A DNA stretch of 64,000 nucleotides from the NCBI GenBank assembly GCA_013697245.1, contig JACCXH010000062.1:62001-126000 (forward strand), written 5' to 3'. Positions within the stretch are counted from its first letter, which is position 1; every line of letters begins with the position of its first letter. The translations under genes and the position numbers were made by a program. Shown here piece after piece: positions 1-64,000 of this stretch. The stretch comes from Bacteroidota bacterium. Lineage in GTDB: Bacteria > Bacteroidota > Bacteroidia > B-17B0 > Aurantibacillaceae. The notes under the pieces are model-generated. The model did no database searches. It saw only the letters and a program-made list of their open reading frames with translations, and had not been told where the DNA came from.

Positions 1-210
1 AAAGATATTAAGGTTAGGCAAGGTTTGGAAAAAGAAGCGTCTAAAAAAATAATGAAGGATATTAAAGACAGTAAACTAAAAGTTACTGCTCAAATAATGG
101 ATGAGATCATTCGCGTAAGCGCAAAAAAAATTGACGATCTGCAGGCTGTAATTGCACTTTGTCGTAAAGGAGATTATGAGGTGCCACTGCAATTTATAAA
201 TATGAAATAA
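1..210 (+). CDS. yajQ: YajQ family nucleotide-binding protein, 3' end only
   Basis: The reading frame is open from the first base of the window and ends at TAA 208-210, giving the last 69 residues. The C-terminus reads like the end of YajQ/DUF520 proteins: an EKEASKKIMKDIKDSKLKV stretch, then IRVSAKKIDDLQAVIALCR, and the closing PLQFINMK, which matches the family ending PLQFxNxx. YajQ proteins are small cytoplasmic proteins with two ferredoxin-like folds, reported to bind nucleic acid or cyclic di-GMP. The N-terminal part lies outside the window, so completeness cannot be judged. Confidence 0.88.
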   Translation, partial: KDIKVRQGLEKEASKKIMKDIKDSKLKVTAQIMDEIIRVSAKKIDDLQAVIALCRKGDYEVPLQFINMK

Positions 211-240
211 ATATTAAATGAAAATTTGTAAATTTATAGT

Positions 241-429
241 ATGTTTAAATTAGACCGAACAACTCATTCATCAGGAAAGATCACAGATTTCAAAAAAGAG
301 TCTGATAATTATAAACATATGACCTTACAACAAATTGGAGAGGTTTTCTCTTACTTACAAAGTGTAGCTTATAATTATCCAATAGATAAACCATTAAAAA
401 TGGATAAAACAATTTTTTCGGTTCGCTAA
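241..429 (+). CDS. Small protein paired with a nucleotidyltransferase (putative toxin-antitoxin partner)
   Basis: 62 residues, starting MFKLDRT and ending MDKTIFSVR. From memory, Bacteroidota genomes often carry small proteins with this start and end directly upstream of a nucleotidyltransferase like the next gene. The stop is one base before the ATG of the downstream gene, so the two are almost certainly co-translated. There is no signal peptide or membrane segment; the body is polar and probably helical. The biochemical role is not established. By position and size it could be the antitoxin or regulatory partner of a minimal-nucleotidyltransferase system, which is inference. Confidence 0.7.
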   Translation: MFKLDRTTHSSGKITDFKKESDNYKHMTLQQIGEVFSYLQSVAYNYPIDKPLKMDKTIFSVR

Positions 430-430
430 A

Positions 431-898
431 ATGGGCAATGTTTTTAATGAAGATTTCCAGGATTTTTTAAAGTCCATTAATCATTCAAAAGTAAAATATG
501 TACTGGTGGGAGGTTACTCTGTTATTTTTCATGGGTTTCCCAGAACTACAGGTGATCTGGACATTTTCGTAGAAGTATCAAAAGAAAATTATTTAAAAAT
601 AAAACAAGCTTTTTTTGAATTTGGTCTTTCAATGTTTGATATGACTGAAGAAAATTTTTTATTGAATAAAGATCTGACAGTTTTTTCATTCGGCAGATCC
701 CCTGTTTCTATTGAAATTTTAAAAAAGATCTCTGGACTAAGCTTTGAAGAAGTTTATCAAAATGCTATAGATACTGAAATAGAAAATATACCTTTAAAAA
801 TAATAAATCTGAAAGATTTGATTAAAAATAAAAAAACAAGCGGCAGAGCAAAAGACATAAACGATATAGAGAATTTAGATAATGATAATCAGAAGTAA
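431..898 (+). CDS. Nucleotidyltransferase (DUF6036/MNT-like) of a two-gene cassette
   Basis: 155 residues. Near residues 22-45 the signature VGGYSVIFHGFPRTTGDLDIF contains the glycine pair and the D-x-D metal site of the polymerase-beta nucleotidyltransferase fold. A basic C-terminal segment (LIKNKKTSGRAKDINDIENL) follows and is typical of DUF6036 proteins. Such enzymes transfer a nucleotide to a protein or RNA target, and several relatives are toxins or antitoxins. It follows the 62-residue partner gene by one base, and its last 17 bases overlap the start of the GHMP kinase gene in another frame. The target cannot be deduced from sequence. Confidence 0.82.
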   Translation: MGNVFNEDFQDFLKSINHSKVKYVLVGGYSVIFHGFPRTTGDLDIFVEVSKENYLKIKQAFFEFGLSMFDMTEENFLLNKDLTVFSFGRSPVSIEILKKISGLSFEEVYQNAIDTEIENIPLKIINLKDLIKNKKTSGRAKDINDIENLDNDNQK

Positions 899-1913
899 AG
901 CACCATTAAGAATAGGATTAGCGGGAGGGGGAACAGATGTTAGTCCTTATGCTGATATATACGGTGGCGCAATCTTAAATGCCACTATTGATCTTTATGC
1001 CTACGCTTCATTAGAGCCATTAACCAATGGCAAAATAGAATTCTGTTACGATGGCACCGACCGTTGTATTATTTTAGAAAGTAAAAAAGAATTAGAATTG
1101 GTTGAAGGATTTGAATTATTTATTGGGGTTTATAACCGTTTGGTAAAACAATTTAACCTCGACAAATTATCCTTTCGTTTAACATCATATATTGAAGCGC
1201 CGCAGGGTTCAGGCCTTGGAACCTCTTCTACCATTGTAGTTTCGTTAATAGGGGCTTTTGTGGAATGGCTAAAATTACCGCTTGCAAAATATGATATTGC
1301 ACATTTAGCTTATGAAATAGAACGCGTTGATCTTGGTATGAGTGGTGGCAGACAAGATCAATATGCTGCAACATTTGGTGGCATAAATTACATGGAGTTT
1401 TTAAGTAACGATCGTGTTATCGTTAATCCATTGCATTTAAAAGATGAGATCGTAAATGAATTAGAATTTAATTTGTTGTTATACTTTACAGCTACGCAAC
1501 GTTTGTCTGCAACAATTATAAATGAGCAGGTGCAAAATGTAAAAGATAAAAATGAAAAGTCGGTAGATGCCATGCATAATTTAAAAGAACAGGCGCATCA
1601 AATGAAAGACAGTTTATTACGTGGCGAAATAAATAAAATTGGCGAGATCTTAAATTTTGGTTGGAAAAACAAAAAGGCAATGGCTAACTCTATCAGCAAT
1701 CCTTTGATAGATAATATCTACGACACAGCATTAAAGAATGGCGCTACAGGTGGAAAGATCTCCGGTGCTGGCGGCGGCGGCTTTATGTTCTTTTTATGCC
1801 CCGGTGTTACAAAAGTAAAAGTGGCAAAATCGCTTGAAGTACTTGGCGGAAAAGTACAATCATTTAAATTTACAAAAGAAGGTTTAGTAACCTGGACAAT
1901 CTTAGAAAATTAA
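882..1913 (+). CDS. GHMP-family sugar kinase (heptose-7-phosphate kinase-like)
   Basis: 343 residues. The N-terminus [20 protein letters not shown] is the opening of the HddA-like branch of GHMP kinases. The phosphate-binding motif [13 protein letters not shown] is at about residues 105-117, and the C-terminal glycine-rich motif [15 protein letters not shown] at about 287-301. The branch phosphorylates sugars such as D-glycero-D-manno-heptose 7-phosphate at C1 on the way to nucleotide-activated heptose. Exact substrate cannot be assigned. The start at 882 overlaps the preceding gene by 17 bases and is well placed because conserved sequence begins at residue 3. purC follows after 10 bases. No other heptose gene is in the window. 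Confidence 0.88.
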
Positions 1914-1923
1914 AAATAGTAAT

Positions 1924-2880
1924 ATGGAAACTATGAACAGTATTAAAACATTAGATGCAACAAATTTTAAATTCGATAACCAAACAGCTTATTACAAAGG
2001 TAAAGTGCGAGATGTGTATACCATTGGCAGCTCTTTGTTGGTAATGATCGCCAGCGATCGCATCAGTGCATTTGATGTTGTGTTGCCAAGAGGTATTCCA
2101 TATAAAGGACAAGTATTAAATCAAATTGCCGCGCATTTTTTAGAAGCAACAAAAGATATTATTCCTAATTGGTTAATTTCTTCGCCACATTCGCACGTTA
2201 GTGTTGGTAAGATGTGCCAGCCATTTAAAGTAGAAATGGTTGTGCGTGGTTATTTGGCCGGACATGCTGCCAGAACATACACAAGCGGTCTAAGAACTTT
2301 ATGCGGTGTTACTTTACCCGAAGGATTAAAAGAGAACGATAAATTACCTCAACCTATCATTACTCCTACTACCAAAGCATCCGAAGGACATGATGAAGAT
2401 ATTAGTCGCGAAGAAATTATTAAACAAGGCATCGTTAGCAAAGAACATTATGAGCAATTAGAAAAATACACGCTGGCATTATATGCACGCGGCCAAGAAA
2501 TTGCCAATAAAATGGGTTTGATACTAGTAGATACAAAATATGAATTTGGTTTATACAATGGACAAATCACGTTGATGGATGAAATTCATACGCCGGATTC
2601 ATCACGTTATTTTTATCAGGAAGGATATACTGAACGTCAACAAAAAGGCGAAGAACAAAAACAGTTAAGTAAAGAGTTTGTAAGAAGATGGTTAATTGAG
2701 AATGGTTTTCAGGGCAAAGAAGGTCAAACAATTCCTAAAATGAGTGATGAATGGATAACTGAAATTAGCAACCGTTACATTGAATTATACGAAAAAGTAA
2801 CCGGCAAAACCTTTGTTAAAGCCAACTACAACAACATGTTAGCCGATATTGAAAATTCAATTAAAAATGAGCTAAAATAA
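1924..2880 (+). CDS. purC: Phosphoribosylaminoimidazole-succinocarboxamide synthase
   Basis: 318 residues. SAICAR synthase joins aspartate to CAIR with ATP in purine synthesis. Visible motifs are [13 protein letters not shown] near residue 21, [16 protein letters not shown] near 44-59, [14 protein letters not shown] around 109-122, and [15 protein letters not shown] around 146-160, which carry ATP- and CAIR-binding residues. The length is that of the long form found in Bacteroidota and yeast rather than the roughly 240-residue Escherichia coli form. An alternative start four codons in (1936) is possible. It probably shares a transcript with the kinase gene 10 bases upstream. Confidence 0.96.
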
Positions 2881-2913
2881 TCTTAACTTTACAACATCAA
2901 TTAAACAAGCAGA

Positions 2914-4173
2914 ATGAAAGATATTTTCGAAAAAATTAAAGCGAATTTAGGTCCTATTGGCGAGCACGCAAAAGAATCTCACGGTTATTTTACATTTCCA
3001 AAATTAACAGGCGATATTAATCCTCATATGGATTTTCGCGGGAAAAAATTATTGAACTGGAGCTTAAACAATTATTTAGGATTAGCAAATCATCCCGAAG
3101 TTAGACAAGCAGATATAGAAGGTGCAACAAAATTTGGTTTAGCAGCTCCAATGGGCGCCCGTATGATGAGTGGCAACTCTGATTACCATGAAGAGTTAGA
3201 AAGAGGTTTATCAAAATTAGTTCAAAAAGAAGATACCATACTTTGTAATTTTGGTTACCAGGCAATGGTTTCTGCAATTGATGCTATTGTTGACCGTCAC
3301 GATGTAATTGTTTACGATGCCGAAAGCCATGCCTGTATTTTAGATGGTGTGCGTTTACACATGGGCAAACGTTATGTTTTTAAACACAATGATATTGAAG
3401 ATTTTGAAAAACAAATGGTTCGCGCCACTAAATTGGCCGAAACTACCGGAGGTGCTATTTTAGTAATTACCGAAGGTGTTTTTGGTATGCGTGGCGACCA
3501 AGGAAAATTGAAAGAGATAATTGATATGAAAAAGAAATTCTCTTTCCGTTTATTTGTTGATGATGCGCATGGTATTGGCACTATGGGTCCTAAAGGAGGT
3601 GGTACCGGTGAAGCGCAAGGCTGCAACGATGGCATTGATATTTATTTTGGAACCTTTGCAAAATCCTTTGCTTTAATTGGCGGCTTTATTTCTTCTTCAA
3701 AAGAGATCATTACTTTTTTACGTTACAATATGCGTTCCCAGATTTTTGCTAAATCGCTGCCAATGCCATTGGTTTATGGGTTATTAAAACGTTTGGAATT
3801 ATTAAATAAACATCCTGAATACCGTACTAAATTGTGGGAGATTGCTAACAGCCTTCAAAAAGGTTTAGTGGACGCCGGATTTAATATTGGTGATACAAAT
3901 ACTATGGTAACACCGGTTTATATGAACGGCTCTATTCCTGAAGCAACAAACATGGTGATCGATCTTCGCGAAAATTTCGGGATATTCTGTTCAATGGTTG
4001 TATATCCCGTTATTCCAAAAGGTATGATCATTTTACGTTTAATTCCAACATCAACGCATACTCAAGAAGATGTAAAATATACAATCGAATCTTTCAGTAA
4101 AATAAAAGATAAATTATACGGCGGGGTTTATAAAGCAGATAAGATCCGTGATGGGTTTTCTCAGGCGTTATAA
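2914..4173 (+). CDS. Alpha-oxoamine synthase, PLP-dependent (serine palmitoyltransferase-like)
   Basis: 419 residues, fold-type I PLP enzyme. The cofactor lysine lies in GTFAKSFALIGGF at about residue 250, the aspartate-histidine pair in LFVDDAHGIG near 214-222, and the substrate-side motif GARMMSGNSDYHEELE near 81-96. The family condenses an amino acid with an acyl-CoA. The branch with MGARMMSG is common in Bacteroidota and is usually annotated as serine palmitoyltransferase or KBL/BioF-like, so a sphingolipid role is likely but not proven. No bioB, bioD or tdh lies beside it, which argues mildly against biotin or threonine catabolism. A hairpin terminator follows. Confidence 0.85.
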   Translation: MKDIFEKIKANLGPIGEHAKESHGYFTFPKLTGDINPHMDFRGKKLLNWSLNNYLGLANHPEVRQADIEGATKFGLAAPMGARMMSGNSDYHEELERGLSKLVQKEDTILCNFGYQAMVSAIDAIVDRHDVIVYDAESHACILDGVRLHMGKRYVFKHNDIEDFEKQMVRATKLAETTGGAILVITEGVFGMRGDQGKLKEIIDMKKKFSFRLFVDDAHGIGTMGPKGGGTGEAQGCNDGIDIYFGTFAKSFALIGGFISSSKEIITFLRYNMRSQIFAKSLPMPLVYGLLKRLELLNKHPEYRTKLWEIANSLQKGLVDAGFNIGDTNTMVTPVYMNGSIPEATNMVIDLRENFGIFCSMVVYPVIPKGMIILRLIPTSTHTQEDVKYTIESFSKIKDKLYGGVYKADKIRDGFSQAL

Positions 4174-4198
4174 TAATTGTAGAGCAAAATTTAGTACT

Positions 4199-4233
4199 GA
4201 TCCCAATCTTAACTGGTTGGGATCTTTTGTTTT
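4199..4233 (+). terminator. Rho-independent terminator after the PLP-enzyme gene
   Basis: Perfect 8-bp stem GATCCCAA (4199-4206) with TTGGGATC (4217-4224), 10-base loop, then a T-rich tract. It lies 26 bases after the stop of the preceding gene and separates it from the unknown membrane-protein gene. Confidence 0.85.
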
Positions 4234-4282
4234 ATGAATTTACGAAATAATTATTACTTTCATTTAAAATTACAAAAACTGT

Positions 4283-5017
4283 ATGAGTGAAAATATTATA
4301 AAAGGTCCCATCTCTAATACTCATTATAAAAAAGCGTTTGATGAGGATGGCATCGAATATAAAAGCTATGATTTCACGCTGGATGGAAAAAAATTTAATT
4401 GCAAAGTTCCCAGGCTTGAGCATTTAAGTGATGGTGAGATAATGATTGTTGAATATAAAAAAACCGACAATGCATACGAAATGGTATCCGGCTTGCATAT
4501 TGATCGTAATTATAAATGGGGCAATGCATCTGCCTTAAAAGCACATAAGAACGAAGCTGATGGCCTTAACATTGTTGAAGGCAAAATAATTGAAAAGCAA
4601 GTAATGAGAAAAGTGAGGTCGTCCTCTGACAATAATACTACCACTAAGTCAAATTTTAATATCGTACTGGAAAACACAAATTTTACCGTACCCGGTTATA
4701 TTGGTGAAAAATTAAAGCGTGATGATCTTGTAACTGCTGTTGTAAGTGAAAACTATGCTTCAATTATTTACAATAGAACTACCCATAAATGTTATGGCGT
4801 TAAGTATCCCTACTACATTGCCTTTATTTTAGCCGCAATAGTTTTACCACTTGTTATTTTTTATTTACAATCTATTAGTAACCATACATTTGTAAGGCCA
4901 ACTGCTTTCATTGTTGTTTTCGATGTGTTTTTTGCGTTCGCAGCGCTTATTAATTTTATTAGCTATCGCCAAAGCAACATCATTAAACGTTTTTTAAACA
5001 AACATTTAAATAAATAG
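4283..5017 (+). CDS. Membrane-anchored protein of unknown function
   Basis: 244 residues, not recognised. The first 160 residues are polar and soluble-looking, with a lysine-rich central part and a run of serine, asparagine and threonine near residue 114. Two hydrophobic segments follow, about residues 174-195 (YYIAFILAAIVLPLVIFYLQ) and 208-227 (AFIVVFDVFFAFAALINFIS), and a basic tail ends the protein. The likely layout is a cytoplasmic domain on a C-terminal helical hairpin. There is no signal peptide. It stands between a terminator and mutS, 84 bases from the latter, so it may be a single-gene unit. Confidence 0.75.
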   Translation: MSENIIKGPISNTHYKKAFDEDGIEYKSYDFTLDGKKFNCKVPRLEHLSDGEIMIVEYKKTDNAYEMVSGLHIDRNYKWGNASALKAHKNEADGLNIVEGKIIEKQVMRKVRSSSDNNTTTKSNFNIVLENTNFTVPGYIGEKLKRDDLVTAVVSENYASIIYNRTTHKCYGVKYPYYIAFILAAIVLPLVIFYLQSISNHTFVRPTAFIVVFDVFFAFAALINFISYRQSNIIKRFLNKHLNK

Positions 5018-5101
5018 TAATAGATCTCCTTTCTATTAACAATTTTGTCCGGCCTGTTAAAAAGTAAGTGCCGGAAATAGCTTATGGATATTGTATCTTA
5101 G

Positions 5102-7744
5102 ATGTCCGCTATGGCAAAATCAGAAGACAAAGAAACCCCTTTAATGAAACAATATAATGCTATCAAGGCTAAATACCCTGATGCAATTTTATTATTTCGT
5201 GTAGGCGATTTTTATGAAACATTTGGAGAGGATGCTATTAAAGCTTCTAAGATCTTAGGTATTACTTTAACCAAACGCGCTAATGGTCAAGCCTCGCATA
5301 TTGAGTTAGCCGGTTTTCCGCATCATTCGGTAGATTCGTATTTACCAAAATTAGTACGTGCAGGATATCGCGTTGCAATTTGCGATCAGTTAGAAGATCC
5401 TAAAACCGTTAAAGGCATTGTAAAACGTGGTATTACGGAGTTGGTAACACCGGGGGTAAGTTTTAATGATAAGATATTAAATCACCAACAAAATAATTTT
5501 TTAGCATCCATCCATTTTGATAAAGACCAGGGAGGCCTTGCCCTTTGCGATGTTTCAACCGGTGAGTTTTTGGTGGCACAAGGTTCTATTACTTATTTAG
5601 AAAAATTAATTCAAAATTTTAAACCCAACGAATTATTATTCGAGAAAAATAAACGTAATAATTTAAACGAACTTTTAGGCGATCGTTTTTATTCTTTTGG
5701 TTTGGATGATTGGGCCTTTACTTACGATTTTGGTTACGAAAGTTTAACCAAACATTTTGAGACCAACTCGGTAAAAGGTTTTGGTATCGAGGGTCAAAAC
5801 CTTTCTATTTGTGCCTGTGGCGCTATTTTACATTATTTAGGCGAGACCAAACACGATAAATTAAAACACATAAATAAGATCAGTCGTATTGATGAAGATC
5901 AATATGTTTGGTTGGATAAATTCACGATTCGCAATTTAGAATTGTACAATTCCAATAACGAAAATGGAAAAAGTTTAATTGATGTAATTGATAAAACGGT
6001 TAGTCCGATGGGCTCACGTTTATTAAAACGTTGGTTAGCTTTACCGCTAAAAAATGTTGATGCGATAAAAGAAAGACAAGCTGCTGTAGAATATTTTGTG
6101 AAGAATATTGAAAACCGTTATGAAGTAGCATCGCTTTTAAAAGAAGTGGGTGATCTTGAAAGGTTAATTTCTAAAGTGGCTGCATTACGCACCAATCCAA
6201 GAGAATTGGTGCATTTAAAAAAATCGTTATTGATCATTAGCGAGATCAAAGAAAAAATCGCTTCATCAAAAAATCCTACACTTCAAAAAATAGCTGATCA
6301 ATTAAATCCTTGTCATTTAATTTCCGAACGTTTACAAAATGAGTTGAACGAAGATGCACCGGTAAATATTTTAAAAGGCAATGCTATTAATAAAGGTATT
6401 AATGCAGAGTTGGATGAATTAAGAAGTATTGCTTTTAGTGGAAAAGATTATTTGTTGCAGATACAACAACGCGAAGTGGAGAAGACAGGCATCACCTCTT
6501 TAAAAGTAGCGTATAATTCTGTTTTTGGGTATTATTTAGAAGTAACGCACTTACATAAAGATAAAGTGCCTGCAGAATGGATCCGTAAGCAAACGCTTAC
6601 AACTGCAGAACGTTATATTACACCGGAACTAAAAATTTACGAAGAGAAAATACTTGGGGCCGAAGATAAGATCATGGCTTTAGAGCAGCAATTATTTGAA
6701 GCTTTAGTGCGTGATATTGGTGATTATCTTTTACCCATACAATTAAATGCTTCTTTACTTGCCAAGCTGGATGTGCTTTGCGGCTTTGCAACATTAGCAT
6801 CAGAAAATAATTACAATAGGCCTGAGATAACAGAAGATCACGCTTTAAATATAGTTGAAGGCAGGCATCCGGTTATTGAAAAACAATTACCCGTAGGCGT
6901 TGAATACGTTACTAATAATGTTTTTTTGGATAATGACAGTTGCCAAATAATGATGATAACAGGTCCAAACATGAGTGGTAAATCTGCATTGTTACGGCAA
7001 ACAGCTTTAATCGTTTTGTTAGCACAAATAGGAAGTTTTGTACCGGCTGATGCGGCTACCCTAGGGATCATAGATAAAATTTTTACGCGTGTTGGTGCAA
7101 CTGATAATATAAGTTCGGGCGAATCTACCTTTATGGTGGAGATGAATGAAACTGCAAGTATCTTAAATAATTTAAGCGATAGGAGTTTAATTTTACTGGA
7201 TGAAATAGGTAGAGGAACCTCTACATACGATGGTATATCTATTGCCTGGAGCATTGCAGAATATATTCATAACCAGCCAAAGAACAGGGCTAAAACTTTA
7301 TTTGCAACACATTATCATGAGCTAAATGATATGACAACTTTTTTTCCGCGTATAAAGAATTTTAATGTTTCGGTAAAAGAAAGTGGTAACAAAATTATTT
7401 TTTTACGGAAGTTAGCCGAAGGCGGAAGCGAACATAGTTTTGGTATACATGTGGCGCGTATGGCCGGAATGCCAAAATTTGTTGTAGAGCGTGCCAACGA
7501 GATCTTAAAAAAATTAGAGAAAGAACATGAATTTGAATTTGCGGATAGTGAAGAAATGGTAATGAATGGCCGTGAAAAAACGAATCCAAAAAAATCGAGC
7601 GACATGCAATTAAGTTTTTTTCAGTTGAACGATCCTTTGCTACAACAAATAAAAGAAGATATTTTAAGGACAGACATCAATACCTTAACTCCTGTTGAGG
7701 CCTTGTTAAAACTGAACGAAATAAAGAAATTAGTAGGAGGTTGA
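5102..7744 (+). CDS. mutS: DNA mismatch repair ATPase MutS
   Basis: 880 residues, normal MutS1 length. MutS binds mismatches as a dimer and recruits MutL. The mismatch-reading Phe-x-Glu is in [12 protein letters not shown] near residues 36-47. The core and clamp domains follow, then the ATPase: Walker [15 protein letters not shown] near 619-632, the [11 protein letters not shown] signature near 675-685, Walker [17 protein letters not shown] near 697-712, and the ATHYHEL histidine loop near 735-741. The C-terminal part is charged and ends with a helical dimerisation region. A second in-frame ATG three codons in (5111) is an equally plausible start. The gene is intact. Confidence 0.97.
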
Positions 7745-7779
7745 TCTTTGCTTTATTTTATCAATTACCAAAAAAAAAT

Positions 7780-7809
7780 TTTGCGAAATAAAAATTATCA
7801 GTACATTTG
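7780..7809 (+). promoter_or_regulatory. Bacteroidota-type promoter for tRNA-Gly
   Basis: TTTG at 7780-7783 and TACATTTG at 7802-7809 match the -33 TTTG and -7 TAnnTTTG elements used by the Bacteroidota primary sigma factor, with an 18-base spacer. Transcription would start about 15 bases before the tRNA. Confidence 0.7.
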
Positions 7810-7829
7810 CACTCCCTAAAAGGGAAAAA

Positions 7830-7902
7830 GCGAAAGTAGCTCAGTTGGTAGAGCGTAACCTTGCCAAGGTTAAGGTCGCGGGTTCGAGACCCGTCTTTCG
7901 CT
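7830..7902 (+). tRNA. tRNA-Gly (anticodon GCC)
   Basis: Complete cloverleaf, 73 bases. Acceptor GCGAAAG pairs with CTTTCGC, with discriminator T. The D arm is GCTC/GAGC, the anticodon arm TAACC-TTGCCAA-GGTTA has GCC at the decoding position, and the T arm contains GGTTCGAGACC. CCA is not encoded, as is common in this phylum. Confidence 0.97.
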
Positions 7903-7927
7903 CAAAGAGATGAAGCTTCAACCTAAA

Positions 7928-7957
7928 TCCCTCTCCAAAGGAGAGGGACTTTTTTTA
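7928..7957 (+). terminator. Terminator after tRNA-Gly
   Basis: Nine-base-pair stem TCCCTCTCC (7928-7936) with GGAGAGGGA (7940-7948), three-base loop, then C and a run of T. It separates the two tRNA genes. The tRNA-Leu gene begins about 25 bases later and may depend on read-through or on its own weak promoter. Confidence 0.8.
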
Positions 7958-7980
7958 GGCCAGGTTCTCTAAGCCCCCTT

Positions 7981-8064
7981 GCCTGGGTGGTGGAATTGGT
8001 AGACACGCAGGACTTAAAATCCTGTATCTTCACGGATGTACGGGTTCAAGTCCCGTCCCGGGTA
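7981..8064 (+). tRNA. tRNA-Leu (anticodon TAA)
   Basis: 84 bases with a long variable arm (GTATCTTCACGGATGTA region), the class II layout expected for leucine. The acceptor GCCTGGG pairs with CCCGGGT through G-C and G-T pairs, with discriminator A. The anticodon loop CTTAAAA places TAA at the decoding position. The T arm contains GGTTCAAGTCC. CCA is not encoded. Confidence 0.96.
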
Positions 8065-8066
8065 CT

Positions 8067-8094
8067 AAAGCAGAGAGTTTTCTCTGCTTTTTTT
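8067..8094 (+). terminator. Terminator after tRNA-Leu
   Basis: Ten-base-pair stem AAAGCAGAGA (8067-8076) with TCTCTGCTTT (8081-8090), four-base loop, T-run to 8094. It begins two bases after the tRNA discriminator. Confidence 0.85.
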
Positions 8095-8213
8095 ATTATT
8101 ACGCTGCCATTCTGTTTAAAACTATAGAATTACACAGAAAAGTGGTATTTTTTACATCTTAAACAAACGCGTTTAATTAGTTGATTTTCAGTTATTTAAA
8201 AACATACGGTTCT

Positions 8214-8244
8214 ATTGTTAATTTAAAAAAAAATTGTATCATTG
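8214..8244 (+). promoter_or_regulatory. Candidate promoter for the outer-membrane barrel pair
   Basis: ATTG (8214-8217), a 19-base spacer, then TATCATTG (8237-8244). Compared with TTTG/TAnnTTTG this has one mismatch in each element at the standard spacing. The predicted leader before the ATG at 8307 is about 55 bases and AT-rich. The rest of 8095-8306 shows no gene. Confidence 0.4.
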
Positions 8245-8306
8245 TATGTTAATAAAATTAAAAAGGGGGTTTTTCTCTATTTAATTTATTTTATAATTAT
8301 TTTGAT

Positions 8307-8984
8307 ATGAAACTTTTTAGAACATCGTTACTTTGCTTATTCTTATTATCGTTAACATCTAATGTTAATGCACAGGGAGGCGGAAAAAAAACATCTCCAA
8401 TTAAACGTTTTTTTAAGAAAACGCCTTTTACTTTTAATCTTGGTGGTCACGTTGTAGATGATGATGGAAAGCCATTTACTCAATTATTTAATGCAGCTAA
8501 TTCATGGAACTTTTTACCCTACCCTACACGTTTAGCCGTTGATGGTTATTTTCAAAAAGGCTGGAGTTTCCAGTTAGAATTTGCGTATACTCAATTTAAA
8601 ACCGGTAAAGAAGTGAATGATGTTAAACTTACATCGGGAGGTACTTTTTTCTCAGTAGACGGACATGTAAAATACGATCTTAACGAATTGATTGGCGATA
8701 CACATTGGTTTGATCCATATGTGGCCGGTGGTTATGGCTATACTATGAGAACAGTTGCTGCAAATCATAATTGTCCTACTGCCAATTTAGGTTTAGGTTT
8801 TAATATCTGGATTTATCAAAATTTGGGTTTTAATGCGCAATCCATGGCGAAATTTGCGATGCTGCAAGGCACCTCAAATTACCTACATCATTCCGTTGGC
8901 ATTGTATACAGGTTTGAATACGGGATGGGTAACCGTCCGGGTAAATTAGGAAGACGCTATACCTTCTTAAAAACTATAAAATAA
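8307..8984 (+). CDS. Outer-membrane beta-barrel protein (OmpA N-terminal-domain-like)
   Basis: 225 residues. A signal peptide of about 22 residues ends in NVNA-Q. The rest alternates short hydrophobic strands with turns and resembles the N-terminal eight-stranded barrel of Bacteroidota OmpA-family proteins: WNFLPYPTRLAVDGYFQKG, then WFDPYVAGGYGYT, then NLGLGFNIWIYQNLGFNAQS, and YLHHSVGIVYRF as the last strand. The C-terminal OmpA peptidoglycan-binding domain is missing, so it would be a free barrel. A paralogue follows 26 bases downstream and probably shares the transcript. The function is not known; a structural or small-pore role is possible. Confidence 0.8.
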   Translation: MKLFRTSLLCLFLLSLTSNVNAQGGGKKTSPIKRFFKKTPFTFNLGGHVVDDDGKPFTQLFNAANSWNFLPYPTRLAVDGYFQKGWSFQLEFAYTQFKTGKEVNDVKLTSGGTFFSVDGHVKYDLNELIGDTHWFDPYVAGGYGYTMRTVAANHNCPTANLGLGFNIWIYQNLGFNAQSMAKFAMLQGTSNYLHHSVGIVYRFEYGMGNRPGKLGRRYTFLKTIK

Positions 8985-9010
8985 TTATCTTGCTATATTA
9001 ATATAAAAAA

Positions 9011-9634
9011 ATGAAGGCTTTAAAATCTATTTCTCTTTCACTATTAACTTTAGGTGCTGTTTATACTGCAAGTGCTCAAACATTCGCACAAAGAATTAAA
9101 AACACAACCTTGGTTTTTGGATTAAGCGAGCATATTGTGATTGATAATGGAAAAGAATATCAATTTAAATTTGATACCAAGAATTGGCAACTTACGCCTT
9201 TTCCAAGCATGATCAGTGCTGAGGCTTATCTTAAAAAAGGCTGGAGTTTACAAACCGCCTTTGCATATACAGGATACAAAGCAAATAAGGTGGTTGACAA
9301 TAAACTTCAATTAAAAGATAATACCTTTTTTTCAGCAGATTTTAATATCAGATATCATTTCGAAACATTATTTCTTCACCCAAGTTTTTTTGACCCTTTC
9401 TTAACTACCGGTTACGGTTTTACATACCGTTCTGCTGTAGTTAATAAAAGTACTGGCACCACTAATTTAGGCTTAGGAATGAATTTCTGGATCTATAAGG
9501 GTTTTGGACTTAGTTTACAAAGTGTAGGTAAATTCGCTTTAAAAGGTGGGGCTAAATCAAATTATCTTCATCATTCAATTGGAGTTGTATACAAACTTAA
9601 GCCGCTTTCCGGAAAACCAGCACTTAAACCTTAA
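9011..9634 (+). CDS. Outer-membrane beta-barrel protein, paralogue of the preceding gene
   Basis: 207 residues with a signal peptide ending in TASA-Q. It aligns along its whole length with the upstream protein: WQLTPFPSMISAEAYLKKG, FFDPFLTTGYGFTYRS, TNLGLGMNFWIYKGFGLSLQ and YLHHSIGVVYKL occur in the same order and spacing. Like its neighbour it lacks an OmpA C-terminal domain. The pair looks like a local duplication that has since diverged clearly. A hairpin terminator follows 22 bases after the stop. Confidence 0.8.
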   Translation: MKALKSISLSLLTLGAVYTASAQTFAQRIKNTTLVFGLSEHIVIDNGKEYQFKFDTKNWQLTPFPSMISAEAYLKKGWSLQTAFAYTGYKANKVVDNKLQLKDNTFFSADFNIRYHFETLFLHPSFFDPFLTTGYGFTYRSAVVNKSTGTTNLGLGMNFWIYKGFGLSLQSVGKFALKGGAKSNYLHHSIGVVYKLKPLSGKPALKP

Positions 9635-9656
9635 CCTCTTAATTAAATAAAAATTA

Positions 9657-9682
9657 AAACCATCTGTTAAGGTGGTTTTTTT
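9657..9682 (+). terminator. Terminator after the barrel pair
   Basis: Stem AAACCATC (9657-9664) with GGTGGTTT (9671-9678), including one G-T pair, followed by T to 9682. The remaining bases up to 9908 contain no recognisable gene or signal. Confidence 0.75.
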
Positions 9683-9908
9683 ATGAATTTACTCGCCGGA
9701 ATTTGCTATGTGTTATGTTCTAAAATAGTCAGGTATATCAACATGTTTAATAGGCGATAATCACATATAGTTAGAACAGCTATAAAATTTTTGGGAATAG
9801 GAGTATGACTGTATATTAAGATAAATTCTTTAACACATAAATTTAAATGATTTAAAGAAAGGATCAACCAAATAGAAGGTAATAAAATAATCCTACAAGA
9901 ACCGTTGT

Positions 9909-11888
9909 TTAATTTACAACAATTAGTTTTTGCTGAGAGACAACCTTTCCATTATTTGAATCAGTCACCTCAACAACATAAATACCAGCGCTTAGATCCG
10001 AACAGTTCATACTAAATTTAGTAATTCCAAAATCAGGGCTATGAATCAACGATTTTACATTTCTGCCGTAAAGGTCTTTTATAGAAACGATTACCGTAGT
10101 TAAAACTTTTGAGTTTAGTGACATTGAGAAATTATCCTTAATAGGGTTAGGATAAATATCACCAACCACTAATTTTTCGTAATTGCCCTCTATAGGATAA
10201 ACAAAAGTACTTCGTTTTGATCCATCATTGTCAATTGCAGTAATTCTGTAGTAGTTAACAATATTTGCCTTAAAATTAACGTCTTGAAACTCGTATAAAG
10301 TAGGTAAATTTTTTGGAGTGGTCTTACCGATCTCTGTAAAGTTAACAGCATCAAGACTTCGTTCAACAACAAATTCTTTTACATCTTCTTCTCTTGCAGT
10401 TTCCCAATTTAATTTATTTACAGCATCAATTTGCTGACCATAAAAAGCTTTAAAATTAATTGGCAAAGTAACGCACGGTCCGCCCGCTCCGGCGCAAGGT
10501 GATGTAAATTTACGGGCACCACTCGATAGGTTCCATTGATTATATGGCCCCGGAGAGGCTACAGCATTAAATGCTGTAGGTGTAGTAACCGGTATATAGG
10601 TCAATCCATCATGACTATGTAATCCCATAACTGCTTGACCATTATTCCAGCCGGGACAAACACCTTTATTAGCCACGTGAATTTCAATAACGTTGGTAGT
10701 TTCCATTAATTTAATTTGTCCGGTATAATAGATACCCGGGCTTGCTGTTCCGCAACTAAACATTGGAATGTTTTCAAAATTAACCACAAATGAGCGCGTT
10801 GGGGCAACGCCTAAAGTTGTATAACGCATTATTCCACCCAAACTTGGGTCAATGTCCTGCCAGGGTGCAAGGATCGCATTTCTTGGTATAGAGGTAGTTG
10901 GATTTGGTGCCGGCTGTGTAATTTGCCAACCGGTATTCATACCAGCAGTAGCATATTGATTAGTTTGAATATTTGGGAAACAAGGTACAGCATCAAATAC
11001 AAAGGCGCCGTTTGATGCTACATAGCCGCCCCAGTATTGCGCTCCGCCAAAACAAAAAGGAAAACCAAAGCTAACAATGGAATTAAATAATACATCATCG
11101 GTTGATGGAAAAACCGTACCAACAAACGCGTTAAAACTATATGCCTGAAACGAAGGGGCATATGTTGATAAGGGACAGCTAATTGTAAAAGTTGATGCGG
11201 AAACAGCTGTGCTGCTTCCGGTATTCGCACCACAATTTGTTAATCGGCGATAAAAGGTAGTAGAACTCGTAGGAACACTTATTGTGGATAATGTGGCCCC
11301 TACAATAGTTGTAAAAGGTCCGCCTGCTGTAGGGCCAGACTGCCATTGATATGTAATTCCGCAACCTGTACCCGCACCAGTAACAGATAAACCAACTGAG
11401 CCGGCAGGTGGGCAAACTGGAGATAAATTAGTGGCATTACCTCCGGCAGGTGTTCCCGAACAGGCTGCCATACAAGTAATTGTTGCATCCCAACCGGCCT
11501 GAACCACAGAACCATCTGAAGTAAAGCTAAAGGTTAACGAAGTTCCACTTGATGTTATAATTCCCGGGCCTGTAACGCCATTATAAGTTCCAATTAAAGG
11601 GCTAGCGCCGGTGGGTCCGTCAAAGATCTTTAAAAAGTCGAAACCGCTTTCCGTAGCATAGGCGCTGTTAAAGCTAATTTGTAGACAACTTCCGGCAGGC
11701 GCTGTAAAGGTTTTAGTAAAATTTTCATTGTTGTTATAGTTACCTGCACTTCCACCACTATCATAAAACAAACCGGTACCAGGGCATGGCAATGCAACAT
11801 TTACGTTGCTCATTAAATAAGTTGGTTGCGCTTTGGAAACAAAAACGAAAGAAAAGAAAACGAAAAAAAATCTTAATATTTTAAACAT
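9909..11888 (-). CDS. Secreted CUB-domain protein with T9SS type A sorting domain
   Basis: 659 residues. A signal peptide ends in VSKA-Q. Residues about 28-138 look like a CUB domain (YDSGGSAGNYNNNENFTKTF, GFDFLKIFDGPTGASPLIG). An Ig-like segment follows (residues about 145-235, GCGITYQWQSGPTAGGPF). The central part, rich in aromatics and glycine, contains YWGGYVASNGAFVFDA and resembles the beta-sandwich found in other gliding-bacterium secreted proteins. The last 80 residues are a sorting domain with YPNPIKDNFSMSL, LYGRNVKSL and LSAGIYVVEV. The protein should be exported by the type IX system and attached or released at the cell surface; a binding or adhesive role is inference. A small secreted protein gene lies 6 bases upstream. 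Confidence 0.85.
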   Translation of the reverse strand: MFKILRFFFVFFSFVFVSKAQPTYLMSNVNVALPCPGTGLFYDSGGSAGNYNNNENFTKTFTAPAGSCLQISFNSAYATESGFDFLKIFDGPTGASPLIGTYNGVTGPGIITSSGTSLTFSFTSDGSVVQAGWDATITCMAACSGTPAGGNATNLSPVCPPAGSVGLSVTGAGTGCGITYQWQSGPTAGGPFTTIVGATLSTISVPTSSTTFYRRLTNCGANTGSSTAVSASTFTISCPLSTYAPSFQAYSFNAFVGTVFPSTDDVLFNSIVSFGFPFCFGGAQYWGGYVASNGAFVFDAVPCFPNIQTNQYATAGMNTGWQITQPAPNPTTSIPRNAILAPWQDIDPSLGGIMRYTTLGVAPTRSFVVNFENIPMFSCGTASPGIYYTGQIKLMETTNVIEIHVANKGVCPGWNNGQAVMGLHSHDGLTYIPVTTPTAFNAVASPGPYNQWNLSSGARKFTSPCAGAGGPCVTLPINFKAFYGQQIDAVNKLNWETAREEDVKEFVVERSLDAVNFTEIGKTTPKNLPTLYEFQDVNFKANIVNYYRITAIDNDGSKRSTFVYPIEGNYEKLVVGDIYPNPIKDNFSMSLNSKVLTTVIVSIKDLYGRNVKSLIHSPDFGITKFSMNCSDLSAGIYVVEVTDSNNGKVVSQQKLIVVN

Positions 11889-11894
11889 AAAATT

Positions 11895-12278
11895 TTATTT
11901 TAATTGAAAAATTGGTTCTGTCGTTAAACTATTCAATATGTCGTCAAAAGCAATTTTTACTTTAAAACGACAATCATCTGTATTAAAATATGGTGTTATT
12001 ATCTTTAGCAGGTCGTAGTATGTAGCGAATTTCGGTTGGTTATTATCAAATGTAATTAACATTACGTTATGGTTACCATAAATATATTTTGCAGTAACAA
12101 TTTGATTATACTTCAAGAATTCTGTTTTTATATCGTTTAATTGCGCCGTTGTAACATTTGGAAAACTAATGATCACTTTGTCCTCAATTGCATCGGTAAT
12201 AAGAGGTTGTTGACAAAACGAAAATTTTGTCGCAGTTAAAAAAAAGAAAAGACAAATTACCCTGAATGTAACTTTCAT
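11895..12278 (-). CDS. Small secreted protein of unknown function
   Basis: 127 residues from the ATG at 12278. I prefer this start because it opens directly into a signal peptide (MKVTFRVICLFFFLTATKFSFCQ); the longer reading frame to 12410 would add 44 residues with no start-like context. The mature part has alternating beta and helix segments (DKVIISFPNVTTAQLNDIKTE, ITFDNNQPKFATYYDLLKII), reminiscent of small ferredoxin-like or heavy-metal-associated folds, though no metal motif is present. It is 6 bases from the CUB protein gene and probably co-transcribed with it. The family is not recognised. Confidence 0.65.
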   Translation of the reverse strand: MKVTFRVICLFFFLTATKFSFCQQPLITDAIEDKVIISFPNVTTAQLNDIKTEFLKYNQIVTAKYIYGNHNVMLITFDNNQPKFATYYDLLKIITPYFNTDDCRFKVKIAFDDILNSLTTEPIFQLK

Positions 12279-12412
12279 AAAAATTATTTTAGTAAATATA
12301 TTATTATTTTTGCAAAAAACCAAGCAAAAAAGCCATAAAAATGAGTGAGAGAAGGTATAAACTGAGTAAGCCCTTATATCTAAAGTTGTAAAGAGTGGTT
12401 TAGATTTCATTA

Positions 12413-12456
12413 GGCATAAAAAAAGGTTTACTATTGAGTAAACCTTTTTTTATGCC
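12413..12456. terminator. Long symmetrical hairpin closing the polysaccharide operon
   Basis: Twenty-base-pair perfect stem (12413-12432 with 12437-12456) around the four-base loop ATTG. A and T runs lie inside the stem, so it can terminate in either direction. It lies 14 bases beyond the stop of the tyrosine autokinase gene, the last gene of the long minus-strand operon. Confidence 0.88.
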
Positions 12457-12470
12457 GGGTCTTAATTAAA

Positions 12471-14852
12471 TTATTTTCCGAAAAACTTCTTCCACTTTGA
12501 TTTTGGCTTTTCTTTTCCATAACCATAGCCACCGTAGCCGTACCCATAACCATAACCATAGCCATAGCCTTTCTTTTGATCAGTTCCGTTCATTAATATG
12601 GCCATATTTGGTAATTTATTTTCTTTATGAGCATTCTCAGGCACATACAAGAATTGTTTTTGTAAATAGTGTGCTCGAACAACATATACGAATGAGTCGG
12701 CAAATTTGCCAAGTAATAACGTATCTGTTACCAATCCTACAGGAGCCGTATCAACAATAATATAATCATATATTTCTTTCACTTTTCCAAACATCTCTTT
12801 TACCCTATCATGCATTAATAGTTCGGCCGGATTTGGTGGAATAGCACCAGAAGGTAAAAGATCTAAATTCTCTATTTTTGGGGCATTGAAAATAATTTGA
12901 TTTAGCGGAATATCGGCATCTGAAATATAGTTGCTAAGACCCACCTTATCTGTTAAGCCAAGATATTTTAAGATCTTCGGGGCCCGAAGATCCATGCCAA
13001 TTAACAGGACTTTTTTTCCTGAATTGGCAATAATCGATGCTAAGTTCAAAGCAACGAAAGATTTTCCCTCTTTAGCTAAAGTGGATGTTACAAAAATAGT
13101 GCGCCCTTTGGCTTTATTTGTATCCATAATAAAATCAACATTAGTACGAAGCAAACGAAAAGCCTCTGCTATACTTGATTGATCCCCCCTGTTTACAACA
13201 ATCTTATTTTCTGACTCTACGTATGGAATATCGCCTAAGAACGGAACGCCGATCTTATCAATATCGCGCTTACCATGTACTTTATTATCCAACACATCCA
13301 TGATATAAAAAACGATGACAGGAATTATAAGACCAAGTAATAAAGAAGCTAAATAAATGATGCGCTTGTTTGGCGATACAGGAATTCCATTACAATATGC
13401 ATTGTCGATTACCTTTGCGTTTGCAACTGTTACAGCCAAAGCAATATTGGTTTCTTCTCTTTTTTGCAAAAGATAAAGGTATAATGTTTCCTTAATTTGT
13501 TGTTGACGTTGAATGACACGGTACTCGCGTTCGTATTTTGGTACAGTTGCTATTTTAGAATTAATGCCACTTTCCTGCTTGTTTAATTCTTTTAGTTTTA
13601 TTTGAAGAGAGTTCTTATAGTTTAATAAACTTTCTTTTAAACTATTTCTCAAACCAAGCAATTGAGTATTTAAGTTTTCGATAACGGGGTTTTTTTCGCT
13701 TGAGTATTTTAAAATTCTGTTTCTCTCAATAACTGCAATATTATGACTGGCTATCATGGTTCCAACTGCCGGATCATTTAACCCCAGATTAGCTGGGATA
13801 AGATCGCTTGGAGAGGTATGCTGCAGAATATAATCATACATATACTCAGCTAATTTTACCTGCGTATTTGTTTGTAAAAGTTCAATTTCATTATCGCTTC
13901 CTGTTTTTAAAAACAAACCAGCTTCAGACTCTACATCAATTAATTTATGGTAAGTTTTAAAACTTTCTGCTTCTTCTTCAACGGTTGAAAGTTCGGAGGT
14001 GATAAATTTTATACGATCATTTATAAAATTAGCAGTGTTTTTGGATACCTGATTTTTATCCGCAACGGCATCTGCATTATGTTGCTTGATAAGATTATTA
14101 ACGATAGCTTCGGCCTTAACTTTTAAAGGATCTTTTAATGTAATTTCAATAACATTAGATGTTTTATTTACAGGCACCACAACTATTGCGCCTCTATATT
14201 CATCTACAACTGAAGCTAAAGGCGAAACTACAATCCTAATATCTTTGCCAATAAATTCTTTAAATTCAATTGGGTTAGGATAGATAGCTATTTTTCCGAG
14301 AGCGGTTTCGATTGGTTCACCAAAGGATCTTGATATACTTGATTCGCCCTTATTATTCAAGATCTTAAAACGAGTTTTTGACTCTAAATTGATTGTAATT
14401 TCCTGACTCAAGTATTGAATGGAAGTATCTCCGTGAACAAACTGAACAGTAATTGGTGAGTTATCAAATTTTTCAACATCAAAAGGGCTTTTTTTAATAA
14501 AATACTGAAGGTTTAATCGTAATTCTTTAACCACCAAGGTCATCAGATCACGTGATTTTAATATCTCTATTTCATTATCAATGTTATTAACGCCTTTAAA
14601 TAAACCAAGATCTTCAAAAGCGGATAGCTCAGATATGGCACCACCTTTTTTATCGTCTTTAATTAAGATGGAGGCGCTTACTTCATACAAAGGTATTTGG
14701 TAACGCAAATATATTTTAGCTATAAAGAAAGAAATGATAAGGGCAAGTACAAACCATTTCCAATAAGATAAATAGCGGTAAACAATATTTATTATATTGT
14801 TTTCTGCTTCTGAGGAATCTTCATGAGAATATTTTGTTTGGTCGTTTTCCAT
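12471..14852 (-). CDS. Wzc-like polysaccharide co-polymerase and tyrosine autokinase
   Basis: 793 residues. A Wzz chain-length domain with its first membrane helix near residues 32-52 (WKWFVLALIISFFIAKIYL) opens the protein. A long periplasmic coiled-coil part follows with a tyrosine-kinase-type G-rich region (KYEREYRVIQRQQQIKETLY near 450-470), then a second helix near 494-516. The cytoplasmic BY-kinase has Walker A AKEGKSFVALNLA near 588-600, Walker A' VLLIGMDLRAPK and Walker B YDYIIVDTAP near 690. The tail is an 18-residue Gly-Tyr repeat, the expected autophosphorylation cluster. It controls polymer length and export together with the Wza-like lipoprotein encoded 2 bases upstream. Confidence 0.93.
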   Translation of the reverse strand: MENDQTKYSHEDSSEAENNIINIVYRYLSYWKWFVLALIISFFIAKIYLRYQIPLYEVSASILIKDDKKGGAISELSAFEDLGLFKGVNNIDNEIEILKSRDLMTLVVKELRLNLQYFIKKSPFDVEKFDNSPITVQFVHGDTSIQYLSQEITINLESKTRFKILNNKGESSISRSFGEPIETALGKIAIYPNPIEFKEFIGKDIRIVVSPLASVVDEYRGAIVVVPVNKTSNVIEITLKDPLKVKAEAIVNNLIKQHNADAVADKNQVSKNTANFINDRIKFITSELSTVEEEAESFKTYHKLIDVESEAGLFLKTGSDNEIELLQTNTQVKLAEYMYDYILQHTSPSDLIPANLGLNDPAVGTMIASHNIAVIERNRILKYSSEKNPVIENLNTQLLGLRNSLKESLLNYKNSLQIKLKELNKQESGINSKIATVPKYEREYRVIQRQQQIKETLYLYLLQKREETNIALAVTVANAKVIDNAYCNGIPVSPNKRIIYLASLLLGLIIPVIVFYIMDVLDNKVHGKRDIDKIGVPFLGDIPYVESENKIVVNRGDQSSIAEAFRLLRTNVDFIMDTNKAKGRTIFVTSTLAKEGKSFVALNLASIIANSGKKVLLIGMDLRAPKILKYLGLTDKVGLSNYISDADIPLNQIIFNAPKIENLDLLPSGAIPPNPAELLMHDRVKEMFGKVKEIYDYIIVDTAPVGLVTDTLLLGKFADSFVYVVRAHYLQKQFLYVPENAHKENKLPNMAILMNGTDQKKGYGYGYGYGYGYGGYGYGKEKPKSKWKKFFGK
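12516..12569 (-). repeat. Hexanucleotide-type repeat encoding the Tyr-Gly tail of the kinase
   Basis: 54 bases encode 18 residues of almost pure Gly-Tyr alternation, using near-identical GGY-TAY units (GGCTAT, GGTTAT, GGGTAC). Such short in-frame repeats can gain or lose units by slippage, which would change the number of phosphorylatable tyrosines without breaking the frame. Confidence 0.8.
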
Positions 14853-14854
14853 TT

Positions 14855-15649
14855 TTATTTCCTGCTTAACAATGTTATCATGGTAATCAATAAAGAAAGT
14901 ACCGATATAGCGATACCAACATTTGAAGCATTTATAACGGAAGAATTTATTTTAGCCCTGTTCGGTTCTACATACACAACATCGTTTTGATGTAAATAAT
15001 ATACAGGTGAACTAAACAGGTTTTTAGAGGTTAGGTCAACACGTGTTTCGGTTTTTTTTCCGTCAACATCTCTAATTACCAAAACATTCTTACGCACAGC
15101 CGTGATCAATAGATCGCCAGAAATTCCAAGCGCTTCAGGTAACGAAATACGTTCATTTGGTATGGTAAAGGTGCCAGGGTTTCTTACTTCACCCAAAACG
15201 GTTATTTTATAATTAAGGATCCGGATCATTACATTTGGATTATTGATATAGGCCCCTAATTTTTCTTTCAAAAGAGTTGCAGCCGATACCCTATCTAATC
15301 CCCCAACTTTTATTTTTCCAATAACCGGAAAATCGATATTTCCTTCCGAATCTACTAAATAGCCCGGAGGTGTTGGAGCGCCCTGTGAATAGCCGCCAAC
15401 AATTTGCCCACCGGTTTGGCTTGGTAAATTAAATGGCTTTACCGCATCAGGGTCAAGCCCCATAACAGTTATAGACAATAGATCATCGGCATGCAGAATT
15501 GGGGTATAGTTTTTATTTGAATCGGAATTGGATACGGCTTCCTTACCTTGGAAATAGACTAATTTTTTTTTAGAGGTGCAAGAAGGGAAAAATGCTGTTA
15601 AAATAAATAATATTAAAAATCCGAAATTCCTGAAAAAACGAATAAACAT
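14855..15649 (-). CDS. Wza-like polysaccharide export outer-membrane lipoprotein
   Basis: 264 residues from the ATG at 15649, chosen because it begins the lipoprotein signal (MFIRFFRNFGFLILFILTAF, then FPSC with the lipid-modified cysteine); an 18-residue longer form is open but unlikely. A Poly_export domain follows (LHADDLLSITVMGLDPDAVK; GYLVDSEGNIDFPVIGKIKV; LKEKLGAYINNPNVMIRI), then a SLBB domain (ITVLGEVRNPGTFTIPNERI) and a C-terminal hydrophobic segment (VGIAISVLSLLITMITLLS). It forms the outer-membrane exit pore for the polymer. It lies 2 bases upstream of the kinase gene. Confidence 0.93.
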   Translation of the reverse strand: MFIRFFRNFGFLILFILTAFFPSCTSKKKLVYFQGKEAVSNSDSNKNYTPILHADDLLSITVMGLDPDAVKPFNLPSQTGGQIVGGYSQGAPTPPGYLVDSEGNIDFPVIGKIKVGGLDRVSAATLLKEKLGAYINNPNVMIRILNYKITVLGEVRNPGTFTIPNERISLPEALGISGDLLITAVRKNVLVIRDVDGKKTETRVDLTSKNLFSSPVYYLHQNDVVYVEPNRAKINSSVINASNVGIAISVLSLLITMITLLSRK

Positions 15650-15715
15650 GCTTTTAGATATAAAACTGGTTTTAATTTGGATATAAAAGTAACCTTTTTC
15701 CACGATATAAGCGCT

Positions 15716-16747
15716 TTAAGCGCTCCGAATTTTATTGGTAAAGATGTTATATAGAGCCATAAAAAAGAATTTTATTTTAGTTGTGAAAGGGTTTTTCTCT
15801 AAACTTTCCAGGTAAATTCTCTCTGCTTCAATATTTCCAAGGTCATCGGGCATGTTTAAAGAAACATAAGGAGGGATACAGCCCGGTTTGATTTTTTTTC
15901 GCTTTTCTTGCAATTCATTAGGAAATTCATTGAAACGTGTCTCACTAATCGGTCTTACACCAATTATTGACATTTCGCCCTTAAAAACGTTTATTAATTG
16001 TGGTAATTCATCTAACCAATATTTTCGTAAAAATTTACCCCATGGTGTTAAACGAAAATCATCGGCCGGTTTACCTTTTTCGTTATACCCATTATTTTTT
16101 AGAACATATGATTGTAAGTATTCAGCATAAGGATGCATTGTTCTGAATTTATATACACCGATTATTTTACCATTTTTGCCTATACGCGGCATTTTATATA
16201 ATGGACCATAACTCGCATTCATATTAAATTCCGGCGCTTTAATCTTTTTTGTGATCACATAAAGCAAACCATTGAAACTATAATACCCATCAATTTCAAA
16301 GCCGCAGCTTACCAGCCGCCCTAAAACTTCTGCTTTTGATAATACCCGGTTACGGCCTCTTGTGAGAAGAAAATAGATCTTTTTTAAACCTGCCACTTTT
16401 GGAAAAACCCTCATGAAAATAAATTCTACCCCAAAATAAATGTTCCTTAGGATGGGGATCTTACCAATTGATTTTCTCTCTTTTCTGGCAGAAAAAGTTT
16501 CAAGACAACAAATGAACCTACCGTTTTTCTTTAATTTAAAATTAACACTTTCAAAGAATTTATTTAAATAACGAATATCATTAACACGGCTTAGATTAAC
16601 AACTACTTTTATTTCACCAATATGATTTAAAATATTAAAATCGTTTGTGGTTGAAACCACGAGGGTCTCAGGTGATTCCATTTCAGCAAACGAAGAAAAA
16701 TATTCATATACTTCTAATGAAGTTTTTTGAATAATAAGGTCTTTCAT
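15716..16747 (-). CDS. Sugar transferase with an N-terminal methyltransferase-like domain
   Basis: 343 residues. From about residue 182 on it is a bacterial sugar-transferase (PglC/WcaJ-type) catalytic domain: RIGKNGKIIGVYKFRTM, the Asp-Glu dyad in YWLDELPQLINVFKGEMS near 243-260, and IIGVRPISETRF. Such enzymes put the first sugar phosphate onto undecaprenyl phosphate. Unusually, the hydrophobic re-entrant membrane segment that normally precedes this domain is missing. In its place is a 180-residue region with the second half of a SAM-methyltransferase fold (KVVVNLSRVNDIRYLNKFFE, FKLKKNGRFICCLETF) but no glycine-rich SAM-binding loop. It is the only candidate initiating enzyme in the operon. 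Confidence 0.85.
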   Translation of the reverse strand: MKDLIIQKTSLEVYEYFSSFAEMESPETLVVSTTNDFNILNHIGEIKVVVNLSRVNDIRYLNKFFESVNFKLKKNGRFICCLETFSARKERKSIGKIPILRNIYFGVEFIFMRVFPKVAGLKKIYFLLTRGRNRVLSKAEVLGRLVSCGFEIDGYYSFNGLLYVITKKIKAPEFNMNASYGPLYKMPRIGKNGKIIGVYKFRTMHPYAEYLQSYVLKNNGYNEKGKPADDFRLTPWGKFLRKYWLDELPQLINVFKGEMSIIGVRPISETRFNEFPNELQEKRKKIKPGCIPPYVSLNMPDDLGNIEAERIYLESLEKNPFTTKIKFFFMALYNIFTNKIRSA

Positions 16748-16775
16748 TTTAATTTTTTCATTTGAAAATTAAGCA

Positions 16776-17507
16776 TTATTTTTTAAAAATCTCTTTTATT
16801 AATGCGTAAACGAAATATGAATTACAGATCATATATCTTTTTGCTAATCGTCGCGGATCCTGCAGGGTTCTTACCAACCATCTTAAACCAAGTTTTTTTG
16901 TAAACGAATCCAGTTTAACTTCTCCAACAAAATATTCGTAACTTCCACCAACCCCCATTAGCACTTTAGCATTTAATAAGTGTTTATTTTGAATAATAAA
17001 TTCTTCCTTACGTGGTGAGCCAAAGGCCACAAAAAGTATATCCGGTTTAAAATTTGAGATCTTTTCAATTACTTTTTTTTCTTCGCGGACAATATCATAA
17101 TAACCATTCTGAAAATCCACATTTTTAGAAAGGCCCGGGAAATCATTTTCGATTTTGCTTTTTACTTTATCAAGCAAACTTTGCGAGGACCCTAAAAAGA
17201 ACAATCTATGTCCTAAACTATTTGCTTTTTTAATTAGCTCAACCATTAATTCGGCTCCTGAAATTGCTTCTATCTTATTTTTATGGACTAATCTCTCGGC
17301 AAAAACAATTGATTGTCCATCCGGAATAACATGCGTGCCGGAAGTATAAAGAGCTTTTAATTTTTCATCTTTTGCGCCTTGATGAAGCTTTAAAGTGTTT
17401 AAAGAAATAATAGTTGTTAATTGATCTGACTTAATTCTTTGTTCGATCTCACTAAGTAGTTCTTGCTTGGTTTTATTGTAAACTTTGTATCCAAAAAGTT
17501 GGCTCAT
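16776..17507 (-). CDS. WecG/TagA/CpsF family glycosyltransferase
   Basis: 243 residues, usual family length. Characteristic motifs are TIISLNTLKLHQGAKDEKLK, VIPDGQSIVFAERLV (the acceptor-site aspartate), a LFFLGSSQSLLDKVKSKIE Rossmann-like strand-helix, and PDILFVAFGSPRKEEFI followed by VGGSYEYFVGEVK. The family transfers N-acetylmannosamine or a related sugar to an undecaprenyl-linked acceptor, usually as the second step of repeat-unit assembly. It sits directly upstream of the sugar transferase gene, consistent with consecutive early steps. Donor sugar not deducible. Confidence 0.9.
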   Translation of the reverse strand: MSQLFGYKVYNKTKQELLSEIEQRIKSDQLTTIISLNTLKLHQGAKDEKLKALYTSGTHVIPDGQSIVFAERLVHKNKIEAISGAELMVELIKKANSLGHRLFFLGSSQSLLDKVKSKIENDFPGLSKNVDFQNGYYDIVREEKKVIEKISNFKPDILFVAFGSPRKEEFIIQNKHLLNAKVLMGVGGSYEYFVGEVKLDSFTKKLGLRWLVRTLQDPRRLAKRYMICNSYFVYALIKEIFKK

Positions 17508-18668
17508 TTAATTAGCATTTTTAATTTTGCAAATTAAAGTTGCTATTCCTGCAAACATCCAGGCATTTGACCAGCGCATAAATGACTGTTTAACAGTATA
17601 ATTTTTAAATTTCCTGAAATAAAAATACCCTTCTTCATTTTGCATATTATCTATCATCCAAGTAGCTGTTTTTGCTGCTTGTTCTGTGTTGTTAAACCGT
17701 GTTAAGGTAAGTAAAGACTGAGAAGCTGCGGTACAATCAACCGGGTAAGTTTTGTTGTCATAGAATCTGGGCATTCCGTTATTTTCAAAAAAATGATCAA
17801 AATAATAAGCACAGCCTTTTTTTAAATTCTCTTTATAAGTGTCGTCGCCTGTTCGTTTAATAAATTCATCCAGGCAGTCCAGTATGTAACCTGTATGATA
17901 ATTATCAACCCAGATGCCAGTTTTGCTTCTTGAATATACCCAGGCACCATCATTACGTTGGTACTTTATTAAAAATGCGGTTGCTTTTTTTGCTTCGGTT
18001 TTTAAGATCTCATTTTTTGTGACAGAATAAACCTGCGCTAATAAACGAACACCTTTCATACTTGCATTAAATACTTCTTGATGGTCAAAGGGCGAGTATG
18101 AAAAACAGAAATTCTTTTCCTCATCAAAAGTTCTGTTAATATCCTTTAAAATAAATTCACAGGCGCTTTTACACAGGTCGAGTGCTTTTTTATTTTCAAA
18201 AACTTCATAAGCAATAAAAAGCGAGTTGGTTATTATACCTGTTGCCACAATGGTAGGTTGATATGCCGGAATGTTACTATATCTGGCCGCCCAATCAAAA
18301 TCATATCCCCAACATGCGCCACTATATCCTTTAGGAATTAATTTTTCGAGTTCGTTAATTAAAGCATCTACTTTGATTTTATACTCAGTTTGTTTCTCGG
18401 GGAAAGCCTTTGTCAACATGGAATAACCCTGGATGCATAATCCCAATGTAACCGGGTTAAGACCTTTTGGAATTAAAAAAAGTCTCCTTAAATTTATTGG
18501 AGACCGTTTTATTACTTGCTGAAAACAAAATCTTATTGTTTTATTTGACCTAAAGAGTGGTAAATCAAAATAGGGTGATCTTAATCCATCGTATGGATCA
18601 AATCCCTGGTATTTTTCTTTTTCAATATAATCTACTAAGTCTTGTAAAGATTTTTCAATTACTTTCAT
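17508..18668 (-). CDS. Alpha/alpha-toroid protein of polysaccharide clusters
   Basis: 386 residues. There is no signal peptide and no membrane segment. The sequence is a series of helical hairpins with short aromatic-rich loops (SGACWGYDFDWAARYSNIPA, GAWVYSRSKTGIWVDNYHTG, NYHTGYILDCLDEFIKRTGD), the pattern of six-hairpin or alpha/alpha-barrel glycosidases, epimerases and lyases. Relatives in exopolysaccharide clusters are sometimes wrongly named delta-aminolevulinate dehydratase. Its last codon is directly followed by the WecG-type gene, and its start overlaps the oxidoreductase gene by 14 bases, so translation is probably coupled. Likely a cytoplasmic enzyme acting on a sugar or glycan; substrate unknown. 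Confidence 0.7.
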   Translation of the reverse strand: MKVIEKSLQDLVDYIEKEKYQGFDPYDGLRSPYFDLPLFRSNKTIRFCFQQVIKRSPINLRRLFLIPKGLNPVTLGLCIQGYSMLTKAFPEKQTEYKIKVDALINELEKLIPKGYSGACWGYDFDWAARYSNIPAYQPTIVATGIITNSLFIAYEVFENKKALDLCKSACEFILKDINRTFDEEKNFCFSYSPFDHQEVFNASMKGVRLLAQVYSVTKNEILKTEAKKATAFLIKYQRNDGAWVYSRSKTGIWVDNYHTGYILDCLDEFIKRTGDDTYKENLKKGCAYYFDHFFENNGMPRFYDNKTYPVDCTAASQSLLTLTRFNNTEQAAKTATWMIDNMQNEEGYFYFRKFKNYTVKQSFMRWSNAWMFAGIATLICKIKNAN

Positions 18669-20805
18669 CTAAATTGATCTTTCTGTTCTCTTTAATACTT
18701 TGAATTACTTTTAGGGTGGCTAACGTACTCAAATAGCAGTCGTCAAAAGAAATCGGCGAGGCTTTACCTTCTGAAATAGCTCTTAAGAATAATTTTAATT
18801 CATTGGCATGACCTTTATCCTGACCTTTAAAAGAAGTTATATTAGTTGTTTTATTATAAACGGTTAAAGTTTTATAATCATCGATGACCGCCACTACACC
18901 ACCACAAAAAACTTCAATATATTCTTTACTTAAATTTTTATTTCCGTTTGAGAAATAATTTATTGAGGCAATACTGCCGTTTGCAAAACTTAAATTAATA
19001 CTAACAGTATTATTTAAACTGTTTGCATCCTGCATGGCATTTGCAGAAACGGAAGTAATTTTATCACCGGCTAAAAACATAGCCAGGTCAATAAAATGAC
19101 AGCCTTCGCCAATGATCCGTCCACCACCAATAATTGGGTCATTTACCCAATGATCGGGAGCAACAATGCCTGCATTGATTCGCATATTTATGGTTTTTGG
19201 CTGAGCTTGGACAAATACTTTTTTTACTTCCATAACAGCGGGTGCAAATCGACGATTAAAACCAACCATTATTTTTTTTGCTGTATTATTATTTACAGCG
19301 GTTTGGTACTCTGTTCTTATCTCTTTTAACTCTTCTTCATTGAGGGCCAAGGGCTTCTCTACAAAAATGTTTTTTGCGCCTTTGATTGCTTTGATCACAA
19401 ATTCAGCATGAGAATTGTGGCGTGTAGTAATAAATACTGTATTTATATTTGCATCATTAATTAATTGGTCGGCACTTTCAGCACAATAATTAAAATTATA
19501 TTTATCGGCTACATAACGCGCAATATTGCCACGCGCTGTAGCTACGCCAATAAAATTACCGAACCCTTTCATTTTTGGCAACAATGTTCCCTGTGCAAAA
19601 TTACCAGCACCGATCATACCAATATTTGCGTCTTCTTTTGAAATTGTTTTTTTATTTAATTCAATTGATGAAACTAATTTTTTTGCTTCGTCATATTTTA
19701 TCAAAACGCCGTTAAAAGCTTCTTCCTTTGCCAAGATCATATCATACGCATTTGGCGCATTTTCCAGAGTATAGGTATGAGAGATCAGTGGCTCAACATT
19801 AATTGCTTTTGAAGCTAACAAATCAATATAACTTTGCATATTCCTGTTCTCGGTCCAGCGCACATAACCAATTGGATAATCAATTCCCTTTTCTTCATAA
19901 TTTATATCATAACGGCCGGGGCCATACGACATTGACATACGAAGATCTAATTCCTTTTTAAAATAATTAACCCTATCAAAACCTGTAGGCACTGCACCCA
20001 CAATAACTACCTTTCCTTTTTTACGAGCCGAACTCCCGGCAAACTCAATTGGGTCAAGTGATGAGCTGCCCGCTGTAATAATCACTGCATCAATACCGTT
20101 ACCGTTTGAAAATTGTTGAATAAGATCTTCAATACCTGCAGTATTTCTATTATAAACATTTTCAATACCGGCATCGATCGATTGCAGAACCTGTTTATCC
20201 GACACATCTACACAAATTGTTTTTACGCTAGAAGCTTTTAATATTTTGGCAGTTAATTGGCCAAGTAAACCCATACCAATTATCAAACAATTTTCTCCCA
20301 TTTTTAATTCGGCTTGGCGAATACCCTGAATAGCAATGGCAGCGATAGTTGTAAAAGCTGCATGTTTAAGATCAACGTTATCCGGGATCTTTACGCATAA
20401 ATTTACAGGCACAGAAACTACATCAGCATGCGAAGCAGAAGCGCCACCGCAAGCTACTTTATCTCCCACTTTAAAATTTGTAACATTAGCGCCAATGGCT
20501 ATTACTTCACCGGCACAACTATAACCTAATGCCGAGGGTGTATCCAATTTATTCATTACTAATTGATAGGTGGCCATAATACCTGTACGTTTAACCATAT
20601 CAATTACCTGCTTTACTTCTTTTTGCCTGCTTCGCGCTTTTGCAACATACCCTTTGCGTGCATCGGTAACAGTTTTGCCTTCGGTACCAGCACTAATTAC
20701 TGAGTAATAATTGCGAACCAAAACATCGCCTTTATTTAAAGCCGGAAAAGGGACTTCTAAAATTTCCATTTTTCCTGACTTTAATTCTTGTGTTAATTGT
20801 TGCAT
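18655..20805 (-). CDS. Two-domain oxidoreductase: zinc-type alcohol dehydrogenase fused to Gfo/Idh/MocA
   Basis: 716 residues. Residues 1 to about 360 form a medium-chain dehydrogenase (MDR) domain: ALGYSCAGEVIAIGANVTNF, VGDKVACGGASASHADVV, and the nucleotide fold ENCLIIGMGLLGQLTAKILK. From about 385 a Gfo/Idh/MocA domain follows: IGMIGAGNFAQGTLLPKMKG, NTVFITTRHNSHAEFVIKAI and the catalytic-region FVEKPLALNEEEL. Both halves look intact. The fused architecture is known from exopolysaccharide clusters, often beside a heparinase-like protein, and presumably performs linked oxidation and reduction on one sugar nucleotide. It overlaps the toroid gene by 14 bases and lies 9 bases after the first AsnB-like gene. 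Confidence 0.9.
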   Translation of the reverse strand: MQQLTQELKSGKMEILEVPFPALNKGDVLVRNYYSVISAGTEGKTVTDARKGYVAKARSRQKEVKQVIDMVKRTGIMATYQLVMNKLDTPSALGYSCAGEVIAIGANVTNFKVGDKVACGGASASHADVVSVPVNLCVKIPDNVDLKHAAFTTIAAIAIQGIRQAELKMGENCLIIGMGLLGQLTAKILKASSVKTICVDVSDKQVLQSIDAGIENVYNRNTAGIEDLIQQFSNGNGIDAVIITAGSSSLDPIEFAGSSARKKGKVVIVGAVPTGFDRVNYFKKELDLRMSMSYGPGRYDINYEEKGIDYPIGYVRWTENRNMQSYIDLLASKAINVEPLISHTYTLENAPNAYDMILAKEEAFNGVLIKYDEAKKLVSSIELNKKTISKEDANIGMIGAGNFAQGTLLPKMKGFGNFIGVATARGNIARYVADKYNFNYCAESADQLINDANINTVFITTRHNSHAEFVIKAIKGAKNIFVEKPLALNEEELKEIRTEYQTAVNNNTAKKIMVGFNRRFAPAVMEVKKVFVQAQPKTINMRINAGIVAPDHWVNDPIIGGGRIIGEGCHFIDLAMFLAGDKITSVSANAMQDANSLNNTVSINLSFANGSIASINYFSNGNKNLSKEYIEVFCGGVVAVIDDYKTLTVYNKTTNITSFKGQDKGHANELKLFLRAISEGKASPISFDDCYLSTLATLKVIQSIKENRKINLDESN

Positions 20806-20814
20806 ATTATAAAA

Positions 20815-22707
20815 TTAGTTGAAAAATGTTTTAAACCAAATTTCGTTTACCATTAATCGCCAAATAAGTTGTGAATTATCTTCAAGTCCTTTTTGATTAT
20901 TATTTATTAGTTTTTGCACATAATCGGGATTAAAAATCCCTCTTGCTTTAACTGTTTCATATGACAAAATATCATTAACCATTTCTTTTAATTCATTCTT
21001 TAACCAACCACGCATTGGGGCACTAAAAGGGGCTTTAGGTCGATAAATAATTTCATGAGGGATATATTTTTCTGAAACTTTTTTTAATAAATATTTTTGA
21101 ATGTTGCCTTTGATCCTCAACTCCGGCTTTACTTTAAACATTAGCTCCACGATACGATGATCGATTAAGGTTGGCCTACCCTCAACCCCCGCCGCCATCA
21201 TAGATTTATCTGAATACGTCAAATTATGATCAGGCATATAAATTTTAGAATCGCAAAAACACATTTTTGTTAAATAAGATCCGGGAGCATTATCGAACAT
21301 TTTTTTTTGAAGTTGATAATAATAACTGTCCTTGTATGATCCTGCATTTACAAAATATTGATTGAATGTTTCGTTGCGCAAACCAGTATTCATGACAGCA
21401 ATATGCCTTTCAAACTTATTTAAAGATGCTACTGTTGAAAATCTTTTTACCCAACGAATGTATTTGTAGTTACGTTTGGAATTACTTTCCGGAAATTGCG
21501 AGATAATAACATGATTCAGGGCGCGAGCAAATTTTGGCACAAATTTTTGATAGGTCTCAGCTTTTAAGCACGCAAGGTGCGCGCGATAACCGCCAAACAC
21601 TTCATCGGCACCCATGCCAGTTAATAATACACTAATACCTTTTTCTTTAGCAGACTTTGCAATTAAATAAGTATTAATTGCAGATGGATCGGCAATTGGT
21701 TCATCCAAATGATAGATCATTTTTGGCAAAAGCTCTGTAATATTTGGTTTTATGAGCAACTCGTGGTGTTTGAAACCATATTTATTTGCCATTATTTTTG
21801 CAAAATATGAATCGTCAACATTGCCTTGAAGTTTAAGGTCTTTCTTCTCGAATTTGATCGTGAACGAGTTTAATGGTTCGCTCATTTGTTTTTGCATAAG
21901 CGCCGCAAGAATAGAAGAATCAAGGCCGCCACTTAGCATAACACCAACAGGAATATCAGAAACAAGATTTAATTTAACTGCATCATTAATCAAGTGATCT
22001 AACTCCTCGGTTGCTGTTTTTTCATCAGATAGGTCCTCTGAAATAACAATATCCCAATACTTTTGCATTGTAATGTTATTTTCTTTATCAAATTTTATAA
22101 AGTGCCCTGCAGGCAACTTATAAATATTTTTAAAACCTGTATAGGGTGTGATTTGAAAATGAACCGGTGTTTGTAATGCAGGCAGATCAGGTTCCCGTAA
22201 ATATTCTTTTAATTTTAAAATAGCTTTTATTTCTGATGAAAAAGCCAAGGCACTGTTTTGATGAAGATAATACAATGGTTTAATGCCCAGCCTGTCTCTG
22301 GCAATGAAGGTTTCTTTTTTTTCAGGATTATAAATACAAAAAGCAAACATCCCATTAAATTTATTTAAGCAATCTTCTTTCCATTTATGAAAGGCATTTA
22401 AAACAACTTCTGTATCAGATCCTGTAGAAAAACCGTATCCGCTTTTTTCTAATTCTGCTTTTATCTCTTTATAATTATAGATCTCGCCATTAAAAATGAT
22501 CCAATTACCGCTATTTTTATCGAACATTGGCTGGCTACCATTTGGAGACAGATCAATAATAGATAACCTTGCGTGACCCAGCCCGCTATTGTTTCCATCA
22601 AACCATTGAATATCGTCGCTATCTGGCCCACGATGTTTAATTGCTTTAACAGCTTCACTCAACTCGTGTTTACTTCCGCAATTTATGAATCCAACTATAC
22701 CGCACAT
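20815..22707 (-). CDS. asnB: Asparagine-synthase-type glutamine amidotransferase (copy 1)
   Basis: 630 residues. The N-terminal class II glutaminase starts MCGIVGF with the catalytic Cys2 and has GLGHARLSIIDLSPNGSQPM, FNGEIYNYKEIKAELE and GSDTEVVL. The synthetase domain has the pyrophosphate loop MLSGGLDSSILAALM near residue 257 and LLTGMGADEVFGGY near 350. Both active sites look complete, so it can use glutamine to amidate an ATP-activated carboxylate. True asparagine synthase and polysaccharide amidases share this architecture; its place in a polysaccharide operon with two more copies favours amidation of a uronic acid or amino-acid substituent. The gene 15 bases upstream is a methyltransferase. 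Confidence 0.9.
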   Translation of the reverse strand: MCGIVGFINCGSKHELSEAVKAIKHRGPDSDDIQWFDGNNSGLGHARLSIIDLSPNGSQPMFDKNSGNWIIFNGEIYNYKEIKAELEKSGYGFSTGSDTEVVLNAFHKWKEDCLNKFNGMFAFCIYNPEKKETFIARDRLGIKPLYYLHQNSALAFSSEIKAILKLKEYLREPDLPALQTPVHFQITPYTGFKNIYKLPAGHFIKFDKENNITMQKYWDIVISEDLSDEKTATEELDHLINDAVKLNLVSDIPVGVMLSGGLDSSILAALMQKQMSEPLNSFTIKFEKKDLKLQGNVDDSYFAKIMANKYGFKHHELLIKPNITELLPKMIYHLDEPIADPSAINTYLIAKSAKEKGISVLLTGMGADEVFGGYRAHLACLKAETYQKFVPKFARALNHVIISQFPESNSKRNYKYIRWVKRFSTVASLNKFERHIAVMNTGLRNETFNQYFVNAGSYKDSYYYQLQKKMFDNAPGSYLTKMCFCDSKIYMPDHNLTYSDKSMMAAGVEGRPTLIDHRIVELMFKVKPELRIKGNIQKYLLKKVSEKYIPHEIIYRPKAPFSAPMRGWLKNELKEMVNDILSYETVKARGIFNPDYVQKLINNNQKGLEDNSQLIWRLMVNEIWFKTFFN

Positions 22708-22722
22708 TTCAGAAAGTGATAT

Positions 22723-23616
22723 TTACTTATTTGGTTTGTTTGCTTTTATCCAACGGTGCCAACCCATGGTATTACCTAAAAAATCAGTAAAAAAATTTGG
22801 CATTAATTTTCCAAGAAAACTATAATGTTCTTTATTGAAGTACCTTACATAATTCTCAATACCACTAAATCCAGCGTCCATGAACATTTTATTGGCTTCT
22901 TTTTTGTTATATACTTTTGCTATCGGACAATCGGGGCCATCTGTGTTTATTGCGATCCATTTTTCATTTGTCATGTTTTCGCTTAGCATGATGTCGCGAT
23001 GTCTTTGTAACATAGCTTTATCAAAACCAGTAATTTTTGAAAAAAAAGACGGCGCCCATTTTGGATACAAGAATAAACGAAATAGTTTACGGAGAAATAA
23101 AATCTCAAAATAATAATTGATAGAACTTCTATTATAGATCATGATATTAATTGTTCCTCCGGGTTTAAGCACTCTATACATTTCATGAACTATTTGTTCT
23201 GTATTTGGGCTATGGTGAATAACGCCATGAGAATAAATATGATCGAATGTACTGTTCTCAAACAACATCTTTTCCGCATTCATTTGAATTACTTCGCCTT
23301 TTACTTCCAAAAGATCAAAACCATCCTTAGCATACAAAGTGGACCCTTCATCAAGATTAATACCTGTGTAAATAGCCCCACTTCTTGCAAACTGGCGTCC
23401 ATCGGTTCCTAAACCACAACCAACTTCAAGTATCTTTTTACCTGCATATTTATCAAAGTCTACAATGCCTTTTATACTGCGAATTTTTTTATAACGATGA
23501 GTCTCTACTTCTTCAAAATATTTTTTACGGTCTTTATTTGAACTGTATTGAGATCCACAGGGATGTTTACTCCAAAAATCTTTTACATCTTCAATTGTTT
23601 TATTTTCAGTGTTCAT
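22723..23616 (-). CDS. Class I SAM-dependent methyltransferase
   Basis: 297 residues from the ATG at 23616; an 11-residue longer start at 23649 would overlap the upstream gene by 23 bases. The SAM-binding motif is KILEVGCGLGTDGRQFARSG near residues 68-87, followed by the acidic strand-2 position YTGINLDEGS and the post-motif FDHIYSHGVIHHSPNTEQIV. The GGTINIMIYNRSS strand completes the Rossmann core. The segment after about residue 180 is longer than usual and rich in aromatics, perhaps for acceptor binding. In this operon it probably methylates a sugar or a nucleotide-sugar. It sits 15 bases before asnB copy 1. Confidence 0.88.
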   Translation of the reverse strand: MNTENKTIEDVKDFWSKHPCGSQYSSNKDRKKYFEEVETHRYKKIRSIKGIVDFDKYAGKKILEVGCGLGTDGRQFARSGAIYTGINLDEGSTLYAKDGFDLLEVKGEVIQMNAEKMLFENSTFDHIYSHGVIHHSPNTEQIVHEMYRVLKPGGTINIMIYNRSSINYYFEILFLRKLFRLFLYPKWAPSFFSKITGFDKAMLQRHRDIMLSENMTNEKWIAINTDGPDCPIAKVYNKKEANKMFMDAGFSGIENYVRYFNKEHYSFLGKLMPNFFTDFLGNTMGWHRWIKANKPNK

Positions 23617-23626
23617 GAAGGAGTTT

Positions 23627-24727
23627 TTATTTTGTGTTGCTAACTTCATTTAAAATTGTAACCATTCTTTTTGCAACAACATCCGACCAAAAATTATTCC
23701 TGGCCACTTTGTAATTTATTTCGCTTATTTCTTTATATCTTTCTGTATCAAAAATAATATTGCCGATGTTTTTAGCAATGTCTTCAGGGTTAACAGTATT
23801 TACAAGGCAACCGTTTATTTCATTTTTAAAAACTGAGGCTATACCCCCAACGTTTGTTGTAATAACCGGTAATCCAAATGCCATCGCTTCCAAAACGGCA
23901 TTGGGCATACCTTCATGCTCGGAAAGGAAAACAAAGATATTTGCATTTTTAAAAATTTGTTTTTTCTCATCGCCACTCACAAAACCTTTTAGTGAAACAC
24001 CTGTAATATTTTCGTCTTTTATTTTTTTAGCAAGATTAACCTCTTCTTTTCCGTCGCCGGCGTAAACAAGGTCAAATTCCGGAAATTGTTTTTTAATGAT
24101 CTTAAAACTATCCAGAAGCTGATAAATTCCTTTTTCTTTTTCGATGCGTGAAAGAAACAGAATTGTTTTTTTTGATGAGTTTACCCTTTTTTGCAAGCCT
24201 TCATTAAAATCAAAATCTTCAATTAACTCTTTATTTACCAAAGTGGTTTCGAGATAAATTTTTTTAGAGTAGCCCAAGTTTTGTAAATGTTTTTTATTGC
24301 TTTCGGATAACTCTATAATAGCGTTTGCTGAGAACAAGATCTTTTTTATTATTATTAATCTTAGCCCGGATAAACTGTATACATAGTCATCAATCCATCC
24401 TCTAAAAAAAACAACTACTTTTTTAGCAAAAAGTTTTCCAATTAAAATAAAGAGCCCATCTCTTATGATCGCAGTTGAAGTGAAAGGTAAAGCTATCTGT
24501 ATCACTGAAACGTCTTCTTTTATCAATACTTTTATAAAATTATAGTTATCTTTTATAAATCTTCCAAACTCGTTTAATTTATTTTTTTTATTTGGCCAGT
24601 TCCTTGGACCTCTAATAACATAAATTATTTCATCCGGTAATTCTTTGCGAATTGAATAGTAGTAATTTGTTATTCCACCTCTTGCATTTGGTCCGGGAAC
24701 TAACATCACAATCTTTTTTTGGTTCAT
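23627..24727 (-). CDS. Glycosyltransferase family 4-like
   Basis: 366 residues, GT-B fold. The N-terminus IVMLVPGPNARGGITNYYYS is the glycine-containing acceptor loop. The C-terminal donor half has TILFLSRIEKEKGIYQLLDS, FDLVYAGDGKEEVNLAKKI, GFVSGDEKKQIFKNANIFVF and the E-x7-E motif in LSEHEGMPNAVLEAMAFGLP. It should add one hexose-type residue with retention of configuration to the repeat unit at the cytoplasmic face of the membrane. Donor and linkage are unknown. It follows asnB copy 2 after 3 bases. Confidence 0.92.
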   Translation of the reverse strand: MNQKKIVMLVPGPNARGGITNYYYSIRKELPDEIIYVIRGPRNWPNKKNKLNEFGRFIKDNYNFIKVLIKEDVSVIQIALPFTSTAIIRDGLFILIGKLFAKKVVVFFRGWIDDYVYSLSGLRLIIIKKILFSANAIIELSESNKKHLQNLGYSKKIYLETTLVNKELIEDFDFNEGLQKRVNSSKKTILFLSRIEKEKGIYQLLDSFKIIKKQFPEFDLVYAGDGKEEVNLAKKIKDENITGVSLKGFVSGDEKKQIFKNANIFVFLSEHEGMPNAVLEAMAFGLPVITTNVGGIASVFKNEINGCLVNTVNPEDIAKNIGNIIFDTERYKEISEINYKVARNNFWSDVVAKRMVTILNEVSNTK

Positions 24728-24730
24728 TAT

Positions 24731-26587
24731 TTATTTTAGGGTCTCATTTAAAACCAAAAGACTCCATAACAAATTTCCATTATCGTTTTTACCCTCAGCG
24801 TTATCGTTTATAAGTTTTTGAATTGTATTAATATTAAAAACCGATCCTGATCCGGTAAAATTCAATAAGTGATCTTGAATCACTTTGTTCTTGAACCATT
24901 CCCGTACTGGAACCCGGAACCCTTTTTTAGAGGCTTTCAATAATTCTGCCGGTAATTTTTTGGCGACTGTATTTCTTAAAACACTTTTACGTTGCCAACC
25001 CTGCATTTTTACATTTTTATCTACACCTACCATAAACTCAATCAAGCGGTGATCTAAAAAAGGCACACGTGTTTCAAGGGAATATGCCATACTCATTCTG
25101 TCAACCTTTACCAACATATCTTCAGGCAGATCATATTTAAAATTTAAATACATCTGTTTATAAAAATCATCTTTATAAGGGCACTTATTCATTACATCAT
25201 TAAAATAATCTTCCACCTTCCAGGTTTTGATTTTAGGATCGATTAGTGATTTTAAAATAGACCTGCCGGGTTTAGATTGTTTTTCCAATAACCTTTGATT
25301 AAAACCTTTTGATGAGGTTAACAATAGGTGATTGATCCTGTTTAATTTATATCTGTATTTTCCTGAAAGAGCTTTTGAAGAAATATTTGCTGCTTCAGGT
25401 AAAAATTTTTGTATAGATAAGGGGAGACTTTGATATTTTTGCGCAAATTTTATTCCCTGGTAAGATGTATAACCTGACAGAACTTCATCACCCCCATCGC
25501 CAGTTAAGACCATTTTTACTTTTTGGGCTGCAAATTTTGATACATAGCCGGTTGGAATTGCAGATGAGTCTCCAAATGGTTCATCATAATGATTTACTAC
25601 AGTATTTAATGCCTCTGTAAAATTATCCGAGTTTACGGTTCCTAAATGGTGGTTGGTATTAAATTTTTTTGCGACCAGTTCTGCCAACTTACTTTCATCA
25701 AATTCATTTTCCTTGTAACCAATAGTAAATGTATTGATGGGAAATTTTGAGTTGCCGGACATTAAAGCAACGATTGAAGCAGAATCTAATCCCCCGCTTA
25801 AAAATGCGCCGAATGGTACATCGCAACGCATGCGTATCTTTATTGAATCCTCAAAAAGCTCAGTGAATCTTTCATGTACCTGATTTGCATTTTTAAACAT
25901 ATTGTCTTCCTCAATCAAAGGAAGATCCCAATATTTATACTCTTTAAATCCATTATTGTTAGCAATTATATAATGGCCGGGCATTAATTTTTTAATATGT
26001 TTATAGAACGAAAAAGGTGATGGAATATATTTAAAAACACTATATATTTCAAGAAATTCTAATTGTGGTTCTTTTGGAATTCCATATGCCAATAATGATT
26101 TTATTTCGGAACCAAAGATCAACGAATTATCCCATGCTGCATAATGTAGTGGCTTTTCACCAATCCTATCTCGTGATAAAAATAATTGTTGCTTTCTTTC
26201 GTCCCAAATGGCAAATGCCCACATACCATTAAATTTATTCTGACAATCAATTCCCCATTCTTCATAAGCTTTTAAAACAACTTCTGTATCTGAAGTTGTT
26301 TTAAATTTATGCCCTTTCTCAATTAATTCTTTTCTGAGCTCTATATAATTATATATCTCACCATTAAGTACAATTACTATATTTTTGTCGTGGCTGTACA
26401 TTGGCTGGTTGCCTGTTGAAAGATCAATGATGGATAGTCTTCTATGTCCTAGCCCTATGTTTTTATTAAAATAAAAACCATCGCCATCCGGTCCGCGGTA
26501 ATTAATAATTTCCGTGATCTTTTTTAATTTAAGATCATCAACTGTTCGTTGTTTATCAAAGTGCAATATCCCGGTTATTCCGCACAT
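24731..26587 (-). CDS. asnB: Asparagine-synthase-type glutamine amidotransferase (copy 2)
   Basis: 618 residues from the ATG at 26587. This start is required because the catalytic cysteine must be residue 2 (MCGITGILHF); the frame stays open 11 codons further upstream but into the preceding gene. Motifs: GLGHRRLSIIDLSTGNQPMY, LNGEIYNYIELRKELIEKG, the pyrophosphate loop FLSGGLDSASIVALM, and LTGDGGDEVLSGYTSYQG. The C-terminal part has the usual KVDRMSMAYSLETRVPFLDH. Both active sites look intact. It is 1 base downstream of a hexapeptide acyltransferase gene and 3 bases upstream of a glycosyltransferase gene, the same order as around copy 3. Confidence 0.9.
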   Translation of the reverse strand: MCGITGILHFDKQRTVDDLKLKKITEIINYRGPDGDGFYFNKNIGLGHRRLSIIDLSTGNQPMYSHDKNIVIVLNGEIYNYIELRKELIEKGHKFKTTSDTEVVLKAYEEWGIDCQNKFNGMWAFAIWDERKQQLFLSRDRIGEKPLHYAAWDNSLIFGSEIKSLLAYGIPKEPQLEFLEIYSVFKYIPSPFSFYKHIKKLMPGHYIIANNNGFKEYKYWDLPLIEEDNMFKNANQVHERFTELFEDSIKIRMRCDVPFGAFLSGGLDSASIVALMSGNSKFPINTFTIGYKENEFDESKLAELVAKKFNTNHHLGTVNSDNFTEALNTVVNHYDEPFGDSSAIPTGYVSKFAAQKVKMVLTGDGGDEVLSGYTSYQGIKFAQKYQSLPLSIQKFLPEAANISSKALSGKYRYKLNRINHLLLTSSKGFNQRLLEKQSKPGRSILKSLIDPKIKTWKVEDYFNDVMNKCPYKDDFYKQMYLNFKYDLPEDMLVKVDRMSMAYSLETRVPFLDHRLIEFMVGVDKNVKMQGWQRKSVLRNTVAKKLPAELLKASKKGFRVPVREWFKNKVIQDHLLNFTGSGSVFNINTIQKLINDNAEGKNDNGNLLWSLLVLNETLK

Positions 26588-26588
26588 T

Positions 26589-27185
26589 TTATTTTGTAGC
26601 TGAAGAGTTAAAGAGTTCAACCACCCTTTTTTTTGAATAATTAGACCTTACTTCTTTTAAATGGGTTTCCAAGTCATCTTCATTAAATCTTAATTTAACT
26701 GCTTTACACGGATTACCGATACATACTGAGTATGGAGGAAGTGATCTTGTTACAACTGACCCTGCGCCTATTACACTGCCCTCTCCAATAGTAATACCTT
26801 TTAAAATTGTAACATTTGTTCCTACCCAAACATCATCTTCAATTATGATTGGAATATTCTTTCCACCGGTTTTCACAAAACGCATTGGTTGACCAACAAC
26901 AGAAATATTATGATCGCCACCCATTATTGTTACTTGAGGACCAAACATAACATTGTTTCCGATCTTAACTGATACATTAGTATTTATGACGGTGCGCTGC
27001 CCCATAAAAACATTATCGCCCACTTCAATTAAACGGTGATCAATAAACTCAGAGTTAAAGCCAAATTTAAAATTTTTTCCAACTTTTTTTAAAGATCTTT
27101 TTATGATAAGCCATTTTAAGAACCATAACATATTTGGAATAGATCTGGTAATATAGCTTAACTTATTTGGCGATAGCTGTATCAT
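26589..27185 (-). CDS. Hexapeptide-repeat acyltransferase (left-handed beta-helix)
   Basis: 198 residues. From about residue 50 the chain consists of hexapeptide turns (VGDNVFMGQRTVINTNVSVK, IGNNVMFGPQVTIMGGDHNI, IEDDVWVGTNVTILKGITIG, EGSVIGAGSVVTRSLPPYSV) that form the trimeric left-handed beta-helix of the WcaF/maltose O-acetyltransferase group. The histidine in MGGDHN is at the position of the catalytic base. It probably O-acetylates a sugar of the repeat unit using acetyl-CoA. Its 5' end overlaps the upstream glycosyltransferase gene by 23 bases. Confidence 0.9.
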   Translation of the reverse strand: MIQLSPNKLSYITRSIPNMLWFLKWLIIKRSLKKVGKNFKFGFNSEFIDHRLIEVGDNVFMGQRTVINTNVSVKIGNNVMFGPQVTIMGGDHNISVVGQPMRFVKTGGKNIPIIIEDDVWVGTNVTILKGITIGEGSVIGAGSVVTRSLPPYSVCIGNPCKAVKLRFNEDDLETHLKEVRSNYSKKRVVELFNSSATK

Positions 27186-28314
27186 TTTTGAATAATTGTG
27201 TTAAAAAAACTTCGAGCTTCTCACCATTTATTCTTGGATTAAAAAATTGTGCGCATCTTTTACGTCCATTTGCACCAATTGATGAAATATTGTTTCTGTT
27301 ATTTATCACAAACTCCATTGCAGAAATAAGCGATCCTACATTAGATGGTTCGGCTAAAATTACGTCTTCTTTATCTTTAAGATATGTTTCAACATCACTA
27401 ACCTTAGTAGCAATAACAGGATTACCCGTAGCGAGATACTCTCCAAGTTTAAAAGGGAAACCGGAATTTGCATACTCAGAGTTTATCCGAGTCATTAACA
27501 GAACATTACCTGATGAAATAAATTCATAATAGTTATTATCAGGTATCAATCCCTTATATATAATTGCCGGATTCAAGCGTATTTTTTCCTTAATTTCCCG
27601 AGTAATATTTCCTGCCAGTATTAATTTGCTTTCATTAAAAGAAGTACTTACCTTATTAAAGGCTTCTATCAAAAGATCAACGCCATCTTTAACGCCATAA
27701 CTGCCGCTATATAAAAAGTTAAACGCTACTTCCTCTTTTTTATCAGAATAATTAAAGAATAAATTTTCGGCACTAACAGGGATTAAAACTAAAGGTTTAT
27801 TTTTTGGATTTAGCGCATTAAGCTTTAAAAATAATCTAGTAGAAAGAACTATCACTCCATCTGTAAATTGGAATGTCCTTTTTTCAAAATAACGATTCAC
27901 ATTATGAAGAAGAGTTAACAAAAAGCCCGTTCTCTCAGTATGCATACTATAGTCCTCAACAATATCGGTAACAACTTTAAACCCGATCTTTTTTCCATAT
28001 TTTGCATACAAAAAATTTGTCAATCCTATTCCATCGTATAAATAAAGAACATTCTTCTTCTCAGTTTTATAATTTTCAGTTATTAACTTCTTGATCTTTA
28101 AATACCCGAAAATATTTTGAATTCTATTAAAATAGAAAAAATTAAATTTTACTTTATTTTTTAAACCCGAAGAATTGTTTTGTCCGTTATTTTTTCCAAC
28201 AACCAAAACCGAAACATCATTCTTAATTGACAAGTATTCAGCAAATAACCTAATTCTTTTTGATCCGGCCATTCCAAAAGGAAAAGGTTGATTTGAAACA
28301 AAAATTACATTCAT
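27163..28314 (-). CDS. Glycosyltransferase, GT-B fold
   Basis: 383 residues from the ATG at 28314; the family N-terminus is MNVIFVSNQPFPFGMAGSKR, so the 26 extra upstream codons that stay open are unlikely to be used. The donor half has FNFLYSGSYGVKDGVDLLIE, KLILAGNITREIKEKIRL, IYKGLIPDNNYYEFISSGNV and GFPFKLGEYLATGNPVIAT, where the usual second glutamate motif is recognisable as K-LGEY. It probably transfers one sugar of the repeat unit. The start is one base from the stop of the polymerase gene upstream. Confidence 0.88.
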   Translation of the reverse strand: MNVIFVSNQPFPFGMAGSKRIRLFAEYLSIKNDVSVLVVGKNNGQNNSSGLKNKVKFNFFYFNRIQNIFGYLKIKKLITENYKTEKKNVLYLYDGIGLTNFLYAKYGKKIGFKVVTDIVEDYSMHTERTGFLLTLLHNVNRYFEKRTFQFTDGVIVLSTRLFLKLNALNPKNKPLVLIPVSAENLFFNYSDKKEEVAFNFLYSGSYGVKDGVDLLIEAFNKVSTSFNESKLILAGNITREIKEKIRLNPAIIYKGLIPDNNYYEFISSGNVLLMTRINSEYANSGFPFKLGEYLATGNPVIATKVSDVETYLKDKEDVILAEPSNVGSLISAMEFVINNRNNISSIGANGRKRCAQFFNPRINGEKLEVFLTQLFKNDTAIAK

Positions 28315-28315
28315 T

Positions 28316-29551
28316 TTACAATTTAAATTTTCCAAAATGCTGAAGTTTTTTGTTATTTTCAATTGGGATAAGAAACATAAAACAAAGTCCAAAGAAAAAA
28401 GGTTTCATTAATATTACCTGCGAAAACGCTGCACTAATTACAACCCCAACTAGCCCCAGTGCATATATTGGATGTATTTCATATTTAAGGCATAAAACTT
28501 TAAATGATCGGTACATGACTGCAAAATAAAAAAAGAAGCCTAAGATACCGAACTCTGCCAACAAACGCATTGTACCATTGTTTCGATAGTTTAATCCTTG
28601 ATTACCAAATTCTCCGAATTCAGATTCAGTAAACCGTCCTTCACCAATTAAAGGATATTGTAAAAATATCTTCCAATCTTCAATAGCACTTACCAATCTT
28701 GTTCTTGAAAGATTAGCTGTTTTTTGGCCTTCTAAAAACTCAAATTCAGAGTTTATTTTTTTATTCAAAAAGTCGAACTGGTCAAAATAATAAACAAATA
28801 AAAATATAAAAACAGGTAAAGCAAAAATCAAATAATTAAACTTTCCTCTTGAAAAAAGATAAACAACAATTAAAGCTGTGAAAGTTAAATAGGCTCCGGT
28901 TGATTGAGTGGTAAAAAGTGCGATTAAAAAAAATACATTTCTTTTTTCAAACATGTTCTTTGTCTTAATAAGATTGAATATCAATGCCACGATTAAGAAA
29001 ACCCCAAAACCTCCCGGTTCCCAAAACGGGCCAGAATTGCGAGGCAAGATCCCATTGCGAATATTAAAAGTATAAATAATAATATGGGGTTCACATGGTT
29101 TGTAAAGGGTTATAGACTCGAAGAACGGGCAGATGTTATTTAGAAAATAATCAATAGAACCTGGTGCAATAATTAAAACTGACCAAATAATTAAACTTAT
29201 AACAGTAAAAAAATACATTAACCGGATAAAATAGTCCATTATTTTATCTCCTATAATCTTAATCACAAAATAGGCATAAAAAATACGCATAAATAGTCCA
29301 AAAAAAATACCCACCTTAAATGTTCCAAAATAAAAAATGTGTCCAATAAATATTAAAAGAAAACCCGAGGCAAATACAAAAATGAAGGAGTCGAATTTTT
29401 TTCTTTTTCTTAAAAAAACAATGAATGAAATCGCAAAACTTATTACCAGGAAAGTGTTACCAATAAGAAAAGGCATGAATGCTGTACCTGTTAAAAGGTA
29501 AAGCAATAAATAATTCACAATACTAAATTCCTTTTTTTTTGCTACTAACAC
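28316..29551 (-). CDS. Wzy-like O-antigen/capsule polymerase
   Basis: 411 residues, strongly hydrophobic, with about ten to twelve predicted membrane helices (for example YLLTGTAFMPFLIGNTFLVI, FIVFLRKRKKFDSFIFVFAS, FFLIALFTTQSTGAYLTFTA). The large loop has the GPFWEPGGFGVFLIVALIF motif seen in Wzy/O-antigen ligase proteins of this phylum, and the end of the loop has a GEGRFTESEFGEFGNQG stretch. It would polymerise flipped repeat units at the periplasmic face. It is the only polymerase candidate in the operon and lies between two glycosyltransferase genes. Confidence 0.85.
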   Translation of the reverse strand: MLVAKKKEFSIVNYLLLYLLTGTAFMPFLIGNTFLVISFAISFIVFLRKRKKFDSFIFVFASGFLLIFIGHIFYFGTFKVGIFFGLFMRIFYAYFVIKIIGDKIMDYFIRLMYFFTVISLIIWSVLIIAPGSIDYFLNNICPFFESITLYKPCEPHIIIYTFNIRNGILPRNSGPFWEPGGFGVFLIVALIFNLIKTKNMFEKRNVFFLIALFTTQSTGAYLTFTALIVVYLFSRGKFNYLIFALPVFIFLFVYYFDQFDFLNKKINSEFEFLEGQKTANLSRTRLVSAIEDWKIFLQYPLIGEGRFTESEFGEFGNQGLNYRNNGTMRLLAEFGILGFFFYFAVMYRSFKVLCLKYEIHPIYALGLVGVVISAAFSQVILMKPFFFGLCFMFLIPIENNKKLQHFGKFKL

Positions 29552-29555
29552 GGTT

Positions 29556-30767
29556 TCAATTTTTTAGAGCTTCAATGTAAATTTTCTCAATTTCACTCCC
29601 GTATTTATTAATGTCGCACATTTGTTTAATGATTTCAAAGCCTTTATTACCAAATTGTTTCCTACGGTCTTCATTATTGATCAATTCACTAATTTTTTTT
29701 GCAAGTTGCTCAGGGTCTTTTGGCGGTGTAAGAAATCCACTAATCCCATCTCGAATAAAAAAGGTAGAATTACCTGTTGCAACAATTGGTCTGCTTAAGG
29801 CCATAGCCTCAATAATATCTCTTCCCCACGGATCTCCACTCAAAGATGGCCGTACAATTATATCCATGTCCTTAATGATCTCAAGAATATTTTGAGTATA
29901 AGGCAAAAGGGTTAAATACTGATCTAATTTATTTTCTTTAATGTATTTTTTTACCTGACTTGGGTAATCCTCACGACCTAGAATTTTCTTTGCAAGAATT
30001 TTCCATTTTGGTTGTCTTCCGGAAACGCCAATAATAATAAAACGAAAGTTAGTTTGAAATAATTTATTTTTCAAAATAATTTTTAACGCTTTTAAAAAAT
30101 CGAGATGGCCTTTATGATAATTATAGCGACCCATCATAGCTACCAAAACAACATCATTCGCTATTTTGTTTTTTACTCTATAATGAGAAGTTATTTTTTC
30201 GATTAGTGAAAAATCAAAAGGATTGGGTAACACTTTAACATGTTTATTCGTCGCAAATATTCTTGCCTCGTTATTGCTAATTGTTATAATCTTATCTGAA
30301 TAGGAATCAATTCGCTCAATTATGAATTTTTGAAGTGTATTAATACCTCCATGATCAATCAACTCCCTAACATGAGAAATTATCATTATTGAGCTGTTCT
30401 TTTTTACATATTCTATTACATGGGGAAAAACCGAATTATTTACATGCAAAATATTAATTTTCTTATTTAACAATTCATTTAAAAAAAGTTTTGCTAATTT
30501 ATCTGAGCCGCGTTTTATTATTTCAAATTTTTTTTGAGGTGTGTCAAATGTCTGGCAACTACAGATCTCTTCCAGCTCAACTAATTTAACCTGTTTACAA
30601 TGTTTTAAAAAATTTTGTTTCATTTCTTCCGATTTGCAGGTTGAAGCATAAACATATTTATCAAAAACATTTGAATTTAGCGATTTAACTAACAAATATA
30701 AACTCGCCGATCCCCCACCGGGAGTAATATTATTTCCTAAAAAAGCAATTCTTGGTTTGCTATTCAC
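29556..30767 (-). CDS. Glycosyltransferase family 4
   Basis: 403 residues. The start IAFLGNNITPGGGSASLYLL carries the glycine-rich acceptor loop. The C-terminal half has VVLVAMMGRYNYHKGHLDFL, FRFIIIGVSGRQPKWK, LLPYTQNILEIIKDMDIIVR, then PSLSGDPWGRDIIEAMALSR, where the E-x7-E motif is modified (DPWGRDIIEAMA, with the first acidic residue as D). This variant is frequent in family 4 and should be active. The 3' end of the upstream amidotransferase gene overlaps its 5' end by 8 bases. Confidence 0.9.
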   Translation of the reverse strand: MNSKPRIAFLGNNITPGGGSASLYLLVKSLNSNVFDKYVYASTCKSEEMKQNFLKHCKQVKLVELEEICSCQTFDTPQKKFEIIKRGSDKLAKLFLNELLNKKINILHVNNSVFPHVIEYVKKNSSIMIISHVRELIDHGGINTLQKFIIERIDSYSDKIITISNNEARIFATNKHVKVLPNPFDFSLIEKITSHYRVKNKIANDVVLVAMMGRYNYHKGHLDFLKALKIILKNKLFQTNFRFIIIGVSGRQPKWKILAKKILGREDYPSQVKKYIKENKLDQYLTLLPYTQNILEIIKDMDIIVRPSLSGDPWGRDIIEAMALSRPIVATGNSTFFIRDGISGFLTPPKDPEQLAKKISELINNEDRRKQFGNKGFEIIKQMCDINKYGSEIEKIYIEALKN

Positions 30768-31902
30768 TGATTACTCTTTTAGGGAAAAATTTCCTGAAAA
30801 TATTTCGTAGTTTTTTATGCACTAATTGATATGCCGGATAATCGTGATGTTCTTTAACTGGAGCAGACATGATCTTATCAAACTCTTCGATGGTTAGCCC
30901 TAATTTTTTAATAAAATATTCTTTATCATCTTCAAATACGGAAGGGTTGTATAATTCTTTTTTAAGTTCGTTTAATGCATCGTTCCTTGATAACTGGCCG
31001 GAACAAATAAGACTTGATAAATGCGCCTTTCTTTTATCAACATTAAATTTAGTTGGCAAAATATAAGCCTGGTAAAAATGGGTGATTTTAGATTCAAAAT
31101 GTTTTCCACCGTAATCTTTCCATTCTAACTCTTCTACTAAAATTTTCATGGCTTTAGCTTTTTCATACGGCACGTAATTTAACAGGGCAATGCTCTCGCC
31201 TTTCTTAAAATACCTAAATCTTACATATTCAACAAGGTTTAATAAAGGATATGTTGTTAACTTTTTTCCTGAACCAAATCTTTTATAAATAGACCTGATA
31301 TTTAAACTATCGTATTTAGGAACATAGAACCATGAGCCTGGCATAATTGATTCAGCAGCATAATTAGTGCCGTCAATAAAATATTTTATTTTGAATTTTT
31401 TGGATAGGTTATAGATCCCAATCACAATTGCGTTATCGGATAACATTTCAAGATCTATAACTGATGCCTTCAAAAAAGCAAGCTGTAATGATTTGAATAC
31501 TTCCCAATCTATTACATGCGTATAAAGATCAATATTTAATTTCTTTAGAATATTTTCAATATTTTTAACAGCTAGTTCAGAGTTCCACCCATTATCAACA
31601 TGTATTGCCAGTGGACGTAATCCTAGTTTTTTTACAACATATGCAAGATAAGAGCTATCAACGCCTCCGCTTAAACCAATAATGCAATCATATTTATTTC
31701 CCTCTCCACTATTTTTGATTTTGGTTATAATGGTATTCAGTGCATTTTCTCTTTCATTATCAGAGCTAAAAGTAACCGATTCTACTTTTTTAAGTGCCGC
31801 AGTACAATGATTACAATTTCCATTCTCATCAAATACAATAAATGGATCTGTTGTATCCATTACGCAACGTGTACATATTTGATTTTTATTTTTTTTTATC
31901 AT
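30760..31902 (-). CDS. N-acetyl sugar amidotransferase (PseA/WbpG family)
   Basis: 380 residues from the ATG at 31902, which precedes the conserved N-terminus NQICTRCVMDTTDPFIVFDE and the cysteine pair GNCNHC (four cysteines, probably a zinc site). The ATP pyrophosphatase loop is CIIGLSGGVDSSYLAYVVKK near residues 81-100. The family makes amidino (acetamidino) groups on sugars such as pseudaminic acid or ManNAc3NAmA, with ammonia normally supplied by a HisH/HisF-like pair. No hisH- or hisF-like gene is found in this operon or elsewhere in the window. It overlaps the next gene by 8 bases. Confidence 0.92.
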   Translation of the reverse strand: MIKKNKNQICTRCVMDTTDPFIVFDENGNCNHCTAALKKVESVTFSSDNERENALNTIITKIKNSGEGNKYDCIIGLSGGVDSSYLAYVVKKLGLRPLAIHVDNGWNSELAVKNIENILKKLNIDLYTHVIDWEVFKSLQLAFLKASVIDLEMLSDNAIVIGIYNLSKKFKIKYFIDGTNYAAESIMPGSWFYVPKYDSLNIRSIYKRFGSGKKLTTYPLLNLVEYVRFRYFKKGESIALLNYVPYEKAKAMKILVEELEWKDYGGKHFESKITHFYQAYILPTKFNVDKRKAHLSSLICSGQLSRNDALNELKKELYNPSVFEDDKEYFIKKLGLTIEEFDKIMSAPVKEHHDYPAYQLVHKKLRNIFRKFFPKRVISE

Positions 31903-31915
31903 TTCCAAGTTTATA

Positions 31916-33178
31916 TTAATTTGTTGCGCGAACACTCAAGAGGTCACTAATAGTGTCAACAAATTCTCTAAAATTTTTTTCGGCATTAAAGAAGTCATTA
32001 TATTTTTTTTTACTCGCCTTCCTTTTTTCCTCAACCGAGACTGAATCATTGCAAAACAAACTAAGCGCATTTGATATCTCTTCAACATTTGGATTTTCGG
32101 ATAATAAAACACCATTCTCATTATCGATAATTTCAGGAATACCTCCAACAGCGGTGCCAATCGAAGGAATCCCAAAAGAATATGCTTCTTGAATACTAAC
32201 CGGACAACCGCCTTCTGATAAACTTGTTGTAATAAAAACGTTTACCGGGTTAGAGGAATAAAATTCTAAAACCTTATCATTGTTCACGTGGCCATATTGT
32301 GTATATTTTAGGTTTGCCGGAGCCATTTCTAATAATTTACTAATTGCATTCAATAAATAACCGTCCCCAAAATGATGCCAAAAAATATTAGTGTTCTTGT
32401 TTTTTTTAGCGAAATCCAAAATCCCATTTGCCATCAGATCAATTCTTTTAACCGGAATTATGCTGGAACATGAAACAATGTTGAAACCTTTTGAATTATT
32501 CAATGAATTTGTTTTTGAGTGATTTAACACACCTAAGCGATGAAGGACAAATTTATTTTTATATTCCGAGTATTCATTGCTCAAATATTCTTTAGCGGCT
32601 AACGACACCAAAATAACCATATCAATATACTTTAATGCATATTTCCTAAAAGGGTAGTACGAATTTTGGATCTTATAAAGATCAATACCGTGAGCTCTTG
32701 TAATTACTTTTAGTTTCGGGTAGTTTTTCTTAGAAAGACACAAGGCAGTTGTTGTTGAAGTAAACCAATAACTATAGGCTAATGCATTTTCAGTTAAATT
32801 ATTTTTAAAGTAATTATTTATCCATAAAAACTTATAATTTGTATCAATCAAGTTATTTAATAATATTTTCATCTTTTTATAATTAAAGATTATTTTCGGG
32901 TTTGTAAATAACTCCAACATTAACAGCTTAAATATTGAAATATTATACAAACATTTTAATGCTTTAATCGTTCTTTTTGCTTTATTATGAGTGGCAAAAG
33001 ATGTCTCAATATCTACTTTGCTATTTAATATTTGTTTTTCATCATTTACCTGTAAAGGAATGATTATAATCTTGTCAAAGCTTTTACAAAGTTCTGTGAT
33101 CTCATTTTGCAAAAAAGAATTTTCCTGCCCGGAAGAATATGGGAATGAAACAGTAAATATAAAAACAGTTTTAGCCAA
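31916..33178 (-). CDS. Glycosyltransferase family 4-like
   Basis: 420 residues. The N-terminus VFIFTVSFPYSSGQENSFLQ fits the GT4 subgroup acting in capsule clusters. The donor half has FNIVSCSSIIPVKRIDLMAN, FWHHFGDGYLLNAISKL, YTQYGHVNNDKVLEFYSSNP and ITTSLSEGGCPVSIQEAYSF. The last replaces the standard EGMPNAVLEA with EGGCPVSIQEA; both acidic positions remain. Predicted to transfer a sugar in the cytoplasm. It stands between AsnB copy 3 (4 bases upstream) and the sugar amidotransferase gene. Confidence 0.9.
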   Translation of the reverse strand: MAKTVFIFTVSFPYSSGQENSFLQNEITELCKSFDKIIIIPLQVNDEKQILNSKVDIETSFATHNKAKRTIKALKCLYNISIFKLLMLELFTNPKIIFNYKKMKILLNNLIDTNYKFLWINNYFKNNLTENALAYSYWFTSTTTALCLSKKNYPKLKVITRAHGIDLYKIQNSYYPFRKYALKYIDMVILVSLAAKEYLSNEYSEYKNKFVLHRLGVLNHSKTNSLNNSKGFNIVSCSSIIPVKRIDLMANGILDFAKKNKNTNIFWHHFGDGYLLNAISKLLEMAPANLKYTQYGHVNNDKVLEFYSSNPVNVFITTSLSEGGCPVSIQEAYSFGIPSIGTAVGGIPEIIDNENGVLLSENPNVEEISNALSLFCNDSVSVEEKRKASKKKYNDFFNAEKNFREFVDTISDLLSVRATN

Positions 33179-33182
33179 TGCT

Positions 33183-35012
33183 TTAATTTAATTTCACTTT
33201 AAATATTTTTAGCCAAATATTAAACGAATATATCCGGAAGATAACTGAATTATACGGTTTCTTTTCTTGAACGAATTCATCAAAATATTCAAGGATTGAA
33301 TTATTAAATATTCCCTTGGTATCTTTAATTGCCTCCACCAAGTTATTCCTAACAGAACTATGATTTTTTCGAATAAATATTTCGTCCGGTGTGGCAAACC
33401 CGATCTTATTATGCCTGTTCAATATTTCTTCGGGCAAAATATCCTTTAATCCGCTCCGCAAAACAGCTTTAGTAATTCCATTTTTTAATTTATAAGAATC
33501 CGGAAGTGAGAAGATGAATTCCGTTAAATTAAAATCCAAAAATGGAAGGCGGCTTTCAATAGAACTCATCATCGAGTTTCTATCTTCTGAATGCAGTTGG
33601 TAAGGGATACTTGTTTCGTTAATTTGTAGTAAAGATTCGTGATAAACGCTTTTTGTATTTTTTTGAGCTTTGTAATTTCTGTCTTTAAAAAGATCGCTAA
33701 AATACAATTTGTGTTTATCTTTATTTCGTTGATTGGTTATAGAATACAAAAATGCTTTTGCGGAAATAAACAGAAAAGATCTTTTTTGATTCTTAGAGAA
33801 TTGATATATTTCTTTTATAGCAAATAAAAATTTGCCTTTTCGTATCAAACTTAAAAAAAACTTATAAAAAAAACTCATGTACCCTGCCATAAACTCATCG
33901 GCCCCTTGCCCATCCAACATAACTTTTATTTTGTGCTCATTTGCTTTGCTGAAAAGTGCGAATTCTGCAAAGTGAGAACCGCTTAAAATTGGTTGGTCCT
34001 GGTGATAAACTAATTTATTAAATATTTTCTGATCTATCAGTTCGCTCATTTCCGGGTAGATTTTCACAGATTCAAACCCACTTTTTTTTGCAACAACATC
34101 AATAAATTTTTCCTCATTGATTTGTTTTTCACTAAAACAAACTGAAAATGTTTTTAACTCATTTCCATTCATTTGTTTTACCTCGCATACTATTGAAGAA
34201 CTGTCTAAACCGCCTGATAGGCATGCTCCTACTTCAACATCTGAACGCAACCTGATCTTGACAGCATTCTTAAAGATCTCACTGAATTGTTTGGATGCCT
34301 GTGAAAAAGTAATAGATCTGTTTTTCTTTATTTTTTCGATATTATAATATTGCTTTACATAACAGTTGTGATTATTTAAATTATAATTTAAATTATAACC
34401 TGGCAATAAAACTCGCACACCTTCAAATAAAGTATCTTCATTTGTATTTAAATGCGAGTTAACTAAATAATTATAAGCTTCTTTATAATTTAAATTTGGT
34501 TCAAATTCTTTTATTGCGGTAAATTGTTTTATTTCGGAAGCGATCAAGAATTTGGATGGTAAAGCGATATAATTAAATGGTTTTATTCCAAATCGATCCC
34601 GGCTGCAAAATAAACTATTTTTTTTAATATCAAATAAAATAAAAGCCCACATGCCATTAAATTTCAATACGCAATCATCACCCCATTTATCATATGCTGC
34701 CAATATAACTTCTGTATCTGAAGATGAACTAAATGAATAACCAAATTGTTTCAGTTCCTCTTTTATTTCGAGGTAATTAAATATTTCGCCATTATAAACA
34801 AGCACATATTTGTCATGATATATCATCGGTTGCGCACCGCTTATTGTTAGATCTATAATAGAAAGACGCCTGTGGCCCAAAGCAAAATTTAAACCTTCGT
34901 AAAAACCTTCCTGATCGGGGCCTCGATGAAATACTATGTCATTCATCGCTTTTATCTCATCGCGAGGAACTTTATTATTATTTGTATTAATTATGGCAGA
35001 AATACCGCACAT
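33183..35012 (-). CDS. asnB: Asparagine-synthase-type glutamine amidotransferase (copy 3)
   Basis: 609 residues. MCGISAIINTN provides Cys2. ALGHRRLSIIDLTISGAQPM, YNGEIFNYLEIKEELKQFG and SSDTEVILAAYDKWG complete the glutaminase. The synthetase half has the pyrophosphate loop CLSGGLDSSSIVCEVKQ and MLDGQGADEFMAGYMSFF, with a conservative S-to-D change before GQGADE relative to the other copies. It diverges clearly from copies 1 and 2, so this is not a recent duplication. The gene upstream (57 bases away) is a hexapeptide acyltransferase and the one downstream (4 bases) a glycosyltransferase, repeating the order around copy 2. Confidence 0.9.
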   Translation of the reverse strand: MCGISAIINTNNNKVPRDEIKAMNDIVFHRGPDQEGFYEGLNFALGHRRLSIIDLTISGAQPMIYHDKYVLVYNGEIFNYLEIKEELKQFGYSFSSSSDTEVILAAYDKWGDDCVLKFNGMWAFILFDIKKNSLFCSRDRFGIKPFNYIALPSKFLIASEIKQFTAIKEFEPNLNYKEAYNYLVNSHLNTNEDTLFEGVRVLLPGYNLNYNLNNHNCYVKQYYNIEKIKKNRSITFSQASKQFSEIFKNAVKIRLRSDVEVGACLSGGLDSSSIVCEVKQMNGNELKTFSVCFSEKQINEEKFIDVVAKKSGFESVKIYPEMSELIDQKIFNKLVYHQDQPILSGSHFAEFALFSKANEHKIKVMLDGQGADEFMAGYMSFFYKFFLSLIRKGKFLFAIKEIYQFSKNQKRSFLFISAKAFLYSITNQRNKDKHKLYFSDLFKDRNYKAQKNTKSVYHESLLQINETSIPYQLHSEDRNSMMSSIESRLPFLDFNLTEFIFSLPDSYKLKNGITKAVLRSGLKDILPEEILNRHNKIGFATPDEIFIRKNHSSVRNNLVEAIKDTKGIFNNSILEYFDEFVQEKKPYNSVIFRIYSFNIWLKIFKVKLN

Positions 35013-35069
35013 GAAATTTTTGGAAATTTTTTACTTGAATAAAATGCTTTTGAAAAAACAAATCGTTTC

Positions 35070-35582
35070 TCAGGGGGTAATGGGTAGCATGTATATTTTT
35101 TTTGCCGGGCAGCCTGCGACAACTGTATTACTCTCAATATCTTTTGTTACTACACTATTGGCGCCAATAATAACATTATTTCCAATTTTAATTCCTTCTC
35201 TTATGTATACATTATCACCAATCCAAACATTGTTACCGATAATAATATCTTTTTCGATCACTTCAATATTCTCGCCTGTTGGTTTATTAATGCTATGGGT
35301 AAATGCTTTTATGTGAACATTGTATCCGATAGCACAATCTTCTCCAATACTGATTTTAGAGTTTGGTCCTGCATGAATCTGACCTTCGTTAAAATAAGAA
35401 CCCTTACCAATCTTTACATTTTCGATATGAAATATCTCAACTTTGCCAATATTATTAAAATCTATCCCATATTTTTGCAACTCTTTATTTTTTTGACTTC
35501 TTCTGTATAGCTCGGCTTGCTTTACAATAAAATGACAAATTTTACTAATGAACATTATTTCTCTTCCGCTTTTAAAACCCAT
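35070..35582 (-). CDS. Hexapeptide-repeat acyltransferase
   Basis: 170 residues. After an N-terminal helix (residues about 1-45, rich in lysine and glutamine), repeated turns appear: IENVKIGKGSYFNEGQIHAG, IGEDCAIGYNVHIKAFTHSI, IIIGNNVWIGDNVYIREGIK and IGNNVIIGANSVVTKDIESN. The catalytic-type histidine lies in KAFTHSINKP. It is likely to acetylate or otherwise acylate a sugar of the polymer. The 57-base gap to asnB copy 3 is the widest within the operon and shows no hairpin. Confidence 0.9.
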   Translation of the reverse strand: MGFKSGREIMFISKICHFIVKQAELYRRSQKNKELQKYGIDFNNIGKVEIFHIENVKIGKGSYFNEGQIHAGPNSKISIGEDCAIGYNVHIKAFTHSINKPTGENIEVIEKDIIIGNNVWIGDNVYIREGIKIGNNVIIGANSVVTKDIESNTVVAGCPAKKIYMLPITP

Positions 35583-35599
35583 TTATAAAATAATTCGTT

Positions 35600-36436
35600 C
35601 TAAATTTTATTTTTTTGAAATACATACTCGCTATCTTTTAGTTGTTTAAAATTATTTTCAGAAATTAAATTACCGTTTAGGTCAAACAAACTAAATGCAA
35701 AAGTTTTTAGAAAGTGAATTACTTCGATACATTTTTCATAACTATCTTCAAACAATAATTCCATCACAAAAGTCATTTCATTTTTTGAAGCAAGAAGCTC
35801 TTTCATACCTTTAATAACATCGATTTCTGCACCCTCTACATCGATCTTAAATATTAAACTAGCCTTTTTAAGGAATTCTTCTTTTTTATACTCTTTAATA
35901 AACGCATCAAAGGTTATCATTTTACACGTTTCAAATTTCTTTCCCGAGTGGAATTCATTTGTATATATGCTTGACATTCCATAATTCATTTTATTTTGTT
36001 CAGTAGTGATCACATCATCGTTTAAATAAATTTTTTCTTCATTACTGATCTTTGAACCTATTAGCAATTTATGAAGATCATATTCCAGGTTATTTATTTT
36101 TTTATTTAAATAATTCTGGGAAAAATTTATAGTCACTGGTTCAAACGCATCTACTTTGATAGTAGGGTATTTTTTACTCACATATAAACTCATCAAACCA
36201 ATATTAGATCCAATATCGATGAACCAAACATTTCCAATATTATAATTCTTTATTAATCTATCAATGCAATGAAGGGTTTCCGTTTCGTATTCATTATTTT
36301 TATATAATTTATAATCTAAAAATGAATCTAAGTTCAACAACATTTTAAAATTATAGTTTGTTATCTCCTTAAAAATCCAACCTTTTTTTTCAGGGAACAA
36401 AACACTCTTTATTTTTCTTTTTAATTTTTTAAGCAT
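35600..36436 (-). CDS. FkbM family methyltransferase
   Basis: 278 residues. The SAM-binding region is NVWFIDIGSNIGLMSLYVSK near residues 69-88, and the FkbM signature VDAFEPVTINFSQNYLNK near 99-116. The family's acidic motif ASLIFKIDVEGAEIDVIKGM follows near 198-217. Members O-methylate sugars or amino-sugar derivatives. The 5' end overlaps the flippase gene by 8 bases, so translation is probably coupled. Confidence 0.9.
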   Translation of the reverse strand: MLKKLKRKIKSVLFPEKKGWIFKEITNYNFKMLLNLDSFLDYKLYKNNEYETETLHCIDRLIKNYNIGNVWFIDIGSNIGLMSLYVSKKYPTIKVDAFEPVTINFSQNYLNKKINNLEYDLHKLLIGSKISNEEKIYLNDDVITTEQNKMNYGMSSIYTNEFHSGKKFETCKMITFDAFIKEYKKEEFLKKASLIFKIDVEGAEIDVIKGMKELLASKNEMTFVMELLFEDSYEKCIEVIHFLKTFAFSLFDLNGNLISENNFKQLKDSEYVFQKNKI

Positions 36437-37724
36437 TTTTTTTACTGTTTTTAGTGATATGTCTTACCCAAGCGATTGCAATAAGATAATTTAAAATACT
36501 TATGGATGAGAAAAAAAATAAAGACTTGTATGTACTGGTATATAAATATGAAAAGCAAAATAACAAAGTTGGAATAATAATATTTCCGAATAAGGTTAAA
36601 ATAAAAAATTGTTTTTGTTTGTTTAATATCTGAGGAACTGAGCCGATTGGCGATCCAATAAAACTTATAAATAACCAAGGCATTAGTATTTGAGCATAAA
36701 CTCCTGCTTCATGCCACTTTGATCCAAAGACCGTAGAGAATAATTGCGGGCCAAAAAACAATATTACGAGCAAGCCTGGTAAACCAATCAAAGCTAAACG
36801 AATAATTAATTTTTTAATTAGTGGCCATAAATTTTGACCATTGTTATGTGCCTCGGAAGCTTTTTGATAAAACACCTGAGTAACAGAATTACCGATAAGC
36901 CGCATTGGTAAGGTGATCATACTAAATGCAAAAGAGTATAACCCTAATACTGTAGAGGAAAAAAAATAGCTTAATAAAAAAATTATACTGCTTGCATTAA
37001 ATGTATCTAAAAATGCCTGAGGTGCATTATATTTTGGAAAATTCTGATACTCTATGGCAACTTTTTTAATTTCTTCTTTACTAATAAACTTCCTTTTATC
37101 AGAATCTTCTTTCCATGTTAACCAACATAATACTGAAGTCGCCGTGATCTGTCCAAAAATATTTCCCAAAATCAATCCTGTTGGAGATGAGCGCCATAAT
37201 CCTCCGCCTAATTTAACGGATGAAGTACTTAACGATTGTGAGATCTGTCTTATCGCTAACCTTTTATATTGTTTTTTTCTAAGGGTCCAAAAAGTTAAAA
37301 TCTGGTATACACCTGTTAAGAAAACTGATAGTGGAATTATAAAAATATAGTGATGCAAATTTTCCGCATTAAACCAGTCGCATATCTTATTATGAAAAAT
37401 TAAAATAACCAACAAACTAAAAACACTTATACAAACAGTAATAATAAGCGCTAGCGCGGCAATGTTAACAGCGTCTTTATTTTCTTTTGGTAAAATAATT
37501 GCGCTTTCATACTGCCCTGTAATAATTATTGTTATAAAACCAGCAGTAGCTACAAAAATTGCCATTGTTCCAAAATCATCCGGTGCATATAGTCTTGAAA
37601 GCACGGGTGAAATTAAAACAGGTAATGCCTGCGCAATTGTTGAACCGGTAAATAGCGTAAGAACATTTTTGAAAAATTCAGACTTAAAGTATTTCGTTGA
37701 AAGGTTCACTATTGGTGCAAACAT
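36429..37724 (-). CDS. Wzx-type lipopolysaccharide/polysaccharide flippase
   Basis: 431 residues from the ATG at 37724; the frame stays open 22 codons upstream, into the carbamoyltransferase region, but without family similarity. About 12-14 hydrophobic helices: VLTLFTGSTIAQALPVLISP opens the first, with PVLSRLYAPDDFGTMAIFVA as the conserved loop of MATE/Wzx proteins, and STVLGLYSFAFSMITLPMRL in the second half. It would move the lipid-linked repeat unit across the inner membrane. Confidence 0.9.
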   Translation of the reverse strand: MFAPIVNLSTKYFKSEFFKNVLTLFTGSTIAQALPVLISPVLSRLYAPDDFGTMAIFVATAGFITIIITGQYESAIILPKENKDAVNIAALALIITVCISVFSLLVILIFHNKICDWFNAENLHHYIFIIPLSVFLTGVYQILTFWTLRKKQYKRLAIRQISQSLSTSSVKLGGGLWRSSPTGLILGNIFGQITATSVLCWLTWKEDSDKRKFISKEEIKKVAIEYQNFPKYNAPQAFLDTFNASSIIFLLSYFFSSTVLGLYSFAFSMITLPMRLIGNSVTQVFYQKASEAHNNGQNLWPLIKKLIIRLALIGLPGLLVILFFGPQLFSTVFGSKWHEAGVYAQILMPWLFISFIGSPIGSVPQILNKQKQFFILTLFGNIIIPTLLFCFSYLYTSTYKSLFFFSSISILNYLIAIAWVRHITKNSKKNA

Positions 37725-37734
37725 TTTATTCTGA

Positions 37735-39435
37735 TCAATCTTTTGTAACGTAAAAATTTCCGATGAATAAGGCATCAATTCCTGAATCATAAAAACAACG
37801 AATTGCTTCTTTTGGATTATTCACGATCGATTCACCCATAACATTGAAGGATGAGTTTAAAACAATACTTTCCCCCGTGATCTTTCCAAATTCATTTATC
37901 AATTCCCAATAACGAGGGTTGGTTTCTTTTTGTACCATTTGCGGCCTCAACGTTCCATCCACATGCACCACGGCAGGAATCTTATCACGTTTATGGTCAG
38001 TAACGTCGTAAGAAGTAATCATAAAAAATTCATCTTTACAATTTTTTAAATAATCATGCCTGCTCTCGAATGTTAATGACGGACAAAAAGGCCTGAAGCC
38101 TTCGCGAAATTTAACCCATGCATTGATCATATCTTTATTTTCAGCCTTTAAAGGGCTCATTAAAATTGATCTGTTACCTAACGCTCTTGGCCCACTTTCC
38201 ATTCTACCCTGAAACCAGGCAACGATTTTATTTTCCGCCAAAAGCTCTGCTGCTTTTTTGGATGGATTTTCTAAATAAGTATATTTTATCTTCCTGATCT
38301 TTAAAATAGATTCAATTTCATCATTAGTGTAATCAGGTCCTAAATAAAGATGGTTAAATTCATATCCTTTAAAATCGTTGTGCTTATAATATTCTAAAAG
38401 TGCAGCGCCAACAGCTAAGCCGGAATCGCCTGGGTTAGGATATACGTGTTGTTCTGTGATAAGGTCTTTTCTATTGTACCAAATCTTCTGATTAAGCTTT
38501 ACGTTTAGCATTACTCCACCGGCATAAGCAGTTTTACTTATTCCAGTCTTTTTTACCCATCCAAAAACCAAATTCATGATTGTTTCTTCTAATTTTCTTT
38601 GAGCTTCTGCAGCAATGTCTTCTCTTCCATATTTTGTTATTAGGGCTTCAACTTCTTTTGCTTCGTCAAAATGAAATTGTGTTGATCCGCTTTCCGTCCA
38701 ATAAAAAGATTCGCCGAGGTTTGACTCCCTAACTAGTTTTTCATTCTCGAAAACCGGAAAATATTTATCCAGTACACCTTTACATTTTTCCGGATCACCA
38801 TAGGGTGCAAGGCCCATAGTTTTACCTTCGCCATCACCATGTATCCAATGCAAACCTTCGGTAACAATACTATAGGCCCAGCCAATAGAAGCTTCCTTAT
38901 AATAGCTTTTTAATAATTCGATCTTATTTCCTTCTCCCATCCAAATGGATGTGCACATTTCATCTCCCGCGCCATCAATTGTAAATATCAAACATTTATC
39001 ATTTGTTGTCCTTGTAAAATAGGCACTTGCAGCGTGAGCTAAATGATGATTGTTATTTACAAATTTACTTTTATTTTTTAGTCTATAATTTGGGTAATAG
39101 ATAGGAAGCTTTAATTTATAAGAGCCGATAGATTTTCCTAAAATGGATTTGCCAATTTGTTTTGCAATACTTCCTGTTTTTCCATACGGATCAGCAAGAT
39201 CAAAAACAATACTCAATTCTTTTGGTGTATTTTCCCAAGATGAACTGATAAAATCTATTTCATTAATATCTTTTACACCAACTTGTTCCAAACAAAATTC
39301 TATGGATTTGATTGGAACATTACCTGAATGTTTCACCCGTGAAAATCTCTCTTCCTGAACGTCAGCAATTACTTTGCCATCTTTTACAATGGCTGCGGAT
39401 GAATCATGGCCTTTATGTACTCCAAGAACTATCAT
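37735..39435 (-). CDS. Carbamoyltransferase (NodU/TobZ/CmcH family)
   Basis: 566 residues. The start MIVLGVHKGHDSSAAIVKDG and the histidine motif VNNNHHLAHAASAYFTRTTN near residues 127-146 form the Kae1-like domain that makes carbamoyl-adenylate. ETIMNLVFGWVKKTG and AYAGGVMLNVKLNQKIW follow, then the YrdC-like half with AWFQGRMESGPRALGNRSIL near 403-422. The enzyme transfers a carbamoyl group from carbamoyl phosphate to a hydroxyl, here presumably of a sugar in the repeat unit, as NodU does for Nod factors. It is the second gene of the operon. Confidence 0.93.
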   Translation of the reverse strand: MIVLGVHKGHDSSAAIVKDGKVIADVQEERFSRVKHSGNVPIKSIEFCLEQVGVKDINEIDFISSSWENTPKELSIVFDLADPYGKTGSIAKQIGKSILGKSIGSYKLKLPIYYPNYRLKNKSKFVNNNHHLAHAASAYFTRTTNDKCLIFTIDGAGDEMCTSIWMGEGNKIELLKSYYKEASIGWAYSIVTEGLHWIHGDGEGKTMGLAPYGDPEKCKGVLDKYFPVFENEKLVRESNLGESFYWTESGSTQFHFDEAKEVEALITKYGREDIAAEAQRKLEETIMNLVFGWVKKTGISKTAYAGGVMLNVKLNQKIWYNRKDLITEQHVYPNPGDSGLAVGAALLEYYKHNDFKGYEFNHLYLGPDYTNDEIESILKIRKIKYTYLENPSKKAAELLAENKIVAWFQGRMESGPRALGNRSILMSPLKAENKDMINAWVKFREGFRPFCPSLTFESRHDYLKNCKDEFFMITSYDVTDHKRDKIPAVVHVDGTLRPQMVQKETNPRYWELINEFGKITGESIVLNSSFNVMGESIVNNPKEAIRCFYDSGIDALFIGNFYVTKD

Positions 39436-39464
39436 TTTTTATTTATTTTTATTTACAAATTATT

Positions 39465-40454
39465 TCACTTCAAATTTTCCCAATACCATTTTACAGCTTC
39501 TTTTAAACCGCTTTCAAGTGTATGGGTTGGTTTATAACCTAAAACTGTTTCTGCTTTTTCGATCGAGGCCAGTGAATGTGGTATGTCTCCAAGGCGCGCA
39601 TCACCGTGTATGGTTTGTATGGTTGCAATTTTTGCATCGTACTCGCTTAAATATTTTTTTAATAAACGCGTCATCCAATTCAGATCTGCGCGTTCCCCAA
39701 CTGCTGTGTTAAATACTTGCCCGTTTGCTTCGGGGTTTGTAGTTAGTCCGGCAAGATGATTCATTTGTATCACATTATCGATATAAGTAAAATCACGCGA
39801 ATTAGTACCATCACCATTTATTTTAGGTGACTCATGCGCCATTAACTGCATGGTAAATTTTGGGATCACGGCAGCATAAGCGCCATTAGGATCCTGCCTG
39901 CGACCATATACATTAAAATACCTTAAGCCAATACAATCCAAACCATAATTTAAACCAAATACATGTGCGTATAACTCATTTACATATTTTGTTACTGCGT
40001 ATGGCGATAGAGGTTTACCAATTATTTCTTCCACTTTTGGTAAGGCTTCAGAATCGCCATACGTAGAGGAGCTTGCCGCATATATAAAACGTTTAACTTT
40101 TGCATCGCGCGAGGCAACCAGCATATTTAAAAAACCACTTACGTTTACCTCATTTGTTGTAATGGGATCGTTCAAACTTCGTGGCACCGAACCCAAAGCA
40201 GCTTGTTGTAGAACGATCTGAACTCCATCTACTGCTTTTTTACAATCATCCAGATTCCTAATGTCGCCTTTTATTAAATTAAAATTCTTATTTTTTAAAA
40301 AAGCCTGGATGTTTTCTGTTTTTCCAGTTGAAAAATTATCTAAACAAATTACCTCATTTGCATGTTGTAAAAGATGTTCACATAAATTTGAGCCAATAAA
40401 CCCGGCGCCGCCGGTTACTAAAACTCTTGAATTTGTAATTTTATTATATGCCAT
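39465..40454 (-). CDS. UDP-N-acetylglucosamine 4-epimerase (WbpP-like)
   Basis: 329 residues, extended short-chain dehydrogenase. The NAD motif is VLVTGGAGFIGSNLCEHLLQ; the active-site serine-tyrosine-lysine positions are in YAASSSTYGDSEALPKVE and PLSPYAVTKYVNELYAHVFG; GLRYFNVYGRRQDPNGAYAA and GDGTNSRDFTYIDNV follow. These match the WbpP/TviC group closely, which interconverts UDP-GlcNAc and UDP-GalNAc (or their uronic acids). It is the first gene of the operon and points to a GalNAc-type sugar in the polymer. No UDP-sugar dehydrogenase is encoded in the window. Confidence 0.92.
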   Translation of the reverse strand: MAYNKITNSRVLVTGGAGFIGSNLCEHLLQHANEVICLDNFSTGKTENIQAFLKNKNFNLIKGDIRNLDDCKKAVDGVQIVLQQAALGSVPRSLNDPITTNEVNVSGFLNMLVASRDAKVKRFIYAASSSTYGDSEALPKVEEIIGKPLSPYAVTKYVNELYAHVFGLNYGLDCIGLRYFNVYGRRQDPNGAYAAVIPKFTMQLMAHESPKINGDGTNSRDFTYIDNVIQMNHLAGLTTNPEANGQVFNTAVGERADLNWMTRLLKKYLSEYDAKIATIQTIHGDARLGDIPHSLASIEKAETVLGYKPTHTLESGLKEAVKWYWENLK

Positions 40455-40788
40455 AAAAATTTAATTGTTCCCTAATTCGGTGATGAAAATAAAAATGTTC
40501 TTATTAATTTTGATTAAATTTTTCGCTATTAAAATATTAAGTATCTAAAAATCAACATATTACTTTGTAAATAGCTTCGCCTTCTCAGTCACACTATGTC
40601 TAAGAAGGTTAAAGTTGTCAAAAGCGTTAAAATTAGCATAATTTCTCTAAGTTTTAGGGGTATTTTTCACTATAATCAAGGGTTTTATTAAGAAATTTAG
40701 TTTATAACATTCTCATATTTTTACTTTTTGATTGAGAGTTTTATGGCTTTTTTGTAGTCTACGAATAAAGGGTTTTTGTAAATCTGGT

Positions 40789-40808
40789 AATAGGTAAAAT
40801 TACCTATT
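40789..40808. promoter_or_regulatory. Perfect 9-bp inverted repeat, operator-like
   Basis: AATAGGTAA (40789-40797), AA, TTACCTATT (40800-40808). The symmetry is exact and the spacing typical of a dimeric helix-turn-helix regulator site. It has no following T-run, so it is not a terminator. It lies 80 bases before the ClC start codon and touches the TTTG of the candidate promoter. Confidence 0.5.
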
Positions 40809-40840
40809 TTGATCAGCAAGTTTAAAAGAGTATAATTTTA
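40808..40840 (+). promoter_or_regulatory. Weak promoter candidate for the ClC channel gene
   Basis: TTTG at 40808-40811 and TAATTTTA at 40833-40840 (one mismatch to TAnnTTTG), separated by 21 bases, slightly longer than the usual 17-20. The start would be around 40846, leaving a leader of about 40 bases. Confidence 0.3.
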
Positions 40841-40888
40841 ATACTTTAAAAAAATATACCGCTAATTTAAATTGAGTATTAAAAATAA

Positions 40889-42670
40889 ATGAGGTTCTTA
40901 TTAAATATTTTATTCCGAGCTAACCGTTTGATCGTTTTGATCCAACAAAAACTAACGCCAAAACAGTTTGTTATTTTTGCAGCTATTTTAATCGGTTTAA
41001 CAGCCGGGTTAGCAGCGGTATTCTTAAAGCTAACGGTGCATTGGCTATTGGGGGGCATTGAAACTGTTTCTTCAAATAAACAATGGATAGTTGCAGTTTT
41101 TCCAATAATTGGTATTAGTTTATGCACGTTATTTATTCATTATGTAAATGGTAATAAACTTGGAAAAGGTCTTTCAAATATAATATATGCTATTGCAAAA
41201 AAATCGAGTATCCTACCAAAAGACCAAACATATAGCCACATTATTTCAAGCGGTTTAACGGTTGGTTTTGGCGGCTCTTCTGGATTAGAATCGCCAATTG
41301 TTACTACAGGCTCCGCTATTGGCTCTAACTTTGGGCGTACCTATAAGCTTACTTATAAAGAACGGACACTACTTTTAGCTTGTGGTGCGGCGGCTGGCAT
41401 AGCCGGTGCTTTTAACACCCCAATTGCAGGCGTTTTATTTGCCCTAGAAGTTTTATTGGTTGAGGCAAATATCTCGGCTTTTATTCCAATTTTAATTGCG
41501 TCAGCCTCTGGAGCGTTGTGCTCTAAAATAATTCTAAAAGAAGACCTGCTTTTACAATTTAAATTACAAGAACCTTTTAATTATTATAATGTACCGTTCT
41601 ACATCTTACTTGGTTGCGTTGCCGGTGTCATCTCATTCTATTATTCAAAAGTTTTTATATCTACAGAAAATTATTTTAAGAAATTTGAAACCAATAAGAT
41701 CTTGAAGGTACTAATTGGTGGCATTGGCCTGTATGTATTGATACTATTGATACCGCCGTTATTTGGAGAAGGCTATAAAAGTATTAAACTCCTTTCAAAT
41801 TTAAATACCAACTCCGTATTTAGTAATTCAATTCTATCTTCCGGACCGATTTCAAAACCTATTTTATATCTTCTTTTGCTTGTTGTTATTTTATTAAAAC
41901 CTGTTGCTACTGCTTTTACTTTAGGTAGTGGCGGCAACGGCGGTAATTTTGCGCCTTCTTTATTTGTTGGTGCATTTGTGGGTTTTCTATTTTCTTCCAT
42001 AATCACAGACCTTGGCTTTAGGTTACCAATAAGTAACTTTACAATTGTAGCAATGGCGGGCGTTTTAAGCGGTATTTTTCATGCGCCTTTAACCGGTATT
42101 TTTATTATTGCCGAAATTACCGGCGGTTACGAATTAATAATTCCATTAATGATCGTTTCTGCCTTAAGTTATGCGGTATCAAAATATTTTATGCCTTTAA
42201 ATATTGATATGCTTAAATTATCCAATAAAGAAAAGATAGTTACTACAAATACCGATTCTTATTTATTAAGCAACATCGAAATTTCCAAACTGGTTGAATA
42301 CGATTTTTCTAAAATACCCGTTAATATTAAATTGCGAAAACTGGTAGAATTAATTTCAACTTCCAAACGAAATATTTTCCCGGTAATAGATAAACATGGA
42401 AGCTTAAAGGGTTTAATAACTATTGATGATATTAGAGAAATAATGTTTAAACAAGAACTTTACGATGTAATAACTGTGAAAGAGTTAATGCATGAACCAA
42501 CCAGTATAATTACAGAAAAAGATGATATAACCTCAGCCATGAAACGTTTTGACGAATCGCACCTATGGAATATTCCGGTCGTTTTTAATGGAAAATACGA
42601 AGGTTTTATCTCTAAATCGTCTATCCTCGAAAAATACCGGGAAGTATTAATTTATAGTTCTCTTGAATAA
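40889..42670 (+). CDS. ClC-family chloride channel/transporter with CBS domains
   Basis: 593 residues. The first about 420 residues are the ClC core: GFGGSSGLESPIVTTGSAIG near 129-148 (keeps the gating glutamate in GLESP), LLACGAAAGIAGAFNTPIAG near 165-184, and LGSGGNGGNFAPSLFVGAF near 350-368. The residue after the second helix and the proton-side glutamate could not be placed reliably, so channel versus exchanger cannot be decided. Two CBS domains follow (FPVIDKHGSLKGLITIDDIR; NIPVVFNGKYEGFISKSSIL), which usually bind adenine nucleotides. Monocistronic, convergent with a T9SS gene and sharing a bidirectional terminator with it. Confidence 0.92.
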   Translation: MRFLLNILFRANRLIVLIQQKLTPKQFVIFAAILIGLTAGLAAVFLKLTVHWLLGGIETVSSNKQWIVAVFPIIGISLCTLFIHYVNGNKLGKGLSNIIYAIAKKSSILPKDQTYSHIISSGLTVGFGGSSGLESPIVTTGSAIGSNFGRTYKLTYKERTLLLACGAAAGIAGAFNTPIAGVLFALEVLLVEANISAFIPILIASASGALCSKIILKEDLLLQFKLQEPFNYYNVPFYILLGCVAGVISFYYSKVFISTENYFKKFETNKILKVLIGGIGLYVLILLIPPLFGEGYKSIKLLSNLNTNSVFSNSILSSGPISKPILYLLLLVVILLKPVATAFTLGSGGNGGNFAPSLFVGAFVGFLFSSIITDLGFRLPISNFTIVAMAGVLSGIFHAPLTGIFIIAEITGGYELIIPLMIVSALSYAVSKYFMPLNIDMLKLSNKEKIVTTNTDSYLLSNIEISKLVEYDFSKIPVNIKLRKLVELISTSKRNIFPVIDKHGSLKGLITIDDIREIMFKQELYDVITVKELMHEPTSIITEKDDITSAMKRFDESHLWNIPVVFNGKYEGFISKSSILEKYREVLIYSSLE

Positions 42671-42688
42671 ATAAATTCCAACAATAAA

Positions 42689-42721
42689 AAAAGATCCGCA
42701 TTATAATAACGCGGATCTTTT
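42689..42721. terminator. Bidirectional terminator between convergent genes
   Basis: Stem AAAAGATCCGC (42689-42699) with GCGGATCTTTT (42711-42721) around an 11-base loop. A and T flanks allow termination of both the ClC gene (+) and the T9SS gene (-). Confidence 0.85.
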
Positions 42722-42744
42722 AATTTTACGACTAAAACAATTAA

Positions 42745-44895
42745 TTATTGAACTACTAATTTTTTTGTACTTGATGCATTACCAACTTTTATATTTACCA
42801 TGTAAATACCGGTTGATAAACCATTCAGATCAATATTAATATTGTTTTGACCAATTTGTCCTTGTGTTTTGTTTGTTTTTACTGTTTGTCCAATAGTGTT
42901 TAAAACAGTAATATCAATATTTGAATTATCCTTTAGATTAATTTCTACCACAGCTGCTTCAGAAGCAGGATTAGGATAAATATCAATATTTCCTAAACTA
43001 TTTTGTACTTGCTGCAAAACACCTGTAGTAATTCCAGAAAATGAATATGATAATTTACCATATTGATACCAGGTGGTGTTATTTACCAGTTGTTGAAAAG
43101 GGTTACTGTTTGTTACAGTAAGAGGCGTATTAATATCTACCGTGTTACCTGTAACCGCTTCGACCCCTGTTTTAGGCGACATATAATGCAATGTGGCACG
43201 GTTAGATACGTTAGGATTATTTGTTCCTGTACCTACAGCAACTTTAGTTGCATTAATTTCTGTTGGCGAAATTGTGTACGGCGCAGTACCTGAACTAACT
43301 GCCATACAACGTGTTTTAATATTTGGAATGCCGTTGTATTTATTAGCAGCCGGATTAGAAGTAAAATTGGTATCTGATTCAGCCCATGCAAAAGTTATAT
43401 ATTGTCCGTTTGGAGTACGACCCAATTGAATACGCGAACCTACTTTATCTGTTTTAACTGCAGGCGCTGTTCCTGTTGCATCCCATGGGTTTGAATTAAA
43501 GCCATTACCACCCGTTTGAGGACTTGCTTCTTCCGAAGATAAAGAATCTACAGTTTTATAGATCCAGGCTGATGTACCATCGCCAATAAAATCATACAAA
43601 TACGGGCGGTTACCTGGTGTATGTGCCCATCTGTAAATATCGCCCTGATTAGAGAATTGAGCAACGTACAATAATGAATCGTTATGACTTGAAGCAGCAC
43701 TAAACATAGTTGCGGCAATATGTAATTTATTATTAGCATCAACTGTAATGTCATAATCATTAAAGTATGGTATGCTAATATTTGTATTTGCTTTTGTGGC
43801 TGCAATATGATCTAAAATCGGTGCCATTGCCACGTTGTTAAAATCAATACCGGCTATTGGTGCCCAGCTTGCGCCGCTATTTGTTGTTTTATAAACAATT
43901 GGTTGGTAACCTTTATTTGAATTTATTGCAGTTGCAGCAGCTCCCATTGTTACAAAATATCCAACCGTTCCTGATTCGTTCCAGGCCATTTCAGGCTCAT
44001 ATGCCAAAGCTTTTGCACCATTACCATCAACTACAGCGTTAGGAATGATCGTATCAGTTGACCACACCATTGCACCAGCATTAAAAACGCCTTTAACCAA
44101 AGCATAACCTCTTAAGTTTGCAAGAGTTGTATTATCCGGTTGTAGTAAAGCTAAAGAACGTACAACACCATCATCAGTAGAACAAAATCCGTGGCGTGAC
44201 CAACCGTGATTGGTTACACTTGCTGTTGCAGCAAACGGAAAAAATTGTTGTGCATTAGGAGCACCACTTGCAGTATTGTTAAATGCGTTCAATTGTTTAC
44301 TTGCATAAAAATTACCCGAAAAAACAGAACCTGCAACAGTTGGACCAGTACCAACTATATAAGCGTTAGCAATATTTGTGTTTCCAACAGGATTATATAT
44401 ACCGCCTTGGGGATAACGCCCCCAGTTGGTTGCATCTGCCCAAATACAAGTACTATCCCATGTAGCACCCCAGTTTGTGCTTATTTCAGCTACTATAGCG
44501 CCGCTTTGTGCAGTTGGAGGAAGTGCCGGAAGGGCTGTATAAGAGTAGCTCTTTCTATGAACGAACGTAACCGCATTAACATTATCGTTGTATTGCAAAG
44601 GTCTTGAATGGCTAACTAACATACCGTAAATATTTGCAGAGCCGGAAAGTAATTTCCAACCAATTGTTGATGGTGGTAATACAGCCGAAGATAATTGTAA
44701 TTCAGGGCTAGGATTTTCAACAGGGCCAATTGATTGTCTTAAATTTTGGCCGGTATTTATAGGCTCAACCGCATAAATAGCCGCAATACTATTTGCTAAA
44801 TTTTCGATGCCGACAACTTTTGGCTTAACCTTGGCATTTTGTGCAAAAGCACCAACAGCTAATAAGGCTGATCCAATTAATAATTGTTTTTTCAT
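42745..44895 (-). CDS. Secreted T9SS protein, tandem paralogue 1
   Basis: 716 residues. Signal peptide MKKQLLIGSALLAVGAFA-Q. The central 550 residues resemble BNR/sialidase-like propellers: WGATWDSTCIWADATNWGRY, YKTTNSGASWAPIAGIDFNN and RPYLYDFIGDGTSAWIYKTV recur as beta blades, but I cannot assign an enzyme. The last about 80 residues are a T9SS type A sorting domain (IDIYPNPASEAAVVEINL, VLNTIGQTVKT, LSTGIYMVNIKVG, TKKLVVQ). Two paralogues follow upstream on the same strand, each with its own terminator. All three should be exported through the type IX system and displayed or released; function unknown. Confidence 0.85.
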   Translation of the reverse strand: MKKQLLIGSALLAVGAFAQNAKVKPKVVGIENLANSIAAIYAVEPINTGQNLRQSIGPVENPSPELQLSSAVLPPSTIGWKLLSGSANIYGMLVSHSRPLQYNDNVNAVTFVHRKSYSYTALPALPPTAQSGAIVAEISTNWGATWDSTCIWADATNWGRYPQGGIYNPVGNTNIANAYIVGTGPTVAGSVFSGNFYASKQLNAFNNTASGAPNAQQFFPFAATASVTNHGWSRHGFCSTDDGVVRSLALLQPDNTTLANLRGYALVKGVFNAGAMVWSTDTIIPNAVVDGNGAKALAYEPEMAWNESGTVGYFVTMGAAATAINSNKGYQPIVYKTTNSGASWAPIAGIDFNNVAMAPILDHIAATKANTNISIPYFNDYDITVDANNKLHIAATMFSAASSHNDSLLYVAQFSNQGDIYRWAHTPGNRPYLYDFIGDGTSAWIYKTVDSLSSEEASPQTGGNGFNSNPWDATGTAPAVKTDKVGSRIQLGRTPNGQYITFAWAESDTNFTSNPAANKYNGIPNIKTRCMAVSSGTAPYTISPTEINATKVAVGTGTNNPNVSNRATLHYMSPKTGVEAVTGNTVDINTPLTVTNSNPFQQLVNNTTWYQYGKLSYSFSGITTGVLQQVQNSLGNIDIYPNPASEAAVVEINLKDNSNIDITVLNTIGQTVKTNKTQGQIGQNNINIDLNGLSTGIYMVNIKVGNASSTKKLVVQ

Positions 44896-45015
44896 GGTTT
44901 TTGTTTTTTATATTTTTAAAATTCAGCTACTTTTATCTTTAACAATAAAGATATAATTTTATTTAGTACTTTGACGACTACTTTATTAATTATCGCTTAA
45001 TTAATAAAGTAATAA

Positions 45016-45049
45016 AAAAAGCCGGATCTAATTATAGATCCGGCTTTTT
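45016..45049 (-). terminator. Terminator of T9SS paralogue 2
   Basis: Ten-base-pair core GCCGGATCTA (45021-45030) with TAGATCCGGC (45035-45044), four-base loop, flanked by A5 and T5. It lies 12 bases after the stop of paralogue 2 on the minus strand and isolates it from paralogue 1. Confidence 0.88.
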
Positions 45050-45061
45050 AATTAAAGTCTT

Positions 45062-47173
45062 TTATTGAACAACTAATTTTTTTGTACTATTGGCATTGCC
45101 AACTTTTATATTTACTATGTAAATACCGGTTGCCAGACCATTAAGATCAATATCAATATTATTTTCTCCAACTTGCCCTTGTGCTTTTGTGGTTTTTACA
45201 ACTTGTCCAATTGCATTTAAAACTGTAATAGCAATACCCGAATTATCTTTAAGATCGATTGCTAATATAGCGTTGTTTGATGCCGGGTTCGGATAAATAT
45301 TGCTGTTAACTGCGCTGCTTAAAGCATTTTCTGCAATACCTACTGTTCCAAAATTAAGATCGGCAGACATGTACCAATGTTGTGGTGCCGTTTGTGTGTA
45401 TGGATTACCTGTAGTTACAGTTATGGGCATTGTAAATCTTGGGCCAAGTCCACCAATTGCAGTGGTTGCGCTTGTTGGCGATGTAAAATGATACATGGCA
45501 CGACTGGCAATATTTGGATTAGCTCCTGAAACCGGTTTTGTAACATTTATCTCAACAGGGTATACAGAAGCATTTGCTACTGAATAGCAACGTGCTTTTA
45601 CATTAGGAATGTTATTCCATTTTTTTGCATTGTTTGTAAAGTTTGAGTCTGATTCTGCCCAGTTATAAATAATATACTGTCCATTATTAGAACGGCTTAA
45701 TTGCAAACGCGCATCTATCCTGCATTTATTACCGCTTGCGTCAAGGTCCCAAGGGTTATCTGCAAAACCATTACCGGTTGATAAACCCGCAGGGCCTTCG
45801 CTCGACATGGAATCAACTGTAATGTGTGTCCACGCGGCTGTGCCATCACCAATAAAATCGTATAAATATGGACGCTGACCCGGCACATGCGGCCACCTGT
45901 AGCTTTCTCCTTGGATAGCATAAGTACCAACAAAAGCAAGGGAATCTGGGTGATCAATTGAGCTGGGAATAATAGAAGTAAAAAAATGTAATTTATTGTT
46001 TGCATCAACTGCAATATCCATACTCTCAATCCAATTAAAAAACGGAATTACTTTGGTCTTAACGCCAAAGCTTGAGGCAGAATCAAGCGGACGTAATACA
46101 TCATTGAACGCTGCAGTATTAAAATCAATTGCCGGTAATAAACTCCACGAAGTACCACTATTTGTTGATTTATAAATGATTGGTTGGTAACCTTTATTTG
46201 AACCGGTTGCGCCGGCTCTTGCACCAATAATTGCAACGTAACCTACTGTGCCCGCTTCATTCCACGCTGTCATTGGTCTTGACACCCATTCTTCATCTAA
46301 AGAATTAGAATTCACAAGTGTTGGAGGATTGAATTGAGTACCGATCCAATTAAATGTTCCCGCATTAAAACTTCCTGTAACCAACATAACCGCAGTGTCA
46401 CTTGCAACAGACTCATCTGTAATTCCACCAATGGTTCTTACTTTGCCATCATCCGTAGAAGTAAAACAATATGCTGCAAAATCATGTCTGTTAAGGCCAG
46501 GGGTAAATGGTCCGTTCTTAGACTTAAATTGCATTTCGCCGGGAACGGTTGAAAGTGTATTGCTATAATTGGCAGAGCCCATTTGCCTGCTGGCATAGAA
46601 ATTCCCTAACCATCCTGTAGCTGCACCTGTAGTAGGACCCTGGCCGATCATATAAGCATTGCTTATATTCGTATTTCCCGGTGGGTTATACATGCCACCT
46701 TGCGGGTAACGCGCCCACTCGGTATTATTTGACCAAAGAACTGTGCTATCCCAAGTGTTACCCCAGTTAGCAGTAACCATACCAACTATAACACCACTTG
46801 TTGCGGTACTAACGGGCGTTGGTGTTACGGGGTAAGTTTTATTCATTCTATGGATAAAAGTTACAGCATTTAGCTCATCGTTATATTGTAAAGGATTACA
46901 AAAAGCAATTACTGAATTTAAGATATTACCAGAACCTGATATCTTGTTCCACGTATTAATAGAGCTTGTTTTAGCATCTCCTTCTGATTCAACAGGGCCC
47001 TCTGTAATTTGAGCCGCCACATTACGCGAGCTTGCAGACTCTTCGCTAAATTTTAATTCGGCAATTATTTTGGTGTTTTGTGCGCCCGAAAATTTAGGCC
47101 TTTGTTTTCCGTTTTGAGGAAAAGCGCTTATTACTGCTAATAATGCTGTGCCAAGTAGTAATTGTTTTTTCAT
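45062..47173 (-). CDS. Secreted T9SS protein, tandem paralogue 2
   Basis: 703 residues from the ATG at 47173, which opens the signal peptide MKKQLLLGTALLAVISAFPQ; the 18 upstream codons that stay open are not family-like. It shares with its neighbours WGNTWDSTVLWSNNTEWARY, YPQGGMYNPPGNTNISNAYM, YKSTNSGTSWSLLPAIDFNT and the sorting domain with NIYPNPASNNAILAIDLKD and LATGIYIVNIKVG. It is the most divergent of the three, with several loop insertions (for example SLDEEWVSRPMTAWNEAGTV). Role unknown; the propeller-like repeats suggest a binding or adhesive surface protein. Confidence 0.85.
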   Translation of the reverse strand: MKKQLLLGTALLAVISAFPQNGKQRPKFSGAQNTKIIAELKFSEESASSRNVAAQITEGPVESEGDAKTSSINTWNKISGSGNILNSVIAFCNPLQYNDELNAVTFIHRMNKTYPVTPTPVSTATSGVIVGMVTANWGNTWDSTVLWSNNTEWARYPQGGMYNPPGNTNISNAYMIGQGPTTGAATGWLGNFYASRQMGSANYSNTLSTVPGEMQFKSKNGPFTPGLNRHDFAAYCFTSTDDGKVRTIGGITDESVASDTAVMLVTGSFNAGTFNWIGTQFNPPTLVNSNSLDEEWVSRPMTAWNEAGTVGYVAIIGARAGATGSNKGYQPIIYKSTNSGTSWSLLPAIDFNTAAFNDVLRPLDSASSFGVKTKVIPFFNWIESMDIAVDANNKLHFFTSIIPSSIDHPDSLAFVGTYAIQGESYRWPHVPGQRPYLYDFIGDGTAAWTHITVDSMSSEGPAGLSTGNGFADNPWDLDASGNKCRIDARLQLSRSNNGQYIIYNWAESDSNFTNNAKKWNNIPNVKARCYSVANASVYPVEINVTKPVSGANPNIASRAMYHFTSPTSATTAIGGLGPRFTMPITVTTGNPYTQTAPQHWYMSADLNFGTVGIAENALSSAVNSNIYPNPASNNAILAIDLKDNSGIAITVLNAIGQVVKTTKAQGQVGENNIDIDLNGLATGIYIVNIKVGNANSTKKLVVQ

Positions 47174-47373
47174 GTTATTTGGTTTAGAGGTTAAAAATTT
47201 ATTGCCCGGATCTTCGTTTATTTTCAATAAGCAATTTATTAAATTAAGGTTAATTAATTTAATAAAATTTTAGAGATTAAAGTTGGGTTTTGTTTAATTA
47301 GAGATTACTTAAGCTAAAGTATAAAATAAATTTTATAAAAGCAAATATTAACGGCATTGATTTATATAAATAA

Positions 47374-47404
47374 AAAACCCGCCATATTTACTATGGCGGG
47401 TTTT
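47374..47404 (-). terminator. Terminator of T9SS paralogue 3
   Basis: CCCGCCATA (47378-47386) pairs with TATGGCGGG (47392-47400), loop TTTAC, flanked by A4 and T4. It lies 30 bases after the stop of paralogue 3. Confidence 0.85.
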
Positions 47405-47433
47405 ATTTTTCCGAAAATTATCGGACAGAAGAT

Positions 47434-49608
47434 TTATTGTACAACTATTTTCTTAGTACTTGTAGCATTACCAACTTTAATATTTACCATGTAAATACCG
47501 GTTGATAAACCCGAAAGGTCGATGTTAATATTGTTTTGACCAACTTGCCCTGGAGCTTTAGTAGTTTTAACAACTTGTCCGATCGTATTTAAAACAGTTA
47601 CATCAACATTAGAATTATTTTTTAGATCAATTCCTAAAGTTGCATTATTAGATGCAGGGTTAGGAAAAATAACGCTGTTGCTTGCGCTGTTTTGTAAATT
47701 CTCAGCAACACCATTAACTGTTGTAGTTGATCCTGCAAATACATAAGATAATTTACCATTTTGGAACCAAGTAGTGTTATTAGTTAACTGCGAGAATGGA
47801 TTACTGTTTGTAACAACGATTGGCGTTCTAATATCAACAGTAGTTGAAGCAGTTGTAGAAACAACCGCAGCACTTCCAGTTGTAGGAGACATATAATGCA
47901 TAGTAGCGCGATTAGATACGCTGCTATTTGGTGTTCCTGTTCCAGCAGCAACTTTAGTTGTATTAATTTCAGTTGCAGAAACCTGATACATATTTGTTCC
48001 GGAACCAACAGCCATACAACGAGTTTTAATGTTTGGAATACCGTTGTATTTATTACCATTTGGGTTAGAAGTAAAATTGGTATCTGATTCAGCCCATGCA
48101 AAAGTAATGTATTGTCCATCTGGTGTACGACCCATCATAAGACGTGTATCTACATTATCTGTTTTAGAACCGCTTGTTCCGGTTGGATCCCATGGATTTG
48201 AATTAAATCCGTTATCTCCTGATGCACGACCTGCACGTTCAGAAGAAATAGAATCTACAGTTACGTGAGTCCAGGCAGAAGTACCGTCACCGATAAAATC
48301 AACTAAGTAAGGACGTTGACCTGGTACGTGAGGCCATAAATAAGTTTGTCCTTGGTTATCAAACTGACCAATATAGTTTAATGAATCGTTATGAGTAGAT
48401 GAGGCACTAGCGAATATTCCACCAATGTGTAATTTGTTAGTAGCATCTACAGTTACATTCATATCTGTAAAATAAGGTACTGCAATATTTGTATTAGCAT
48501 TTGTAGGCGAAATGTGCTTTAAAAGTGGCGCATTTGCAGCGTTGTTAAAGTCAATACCTGTTAACAAAGCCCAACTTCCACCACTATTAGTAGTTTTATA
48601 AACAATTGGTTGGTTACCTTTAGTAGAGTTTGTTGCTGTTGCAAGGGTTCCTAAAGTTACAAAATACCCAACGGTTCCAGCTTCGTTCCAAGCCATTAGT
48701 GGCTCATATCCTATGGCAGCATCACCGGCGCCATCAATTATAGCAGGAGGTATAATCGTATCGCTTGACCATACCATAACACCGCCGTTAAATGCACCTT
48801 TAACAATTGCATAACCTCTAAGTTTGGCAAGAGTCGTGTTATCAGGTTGAAGTAAACCGATTGTGCGAACAAACCCATCATCCGTAGAAGTAAAGCCATT
48901 ACGTGACCAGCCATTGTTAGTAACGCTTCCTGTTTGAGCAAATGGCATAAATTGCATTGCATTTGGTGTAGCATCAGCAGTAGTATTGAATGCATTTAAT
49001 TTTTTGCTTGCATAAAAATTACCTGAGAACCCTGAACCTGCTACAGTTGGACCAGTACCAACAATGTAAGCATTACTTACTGTTGTATTTCCCGGTGGAT
49101 TGTAAATTCCACCTTGTGGGTAACGACCCCAGTTGGTAGCGTCTGACCAGATACAAGTACTATCCCAGCTAGTTCCCCAGTTTGAAGTGATCTCTGCTAC
49201 AATTACACCACTTTGTGCATTCGATGGAAGCGCAGGTGTAGATTGGTAAGTTGCACTTTTCCTATGGATATAAGAAACTGTATTTAAATTATCATTGTAT
49301 TGTAATGGCCTGGTACTGCTAACTAACATACCGTAAATGTTCATTGAACCGGTAATTAACTGCCAGTTAATTGTTGATGGTGGCATAGCTACAGAAGATT
49401 GCTCTTCTCCACCAACAGGGTTTAAGATAGGTCCCGGAACTTGTTTTAAAGTTGTAGGAGCGGCATTAGTAGGCTCAATAGCAAATTTAGCAGCTATTTC
49501 ATCGGCCATGTTCTTAATTCCGACCATTTTTGCTTTAGAGCTGCCGTTTTGTGGAAAGACACTTATTGCTGCAAATAAGGCCGAACCAAGTAGTAATTGT
49601 TTTTTCAT
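47434..49608 (-). CDS. Secreted T9SS protein, tandem paralogue 3
   Basis: 724 residues. Signal peptide MKKQLLLGSALFAAISVFPQ. It is the closest relative of paralogue 1: WGTSWDSTCIWSDATNWGRY, YIVGTGPTVAGSGFSGNFYA, KLRGYAIVKGAFNGGVMVWS and PDGQYITFAWAESDTNFTSN are nearly identical between the two. The sorting domain is VIFPNPASNNATLGIDLKN, VLNTIGQVVKT, LSTGIYMVNIKVG, TKKIVVQ. The start and leader (CCAAATAACATG) match paralogue 2. A 15-base direct repeat lies 64 bases before the start. Confidence 0.86.
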   Translation of the reverse strand: MKKQLLLGSALFAAISVFPQNGSSKAKMVGIKNMADEIAAKFAIEPTNAAPTTLKQVPGPILNPVGGEEQSSVAMPPSTINWQLITGSMNIYGMLVSSTRPLQYNDNLNTVSYIHRKSATYQSTPALPSNAQSGVIVAEITSNWGTSWDSTCIWSDATNWGRYPQGGIYNPPGNTTVSNAYIVGTGPTVAGSGFSGNFYASKKLNAFNTTADATPNAMQFMPFAQTGSVTNNGWSRNGFTSTDDGFVRTIGLLQPDNTTLAKLRGYAIVKGAFNGGVMVWSSDTIIPPAIIDGAGDAAIGYEPLMAWNEAGTVGYFVTLGTLATATNSTKGNQPIVYKTTNSGGSWALLTGIDFNNAANAPLLKHISPTNANTNIAVPYFTDMNVTVDATNKLHIGGIFASASSTHNDSLNYIGQFDNQGQTYLWPHVPGQRPYLVDFIGDGTSAWTHVTVDSISSERAGRASGDNGFNSNPWDPTGTSGSKTDNVDTRLMMGRTPDGQYITFAWAESDTNFTSNPNGNKYNGIPNIKTRCMAVGSGTNMYQVSATEINTTKVAAGTGTPNSSVSNRATMHYMSPTTGSAAVVSTTASTTVDIRTPIVVTNSNPFSQLTNNTTWFQNGKLSYVFAGSTTTVNGVAENLQNSASNSVIFPNPASNNATLGIDLKNNSNVDVTVLNTIGQVVKTTKAPGQVGQNNINIDLSGLSTGIYMVNIKVGNATSTKKIVVQ

Positions 49609-49671
49609 GTTATTTGGTTTTAGGTATTTAAATTTAAATCTTTTTATTATTTATTTAAAGGGCTAAAATAG

Positions 49672-49719
49672 TGAAATCATTAAATTAAAGCAAATTTAAT
49701 TTGATGAAATCATTAAATT
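49672..49719. repeat. Direct repeat of 15 bases upstream of T9SS paralogue 3
   Basis: TGAAATCATTAAATT occurs exactly at 49672-49686 and 49705-49719, a 33-base period (about three helical turns). Between the copies is CAAATTTA (49691-49698), which on the minus strand reads TAAATTTG and is a perfect -7 element. No clear TTTG lies at the expected distance. The arrangement suggests binding sites flanking a promoter. Confidence 0.5.
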
Positions 49720-49803
49720 TAACACAGTAATGTATGGGGTTTGTTTAGATTGGAGATCTTTAGCTAATTTACAAAATTATTTTGATATCTGCAAATCCAT
49801 CAT

Positions 49804-49836
49804 AAAAAAAGCCGCTAATTTTTTAGCGGCTTTTTT
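49804..49836 (-). terminator. Terminator of the HU gene
   Basis: GCCGCTAA (49811-49818) pairs with TTAGCGGC (49823-49830), TTTT loop, flanked by A and T runs. It follows the HU stop by about 20 bases on the minus strand. Confidence 0.87.
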
Positions 49837-49854
49837 ATTCAATTGCAATTGCAA

Positions 49855-50136
49855 TTATTTTCCTTTGTTAACTGAACCAGCTAAATCTGAACCAGCTTTA
49901 AATTTTACTACTTTTTTAGCAGCAATTTTAATTTCTTTACCAGTTTGAGGATTACGACCAGTACGAGCAGCACGTTTAGCTACTGTATAAGAACCGAAAC
50001 CTACTAAACCAATACGATCACCTTTTTTTAAAGCTTTGTGAATAGCTTCGATTGTAGAATCTAAAGCACGACCAGCGTCAGCTTTTGTTAATTTTGAACC
50101 TGATGCAATTGCATCAATTAATTCTGCTTTGTTCAT
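49855..50136 (-). CDS. HU family DNA-binding protein
   Basis: 93 residues, normal HU length. [20 protein letters not shown] is the helical N-terminus, [20 protein letters not shown] the beta region, and [20 protein letters not shown] contains the R-NP-T tip of the DNA-bending arm with its conserved proline. HU bends DNA non-specifically and organises the nucleoid. Monocistronic, with a strong promoter match upstream and a hairpin downstream. Confidence 0.96.
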
Positions 50137-50179
50137 TTTTTTTGTTTTTAGGGTTAAACAATTAATTAATTTATTAATA

Positions 50180-50210
50180 CAAATTTATACGTAAAACCGT
50201 ATTTGTCAAG
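50180..50210 (-). promoter_or_regulatory. Promoter of the HU gene
   Basis: On the minus strand CTTG (from 50210 to 50207), a 19-base spacer, then TAAATTTG (from 50187 to 50180): a perfect -7 and a 3-of-4 -33 element. The leader would be about 37 bases. The spacer holds a small dyad (ATACG-TAAAAC-CGTAT on the plus strand, 50187-50202), which could be an operator. Confidence 0.6.
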
Positions 50211-50289
50211 TGTTTTACAAAAAAAAGCGCCTGTTTTGTTGATAAATCGGCGTTTTGTTAATAAATATGGCTTGTAACTGGCTTTATTA

Positions 50290-50320
50290 AAGGGTTTTTG
50301 AGCATCAACCCTTTTTTTTT
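50290..50320. terminator. Hairpin between fmt and the HU promoter
   Basis: AAGGGTT (50290-50296) pairs with AACCCTT (50307-50313), 10-base loop, long T-run to 50320 on the plus strand. No plus-strand gene ends here; on the minus strand only a short T-tract follows, so it may be a weak terminator for fmt. Confidence 0.4.
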
Positions 50321-50381
50321 GTTGTTTCATCGGCCTTAAAAGACCTACCTCCCCTGTGATTTATACTATATAATCATTTGG

Positions 50382-51344
50382 CTATATGAATTTGGCCCCG
50401 TCCTTTACAGTAAAGCCTCTCAAAAATTCATGAACAAACATTTTTTTCTTACCCTGTAATTGTATCTCGGTTATTTCTATCAATCCGTCTTCGCAATATA
50501 CTTTTAAAAAATTCTTATTGTCGGTAATCAGCGAGCCGTTAGGATTAAAAGGTGCATCCAATTCATACCTTGAATTAAAGATTTTAACTAATAGCTCTTC
50601 TCCTACTCCATTATGTAAACGTGCCCAGGCAGTTGGATAGGGAGACAGGCCTCTTATTAAATTATTTATTTCCACCGCAGGTTTACCCCAATTTATCAAA
50701 CAATCTTCCTTAAAAATTTTTGGGGCATGGCAAACTAAATTTTCCTGCTGTGGTAAAAAAGTCAACGCTTCATTGTTTTCAATACTTTTTTGAATAACTG
50801 CCGCCGTTTTTACAATTAGCGCTGCGCCTATTTGCATTAATTTATCATGCAACTCTCCTGCAGTGGTGCCTGGTCCAATCTCTACCTTTTCTTGAAATAA
50901 GATGTTGCCTGTGTCAATTTCATGTTTTAATTTAAATGTAGTAACGCCGCTTTCTTTTTCACCATTAATTATAGCCCAGTTTATTGGGGCAGCGCCCCTG
51001 TATTTCGGCAATAACGATGCGTGTAAATTATAAGTGCCCATTTTTGGCATGTCCCAAACCACTTCCGGCAACATTCTAAAAGCAACAACAAATTGCAGAT
51101 CTGCATTTAAGTTCTTTAATTCTGAAATAAAATTCTCATCCTTTAATTTTTCGGGCTGTAATACTTTTAAATTATGTTCAAGGGCATATTTTTTCACATC
51201 CGATTGTTGTATCTGTTGACCTCTACCGGCGGGCTTATCCGGCGCAGTAACCACAGCCACCACGTTATAATTATTCTTAATTAAATTATCAAGGCTGGCA
51301 ACCGCAAAACCTGGTGTTCCCATAAAAACAATTCGCATACTCAT
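50382..51344 (-). CDS. fmt: Methionyl-tRNA formyltransferase
   Basis: 320 residues. It formylates initiator methionyl-tRNA using 10-formyl-tetrahydrofolate. The N-terminus RIVFMGTPGFAVASLDNLIK is the Rossmann opening. The catalytic region is NLHASLLPKYRGAAPINWAI with the SLLPxxRG motif, followed by GVTTFKLKHEIDTGNILFQE carrying the family aspartate. The C-terminal OB-like domain begins near residue 210. The start could be MSM or the next ATG two codons in (51338). No def gene is adjacent in this window. Confidence 0.96.
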   Translation of the reverse strand: MSMRIVFMGTPGFAVASLDNLIKNNYNVVAVVTAPDKPAGRGQQIQQSDVKKYALEHNLKVLQPEKLKDENFISELKNLNADLQFVVAFRMLPEVVWDMPKMGTYNLHASLLPKYRGAAPINWAIINGEKESGVTTFKLKHEIDTGNILFQEKVEIGPGTTAGELHDKLMQIGAALIVKTAAVIQKSIENNEALTFLPQQENLVCHAPKIFKEDCLINWGKPAVEINNLIRGLSPYPTAWARLHNGVGEELLVKIFNSRYELDAPFNPNGSLITDNKNFLKVYCEDGLIEITEIQLQGKKKMFVHEFLRGFTVKDGAKFI

Positions 51345-51462
51345 TTTTTATTGCCTGATAATTACTGTTATTAGTGTCACGTAAAAATAACAAACATTTG
51401 CCTCGTTTTGTTCTTATTAATATACACTACTCCAAATAATCTTTATTTCATTTTTAAACATA

Positions 51463-51496
51463 AAAAAAGGGACCTCATTACTGAAGTCCCTTTTTT
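51463..51496 (-). terminator. Terminator of the BNR/PKD T9SS gene
   Basis: GGGAC (51469-51473) pairs with GTCCC (51486-51490), extended by A-run/T-run pairs outside and a few pairs inside. It begins 17 bases after the stop on the minus strand. Confidence 0.78.
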
Positions 51497-51513
51497 AAAA
51501 AGATTGGTTATAA

Positions 51514-53703
51514 TTACTCTATAATTATTTTCTTGGTCATTTTATTTCCGCTATTCTCAAAGGTAATAAAATAAATACCTTTTGATTGTGCAGAAAGATC
51601 AATGTTCTTAGAGCTGTTAAATTTACCTGTTAATACAGCAGAGCCTAAGATATTAGTTACAGTGAAATTGATATTTTCGTTTGATAACGAATTAGCAATA
51701 CTAAATACACCATTACTAGGATTTGGGAAAACATTGATAGAAGCTAATATACCAGAGTTCTCATGAAGTCCAGCACAAGCACCAACGTTAACCGTTTGAG
51801 TTGTAGAAGCCGTACCTGAAACGTTTCCACCTGTAAGAGTAATTGTATAAATACCTGTAGCTGTAAACGAAATTGATGGTTGAAATACTGTTGGAGCAGA
51901 AATTTGCGCGCCGGCAGGGCTTGCAGTCCAGGTATAACTAACCGGTGTAATTGTAGAAGAAGAAGTATTTGTAGTTGCAATTGTGTTAGTGGTAACACAC
52001 GTATTAGCCGGTACATTGAAGGCAACGTTTGGAGGGCAAGGTGCTACTGTAATTGTTTGAACAGCAGTATTTGATCCTGAAGCATTTGTTGCAACTAAAG
52101 TAACGGAATAAACACCCGCAGCACCAAATGTGAAAGATGGTGAAGCCGCAGAAGCATTTGAAATACTTACACTTGCAGATGGACTGGTTGACCAGTTATA
52201 AGTTGGAGACGGAGAACCGGTTGTAGTATTATTTACAGTATATGTGTATTTAACACAAGCATTTGAAGCGGCAGTAAATGCAGCTGCAGGAGCAGTACAA
52301 GCCTGAACTACAACAACCTGAGTTGTAACGTTAGTTCCTGTAGCGTTTGAGGCTAATAATGAAAGTGTATAAGATCCGGCTGCTGCAAATGTAACAGTTG
52401 GGTTAGCTGCAGTAGAGCTTGAAAAAACTGCTGCAGGAGAAGATGTCCAGCTATAAGTTGGAGTTGGGTTTCCTGTAGAAGTATTATTTAAAGTTGTAGT
52501 TGCAGTAGGGCCGGATAAACATAATGTTGGAGGAGCATTAAATGCTGCGGTTGGAGCCACAGGACTTACGATTGCCGGACCAGAGTATTTATAAATACCA
52601 CCAATACCAACAGTTGTAGGATCACTAAATCCACCAGCCCAGCCGGTAGTATTATTTACAAAGTCAACAGTTAAATATTGAATTGTAGTAGAACCCCAAT
52701 CAGTCCAGTTAACACCAGCGTTTGATGAATAAGAAATAATTTGGTTTGTAGTTCCTGCACCGCAAGAAGCGTATTGAGAAGTTCCCGGGATGGCACCCAT
52801 ATTATTAAGTCCTAAATTTGGATCTAAAGCTGCGATCATTGTCCAGGTTGCACCACCATCAGTTGTATTATATTGTACTAAACTTTGTGTTGCATCTAAT
52901 AACCATGCATAACCATTTAGAGGTGTTGAAAAAGCAATTTCAGAAATTCCAACTGAAGTTGGATCTAATGTACTTACATTCCATGTTTGACCAGCATCGT
53001 TTGAACGGTAGATACGTCCTTCGTTAGTACCAAACCAAATGTTACTGCTACCTAATTTTGTTGAAACACCTGTTAAGCCAAACTCATTAACATTAGCAGG
53101 ATTTGGGATATTAGCACCCGGAACTAACGCCCAAGTATTACCACCATCAGTTGATCTCCAGATCTCATATTCATTACCAATTCCCGGATGCGGATCACCA
53201 ATTACAACACCAATTGAGGGGGTAAGAAAGTGAATAACATCAGCAAAAGATGCAGTATTTGTAAACATACCAGGAGCCGTCATGTTTTGCCATGAAGTAC
53301 CACCGTTTGTTGTTCTGTGAATAGCTCCTTTATTTTGACCTGCTTTTAAGTATGAAATTACCCAACATGTAGTAGCGCTAACGCCATCAAGACTGGCAAT
53401 TTTATAAGTATTGGTATCTCCAATAATCGGAGTAAGTGTGCTTGAGAAAATGTTACCTGAAGTATAAGATGTTCCACCGTTGGAAGTTGTTGTGAACCAA
53501 CTGTAGTTTCTGCTGGTATTACCTGTAGTTCCATCATAACCGGTAGCCCAAAGTACGTTTGCATTAACTGCACTTAGTATTCTTACACCTGTTGAAACTT
53601 TTGGCCACGCTGCATTTTGAGTTATCGACCAACTGGCACTAGCCTGGCCAACCGCAGAACTCACTGCAAGAGCTCCGAAAATTGAGAGTAATGTTTTTTT
53701 CAT
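51514..53703 (-). CDS. Secreted T9SS protein with BNR/Ycf48-like propeller and PKD domains
   Basis: 729 residues. Signal peptide ends in SSAVG-Q. Residues about 25-380 carry Asp-box style blades (HRTTNGGTSWQNMTAPG, WRSTDGGNTWALVPGAN, YRSNDAGQTWNVSTLD, YNTTDGGATWTMIAALD, YSSNAGVNWTDWG), like sialidase/sortilin or Ycf48 propellers. Three PKD-like domains follow (each with ...P.Y.W...AA.P...F...G.Y.V.L.A.N.G, residues about 390-650). The last 80 residues are a T9SS sorting domain (INVFPNPSNGVFSIANSL, ILGSAVLTG, QSKGIYFITFEN, KKIIIE). It should be exposed at the cell surface; enzyme activity cannot be assigned. Confidence 0.88.
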   Translation of the reverse strand: MKKTLLSIFGALAVSSAVGQASASWSITQNAAWPKVSTGVRILSAVNANVLWATGYDGTTGNTSRNYSWFTTTSNGGTSYTSGNIFSSTLTPIIGDTNTYKIASLDGVSATTCWVISYLKAGQNKGAIHRTTNGGTSWQNMTAPGMFTNTASFADVIHFLTPSIGVVIGDPHPGIGNEYEIWRSTDGGNTWALVPGANIPNPANVNEFGLTGVSTKLGSSNIWFGTNEGRIYRSNDAGQTWNVSTLDPTSVGISEIAFSTPLNGYAWLLDATQSLVQYNTTDGGATWTMIAALDPNLGLNNMGAIPGTSQYASCGAGTTNQIISYSSNAGVNWTDWGSTTIQYLTVDFVNNTTGWAGGFSDPTTVGIGGIYKYSGPAIVSPVAPTAAFNAPPTLCLSGPTATTTLNNTSTGNPTPTYSWTSSPAAVFSSSTAANPTVTFAAAGSYTLSLLASNATGTNVTTQVVVVQACTAPAAAFTAASNACVKYTYTVNNTTTGSPSPTYNWSTSPSASVSISNASAASPSFTFGAAGVYSVTLVATNASGSNTAVQTITVAPCPPNVAFNVPANTCVTTNTIATTNTSSSTITPVSYTWTASPAGAQISAPTVFQPSISFTATGIYTITLTGGNVSGTASTTQTVNVGACAGLHENSGILASINVFPNPSNGVFSIANSLSNENINFTVTNILGSAVLTGKFNSSKNIDLSAQSKGIYFITFENSGNKMTKKIIIE

Positions 53704-53770
53704 GTTTTAATTTTTTATTTAAGGATTAAAGATACATAAAAAAAATTAAACTATTTTAATAAAATTTTGG

Positions 53771-53801
53771 TTTTAACACTTCACTAAAAACCCTACCTTT
53801 A
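53771..53801 (+). promoter_or_regulatory. Candidate promoter for the ferredoxin-NADP reductase gene
   Basis: TTTT (53771-53774), a 19-base spacer, TACCTTTA (53794-53801): one mismatch in each element. The transcript would start about 5-8 bases before the ATG, giving a very short leader. Confidence 0.4.
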
Positions 53802-53813
53802 CGTAAATTTTAC

Positions 53814-54824
53814 ATGATCAGTACAGATTTAGTTATAGTTGGGGCCGGACCGGTAGGCTTATTTGCCATTTTTGAAGCCGGTTTATTAAAAATGCGTTGT
53901 CATTTAGTGGATTATTTACCACAGGTTGGCGGACAATTATCAGAAATTTATCCAAAAAAACCTATTTATGATATTCCGGGTTATCCAACCATTCTTGCGC
54001 AAGAATTGGTAGATAATTTAATGAAACAAGCCGAACCTTTTAAACCAACCTTTACTTTAGGAGAACGCATTGAATCTCTTGAAAAACGCGGCGAAGCTGA
54101 CTTTTTAGTAACTACCAACATGGGCACGCAAATTCAGGCCAAAGTTGTTGTAATTGCTGGTGGTTTAGGTTGTTTTGAGCCACGCAAACCCGAGATTGCA
54201 GGATTAGAGCAATTTGAGAACGGAAAAGGAGTTAACTACATGATCCTTGATCCGGAAAAATACCGTAACCAAAAAATGGTAATTGCCGGTGGTGGCGATA
54301 GTGCGCTGGATTGGGCCATTTTTTTAAGTGGTGTTTGCAGCGAATTAACTTTAGTGCATCGTAGCGAAAGTTTTAGAGGCGCGCCCGACAGTGTTAATAA
54401 AGTAATGAAGTTGGCGGAAGATGGTAAAATAAAATTATTACTCAACACTAATATACTTTCAATTGCCGGTAAAGACAAACTTGAGTCCGTGGAATTGATA
54501 CATTCAAAAACACAGGAAAAAAGTACGATTACCACAAACCATTTGATCCCATTATTTGGTTTAAGTCCAAAATTAGGTCCAATAGAAAATTGGGGATTAA
54601 ATTTGGATAAAAATGCGATCGAAGTAAATACCGAAGATTACAGCACTAACGTTTCGGGAATTTACGCAATTGGTGATATTAATTCATACAAAAATAAATT
54701 AAAACTGATCTTATGCGGTTTTCATGAAGCCTCTTTAATGAGCCACAGCGCCTATAAATACATGCATCCAGGTGTTAAGTATACCATGAAATACACAACG
54801 GTTCAGGGTGTGCATGAATTTTAA
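53814..54824 (+). CDS. Ferredoxin/flavodoxin-NADP reductase, thioredoxin-reductase-like (YumC type)
   Basis: 336 residues. FAD motif LVIVGAGPVGLFAIFEAGLL at the N-terminus, GGQLSEIYPKKPIYDIPGYP near residues 43-62, NADPH motif MVIAGGGDSALDWAIFLSG near 161-179, and the C-terminal FAD motif VSGIYAIGDINSYKNKLKLI near 281-300. The CxxC redox pair of thioredoxin reductase is absent, which together with the family's YIPGYP-like stretch identifies the YumC/TrxR-like ferredoxin-NADP reductases. It moves electrons between NADPH and ferredoxin or flavodoxin. It is transcribed away from its neighbours. Confidence 0.93.
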   Translation: MISTDLVIVGAGPVGLFAIFEAGLLKMRCHLVDYLPQVGGQLSEIYPKKPIYDIPGYPTILAQELVDNLMKQAEPFKPTFTLGERIESLEKRGEADFLVTTNMGTQIQAKVVVIAGGLGCFEPRKPEIAGLEQFENGKGVNYMILDPEKYRNQKMVIAGGGDSALDWAIFLSGVCSELTLVHRSESFRGAPDSVNKVMKLAEDGKIKLLLNTNILSIAGKDKLESVELIHSKTQEKSTITTNHLIPLFGLSPKLGPIENWGLNLDKNAIEVNTEDYSTNVSGIYAIGDINSYKNKLKLILCGFHEASLMSHSAYKYMHPGVKYTMKYTTVQGVHEF

Positions 54825-54910
54825 TAGAACGCAGATAAATATGATCATTATGATAAAAAATCATATTTAATCCTACCAACCTGCGTCATCAGCATTCCAT
54901 AATTCATAAT

Positions 54911-56629
54911 TTAATTTTTAATTACCTTATAAGTATAATTTTTAGTGTCTGAGTTTATCCTTAAAAAATAGATCCCGTCCTTAAATTCTGAAATATCCAG
55001 TATTTTATTTCCTTCGGCTCTTCCAACCAAAATAATTTCTCCAACACTATTCATTAAGTGATAATCGTATTTACCTTCTGTAAAAGCAGCAATGGTTAAA
55101 TTGTGATCTGTTGGGTTTGGAAAAATTTTAAATTCATTTGCTAATTGGTCTTCTTTTTTAACACCGGTTACTGAAACAATTGCTGTACCCTCGGTTAAAT
55201 GATAAAAATTATTCCCTGGTAGTATTGTAAATGTTTGAATAAGACCCGAAGGCCAGTTAACCATTAACGAATCAATAACGGTTGCATCTGCTAAGCCAAA
55301 ATGAACCCTAAGATCGTTCTGCCCCTGGAAAGTATTCTGTGCATTGACTTCCCGCATTTGCCAAACAGGATTAGCATTTATAGTTGCTTTTAATCTTACA
55401 ATTGCACCAAGTGCCGAAATATTTGAGTTAACACCGGTTAATTTAATGTTTATCCATTTCCTGTTTCCGGCAACAGTATCATTTCTATATAATCCTTTTG
55501 AACCTGCACTTCCATTCATAAAAACATCCAGATCGCCATCGTTATCAAAATCGCCATTAACTACGCCACCAATTGACGAAGGAACCGAAAGGTTTTGCGT
55601 TAATAATGTAAAAGTGCCATTCCCTAAATTACTGTACAATCTGGTGCTTGTATTATCGCGCGAAATGATCACATCCATATCCCCATCATTATCATAATCG
55701 CCCCAACAATTTGAAAGGTTGTTTCCGGTATTTGTAAAAGGTGTGCTAATAGTTGTATAAACGCCGCCATTATTTTTATAAAACCGTGTGGGCGCCGATG
55801 AATAGTTTGTTAAGCAAAGATCAAGATCTTTATCATTATCATAATCTATAAAATTATAACATTGCCCATCTTGTTTTTGCGATGTAAATAAAGGTGCCGT
55901 TAATCTTTTTAATGAATCCATTCCGGTTTCTATTTTCATGTTTTTGTAACACACATCGTAATTTGGTGTACCGCTTGCCGGGCCGGAGGCAATGAAAAGA
56001 TCCATGTCTCCATCAAGATCAAAATCGCTCCAGAAAGGAACAGTATAGGGTTTTAATGTATCTGTAAATGCAAAATTTACTTTTTGTAAAGGAGCAAATG
56101 AAGTGGTGCTTGTATAATAGCGACAAGTTTGCGGCGTGCCGGCATGAAATCCTGCCGCATGCGCAAAAATTATTTCTAAATATTTATCGTTGGTAGCATT
56201 GCCAATTGCACAAGCCCAAGATGGATAACTGGAGAAGTTAGTGAATTGACTATTGATCTGTGAAAAATTACCAAGACCATCATTTAAAAAAACAGCCGAT
56301 GGGTTTTCTGCAATAACAAGATCGTTGTCCCCATCCGCATCAATATCTGCAAAGCTACATCCTGCAAAACTCTGCAAAGGCGTTAGGAATGTTTGACTGC
56401 TTTGTGAAAAAACGCCGCCACCCTGATTAATAAATAAAAAGTTGGGGGAGGCAAACAGATCAACATCGTCATCATTGTCAACATCTATCCAAGCTGCTCC
56501 TTTATAGGTGCCCGGTGCAGACATGGTTACTATTGGATTTAAAGTGGAGGTGATCTTTGTCCACCCGAATTGTGAAAAAATGCCGCCGGAAAGCATGCAG
56601 CAAGCTAGAGTAAAAAAATATTTTGTCAT
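54911..56629 (-). CDS. Secreted FG-GAP/ASPIC-UnbV protein with T9SS sorting domain
   Basis: 572 residues from the ATG at 56629, which opens the signal peptide MTKYFFTLACCMLSGGIFSQ. Repeated calcium-binding blades (DIDADGDNDLVIAENP, DFDLDGDMDLFIASGP, DYDNDKDLDLCLTNYS, DYDNDGDMDVIISRDN, DFDNDGDLDVFMNG) are FG-GAP/VCBS units of a beta propeller. An ASPIC/UnbV domain follows (NVSALG-like NISALGAIVRLKATI, RVHFGLADATVIDSLMVNWP), then a sorting domain (FKIFPNPTDHNLTIAAFT, SEFKDGIYFLRI). Such proteins are surface or extracellular binding proteins. No catalytic residues are evident. Confidence 0.88.
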   Translation of the reverse strand: MTKYFFTLACCMLSGGIFSQFGWTKITSTLNPIVTMSAPGTYKGAAWIDVDNDDDVDLFASPNFLFINQGGGVFSQSSQTFLTPLQSFAGCSFADIDADGDNDLVIAENPSAVFLNDGLGNFSQINSQFTNFSSYPSWACAIGNATNDKYLEIIFAHAAGFHAGTPQTCRYYTSTTSFAPLQKVNFAFTDTLKPYTVPFWSDFDLDGDMDLFIASGPASGTPNYDVCYKNMKIETGMDSLKRLTAPLFTSQKQDGQCYNFIDYDNDKDLDLCLTNYSSAPTRFYKNNGGVYTTISTPFTNTGNNLSNCWGDYDNDGDMDVIISRDNTSTRLYSNLGNGTFTLLTQNLSVPSSIGGVVNGDFDNDGDLDVFMNGSAGSKGLYRNDTVAGNRKWINIKLTGVNSNISALGAIVRLKATINANPVWQMREVNAQNTFQGQNDLRVHFGLADATVIDSLMVNWPSGLIQTFTILPGNNFYHLTEGTAIVSVTGVKKEDQLANEFKIFPNPTDHNLTIAAFTEGKYDYHLMNSVGEIILVGRAEGNKILDISEFKDGIYFLRINSDTKNYTYKVIKN

Positions 56630-56691
56630 AACTTTTAGTTTTGACAAAATTGCGGCTTCAATCACAAAAAAGAGTTAACGCCGATAAAGTT

Positions 56692-57978
56692 TTACTCATT
56701 TTGTTTGCTATTCCTAAACTCCGTTGGTGTTTTTCCGCTATGCTTTTTAAAAGCAGTATTAAATGTGACTTTATTATTAAAGCCAACATCATACGCCACT
56801 TCAATAATGGTTAACTGCTTTTTATTACTGTTCTTTAATAATTGCATGGCTTCTTCTATCCGCAAAATATTAATGTATTCAAAAAAACTTAAGCCAATAC
56901 GTTCATTAATAACCTGCGAAAGATTGTGTTTGGTGGTATCTAATTTTTTAGCAAGGCTTTCCAGGTTAATATCATTTTCCCGATAAAGTTTTTCTGTTTC
57001 CATCATATTTTGAAGCGCTAACAAAAGTTCTTTTCCTGCAGCATCGGTTAAACCGGAATTTTTATATTTTGTAAACGTTTCCTCTTCTGCTATTTTTTGC
57101 AAAGTAGAAACACCCGGTGTTTCAACCGTTATTGTTTGCTTGTATGAATAATTTACCGGTATTGCCTTCTGCTGAACGTTATTGCCTTTTATATTTAATT
57201 TGTAAGTATAGTAAAGTTGTTCCCATGCGGCGTTTGCGTTTTTAAGATCGATTACCGATTCTTTTAAACTAAATCCCGAAAAAATGCTTGGGTAAGCAAA
57301 TGCAAACCAAGCTGTACATAATATTGCAGCCGACATAATAAATGAAATAAAATAATCCCATTCTACATTAAACCAAGGAAATAATACCAATGTATAATAG
57401 GCTATACTTCCGCCAACAAATAAAATAAAGAAAACTATCAAACTATAAGCCCACTTTTTAATTTCAGCTACGGAGGTTTGCCTTTTTATATATAAGATCA
57501 TTATCAACGCATAAATAAAATTGTGCGCAATTTTTATCCAAGGCATTAGGGACATTAATTTCCAATAACCTTTAAAAACGAATGGATACGGACCTTGCAG
57601 TTTGTTAATACCCGGCATTAAGTAAAATGGCACTTTTAATCCTAAAAAAATAAGTAAGGGAATAAAATGCAAGAGATCAATAACCTGCAATTTCTTTTTT
57701 TCGTAAACACTTTTAAAATATAAATACAAAAGTGGGCCTAATGCTAAAGGAAAAGAAGCTGATACATCCGTCCAACCCGGAAAGTAAAACAAATAATGGG
57801 TCCAGTATAAAACATACTCTACCATCATTACGGCATATAACAGAACGTAAATGGCAACTAAACGATTGGCCGTTTTATTATATGACCTTTTTAGCCAAAA
57901 GAAAAAGAACAATAAAAACCCAATAAAAGAAAAATTGAGAAAAATGATCGTCCAATTATCGAAAGATGCTTGTTGCAT
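56692..57978 (-). CDS. AraC-family regulator with N-terminal membrane domain
   Basis: 428 residues. The N-terminal about 245 residues form seven or eight membrane helices (IIFLNFSFIGFLLFFFFWLK, LVAIYVLLYAVMMVEYVLYW, FPLALGPLLYLYFKSVYEKK, LIVFFILFVGGSIAYYTLVL). The C-terminal 100 residues are the AraC DNA-binding domain with both helix-turn-helix units (LESLAKKLDTTKHNLSQVIN; TIIEVAYDVGFNNKVTFNTAFKKH) and the typical GKTPTEFRNS end. A membrane receptor sensing a signal on the outer face of the inner membrane is likely. The gene lies 7 bases downstream of the TPR-protein gene and 62 bases upstream of the FG-GAP gene; regulatory targets are unknown. Confidence 0.88.
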   Translation of the reverse strand: MQQASFDNWTIIFLNFSFIGFLLFFFFWLKRSYNKTANRLVAIYVLLYAVMMVEYVLYWTHYLFYFPGWTDVSASFPLALGPLLYLYFKSVYEKKKLQVIDLLHFIPLLIFLGLKVPFYLMPGINKLQGPYPFVFKGYWKLMSLMPWIKIAHNFIYALIMILYIKRQTSVAEIKKWAYSLIVFFILFVGGSIAYYTLVLFPWFNVEWDYFISFIMSAAILCTAWFAFAYPSIFSGFSLKESVIDLKNANAAWEQLYYTYKLNIKGNNVQQKAIPVNYSYKQTITVETPGVSTLQKIAEEETFTKYKNSGLTDAAGKELLLALQNMMETEKLYRENDINLESLAKKLDTTKHNLSQVINERIGLSFFEYINILRIEEAMQLLKNSNKKQLTIIEVAYDVGFNNKVTFNTAFKKHSGKTPTEFRNSKQNE

Positions 57979-57985
57979 TAATTTT

Positions 57986-58873
57986 TTATTTTACTTTTCG
58001 TTTATAGGTTAGATCGTAATCAATTAAATAAGTTTTATCATTATCGCTGCTCGATTCCTGCATTTGCCTCACGGTATTATTTCCGATCTTATAAAAATGA
58101 AATTTACCAATTTTTTTCTTGCCAAGCTTATCTGTCTTTTCAAAAACAAAAAGCATTTCGTTGCCATCAAACTTACCGGAATAAAACCTTGTAACATTTC
58201 CATCGGAACCCATCCAGGTTTGTTCCCACTCACCTTTTTCGTTGATGTAATTCATGCTTTTGCCGCAATATCCACCGGGGCCTGAATAATTCTCTAAAAT
58301 AACGCAGCCTTCAGAAACATTTTCAATCACACTTGTGCCATTAGGTATATTACCATTGGTTGAAAAAACATCCCAGTTTCCTAACCAATAATCAAACTGT
58401 CTTCTTTTTACCTCTTTTTTGCAGGGAAAAGTAACTGTGTATAGCGAATCGTATAAAACACTAAATTCATTGTGCTTTCTAAGATTTGCAAAATCGGGAT
58501 CTTCATTTAATTCGGTAAGATTTGAATAGCCATTGGCAACCGCTTTTTTAAGCCATCTTAAACTTATTTCTTTTTGATCGATAACTGAATACACTTTTGC
58601 CAAACGCGATTCTATTGTAAAAGACAGCAGAGGGTTTTTACTTAGCTTTTCGGCTTTAAGATAACAATCAATTGCGTCCATAAAATTCTTTGTTTTATGA
58701 TAACAATAACCAAGGCGATTTAAGACGATGGCATTTGTATCAATTTTTTCCTTCAAATACACTTGTTTTGCCGCTTGGTAATTTTGCACGAAAAAAAGTG
58801 AATCGGCTATTCTGAATTGGGCTGTTCCAAAATAAAAGCAGAATAATAAAAGTGTAGAATAAAATTTTTCCAT
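57986..58873 (-). CDS. Secreted TPR protein with DUF1579-like C-terminal domain
   Basis: 295 residues. The signal peptide ends about at FYFGTA-Q. Residues about 25-145 contain tetratricopeptide-like helix pairs (FVQNYQAAKQVYLKEKID, LNRLGYCYHKTKNFMDAIDC, LAKVYSVIDQKEISLRWLKK), then residues about 155-295 form a beta-rich domain with RQFDYWLGNWDVFSTNG and YSGKFDGNEMLFVFEKTD, resembling DUF1579-type lipocalin-like domains. A ligand-binding function is possible. It precedes the AraC gene by 7 bases, so the two are likely one transcript. Confidence 0.75.
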   Translation of the reverse strand: MEKFYSTLLLFCFYFGTAQFRIADSLFFVQNYQAAKQVYLKEKIDTNAIVLNRLGYCYHKTKNFMDAIDCYLKAEKLSKNPLLSFTIESRLAKVYSVIDQKEISLRWLKKAVANGYSNLTELNEDPDFANLRKHNEFSVLYDSLYTVTFPCKKEVKRRQFDYWLGNWDVFSTNGNIPNGTSVIENVSEGCVILENYSGPGGYCGKSMNYINEKGEWEQTWMGSDGNVTRFYSGKFDGNEMLFVFEKTDKLGKKKIGKFHFYKIGNNTVRQMQESSSDNDKTYLIDYDLTYKRKVK

Positions 58874-58955
58874 TTTTTAGTCAAAGGTGCCCTGAAAAGC
58901 CCTTGAAATGGTAAACCCCGATAAAATTTTACCTTTTTTAAACTGTAAAATAAGT

Positions 58956-61126
58956 TTACTCTTTGGTTTTCTTCGCCGCTTCCCTTCGCTGCTTTTTTAG
59001 CAAATTTAAATATCCACGTCTTTCTTTTTTTACCTCGTTTAATTTTACACGCGTAAAATAAGAGTTGTTAACCACAATTCTCCTGTATTTTTTTTTCCTG
59101 CGTAATAATTCTTTGCTTATAAAATGTGTACGCGTGCGTTCGGTTTCATTCTCTCTTACTATGATCTTCATGGCATCTTTTTGCTTTTCTTTGAGCACAG
59201 CAAACCCTTCAGCAATTGCTTTTATTGAAGGTATCTTACTTTTTAACCAACAATAATCCAGCTTATTTTCTTTTTGCAAAAATGTTTTATATTCCGAAAG
59301 ATCATCAAGAGGGATCAGGTTAAATTTTGCCATCAATAATTTTGCCTGAAAACAATCCACTTCATAATTATTTCGTTTATCGATCAAATTAAAAAGCCCA
59401 GCTCCAAAATCAGCAAGAACCCGTGCAGGCGTATACACAATATCATTAATGTCCCGCTCATAATTCGCCTGATAATAAGGTATCTGTTTTCTTATTTCCA
59501 CAACCGGTTTTTTTAAATTATCTTTCAATAATTTACGTAATTCTGTGCTATTAACTATTGGCTGCACTAATGAATCGTGATGCAATACTTTTTGCCAGAC
59601 ATTTAAAGAAAGGTTAGTAACAATAGAATCGAACCTGCCTTTATAAATTTCTACCAATTGTGTAAGCGAGTCTATTTCGCGTTGTTTTTCCTTAAAACGT
59701 TCATGGAGTTCTTTTGCTTTGTGATCAGGAAGTTTATTTGTCTCATCAACAAATATCTTTGATTTTAAATTTCGTATCCTGCTCTTACGATTATTATATT
59801 TCCGCAAATTAACATTGCTCTTGTTCTTTAATGCGCGGATATTTTGCTTTTGTGTGAGCGTAATATTTATTTTTGATTTTACGAAGTTGATATGCTCCCT
59901 ATTTTCTGTCAGCAGCAACATTTGCTTATATTTATTCTTGCTTTTTTGCAATATAAAATCAATATCCACATTTTTATAGGATTGCTTCAGACTCCCTTTT
60001 GAGTTTTGCAGATAAACAACAGAAGTGTCAAAAAAAGCAACTTTTGTAGCGGAATCCTCCTGGTCGAAACTTCTGCGATAATTTATATTTCCAATAAAAT
60101 ACTCACACATAGAGGTTATAAAGCGGTTGCGCTTATTAAATTTAAGACTTTGGTTTCTTAAATAATGTTGTTTGTTCAGATCATCCAGCGACAGATCGTA
60201 ATCACATTCAGGGCAAGATCTACCGCTTCTGCTTTGGCCAACATAGCTGCTATCGTTTAAATGATAATACAGGCTATCCATTTCAAAATCACGCATTGTT
60301 CTTTTGGCAGTTAATGCCCAAACGGGGTTATCGGCCATGTGTGATACCGAAAATAATTCCGGCTCCGTTAAGTAATAATCTTTATTTATTTTTTGCGTGT
60401 AATACTGCTCAATGCTCAAACTAAACAAACCTAATAATCTTTGCATAAAAGGATTGAAACTTTTCTCTTTATAATAATAAGATGGTGACCTAAACTCATT
60501 ACCACATTCATCAATAAAAAAATAGCTATTACGTTTTCTTACTTTTTTCTTCTTATATTTTGTTGGAAAATGTTTACTCAGTTTTATTAAAAATTGTGAA
60601 AATTTAGTGTATCTATAATCCACATTGCCCGATGCCCATGTAACATCATACACAAACCAATCGCCATTTAACTTAACAGCATTCCAGGCGTGATTATCAA
60701 CATAAATAGAATCATTCAGATCAAACACTTCGTCTTTAGCATAGCCGTAAATGGAAACGTTTGTAATACCTGCGAGTTCGCAAAGAGTATCCATTAAAGT
60801 AGCATAATCAATACAAATACCGCTTCTATAGCGAAGCATTTTTTTATATTCGTCCGACTACTTCCGTTTGGTGAATAATACGTACGAAAATTATATTTTA
60901 TGTTGCCTGCAACCCATGCAAAAATAGCGTCAAATTTTTCCTTATCGTCGCTTTTATCTTTTGTAAGAGCCTGCGCGAGAATTCCAGGACTTAAGGTTAA
61001 ACACCTGTCTACTGCAATATCCTTTGCGTTATATTGTAGGTCGTAGCCGGTCGCGTTCTGAGTTAATGCTCTTTCAAAGCAAATCAGAAAAATAACAAGT
61101 AAAAAATATTTATAAAGTTTTTGAAT
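58956..61126 (-). CDS. Secreted transglutaminase-like protein, interrupted by a -1 frameshift
   Basis: Two frames must be joined. The downstream frame (58956-60839, 627 residues) starts in the middle of a transglutaminase core: YRSGICIDYATLMDTLCELA with the catalytic Cys, then HAWNAVKLNGDWFVYDVTWA with His and Asp. The upstream frame, reading from about 61126 to 60839, encodes a signal peptide (LYKYFLLVIFLICFERALTQ) and the matching N-terminal part (KFDAIFAWVAGNIKYNF). The frames meet at a run of seven A; a slip of -1 there joins NIKK to MLRYRSGIC without loss. No ATG exists in the upstream frame; the first candidate is ATT at 61126. The remaining C-terminal 450 residues are highly charged and coiled-coil-like. 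It may be a frameshifted pseudogene, a sequencing error, or a genuine recoding case. Confidence 0.6.
60839..60845 (-). other. A-AAA-AAA slippery heptamer at the frame junction
   Basis: Minus-strand codons in the upstream frame are ATA-AAA-AAA-TGC, so the seven A form a perfect X-XXY-YYZ heptamer in the correct register. A -1 slip continues as ATG-CTT-CGC into the 627-residue frame. Without slippage the upstream frame ends 15 codons later at TAA. Confidence 0.55.
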
Positions 61127-61161
61127 AGTTATTCTTTAAACGAATTTTATTGCAATTTATT

Positions 61162-62145
61162 TTAAAACTTCAGTTGGTCCGTATTTTTTTGCAGAACAAC
61201 CACAGCTCCAAATTTCTCCTTCCAATAATACGCTAAATATTCCTGCTCGGTTTGGCCCGGGGTTGGAATGAGGATCATTTTCTTTTTTTGTAAAGTATAA
61301 AGATCCATCAACGTGCTGTATCCACTCCGGCAAATTATGGTATCTGCATTTAAAATTAATTTTTTTAACTCAGCGCCATAAGCAAGATCAAAAATGGTGA
61401 TGTTCTTATTTATGAGATTAAATTCGGCTTTACTTCCCCTGACCAATGCAATTTTCTTTTTGGAATTCTTAATTTTTTTTAAAATCTCTTCTTCCAAAAT
61501 ACTCCGCTGAGGTTCAACACCTGAAAGTAAAATAAGATAATCGAATTTTTCGTGATCGGTTGAGTTTAGCTCGATATCTTTTAAAGCACTTTGTGGGCCA
61601 ATATATTTAACCGGAATTTTTATATCCTTTGAATCGCTTAACTGGCCAGATAAGCGCACGTTCTCATTTTCAAGATCCGGCACCCAAACTTTATCAAATT
61701 TGTGAATATATTCTTTATTTTTTTTATTGGCCAGCCCTAAAAAAAAAGGTGATTTTACATTTAATTGATGTGTCATAAAAATACTTTCTACATTTTTATT
61801 ATACATTCCAAACCTATTATCGCTTATTATAAGGTCAACATTATTTTCTTTTATAATTTGTTCAAGAAGTTTATTTTCCTGCGCAATTACTTTTTTGATC
61901 TTAGGATATTGAAACAAAACTTTTAACCAAACCGGTAAATGTTTCGAATATTGAATGTTATAAGAAGGAACATTTATTTTTTGAAGCGTGGGGAAGTGTT
62001 CTTCAAAAAAAAATTTATTCAGATCGCTAACACCAATAATTACTTTGTTGTTCTTAACAAGCTCTTTTATAACCGGCATGCAGCGGGTACTATGACCCAT
62101 TCCCCAATCTAAAGGAGAAATAAATATGGTTTTACAGGATAACAA
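61162..62145 (-). CDS. Glycosyltransferase of the MurG/family 28-like superfamily
   Basis: 327 residues. FISPLDWGMGHSTRCMPVIK is the GMGH acceptor loop of the GT-B superfamily. The donor half has KFDYLILLSGVEPQRSILEE, NITIFDLAYGAELKKLILNA, ADTIICRSGYSTLMDLYTLQ and KKMILIPTPGQTEQEYLAYY, typical of family 28 C-terminal domains with the nucleotide-diphosphate site. It is not MurG itself (no G-G-S-x-G-A near the donor site) and its sugar or lipid acceptor is unknown. It stands alone, with a 55-base gap to the upstream small-gene group. Confidence 0.88.
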   Translation of the reverse strand: MLSCKTIFISPLDWGMGHSTRCMPVIKELVKNNKVIIGVSDLNKFFFEEHFPTLQKINVPSYNIQYSKHLPVWLKVLFQYPKIKKVIAQENKLLEQIIKENNVDLIISDNRFGMYNKNVESIFMTHQLNVKSPFFLGLANKKNKEYIHKFDKVWVPDLENENVRLSGQLSDSKDIKIPVKYIGPQSALKDIELNSTDHEKFDYLILLSGVEPQRSILEEEILKKIKNSKKKIALVRGSKAEFNLINKNITIFDLAYGAELKKLILNADTIICRSGYSTLMDLYTLQKKKMILIPTPGQTEQEYLAYYWKEKFGAVVVLQKNTDQLKF

Positions 62146-62200
62146 TTAAATGTTTACCCTAAGATAAGCATTTTTATTTAGTCAAAATTATTTGCTAAGA

Positions 62201-62665
62201 TTAATGATGCCAGTTGTTTACCTTTTCACTAATATAAATTTTATCAGAGAATATTTTATAAGTAAAAAACCATGTAGTATCGTTTATTCTTACAAATTGT
62301 GCTTCTGTGATCTTATAATCCTCAGAATTTACCCAATTTAAATTAATTGACATTTTTTTTCCATTGATCTCAATTATTTTTATTTCTTTTCCAAGACTGT
62401 ATACATATAAATGTGAAACTACGTTTTGGCCAGATCTATATTTTGAAATAATTCGATGGTATTCGTCAGATTTTCCTGTACCTTTTAAATATATTTTCGA
62501 TGTTTCGGACCTAAGCTTTATTTTCTGTTTTACTACTTTACTACAGGCGGAATCAACTTTTTCAGTGTACTTTTCAATAAAATTCCATGTCGCTATAAAT
62601 TTATTGCTTTGACAAAATACTTTTGAAGAAAAGGAAAACACAACTACAAAAAACCACATTTTCAT
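62201..62665 (-). CDS. Small secreted protein of unknown function
   Basis: 154 residues with a signal peptide (MWFFVVVFSFSSKVFC-Q). The mature part is beta-rich with charged turns (KIYLKGTGKSDEYHRIISKY, LGKEIKIIEINGKKMSINLN, NDTTWFFTYKIFSDKIYISE) and resembles small lipocalin-like or DUF-type secreted domains, but I do not recognise the family. It follows the DUF1801 gene after 3 bases and is probably part of the transcript that runs on from gyrB. Confidence 0.7.
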   Translation of the reverse strand: MKMWFFVVVFSFSSKVFCQSNKFIATWNFIEKYTEKVDSACSKVVKQKIKLRSETSKIYLKGTGKSDEYHRIISKYRSGQNVVSHLYVYSLGKEIKIIEINGKKMSINLNWVNSEDYKITEAQFVRINDTTWFFTYKIFSDKIYISEKVNNWHH

Positions 62666-62668
62666 ATA

Positions 62669-63124
62669 TTACCTTTTTATATTTTTCTCGTACATTTTTA
62701 TCCAATCGTCCGGGGTCATTTTTGATGCTAACTCACCAATTAATTTAAATGGAATTTGATCGGGTTTTTTAAAACGTATACAACTTTTACCGATATCGAG
62801 TTTCGCTTTACTATGTTTTGGATATTCGTCGGTAAACCATTTTAATAATTTTTGGTCGCCATAAATGCCCATGTGATAAAGTGCAATGAAATTCTTTTGC
62901 GATGCAATGTTCATAAACGATAATGGTAATGATGGATCGCAGTGATAGCCGGCAGGGTATAACGTATGCGGCACAACGTACCCGATCATGCCATAAGACA
63001 TACATTCTTTAAAGCCTTTTGGCAGGTTTTTAAGAATGACTTTTCGCAATTCATTCATTGGAGCTTTCCTTTCTTCAGGAAGCTCTTTTAAATATTGATC
63101 GACAGTGGTTGCTTTTGACTGCAT
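62669..63124 (-). CDS. DUF1801 domain protein (YdhG-like)
   Basis: 151 residues, no signal peptide. The DUF1801 pattern is clear: VDQYLKELPEERKAPMNELR near the N-terminus, KECMSYGMIGYVVP with the conserved glycine-tyrosine, FIALYHMGIYGDQKLLKWFT in the middle, and GKSCIRFKKPDQIPFKLIGE near the end. The family is a small cytoplasmic fold related to frataxin-like YdhG proteins, with no established reaction. It lies 6 bases downstream of the MORN-type gene and 3 bases upstream of the secreted-protein gene. Confidence 0.85.
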   Translation of the reverse strand: MQSKATTVDQYLKELPEERKAPMNELRKVILKNLPKGFKECMSYGMIGYVVPHTLYPAGYHCDPSLPLSFMNIASQKNFIALYHMGIYGDQKLLKWFTDEYPKHSKAKLDIGKSCIRFKKPDQIPFKLIGELASKMTPDDWIKMYEKNIKR

Positions 63125-63130
63125 GTAAAA

Positions 63131-63799
63131 TTATTTAATGCTATTTCCTTGGTTGTCGTACTTAACTGTAGAGGATAAATTTCCTTTATCATCATATTCT
63201 TTCCAAATGCCTTTTTTTCGAAAATGCTGTTCGTCAAAAACACCTTGGGCCTTTAATTTGCCATTTACATAATATTCTGATCGTATACCCTCACGTGCTC
63301 CGTTAACAAATGTTTGTTCATAGTCAAGAATTCCATTTTCATCATAAAATCGCCAAAGGCCTGTTTTTGTGCCTGGCAACTCCTTGTTGTAATTATAGAC
63401 TATTGTTGAGTTTTCGGGGTTAAATGTCTGAATGAGCTCAATATAAGATTGTGGCAGGTAAGTTCCTTCCTCAATTTTTTTCCCGGCATTGCTGTAATAG
63501 ATCCATTTTCCCGTTTTGACCGAAGCATTTTTTATTACATCTTTCTTAATGGCGAGTGTATCAATTCCAGACCCTTCAACACCTTTAACAAAAACATTGT
63601 TATAAGAAGCGGGTATAAATTCGCCTTCTTCTATCAATGAACCCTGTTCATTATAAGATTTATATTTTCCGATAAAACAGGAGTCAATTAATACACCTTC
63701 TTCCTGTATTTTACCATTTGGCCATTTTGAAACGATTGCCTGACTATAAAAAACATTAACCGATGAAAAAATACTAATTATGATCAGTAAATTTTTCAT
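63131..63799 (-). CDS. Secreted MORN-repeat protein (YwqK-like)
   Basis: 222 residues. Signal peptide MKNLLIIISIFSSVNVFYSQ. At least five MORN-type repeats follow (IVSKWPNGKIQEEGVLID, GKYKSYNEQGSLIEEGEFI, GKWIYYSNAGKKIEEGTYL, GLWRFYDENGILDYEQTFV, EGIRSEYYVNGKLKAQGVF, GIWKEYDDKGNLSSTVKYD). Bacterial databases label this type toxin-antitoxin system YwqK family antitoxin, but the secreted form has no demonstrated immunity role and no toxin gene is adjacent. It starts 13 bases after the gyrB stop. Confidence 0.85.
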   Translation of the reverse strand: MKNLLIIISIFSSVNVFYSQAIVSKWPNGKIQEEGVLIDSCFIGKYKSYNEQGSLIEEGEFIPASYNNVFVKGVEGSGIDTLAIKKDVIKNASVKTGKWIYYSNAGKKIEEGTYLPQSYIELIQTFNPENSTIVYNYNKELPGTKTGLWRFYDENGILDYEQTFVNGAREGIRSEYYVNGKLKAQGVFDEQHFRKKGIWKEYDDKGNLSSTVKYDNQGNSIK

Positions 63800-63812
63800 C
63801 AGTCAATAATAC

Positions 63813-64000
63813 TTAAGCATCAATTTTAGCGTACTTCGCGTTTTTCTCGATAAACTCTCTACGCGGTGGCACTTCATCGCCCATTAACATACTAAATACA
63901 CGATCTGCTTCCGCAGCGCTATCAATAGTAACCTGGCGTAATGTACGGGTGGATGGATCCAATGTGGTTTCCCATAATTGAATGGCATTCATCTCTCCTA
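63813..64000 (-). CDS. gyrB: DNA gyrase subunit B, 3' end only
   Basis: The last 62 codons of the gene, running off the end of the window. [20 protein letters not shown], then [20 protein letters not shown] and [20 protein letters not shown] are the diagnostic C-terminus of GyrB (the GEMN-LWETTM-like and MGDxVxPRRxFIExNA motifs). TAA at 63815-63813. Gyrase introduces negative supercoils using ATP. The three small genes that follow may be transcribed from it. Confidence 0.97.

Follow-up and report, generated by a model that had tools for sequence, protein, structure and literature searches.

Monotopic phosphoglycosyl transferases (PGTs) are described as sharing a minimal catalytic domain that in all superfamily members includes a reentrant membrane helix (RMH; PMC10519829). 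In PglC, the RMH depends on Lys-Arg and Ser-Pro determinants; the P24A variant is inactive, and Pro24 reportedly contributes to polyprenol binding (PMC6133551). A DX12P motif of the RMH, the PglC active-site residues K59, R88, D93-E94, and R111, and a conserved Asp close to the C terminus, D168, said to stabilize the RMH, are given in PMC12802240, and Arg88 has been tied to UndP binding or contact (PMC10519829). In WbaP, the accessory domain PF13727 comes before the RMH, and the monotopic core itself is described as containing that helix (PMC10942596). In titles, abstract openings, and selected passages of the open PMC literature, we encountered no PF02397 protein that carries a methyltransferase-like domain or lacks an RMH.

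Here we describe a gene of a Bacteroidota bacterium whose product matches the PGT catalytic domain, lacks the RMH, and carries a predicted methyltransferase-like domain in its place. It lies on the minus strand of a 64,000-nucleotide stretch of DNA analyzed as a whole (the window; Table 1), with its ATG at 16747 and its stop codon ending at 15716, exactly where an earlier note on this DNA had placed it.

Table 1. Coordinates of the gene, its domains and motifs, and its neighbors in the window
Feature	Residues	Position in window	Strand	Evidence
RMH-less phosphoglycosyl transferase, whole gene, 343 aa		15716..16747	-	ORF; PF02397; AlphaFold2 model
Predicted class I methyltransferase-like domain, degenerate, motif I absent	1-172	16232..16747	-	VIA, hhalign, motif count
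Helix-break-helix, candidate membrane-docking element	98-129	16361..16456	-	Model, conservation, interfacial propensity
SKAEVLGRL..GF signature (E140, R144, G149, F150)	137-150	16298..16339	-	Four residues in 36/36
PGT catalytic domain without reentrant membrane helix	179-343	15719..16213	-	VIA superposition
KFRTM motif (K200, R202)	200-204	16136..16150	-	K200 and R202 kept in 36/36
D246-E247 catalytic dyad		16007..16012	-	36/36; aligned with WbaP LDELPQ
GVRP; GPRP in ordinary PGTs	263-266	15950..15961	-	Family and ordinary motif counts
C-terminal tripeptide RSA, family signature [RS]-S-x-COOH		15719..15727	-	End-residue counts
WecG/TagA/CpsF-type glycosyltransferase, plausible second-step enzyme		16776..17507	-	PF03808, E 1.2e-42
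Wzc-like (12471-14852) and Wza-like (14855-15703) export genes		12471..15703	-	Names by reading the sequence

The gene sits within a polysaccharide locus. Beyond the neighbors in Table 1, the locus extends to ~40 kb with ORFs that read as glycosyltransferase-, asparagine-synthase-, acetyltransferase-, flippase-, and polymerase-like; three genes of the asparagine-synthase-like type (20815-22707, 24731-26620, and 33183-35012, again named by reading) fall in the same locus. Wzc/Wza-like matches also occur beside several relatives of the gene. Pfam scanning of the relatives' neighbors (86 of 161 listed) indicates that these are capsule and exopolysaccharide genes: among 25 of the 75 families listed, the commonest are DUF354 (8), Wzi (6), Epimerase_2 (5), and GFO/IDH/MocA (4), followed by GT1/GT4 families, Wzy_C (3), and YjbH (3).

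No other PF02397 gene was found in the window, and its contig holds no MraY/WecA-type (PF00953) gene. The earlier note had called the gene the only candidate for chain initiation, which is correct for the locus and not for the genome, where contig C53 holds two ordinary PGTs (C53:76074, 473 aa; C53:212116, 216 aa). These are the second, normal transferases whose existence that note had considered; window proteins and inspection by eye revealed no evident polysaccharide cluster beside either one (flanks of 18 and 12 kb for one and 19 kb for the other), so neither evidently serves this operon. The 216-aa PGT comes after a 416-aa ORF that looks DegT aminotransferase-like by eye. At least one ordinary PGT is present in 24 of the 25 family-bearing genomes, the exception being G119, which has no complete one but a 49-aa piece where a contig ends. 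In the relatives' genomes (24), the distance from the family gene to an ordinary PGT is at most 10 kb in G188 and 10-30 kb (within ~28 kb) in G143 and G108; in the other 21 the ordinary PGT is farther away or on another contig, a count limited by contig ends.

The catalytic half of the protein is readily assigned. Its only Pfam match up to E 1 is PF02397 (Bac_transf), covering residues 181-292 at profile positions 34-134 of 179 (E 9.2e-29); since the match starts at profile position 34, the RMH part (positions 1-33) is absent. All 36 aligned family members match PF02397, and family matches in the survey of 25 genomes begin at profile positions 31-39. Ten NCBIfam families match as well, all of sugar transferases and all below their own cut-offs; one of them, PRK15204, aligned to residues 34-280 with 62 bits against a cut-off of 907 and was rejected as an assignment, the large-PGT profile comparison given below disagreeing with it. 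With VIA-align, residues 177-339 of the predicted model superpose on WbaP 8t53 (308-471; Z 13.6, rmsd 2.9, 122 residues), and the same catalytic part superposes on PglC 8e37 (38-183; Z 12.7, rmsd 3.2, 140 residues). Both superpositions begin past the RMH of the known enzyme, and Foldseek puts the same groups on top.

To locate any RMH in front of this core, we scored the 57 residues ahead of the KxR[ST]M motif (residues 135-191 in the window protein) by their best 19-residue Kyte-Doolittle mean. The 37 family members ranged from -0.06 to 1.43, with 0/37 at or above 1.6, whereas intact ordinary PGTs ranged from 1.92 to 3.15, with 63/63 at or above 1.6. The ordinary set comprises 64 rows; the 64th, a family copy truncated at a contig end, is left out of the 63; ordinary-PGT counts differ between analyses (62 in the tree, 64 rows, 61 for the C terminus) through length, duplicate, and locus filters. 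The absence of a hydrophobic reentrant helix ahead of the catalytic part, first noted for the window protein, is thus borne out across the family, and residues 135-191 contain no hydrophobic helix that could serve in mid-protein. An amphipathic helix suspected at residues 150-185 was not seen: the model shows a strand hairpin and a polar linker there, and the candidate element lies earlier, at residues 98-129. As a plain pattern, DX12P discriminated poorly, occurring within the same stretch in 41/64 ordinary-group rows (one of them the cut family copy) and 6/37 family members; D/E108 and P116 in the family's own helix pair are 8 apart. Because the helix stated for all superfamily members is missing, we do not call the window protein a standard monotopic PGT, although it still matches PF02397.

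Catalytic residues were retained throughout. The sugar-transferase motifs claimed by the earlier note are all there, in the form KFRTM, LDELP, and GVRP, and K200, R202, R241, D246, E247, and R265 are invariant in 36/36 aligned members. By motif and spacing, together with the WbaP alignment, we map K200, R241, D246-E247, and R265 putatively onto PglC K59, R88, D93-E94, and R111. This invariance favors an active enzyme, and the window protein is, judging from its sequence, probably a functional phosphoglycosyl transferase; we know of no established activity for any family member.

Other features of the catalytic half set the family apart. GPRP is found in 61/63 intact ordinary PGTs and in 0/37 family members, all 37 of which carry G[VIAL]RP; a PG-ITG-type motif is found in 36/63 intact ordinary PGTs and in 0/37 family members. 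With both motifs missing across the family, the substrate or acceptor may have changed. At the C terminus, Ser occupies position -2 in 36/36 family members vs. 1/61 ordinary PGTs, Arg occupies position -3 in 34/36, and the chain ends 142-144 aa past the RTM motif in 34/36 (for the other two, the pattern chose another site or none). Such constraint suggests that the C terminus belongs to the working site. The alignment column that we match to PglC D168 holds K324 in the window protein and Asp in 32/36 members; the RMH-stabilizing Asp would accordingly have no counterpart in the window protein.

The N-terminal domain resembles a methyltransferase in predicted structure. AlphaFold2, given a 14-row alignment of window and related-locus proteins, returned five models with mean pLDDT from 82.7 to 66.9 (pTM 0.76 for the best). 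Predicted residues 7-171 superpose on the methyltransferase 3cc8 (Z 11.9, rmsd 3.4, 127 residues), and residues 7-169 on the methyltransferase 3d2l (Z 11.9, rmsd 2.8, 128 residues). In a model of the relative L030 (mean pLDDT 71.5), residues 176-341 likewise superpose on methyltransferases, with Z up to 13.1 and rmsd 4.4-4.8; WbaP aligned with this L030 model over 61-507 at an rmsd of 18.7, from which nothing is concluded on the transmembrane (TM) bundle. At the level of these models, the N domain has a methyltransferase-like fold.

Sequence profiles support the same assignment more faintly. Compared by hhalign with a methyltransferase profile from its own genome (21 rows, 17 distinct genes), the N-domain profile gave a probability of 47.7, vs. 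at most 0.28 for 20 column shuffles and at most 0.5 for 13 other profiles, a control set of uneven depth (0 to 30 further rows each, two being single sequences). One of these controls, a single FkbM-type ORF named by reading and presumably itself a methyltransferase, scored 0.1. Motif I, the SAM loop, occurs in 0/39 family ORF entries (38 genes), and the alignments of the N domain, both with the methyltransferase profile and in the genome scan with the N-domain profile, begin after motif I; the domain therefore appears to correspond to approximately strands 3-7 of a methyltransferase, and normal SAM binding is not expected. Pfam gave the window N domain no match of its own up to E 1, and single family members reached methyltransferase families at E 0.014-0.24, where unrelated families score alike, so that Pfam alone does not establish the likeness. 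The N-domain profile found 0 matches among PDB sequences up to E 10, and its sole nonfamily match in the genome scan was a methyltransferase with intact motif I (L178 in G125). We regard the sequence tie to methyltransferases as weak but real. Fold prediction, hhalign, and the motif I count agree with the earlier reading, in which the first 180 residues resemble the latter half of a class I methyltransferase that has no SAM-binding glycine loop. The domain has invariant E140 and R144, yet no recognized catalytic motif. Derivation from the large-PGT accessory domain was considered and rejected: hhalign gave 93.6 while the target set still held family members and 1.4 once 6 family ORFs were removed, leaving 33 ordinary rows plus the own one.

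The two-part architecture recurs across the phylum. Its frequency, which the earlier note had left to be counted, is 25/395 genomes (own included) and 23/171 genera when the first 176 residues serve as query; in the quality subset (at least 90% complete, at most 5% contaminated), 25/371 genomes match. This recurrence rules out a truncated ordinary PGT or a sequencing artifact. An N-domain profile of 35 rows matched 26/395 genomes, the extra genome being G125 with its real methyltransferase; the only other new match was L180, a divergent second member in G148. Whole-protein scanning of contigs contributed 13 family members (L030-L042, L040 being cut by a contig end) among the 80 of 203 loci kept, all from Bacteroidota (Bacteroidales, Flavobacteriales, Crocinitomicaceae, Draconibacterium, Prevotella, and unclassified Bacteroidia). 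In the 25-genome survey, all N-terminal matches adjoin PF02397 except the second G180 copy, cut by a contig end, and a methyltransferase-like domain standing alone was not found in matches across the 395 genomes. Such constant pairing, the cut copy aside, indicates that the domain functions within the enzyme. In a tree built from 166 columns of the catalytic part, with RMH columns left out, a long branch with 100% SH-aLRT support separates 37 family from 62 ordinary sequences. The architecture is a clade-wide trait, not chance.

Several individual loci depart from the common plan. G180 carries two tandem family copies (L119:3405-5572), the second being the cut one, and the divergent L180 member (985-2280) has RTL in place of RTM, while its N-terminal stretch looks by eye like an O-methyltransferase winged helix. 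In L031:5584-7020, the RMH-less PGT is fused at its N terminus to a response-regulator receiver domain (PF00072, E 8.8e-21); in the EpsW-EpsZ pair, a PGT is controlled by a separate receiver protein (PMC12802240). N-terminal extensions of ~125 aa occur in L005:997-2394, with a weak HTH_Tnp_1 match (E 3.1e-4, below cut-off), and in L006:1114-2499, for which no DNA-binding family matched. A different set of proteins, of ~650-720 aa, matches only the end of PF02397 (from ~93-97; from 119 in G062) in 15/25 genomes, and in 14 of these 15 an ordinary large PGT is no more than 4 kb away. Judged by eye, one of these proteins, L181:2524-4512 in G124, combines a GT2 domain with TM helices, a segment that looks reentrant, and a PGT tail from which the DE dyad is missing, and so looks like a mirror image of the RMH-less PGT.

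How an RMH-less protein might contact the membrane is suggested by a helix pair within the methyltransferase-like domain. The model predicts helices at 98-117 and 121-129, with the family consensus YxxDFxxxRVxPKLxxxKKIYFxxT and near-invariant R113 (34/36), P116 (35/36), K117 (34/36), and Y125 (35/36). A kinked, proline-containing pair rich in aromatic and basic residues is what an interfacial element would be expected to look like; the Lys-Arg and Ser-Pro determinants of the PglC RMH are comparable in character but form a different motif. The best 32-residue interfacial energy in the N domain has a median of -5.8 kcal/mol (35 members), compared with -6.5 for ordinary RMH stretches and -3.6 for methyltransferases (21 rows, 17 genes); the difference from methyltransferases is not significant (p = 0.09), and the stretches searched differ in length. 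Methyltransferases often carry such caps. Over 98-129 the window member itself scores -2.8 kcal/mol, rank 20/26 among members without N-terminal TM segments (mean -4.5).

Predicted TM segments vary across the family. None in the window protein (row L004) reaches the TM threshold, and in L034 and L039, otherwise without TM-like segments, the first helix of the pair passes it. N-terminal TM segments, 4 to 8 in number, are predicted for 10 of 36 aligned members: L030 and L033 have four, the other eight members have five to eight, and one of the eight in L021, at ORF residue 373, sits inside the methyltransferase-like domain. The Prevotella members L041 and L042 have lost ~44 first residues and keep the helix pair. 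The idea that TM-less members compensate with a more hydrophobic hairpin was rejected, the trend being opposite (10 TM-bearing vs. 26 TM-less members, p = 0.036); as the hairpin of TM-bearing members is if anything more interfacial, the pair does not simply replace TM anchors. These features are at most suggestive of a membrane dock at 98-129.

We propose that the window protein is an active RMH-less PGT that starts the operon's sugar chain on a membrane lipid phosphate and docks through residues 98-129, a reading to which we give about an even chance of being right. Its clade, observed here in Bacteroidota, belongs to the monotopic PGT superfamily and would have lost the N-terminal RMH, acquiring in its place approximately strands 3-7, the latter half, of a class I methyltransferase fold, with no normal SAM binding. 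An insertion between strands 5 and 6, the Phe/Tyr/Lys/Arg-rich helix-proline-helix of residues 98-129, would lie on or dip into the inner leaflet and hold the active site at the lipid headgroups, a docking role comparable to that of the RMH in PglC and WbaP. The chemistry is assumed to be unchanged: Asp246 would take the sugar phosphate from a UDP-sugar, and the lipid phosphate would then take it over.

Two other readings of an active enzyme deserve weight. The protein may transfer its phosphosugar to some other acceptor—a lipid of another kind, the hydroxyl of a sugar within a lipid-linked chain, or something soluble—while an ordinary PGT on C53 starts the chain. Loss of the RMH, GPRP, and the PG-ITG-type motif in 37/37 members fits this, as do the new C-terminal signature, the role ascribed to Pro24 of the PglC RMH in polyprenol binding (PMC6133551), the two ordinary PGTs in the genome, and the ordinary PGTs near the family gene in G188 (at most 10 kb) and in G143 and G108 (within ~28 kb). 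We nevertheless consider it unlikely: the donor-binding and covalent phosphosugar-step residues are invariant; R241, equated by spacing with PglC R88, a reported UndP contact (PMC10519829), is kept in 36/36; 21/24 relatives' genomes have no ordinary PGT within 30 kb on the same contig, as far as contig ends allow; and TM anchors are predicted in 10/36 members. For the same last reason, of the two options left by the earlier note, a new way of meeting the lipid fits better than a soluble acceptor, which has no positive support.

It is also improbable, to a similar degree, that the protein initiates chains as an ordinary PGT and owes its place at the membrane mainly to partners (such as Wzc) or to an amphipathic C-terminal helix at 320-338, with the methyltransferase-like domain as a structural or regulatory scaffold in which 98-129 is buried. 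That would leave unexplained both the near-invariance of R113, P116, K117, and Y125 and the occurrence of the methyltransferase-like domain only with a PGT domain. Its attractions are the Wzc-/Wza-like genes adjoining the window gene and several relatives, the receiver domain of L031, which suggests a regulatory role for N-terminal additions, and the family-mean 18-residue amphipathic moment, which ranks second from residue 319 (0.47) after a first place from 55-59 (0.52). An inactive relic is very improbable: the protein does lack a feature that published work counts within every member's minimal catalytic domain (PMC10519829), but the 37 members, though diverged, group in a single clade whose catalytic residues do not vary.

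Returning to the docked, RMH-less initiator, a broader version of this proposal, which we think unlikely, is that the clade has recruited a dead methyltransferase's lipid-facing cap to dock reversibly and peripherally on the membrane, and that the acceptor may have changed as well. With a receiver or possibly a DNA-binding-like domain in some members, initiation might then be switched by recruiting a soluble enzyme. We know of no PGT that lacks a membrane segment. If members prove soluble or peripheral, they should be easier to purify and crystallize than known PGTs. The RMH is published as present in all superfamily members and as linked to polyprenol binding (PMC10519829, PMC6133551). With at least 37 sequences that retain the checked catalytic residues but not the helix, this clade is a natural deletion experiment, and can show whether the helix serves chemistry, lipid recognition, or only anchoring.

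Among described systems, PglC of Campylobacter (a small monotopic PGT; 8e37, 8g1n) shares with the window protein the catalytic fold, the DE dyad, and the basic substrate residues; the window protein differs in lacking the RMH, in having GVRP rather than GPRP, in the 172-residue methyltransferase-like domain in front, and in a C-terminal RSx. WbaP of Salmonella (a large monotopic PGT; 8t53) is alike in its catalytic domain and in having an alpha/beta domain N-terminal to the core, and L030 and L033 are WbaP-like in their four TM-like segments. The features of large PGTs, four TM helices and a PF13727 domain ahead of the core, are otherwise absent: the window protein has no TM-like segment and no PF13727 match up to E 1, L030 and L033 show no PF13727 match despite their TM-like segments, and the domain here is methyltransferase-like, with a profile-comparison probability of only 1.4 against large-PGT N-terminal parts. 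Bi-PGTs (a class in PMC10942596) also have an extra domain fused to a monotopic PGT core, but in the window protein the RMH is absent and the fused domain has no known catalytic motif. Class I methyltransferases (3cc8, 3d2l, and UbiG 4kdr) resemble residues 3-171 in predicted fold, down to the terminal strand hairpin, and differ in possessing motif I and the first strands, which are missing here, with no PDB sequence match to bridge the two.
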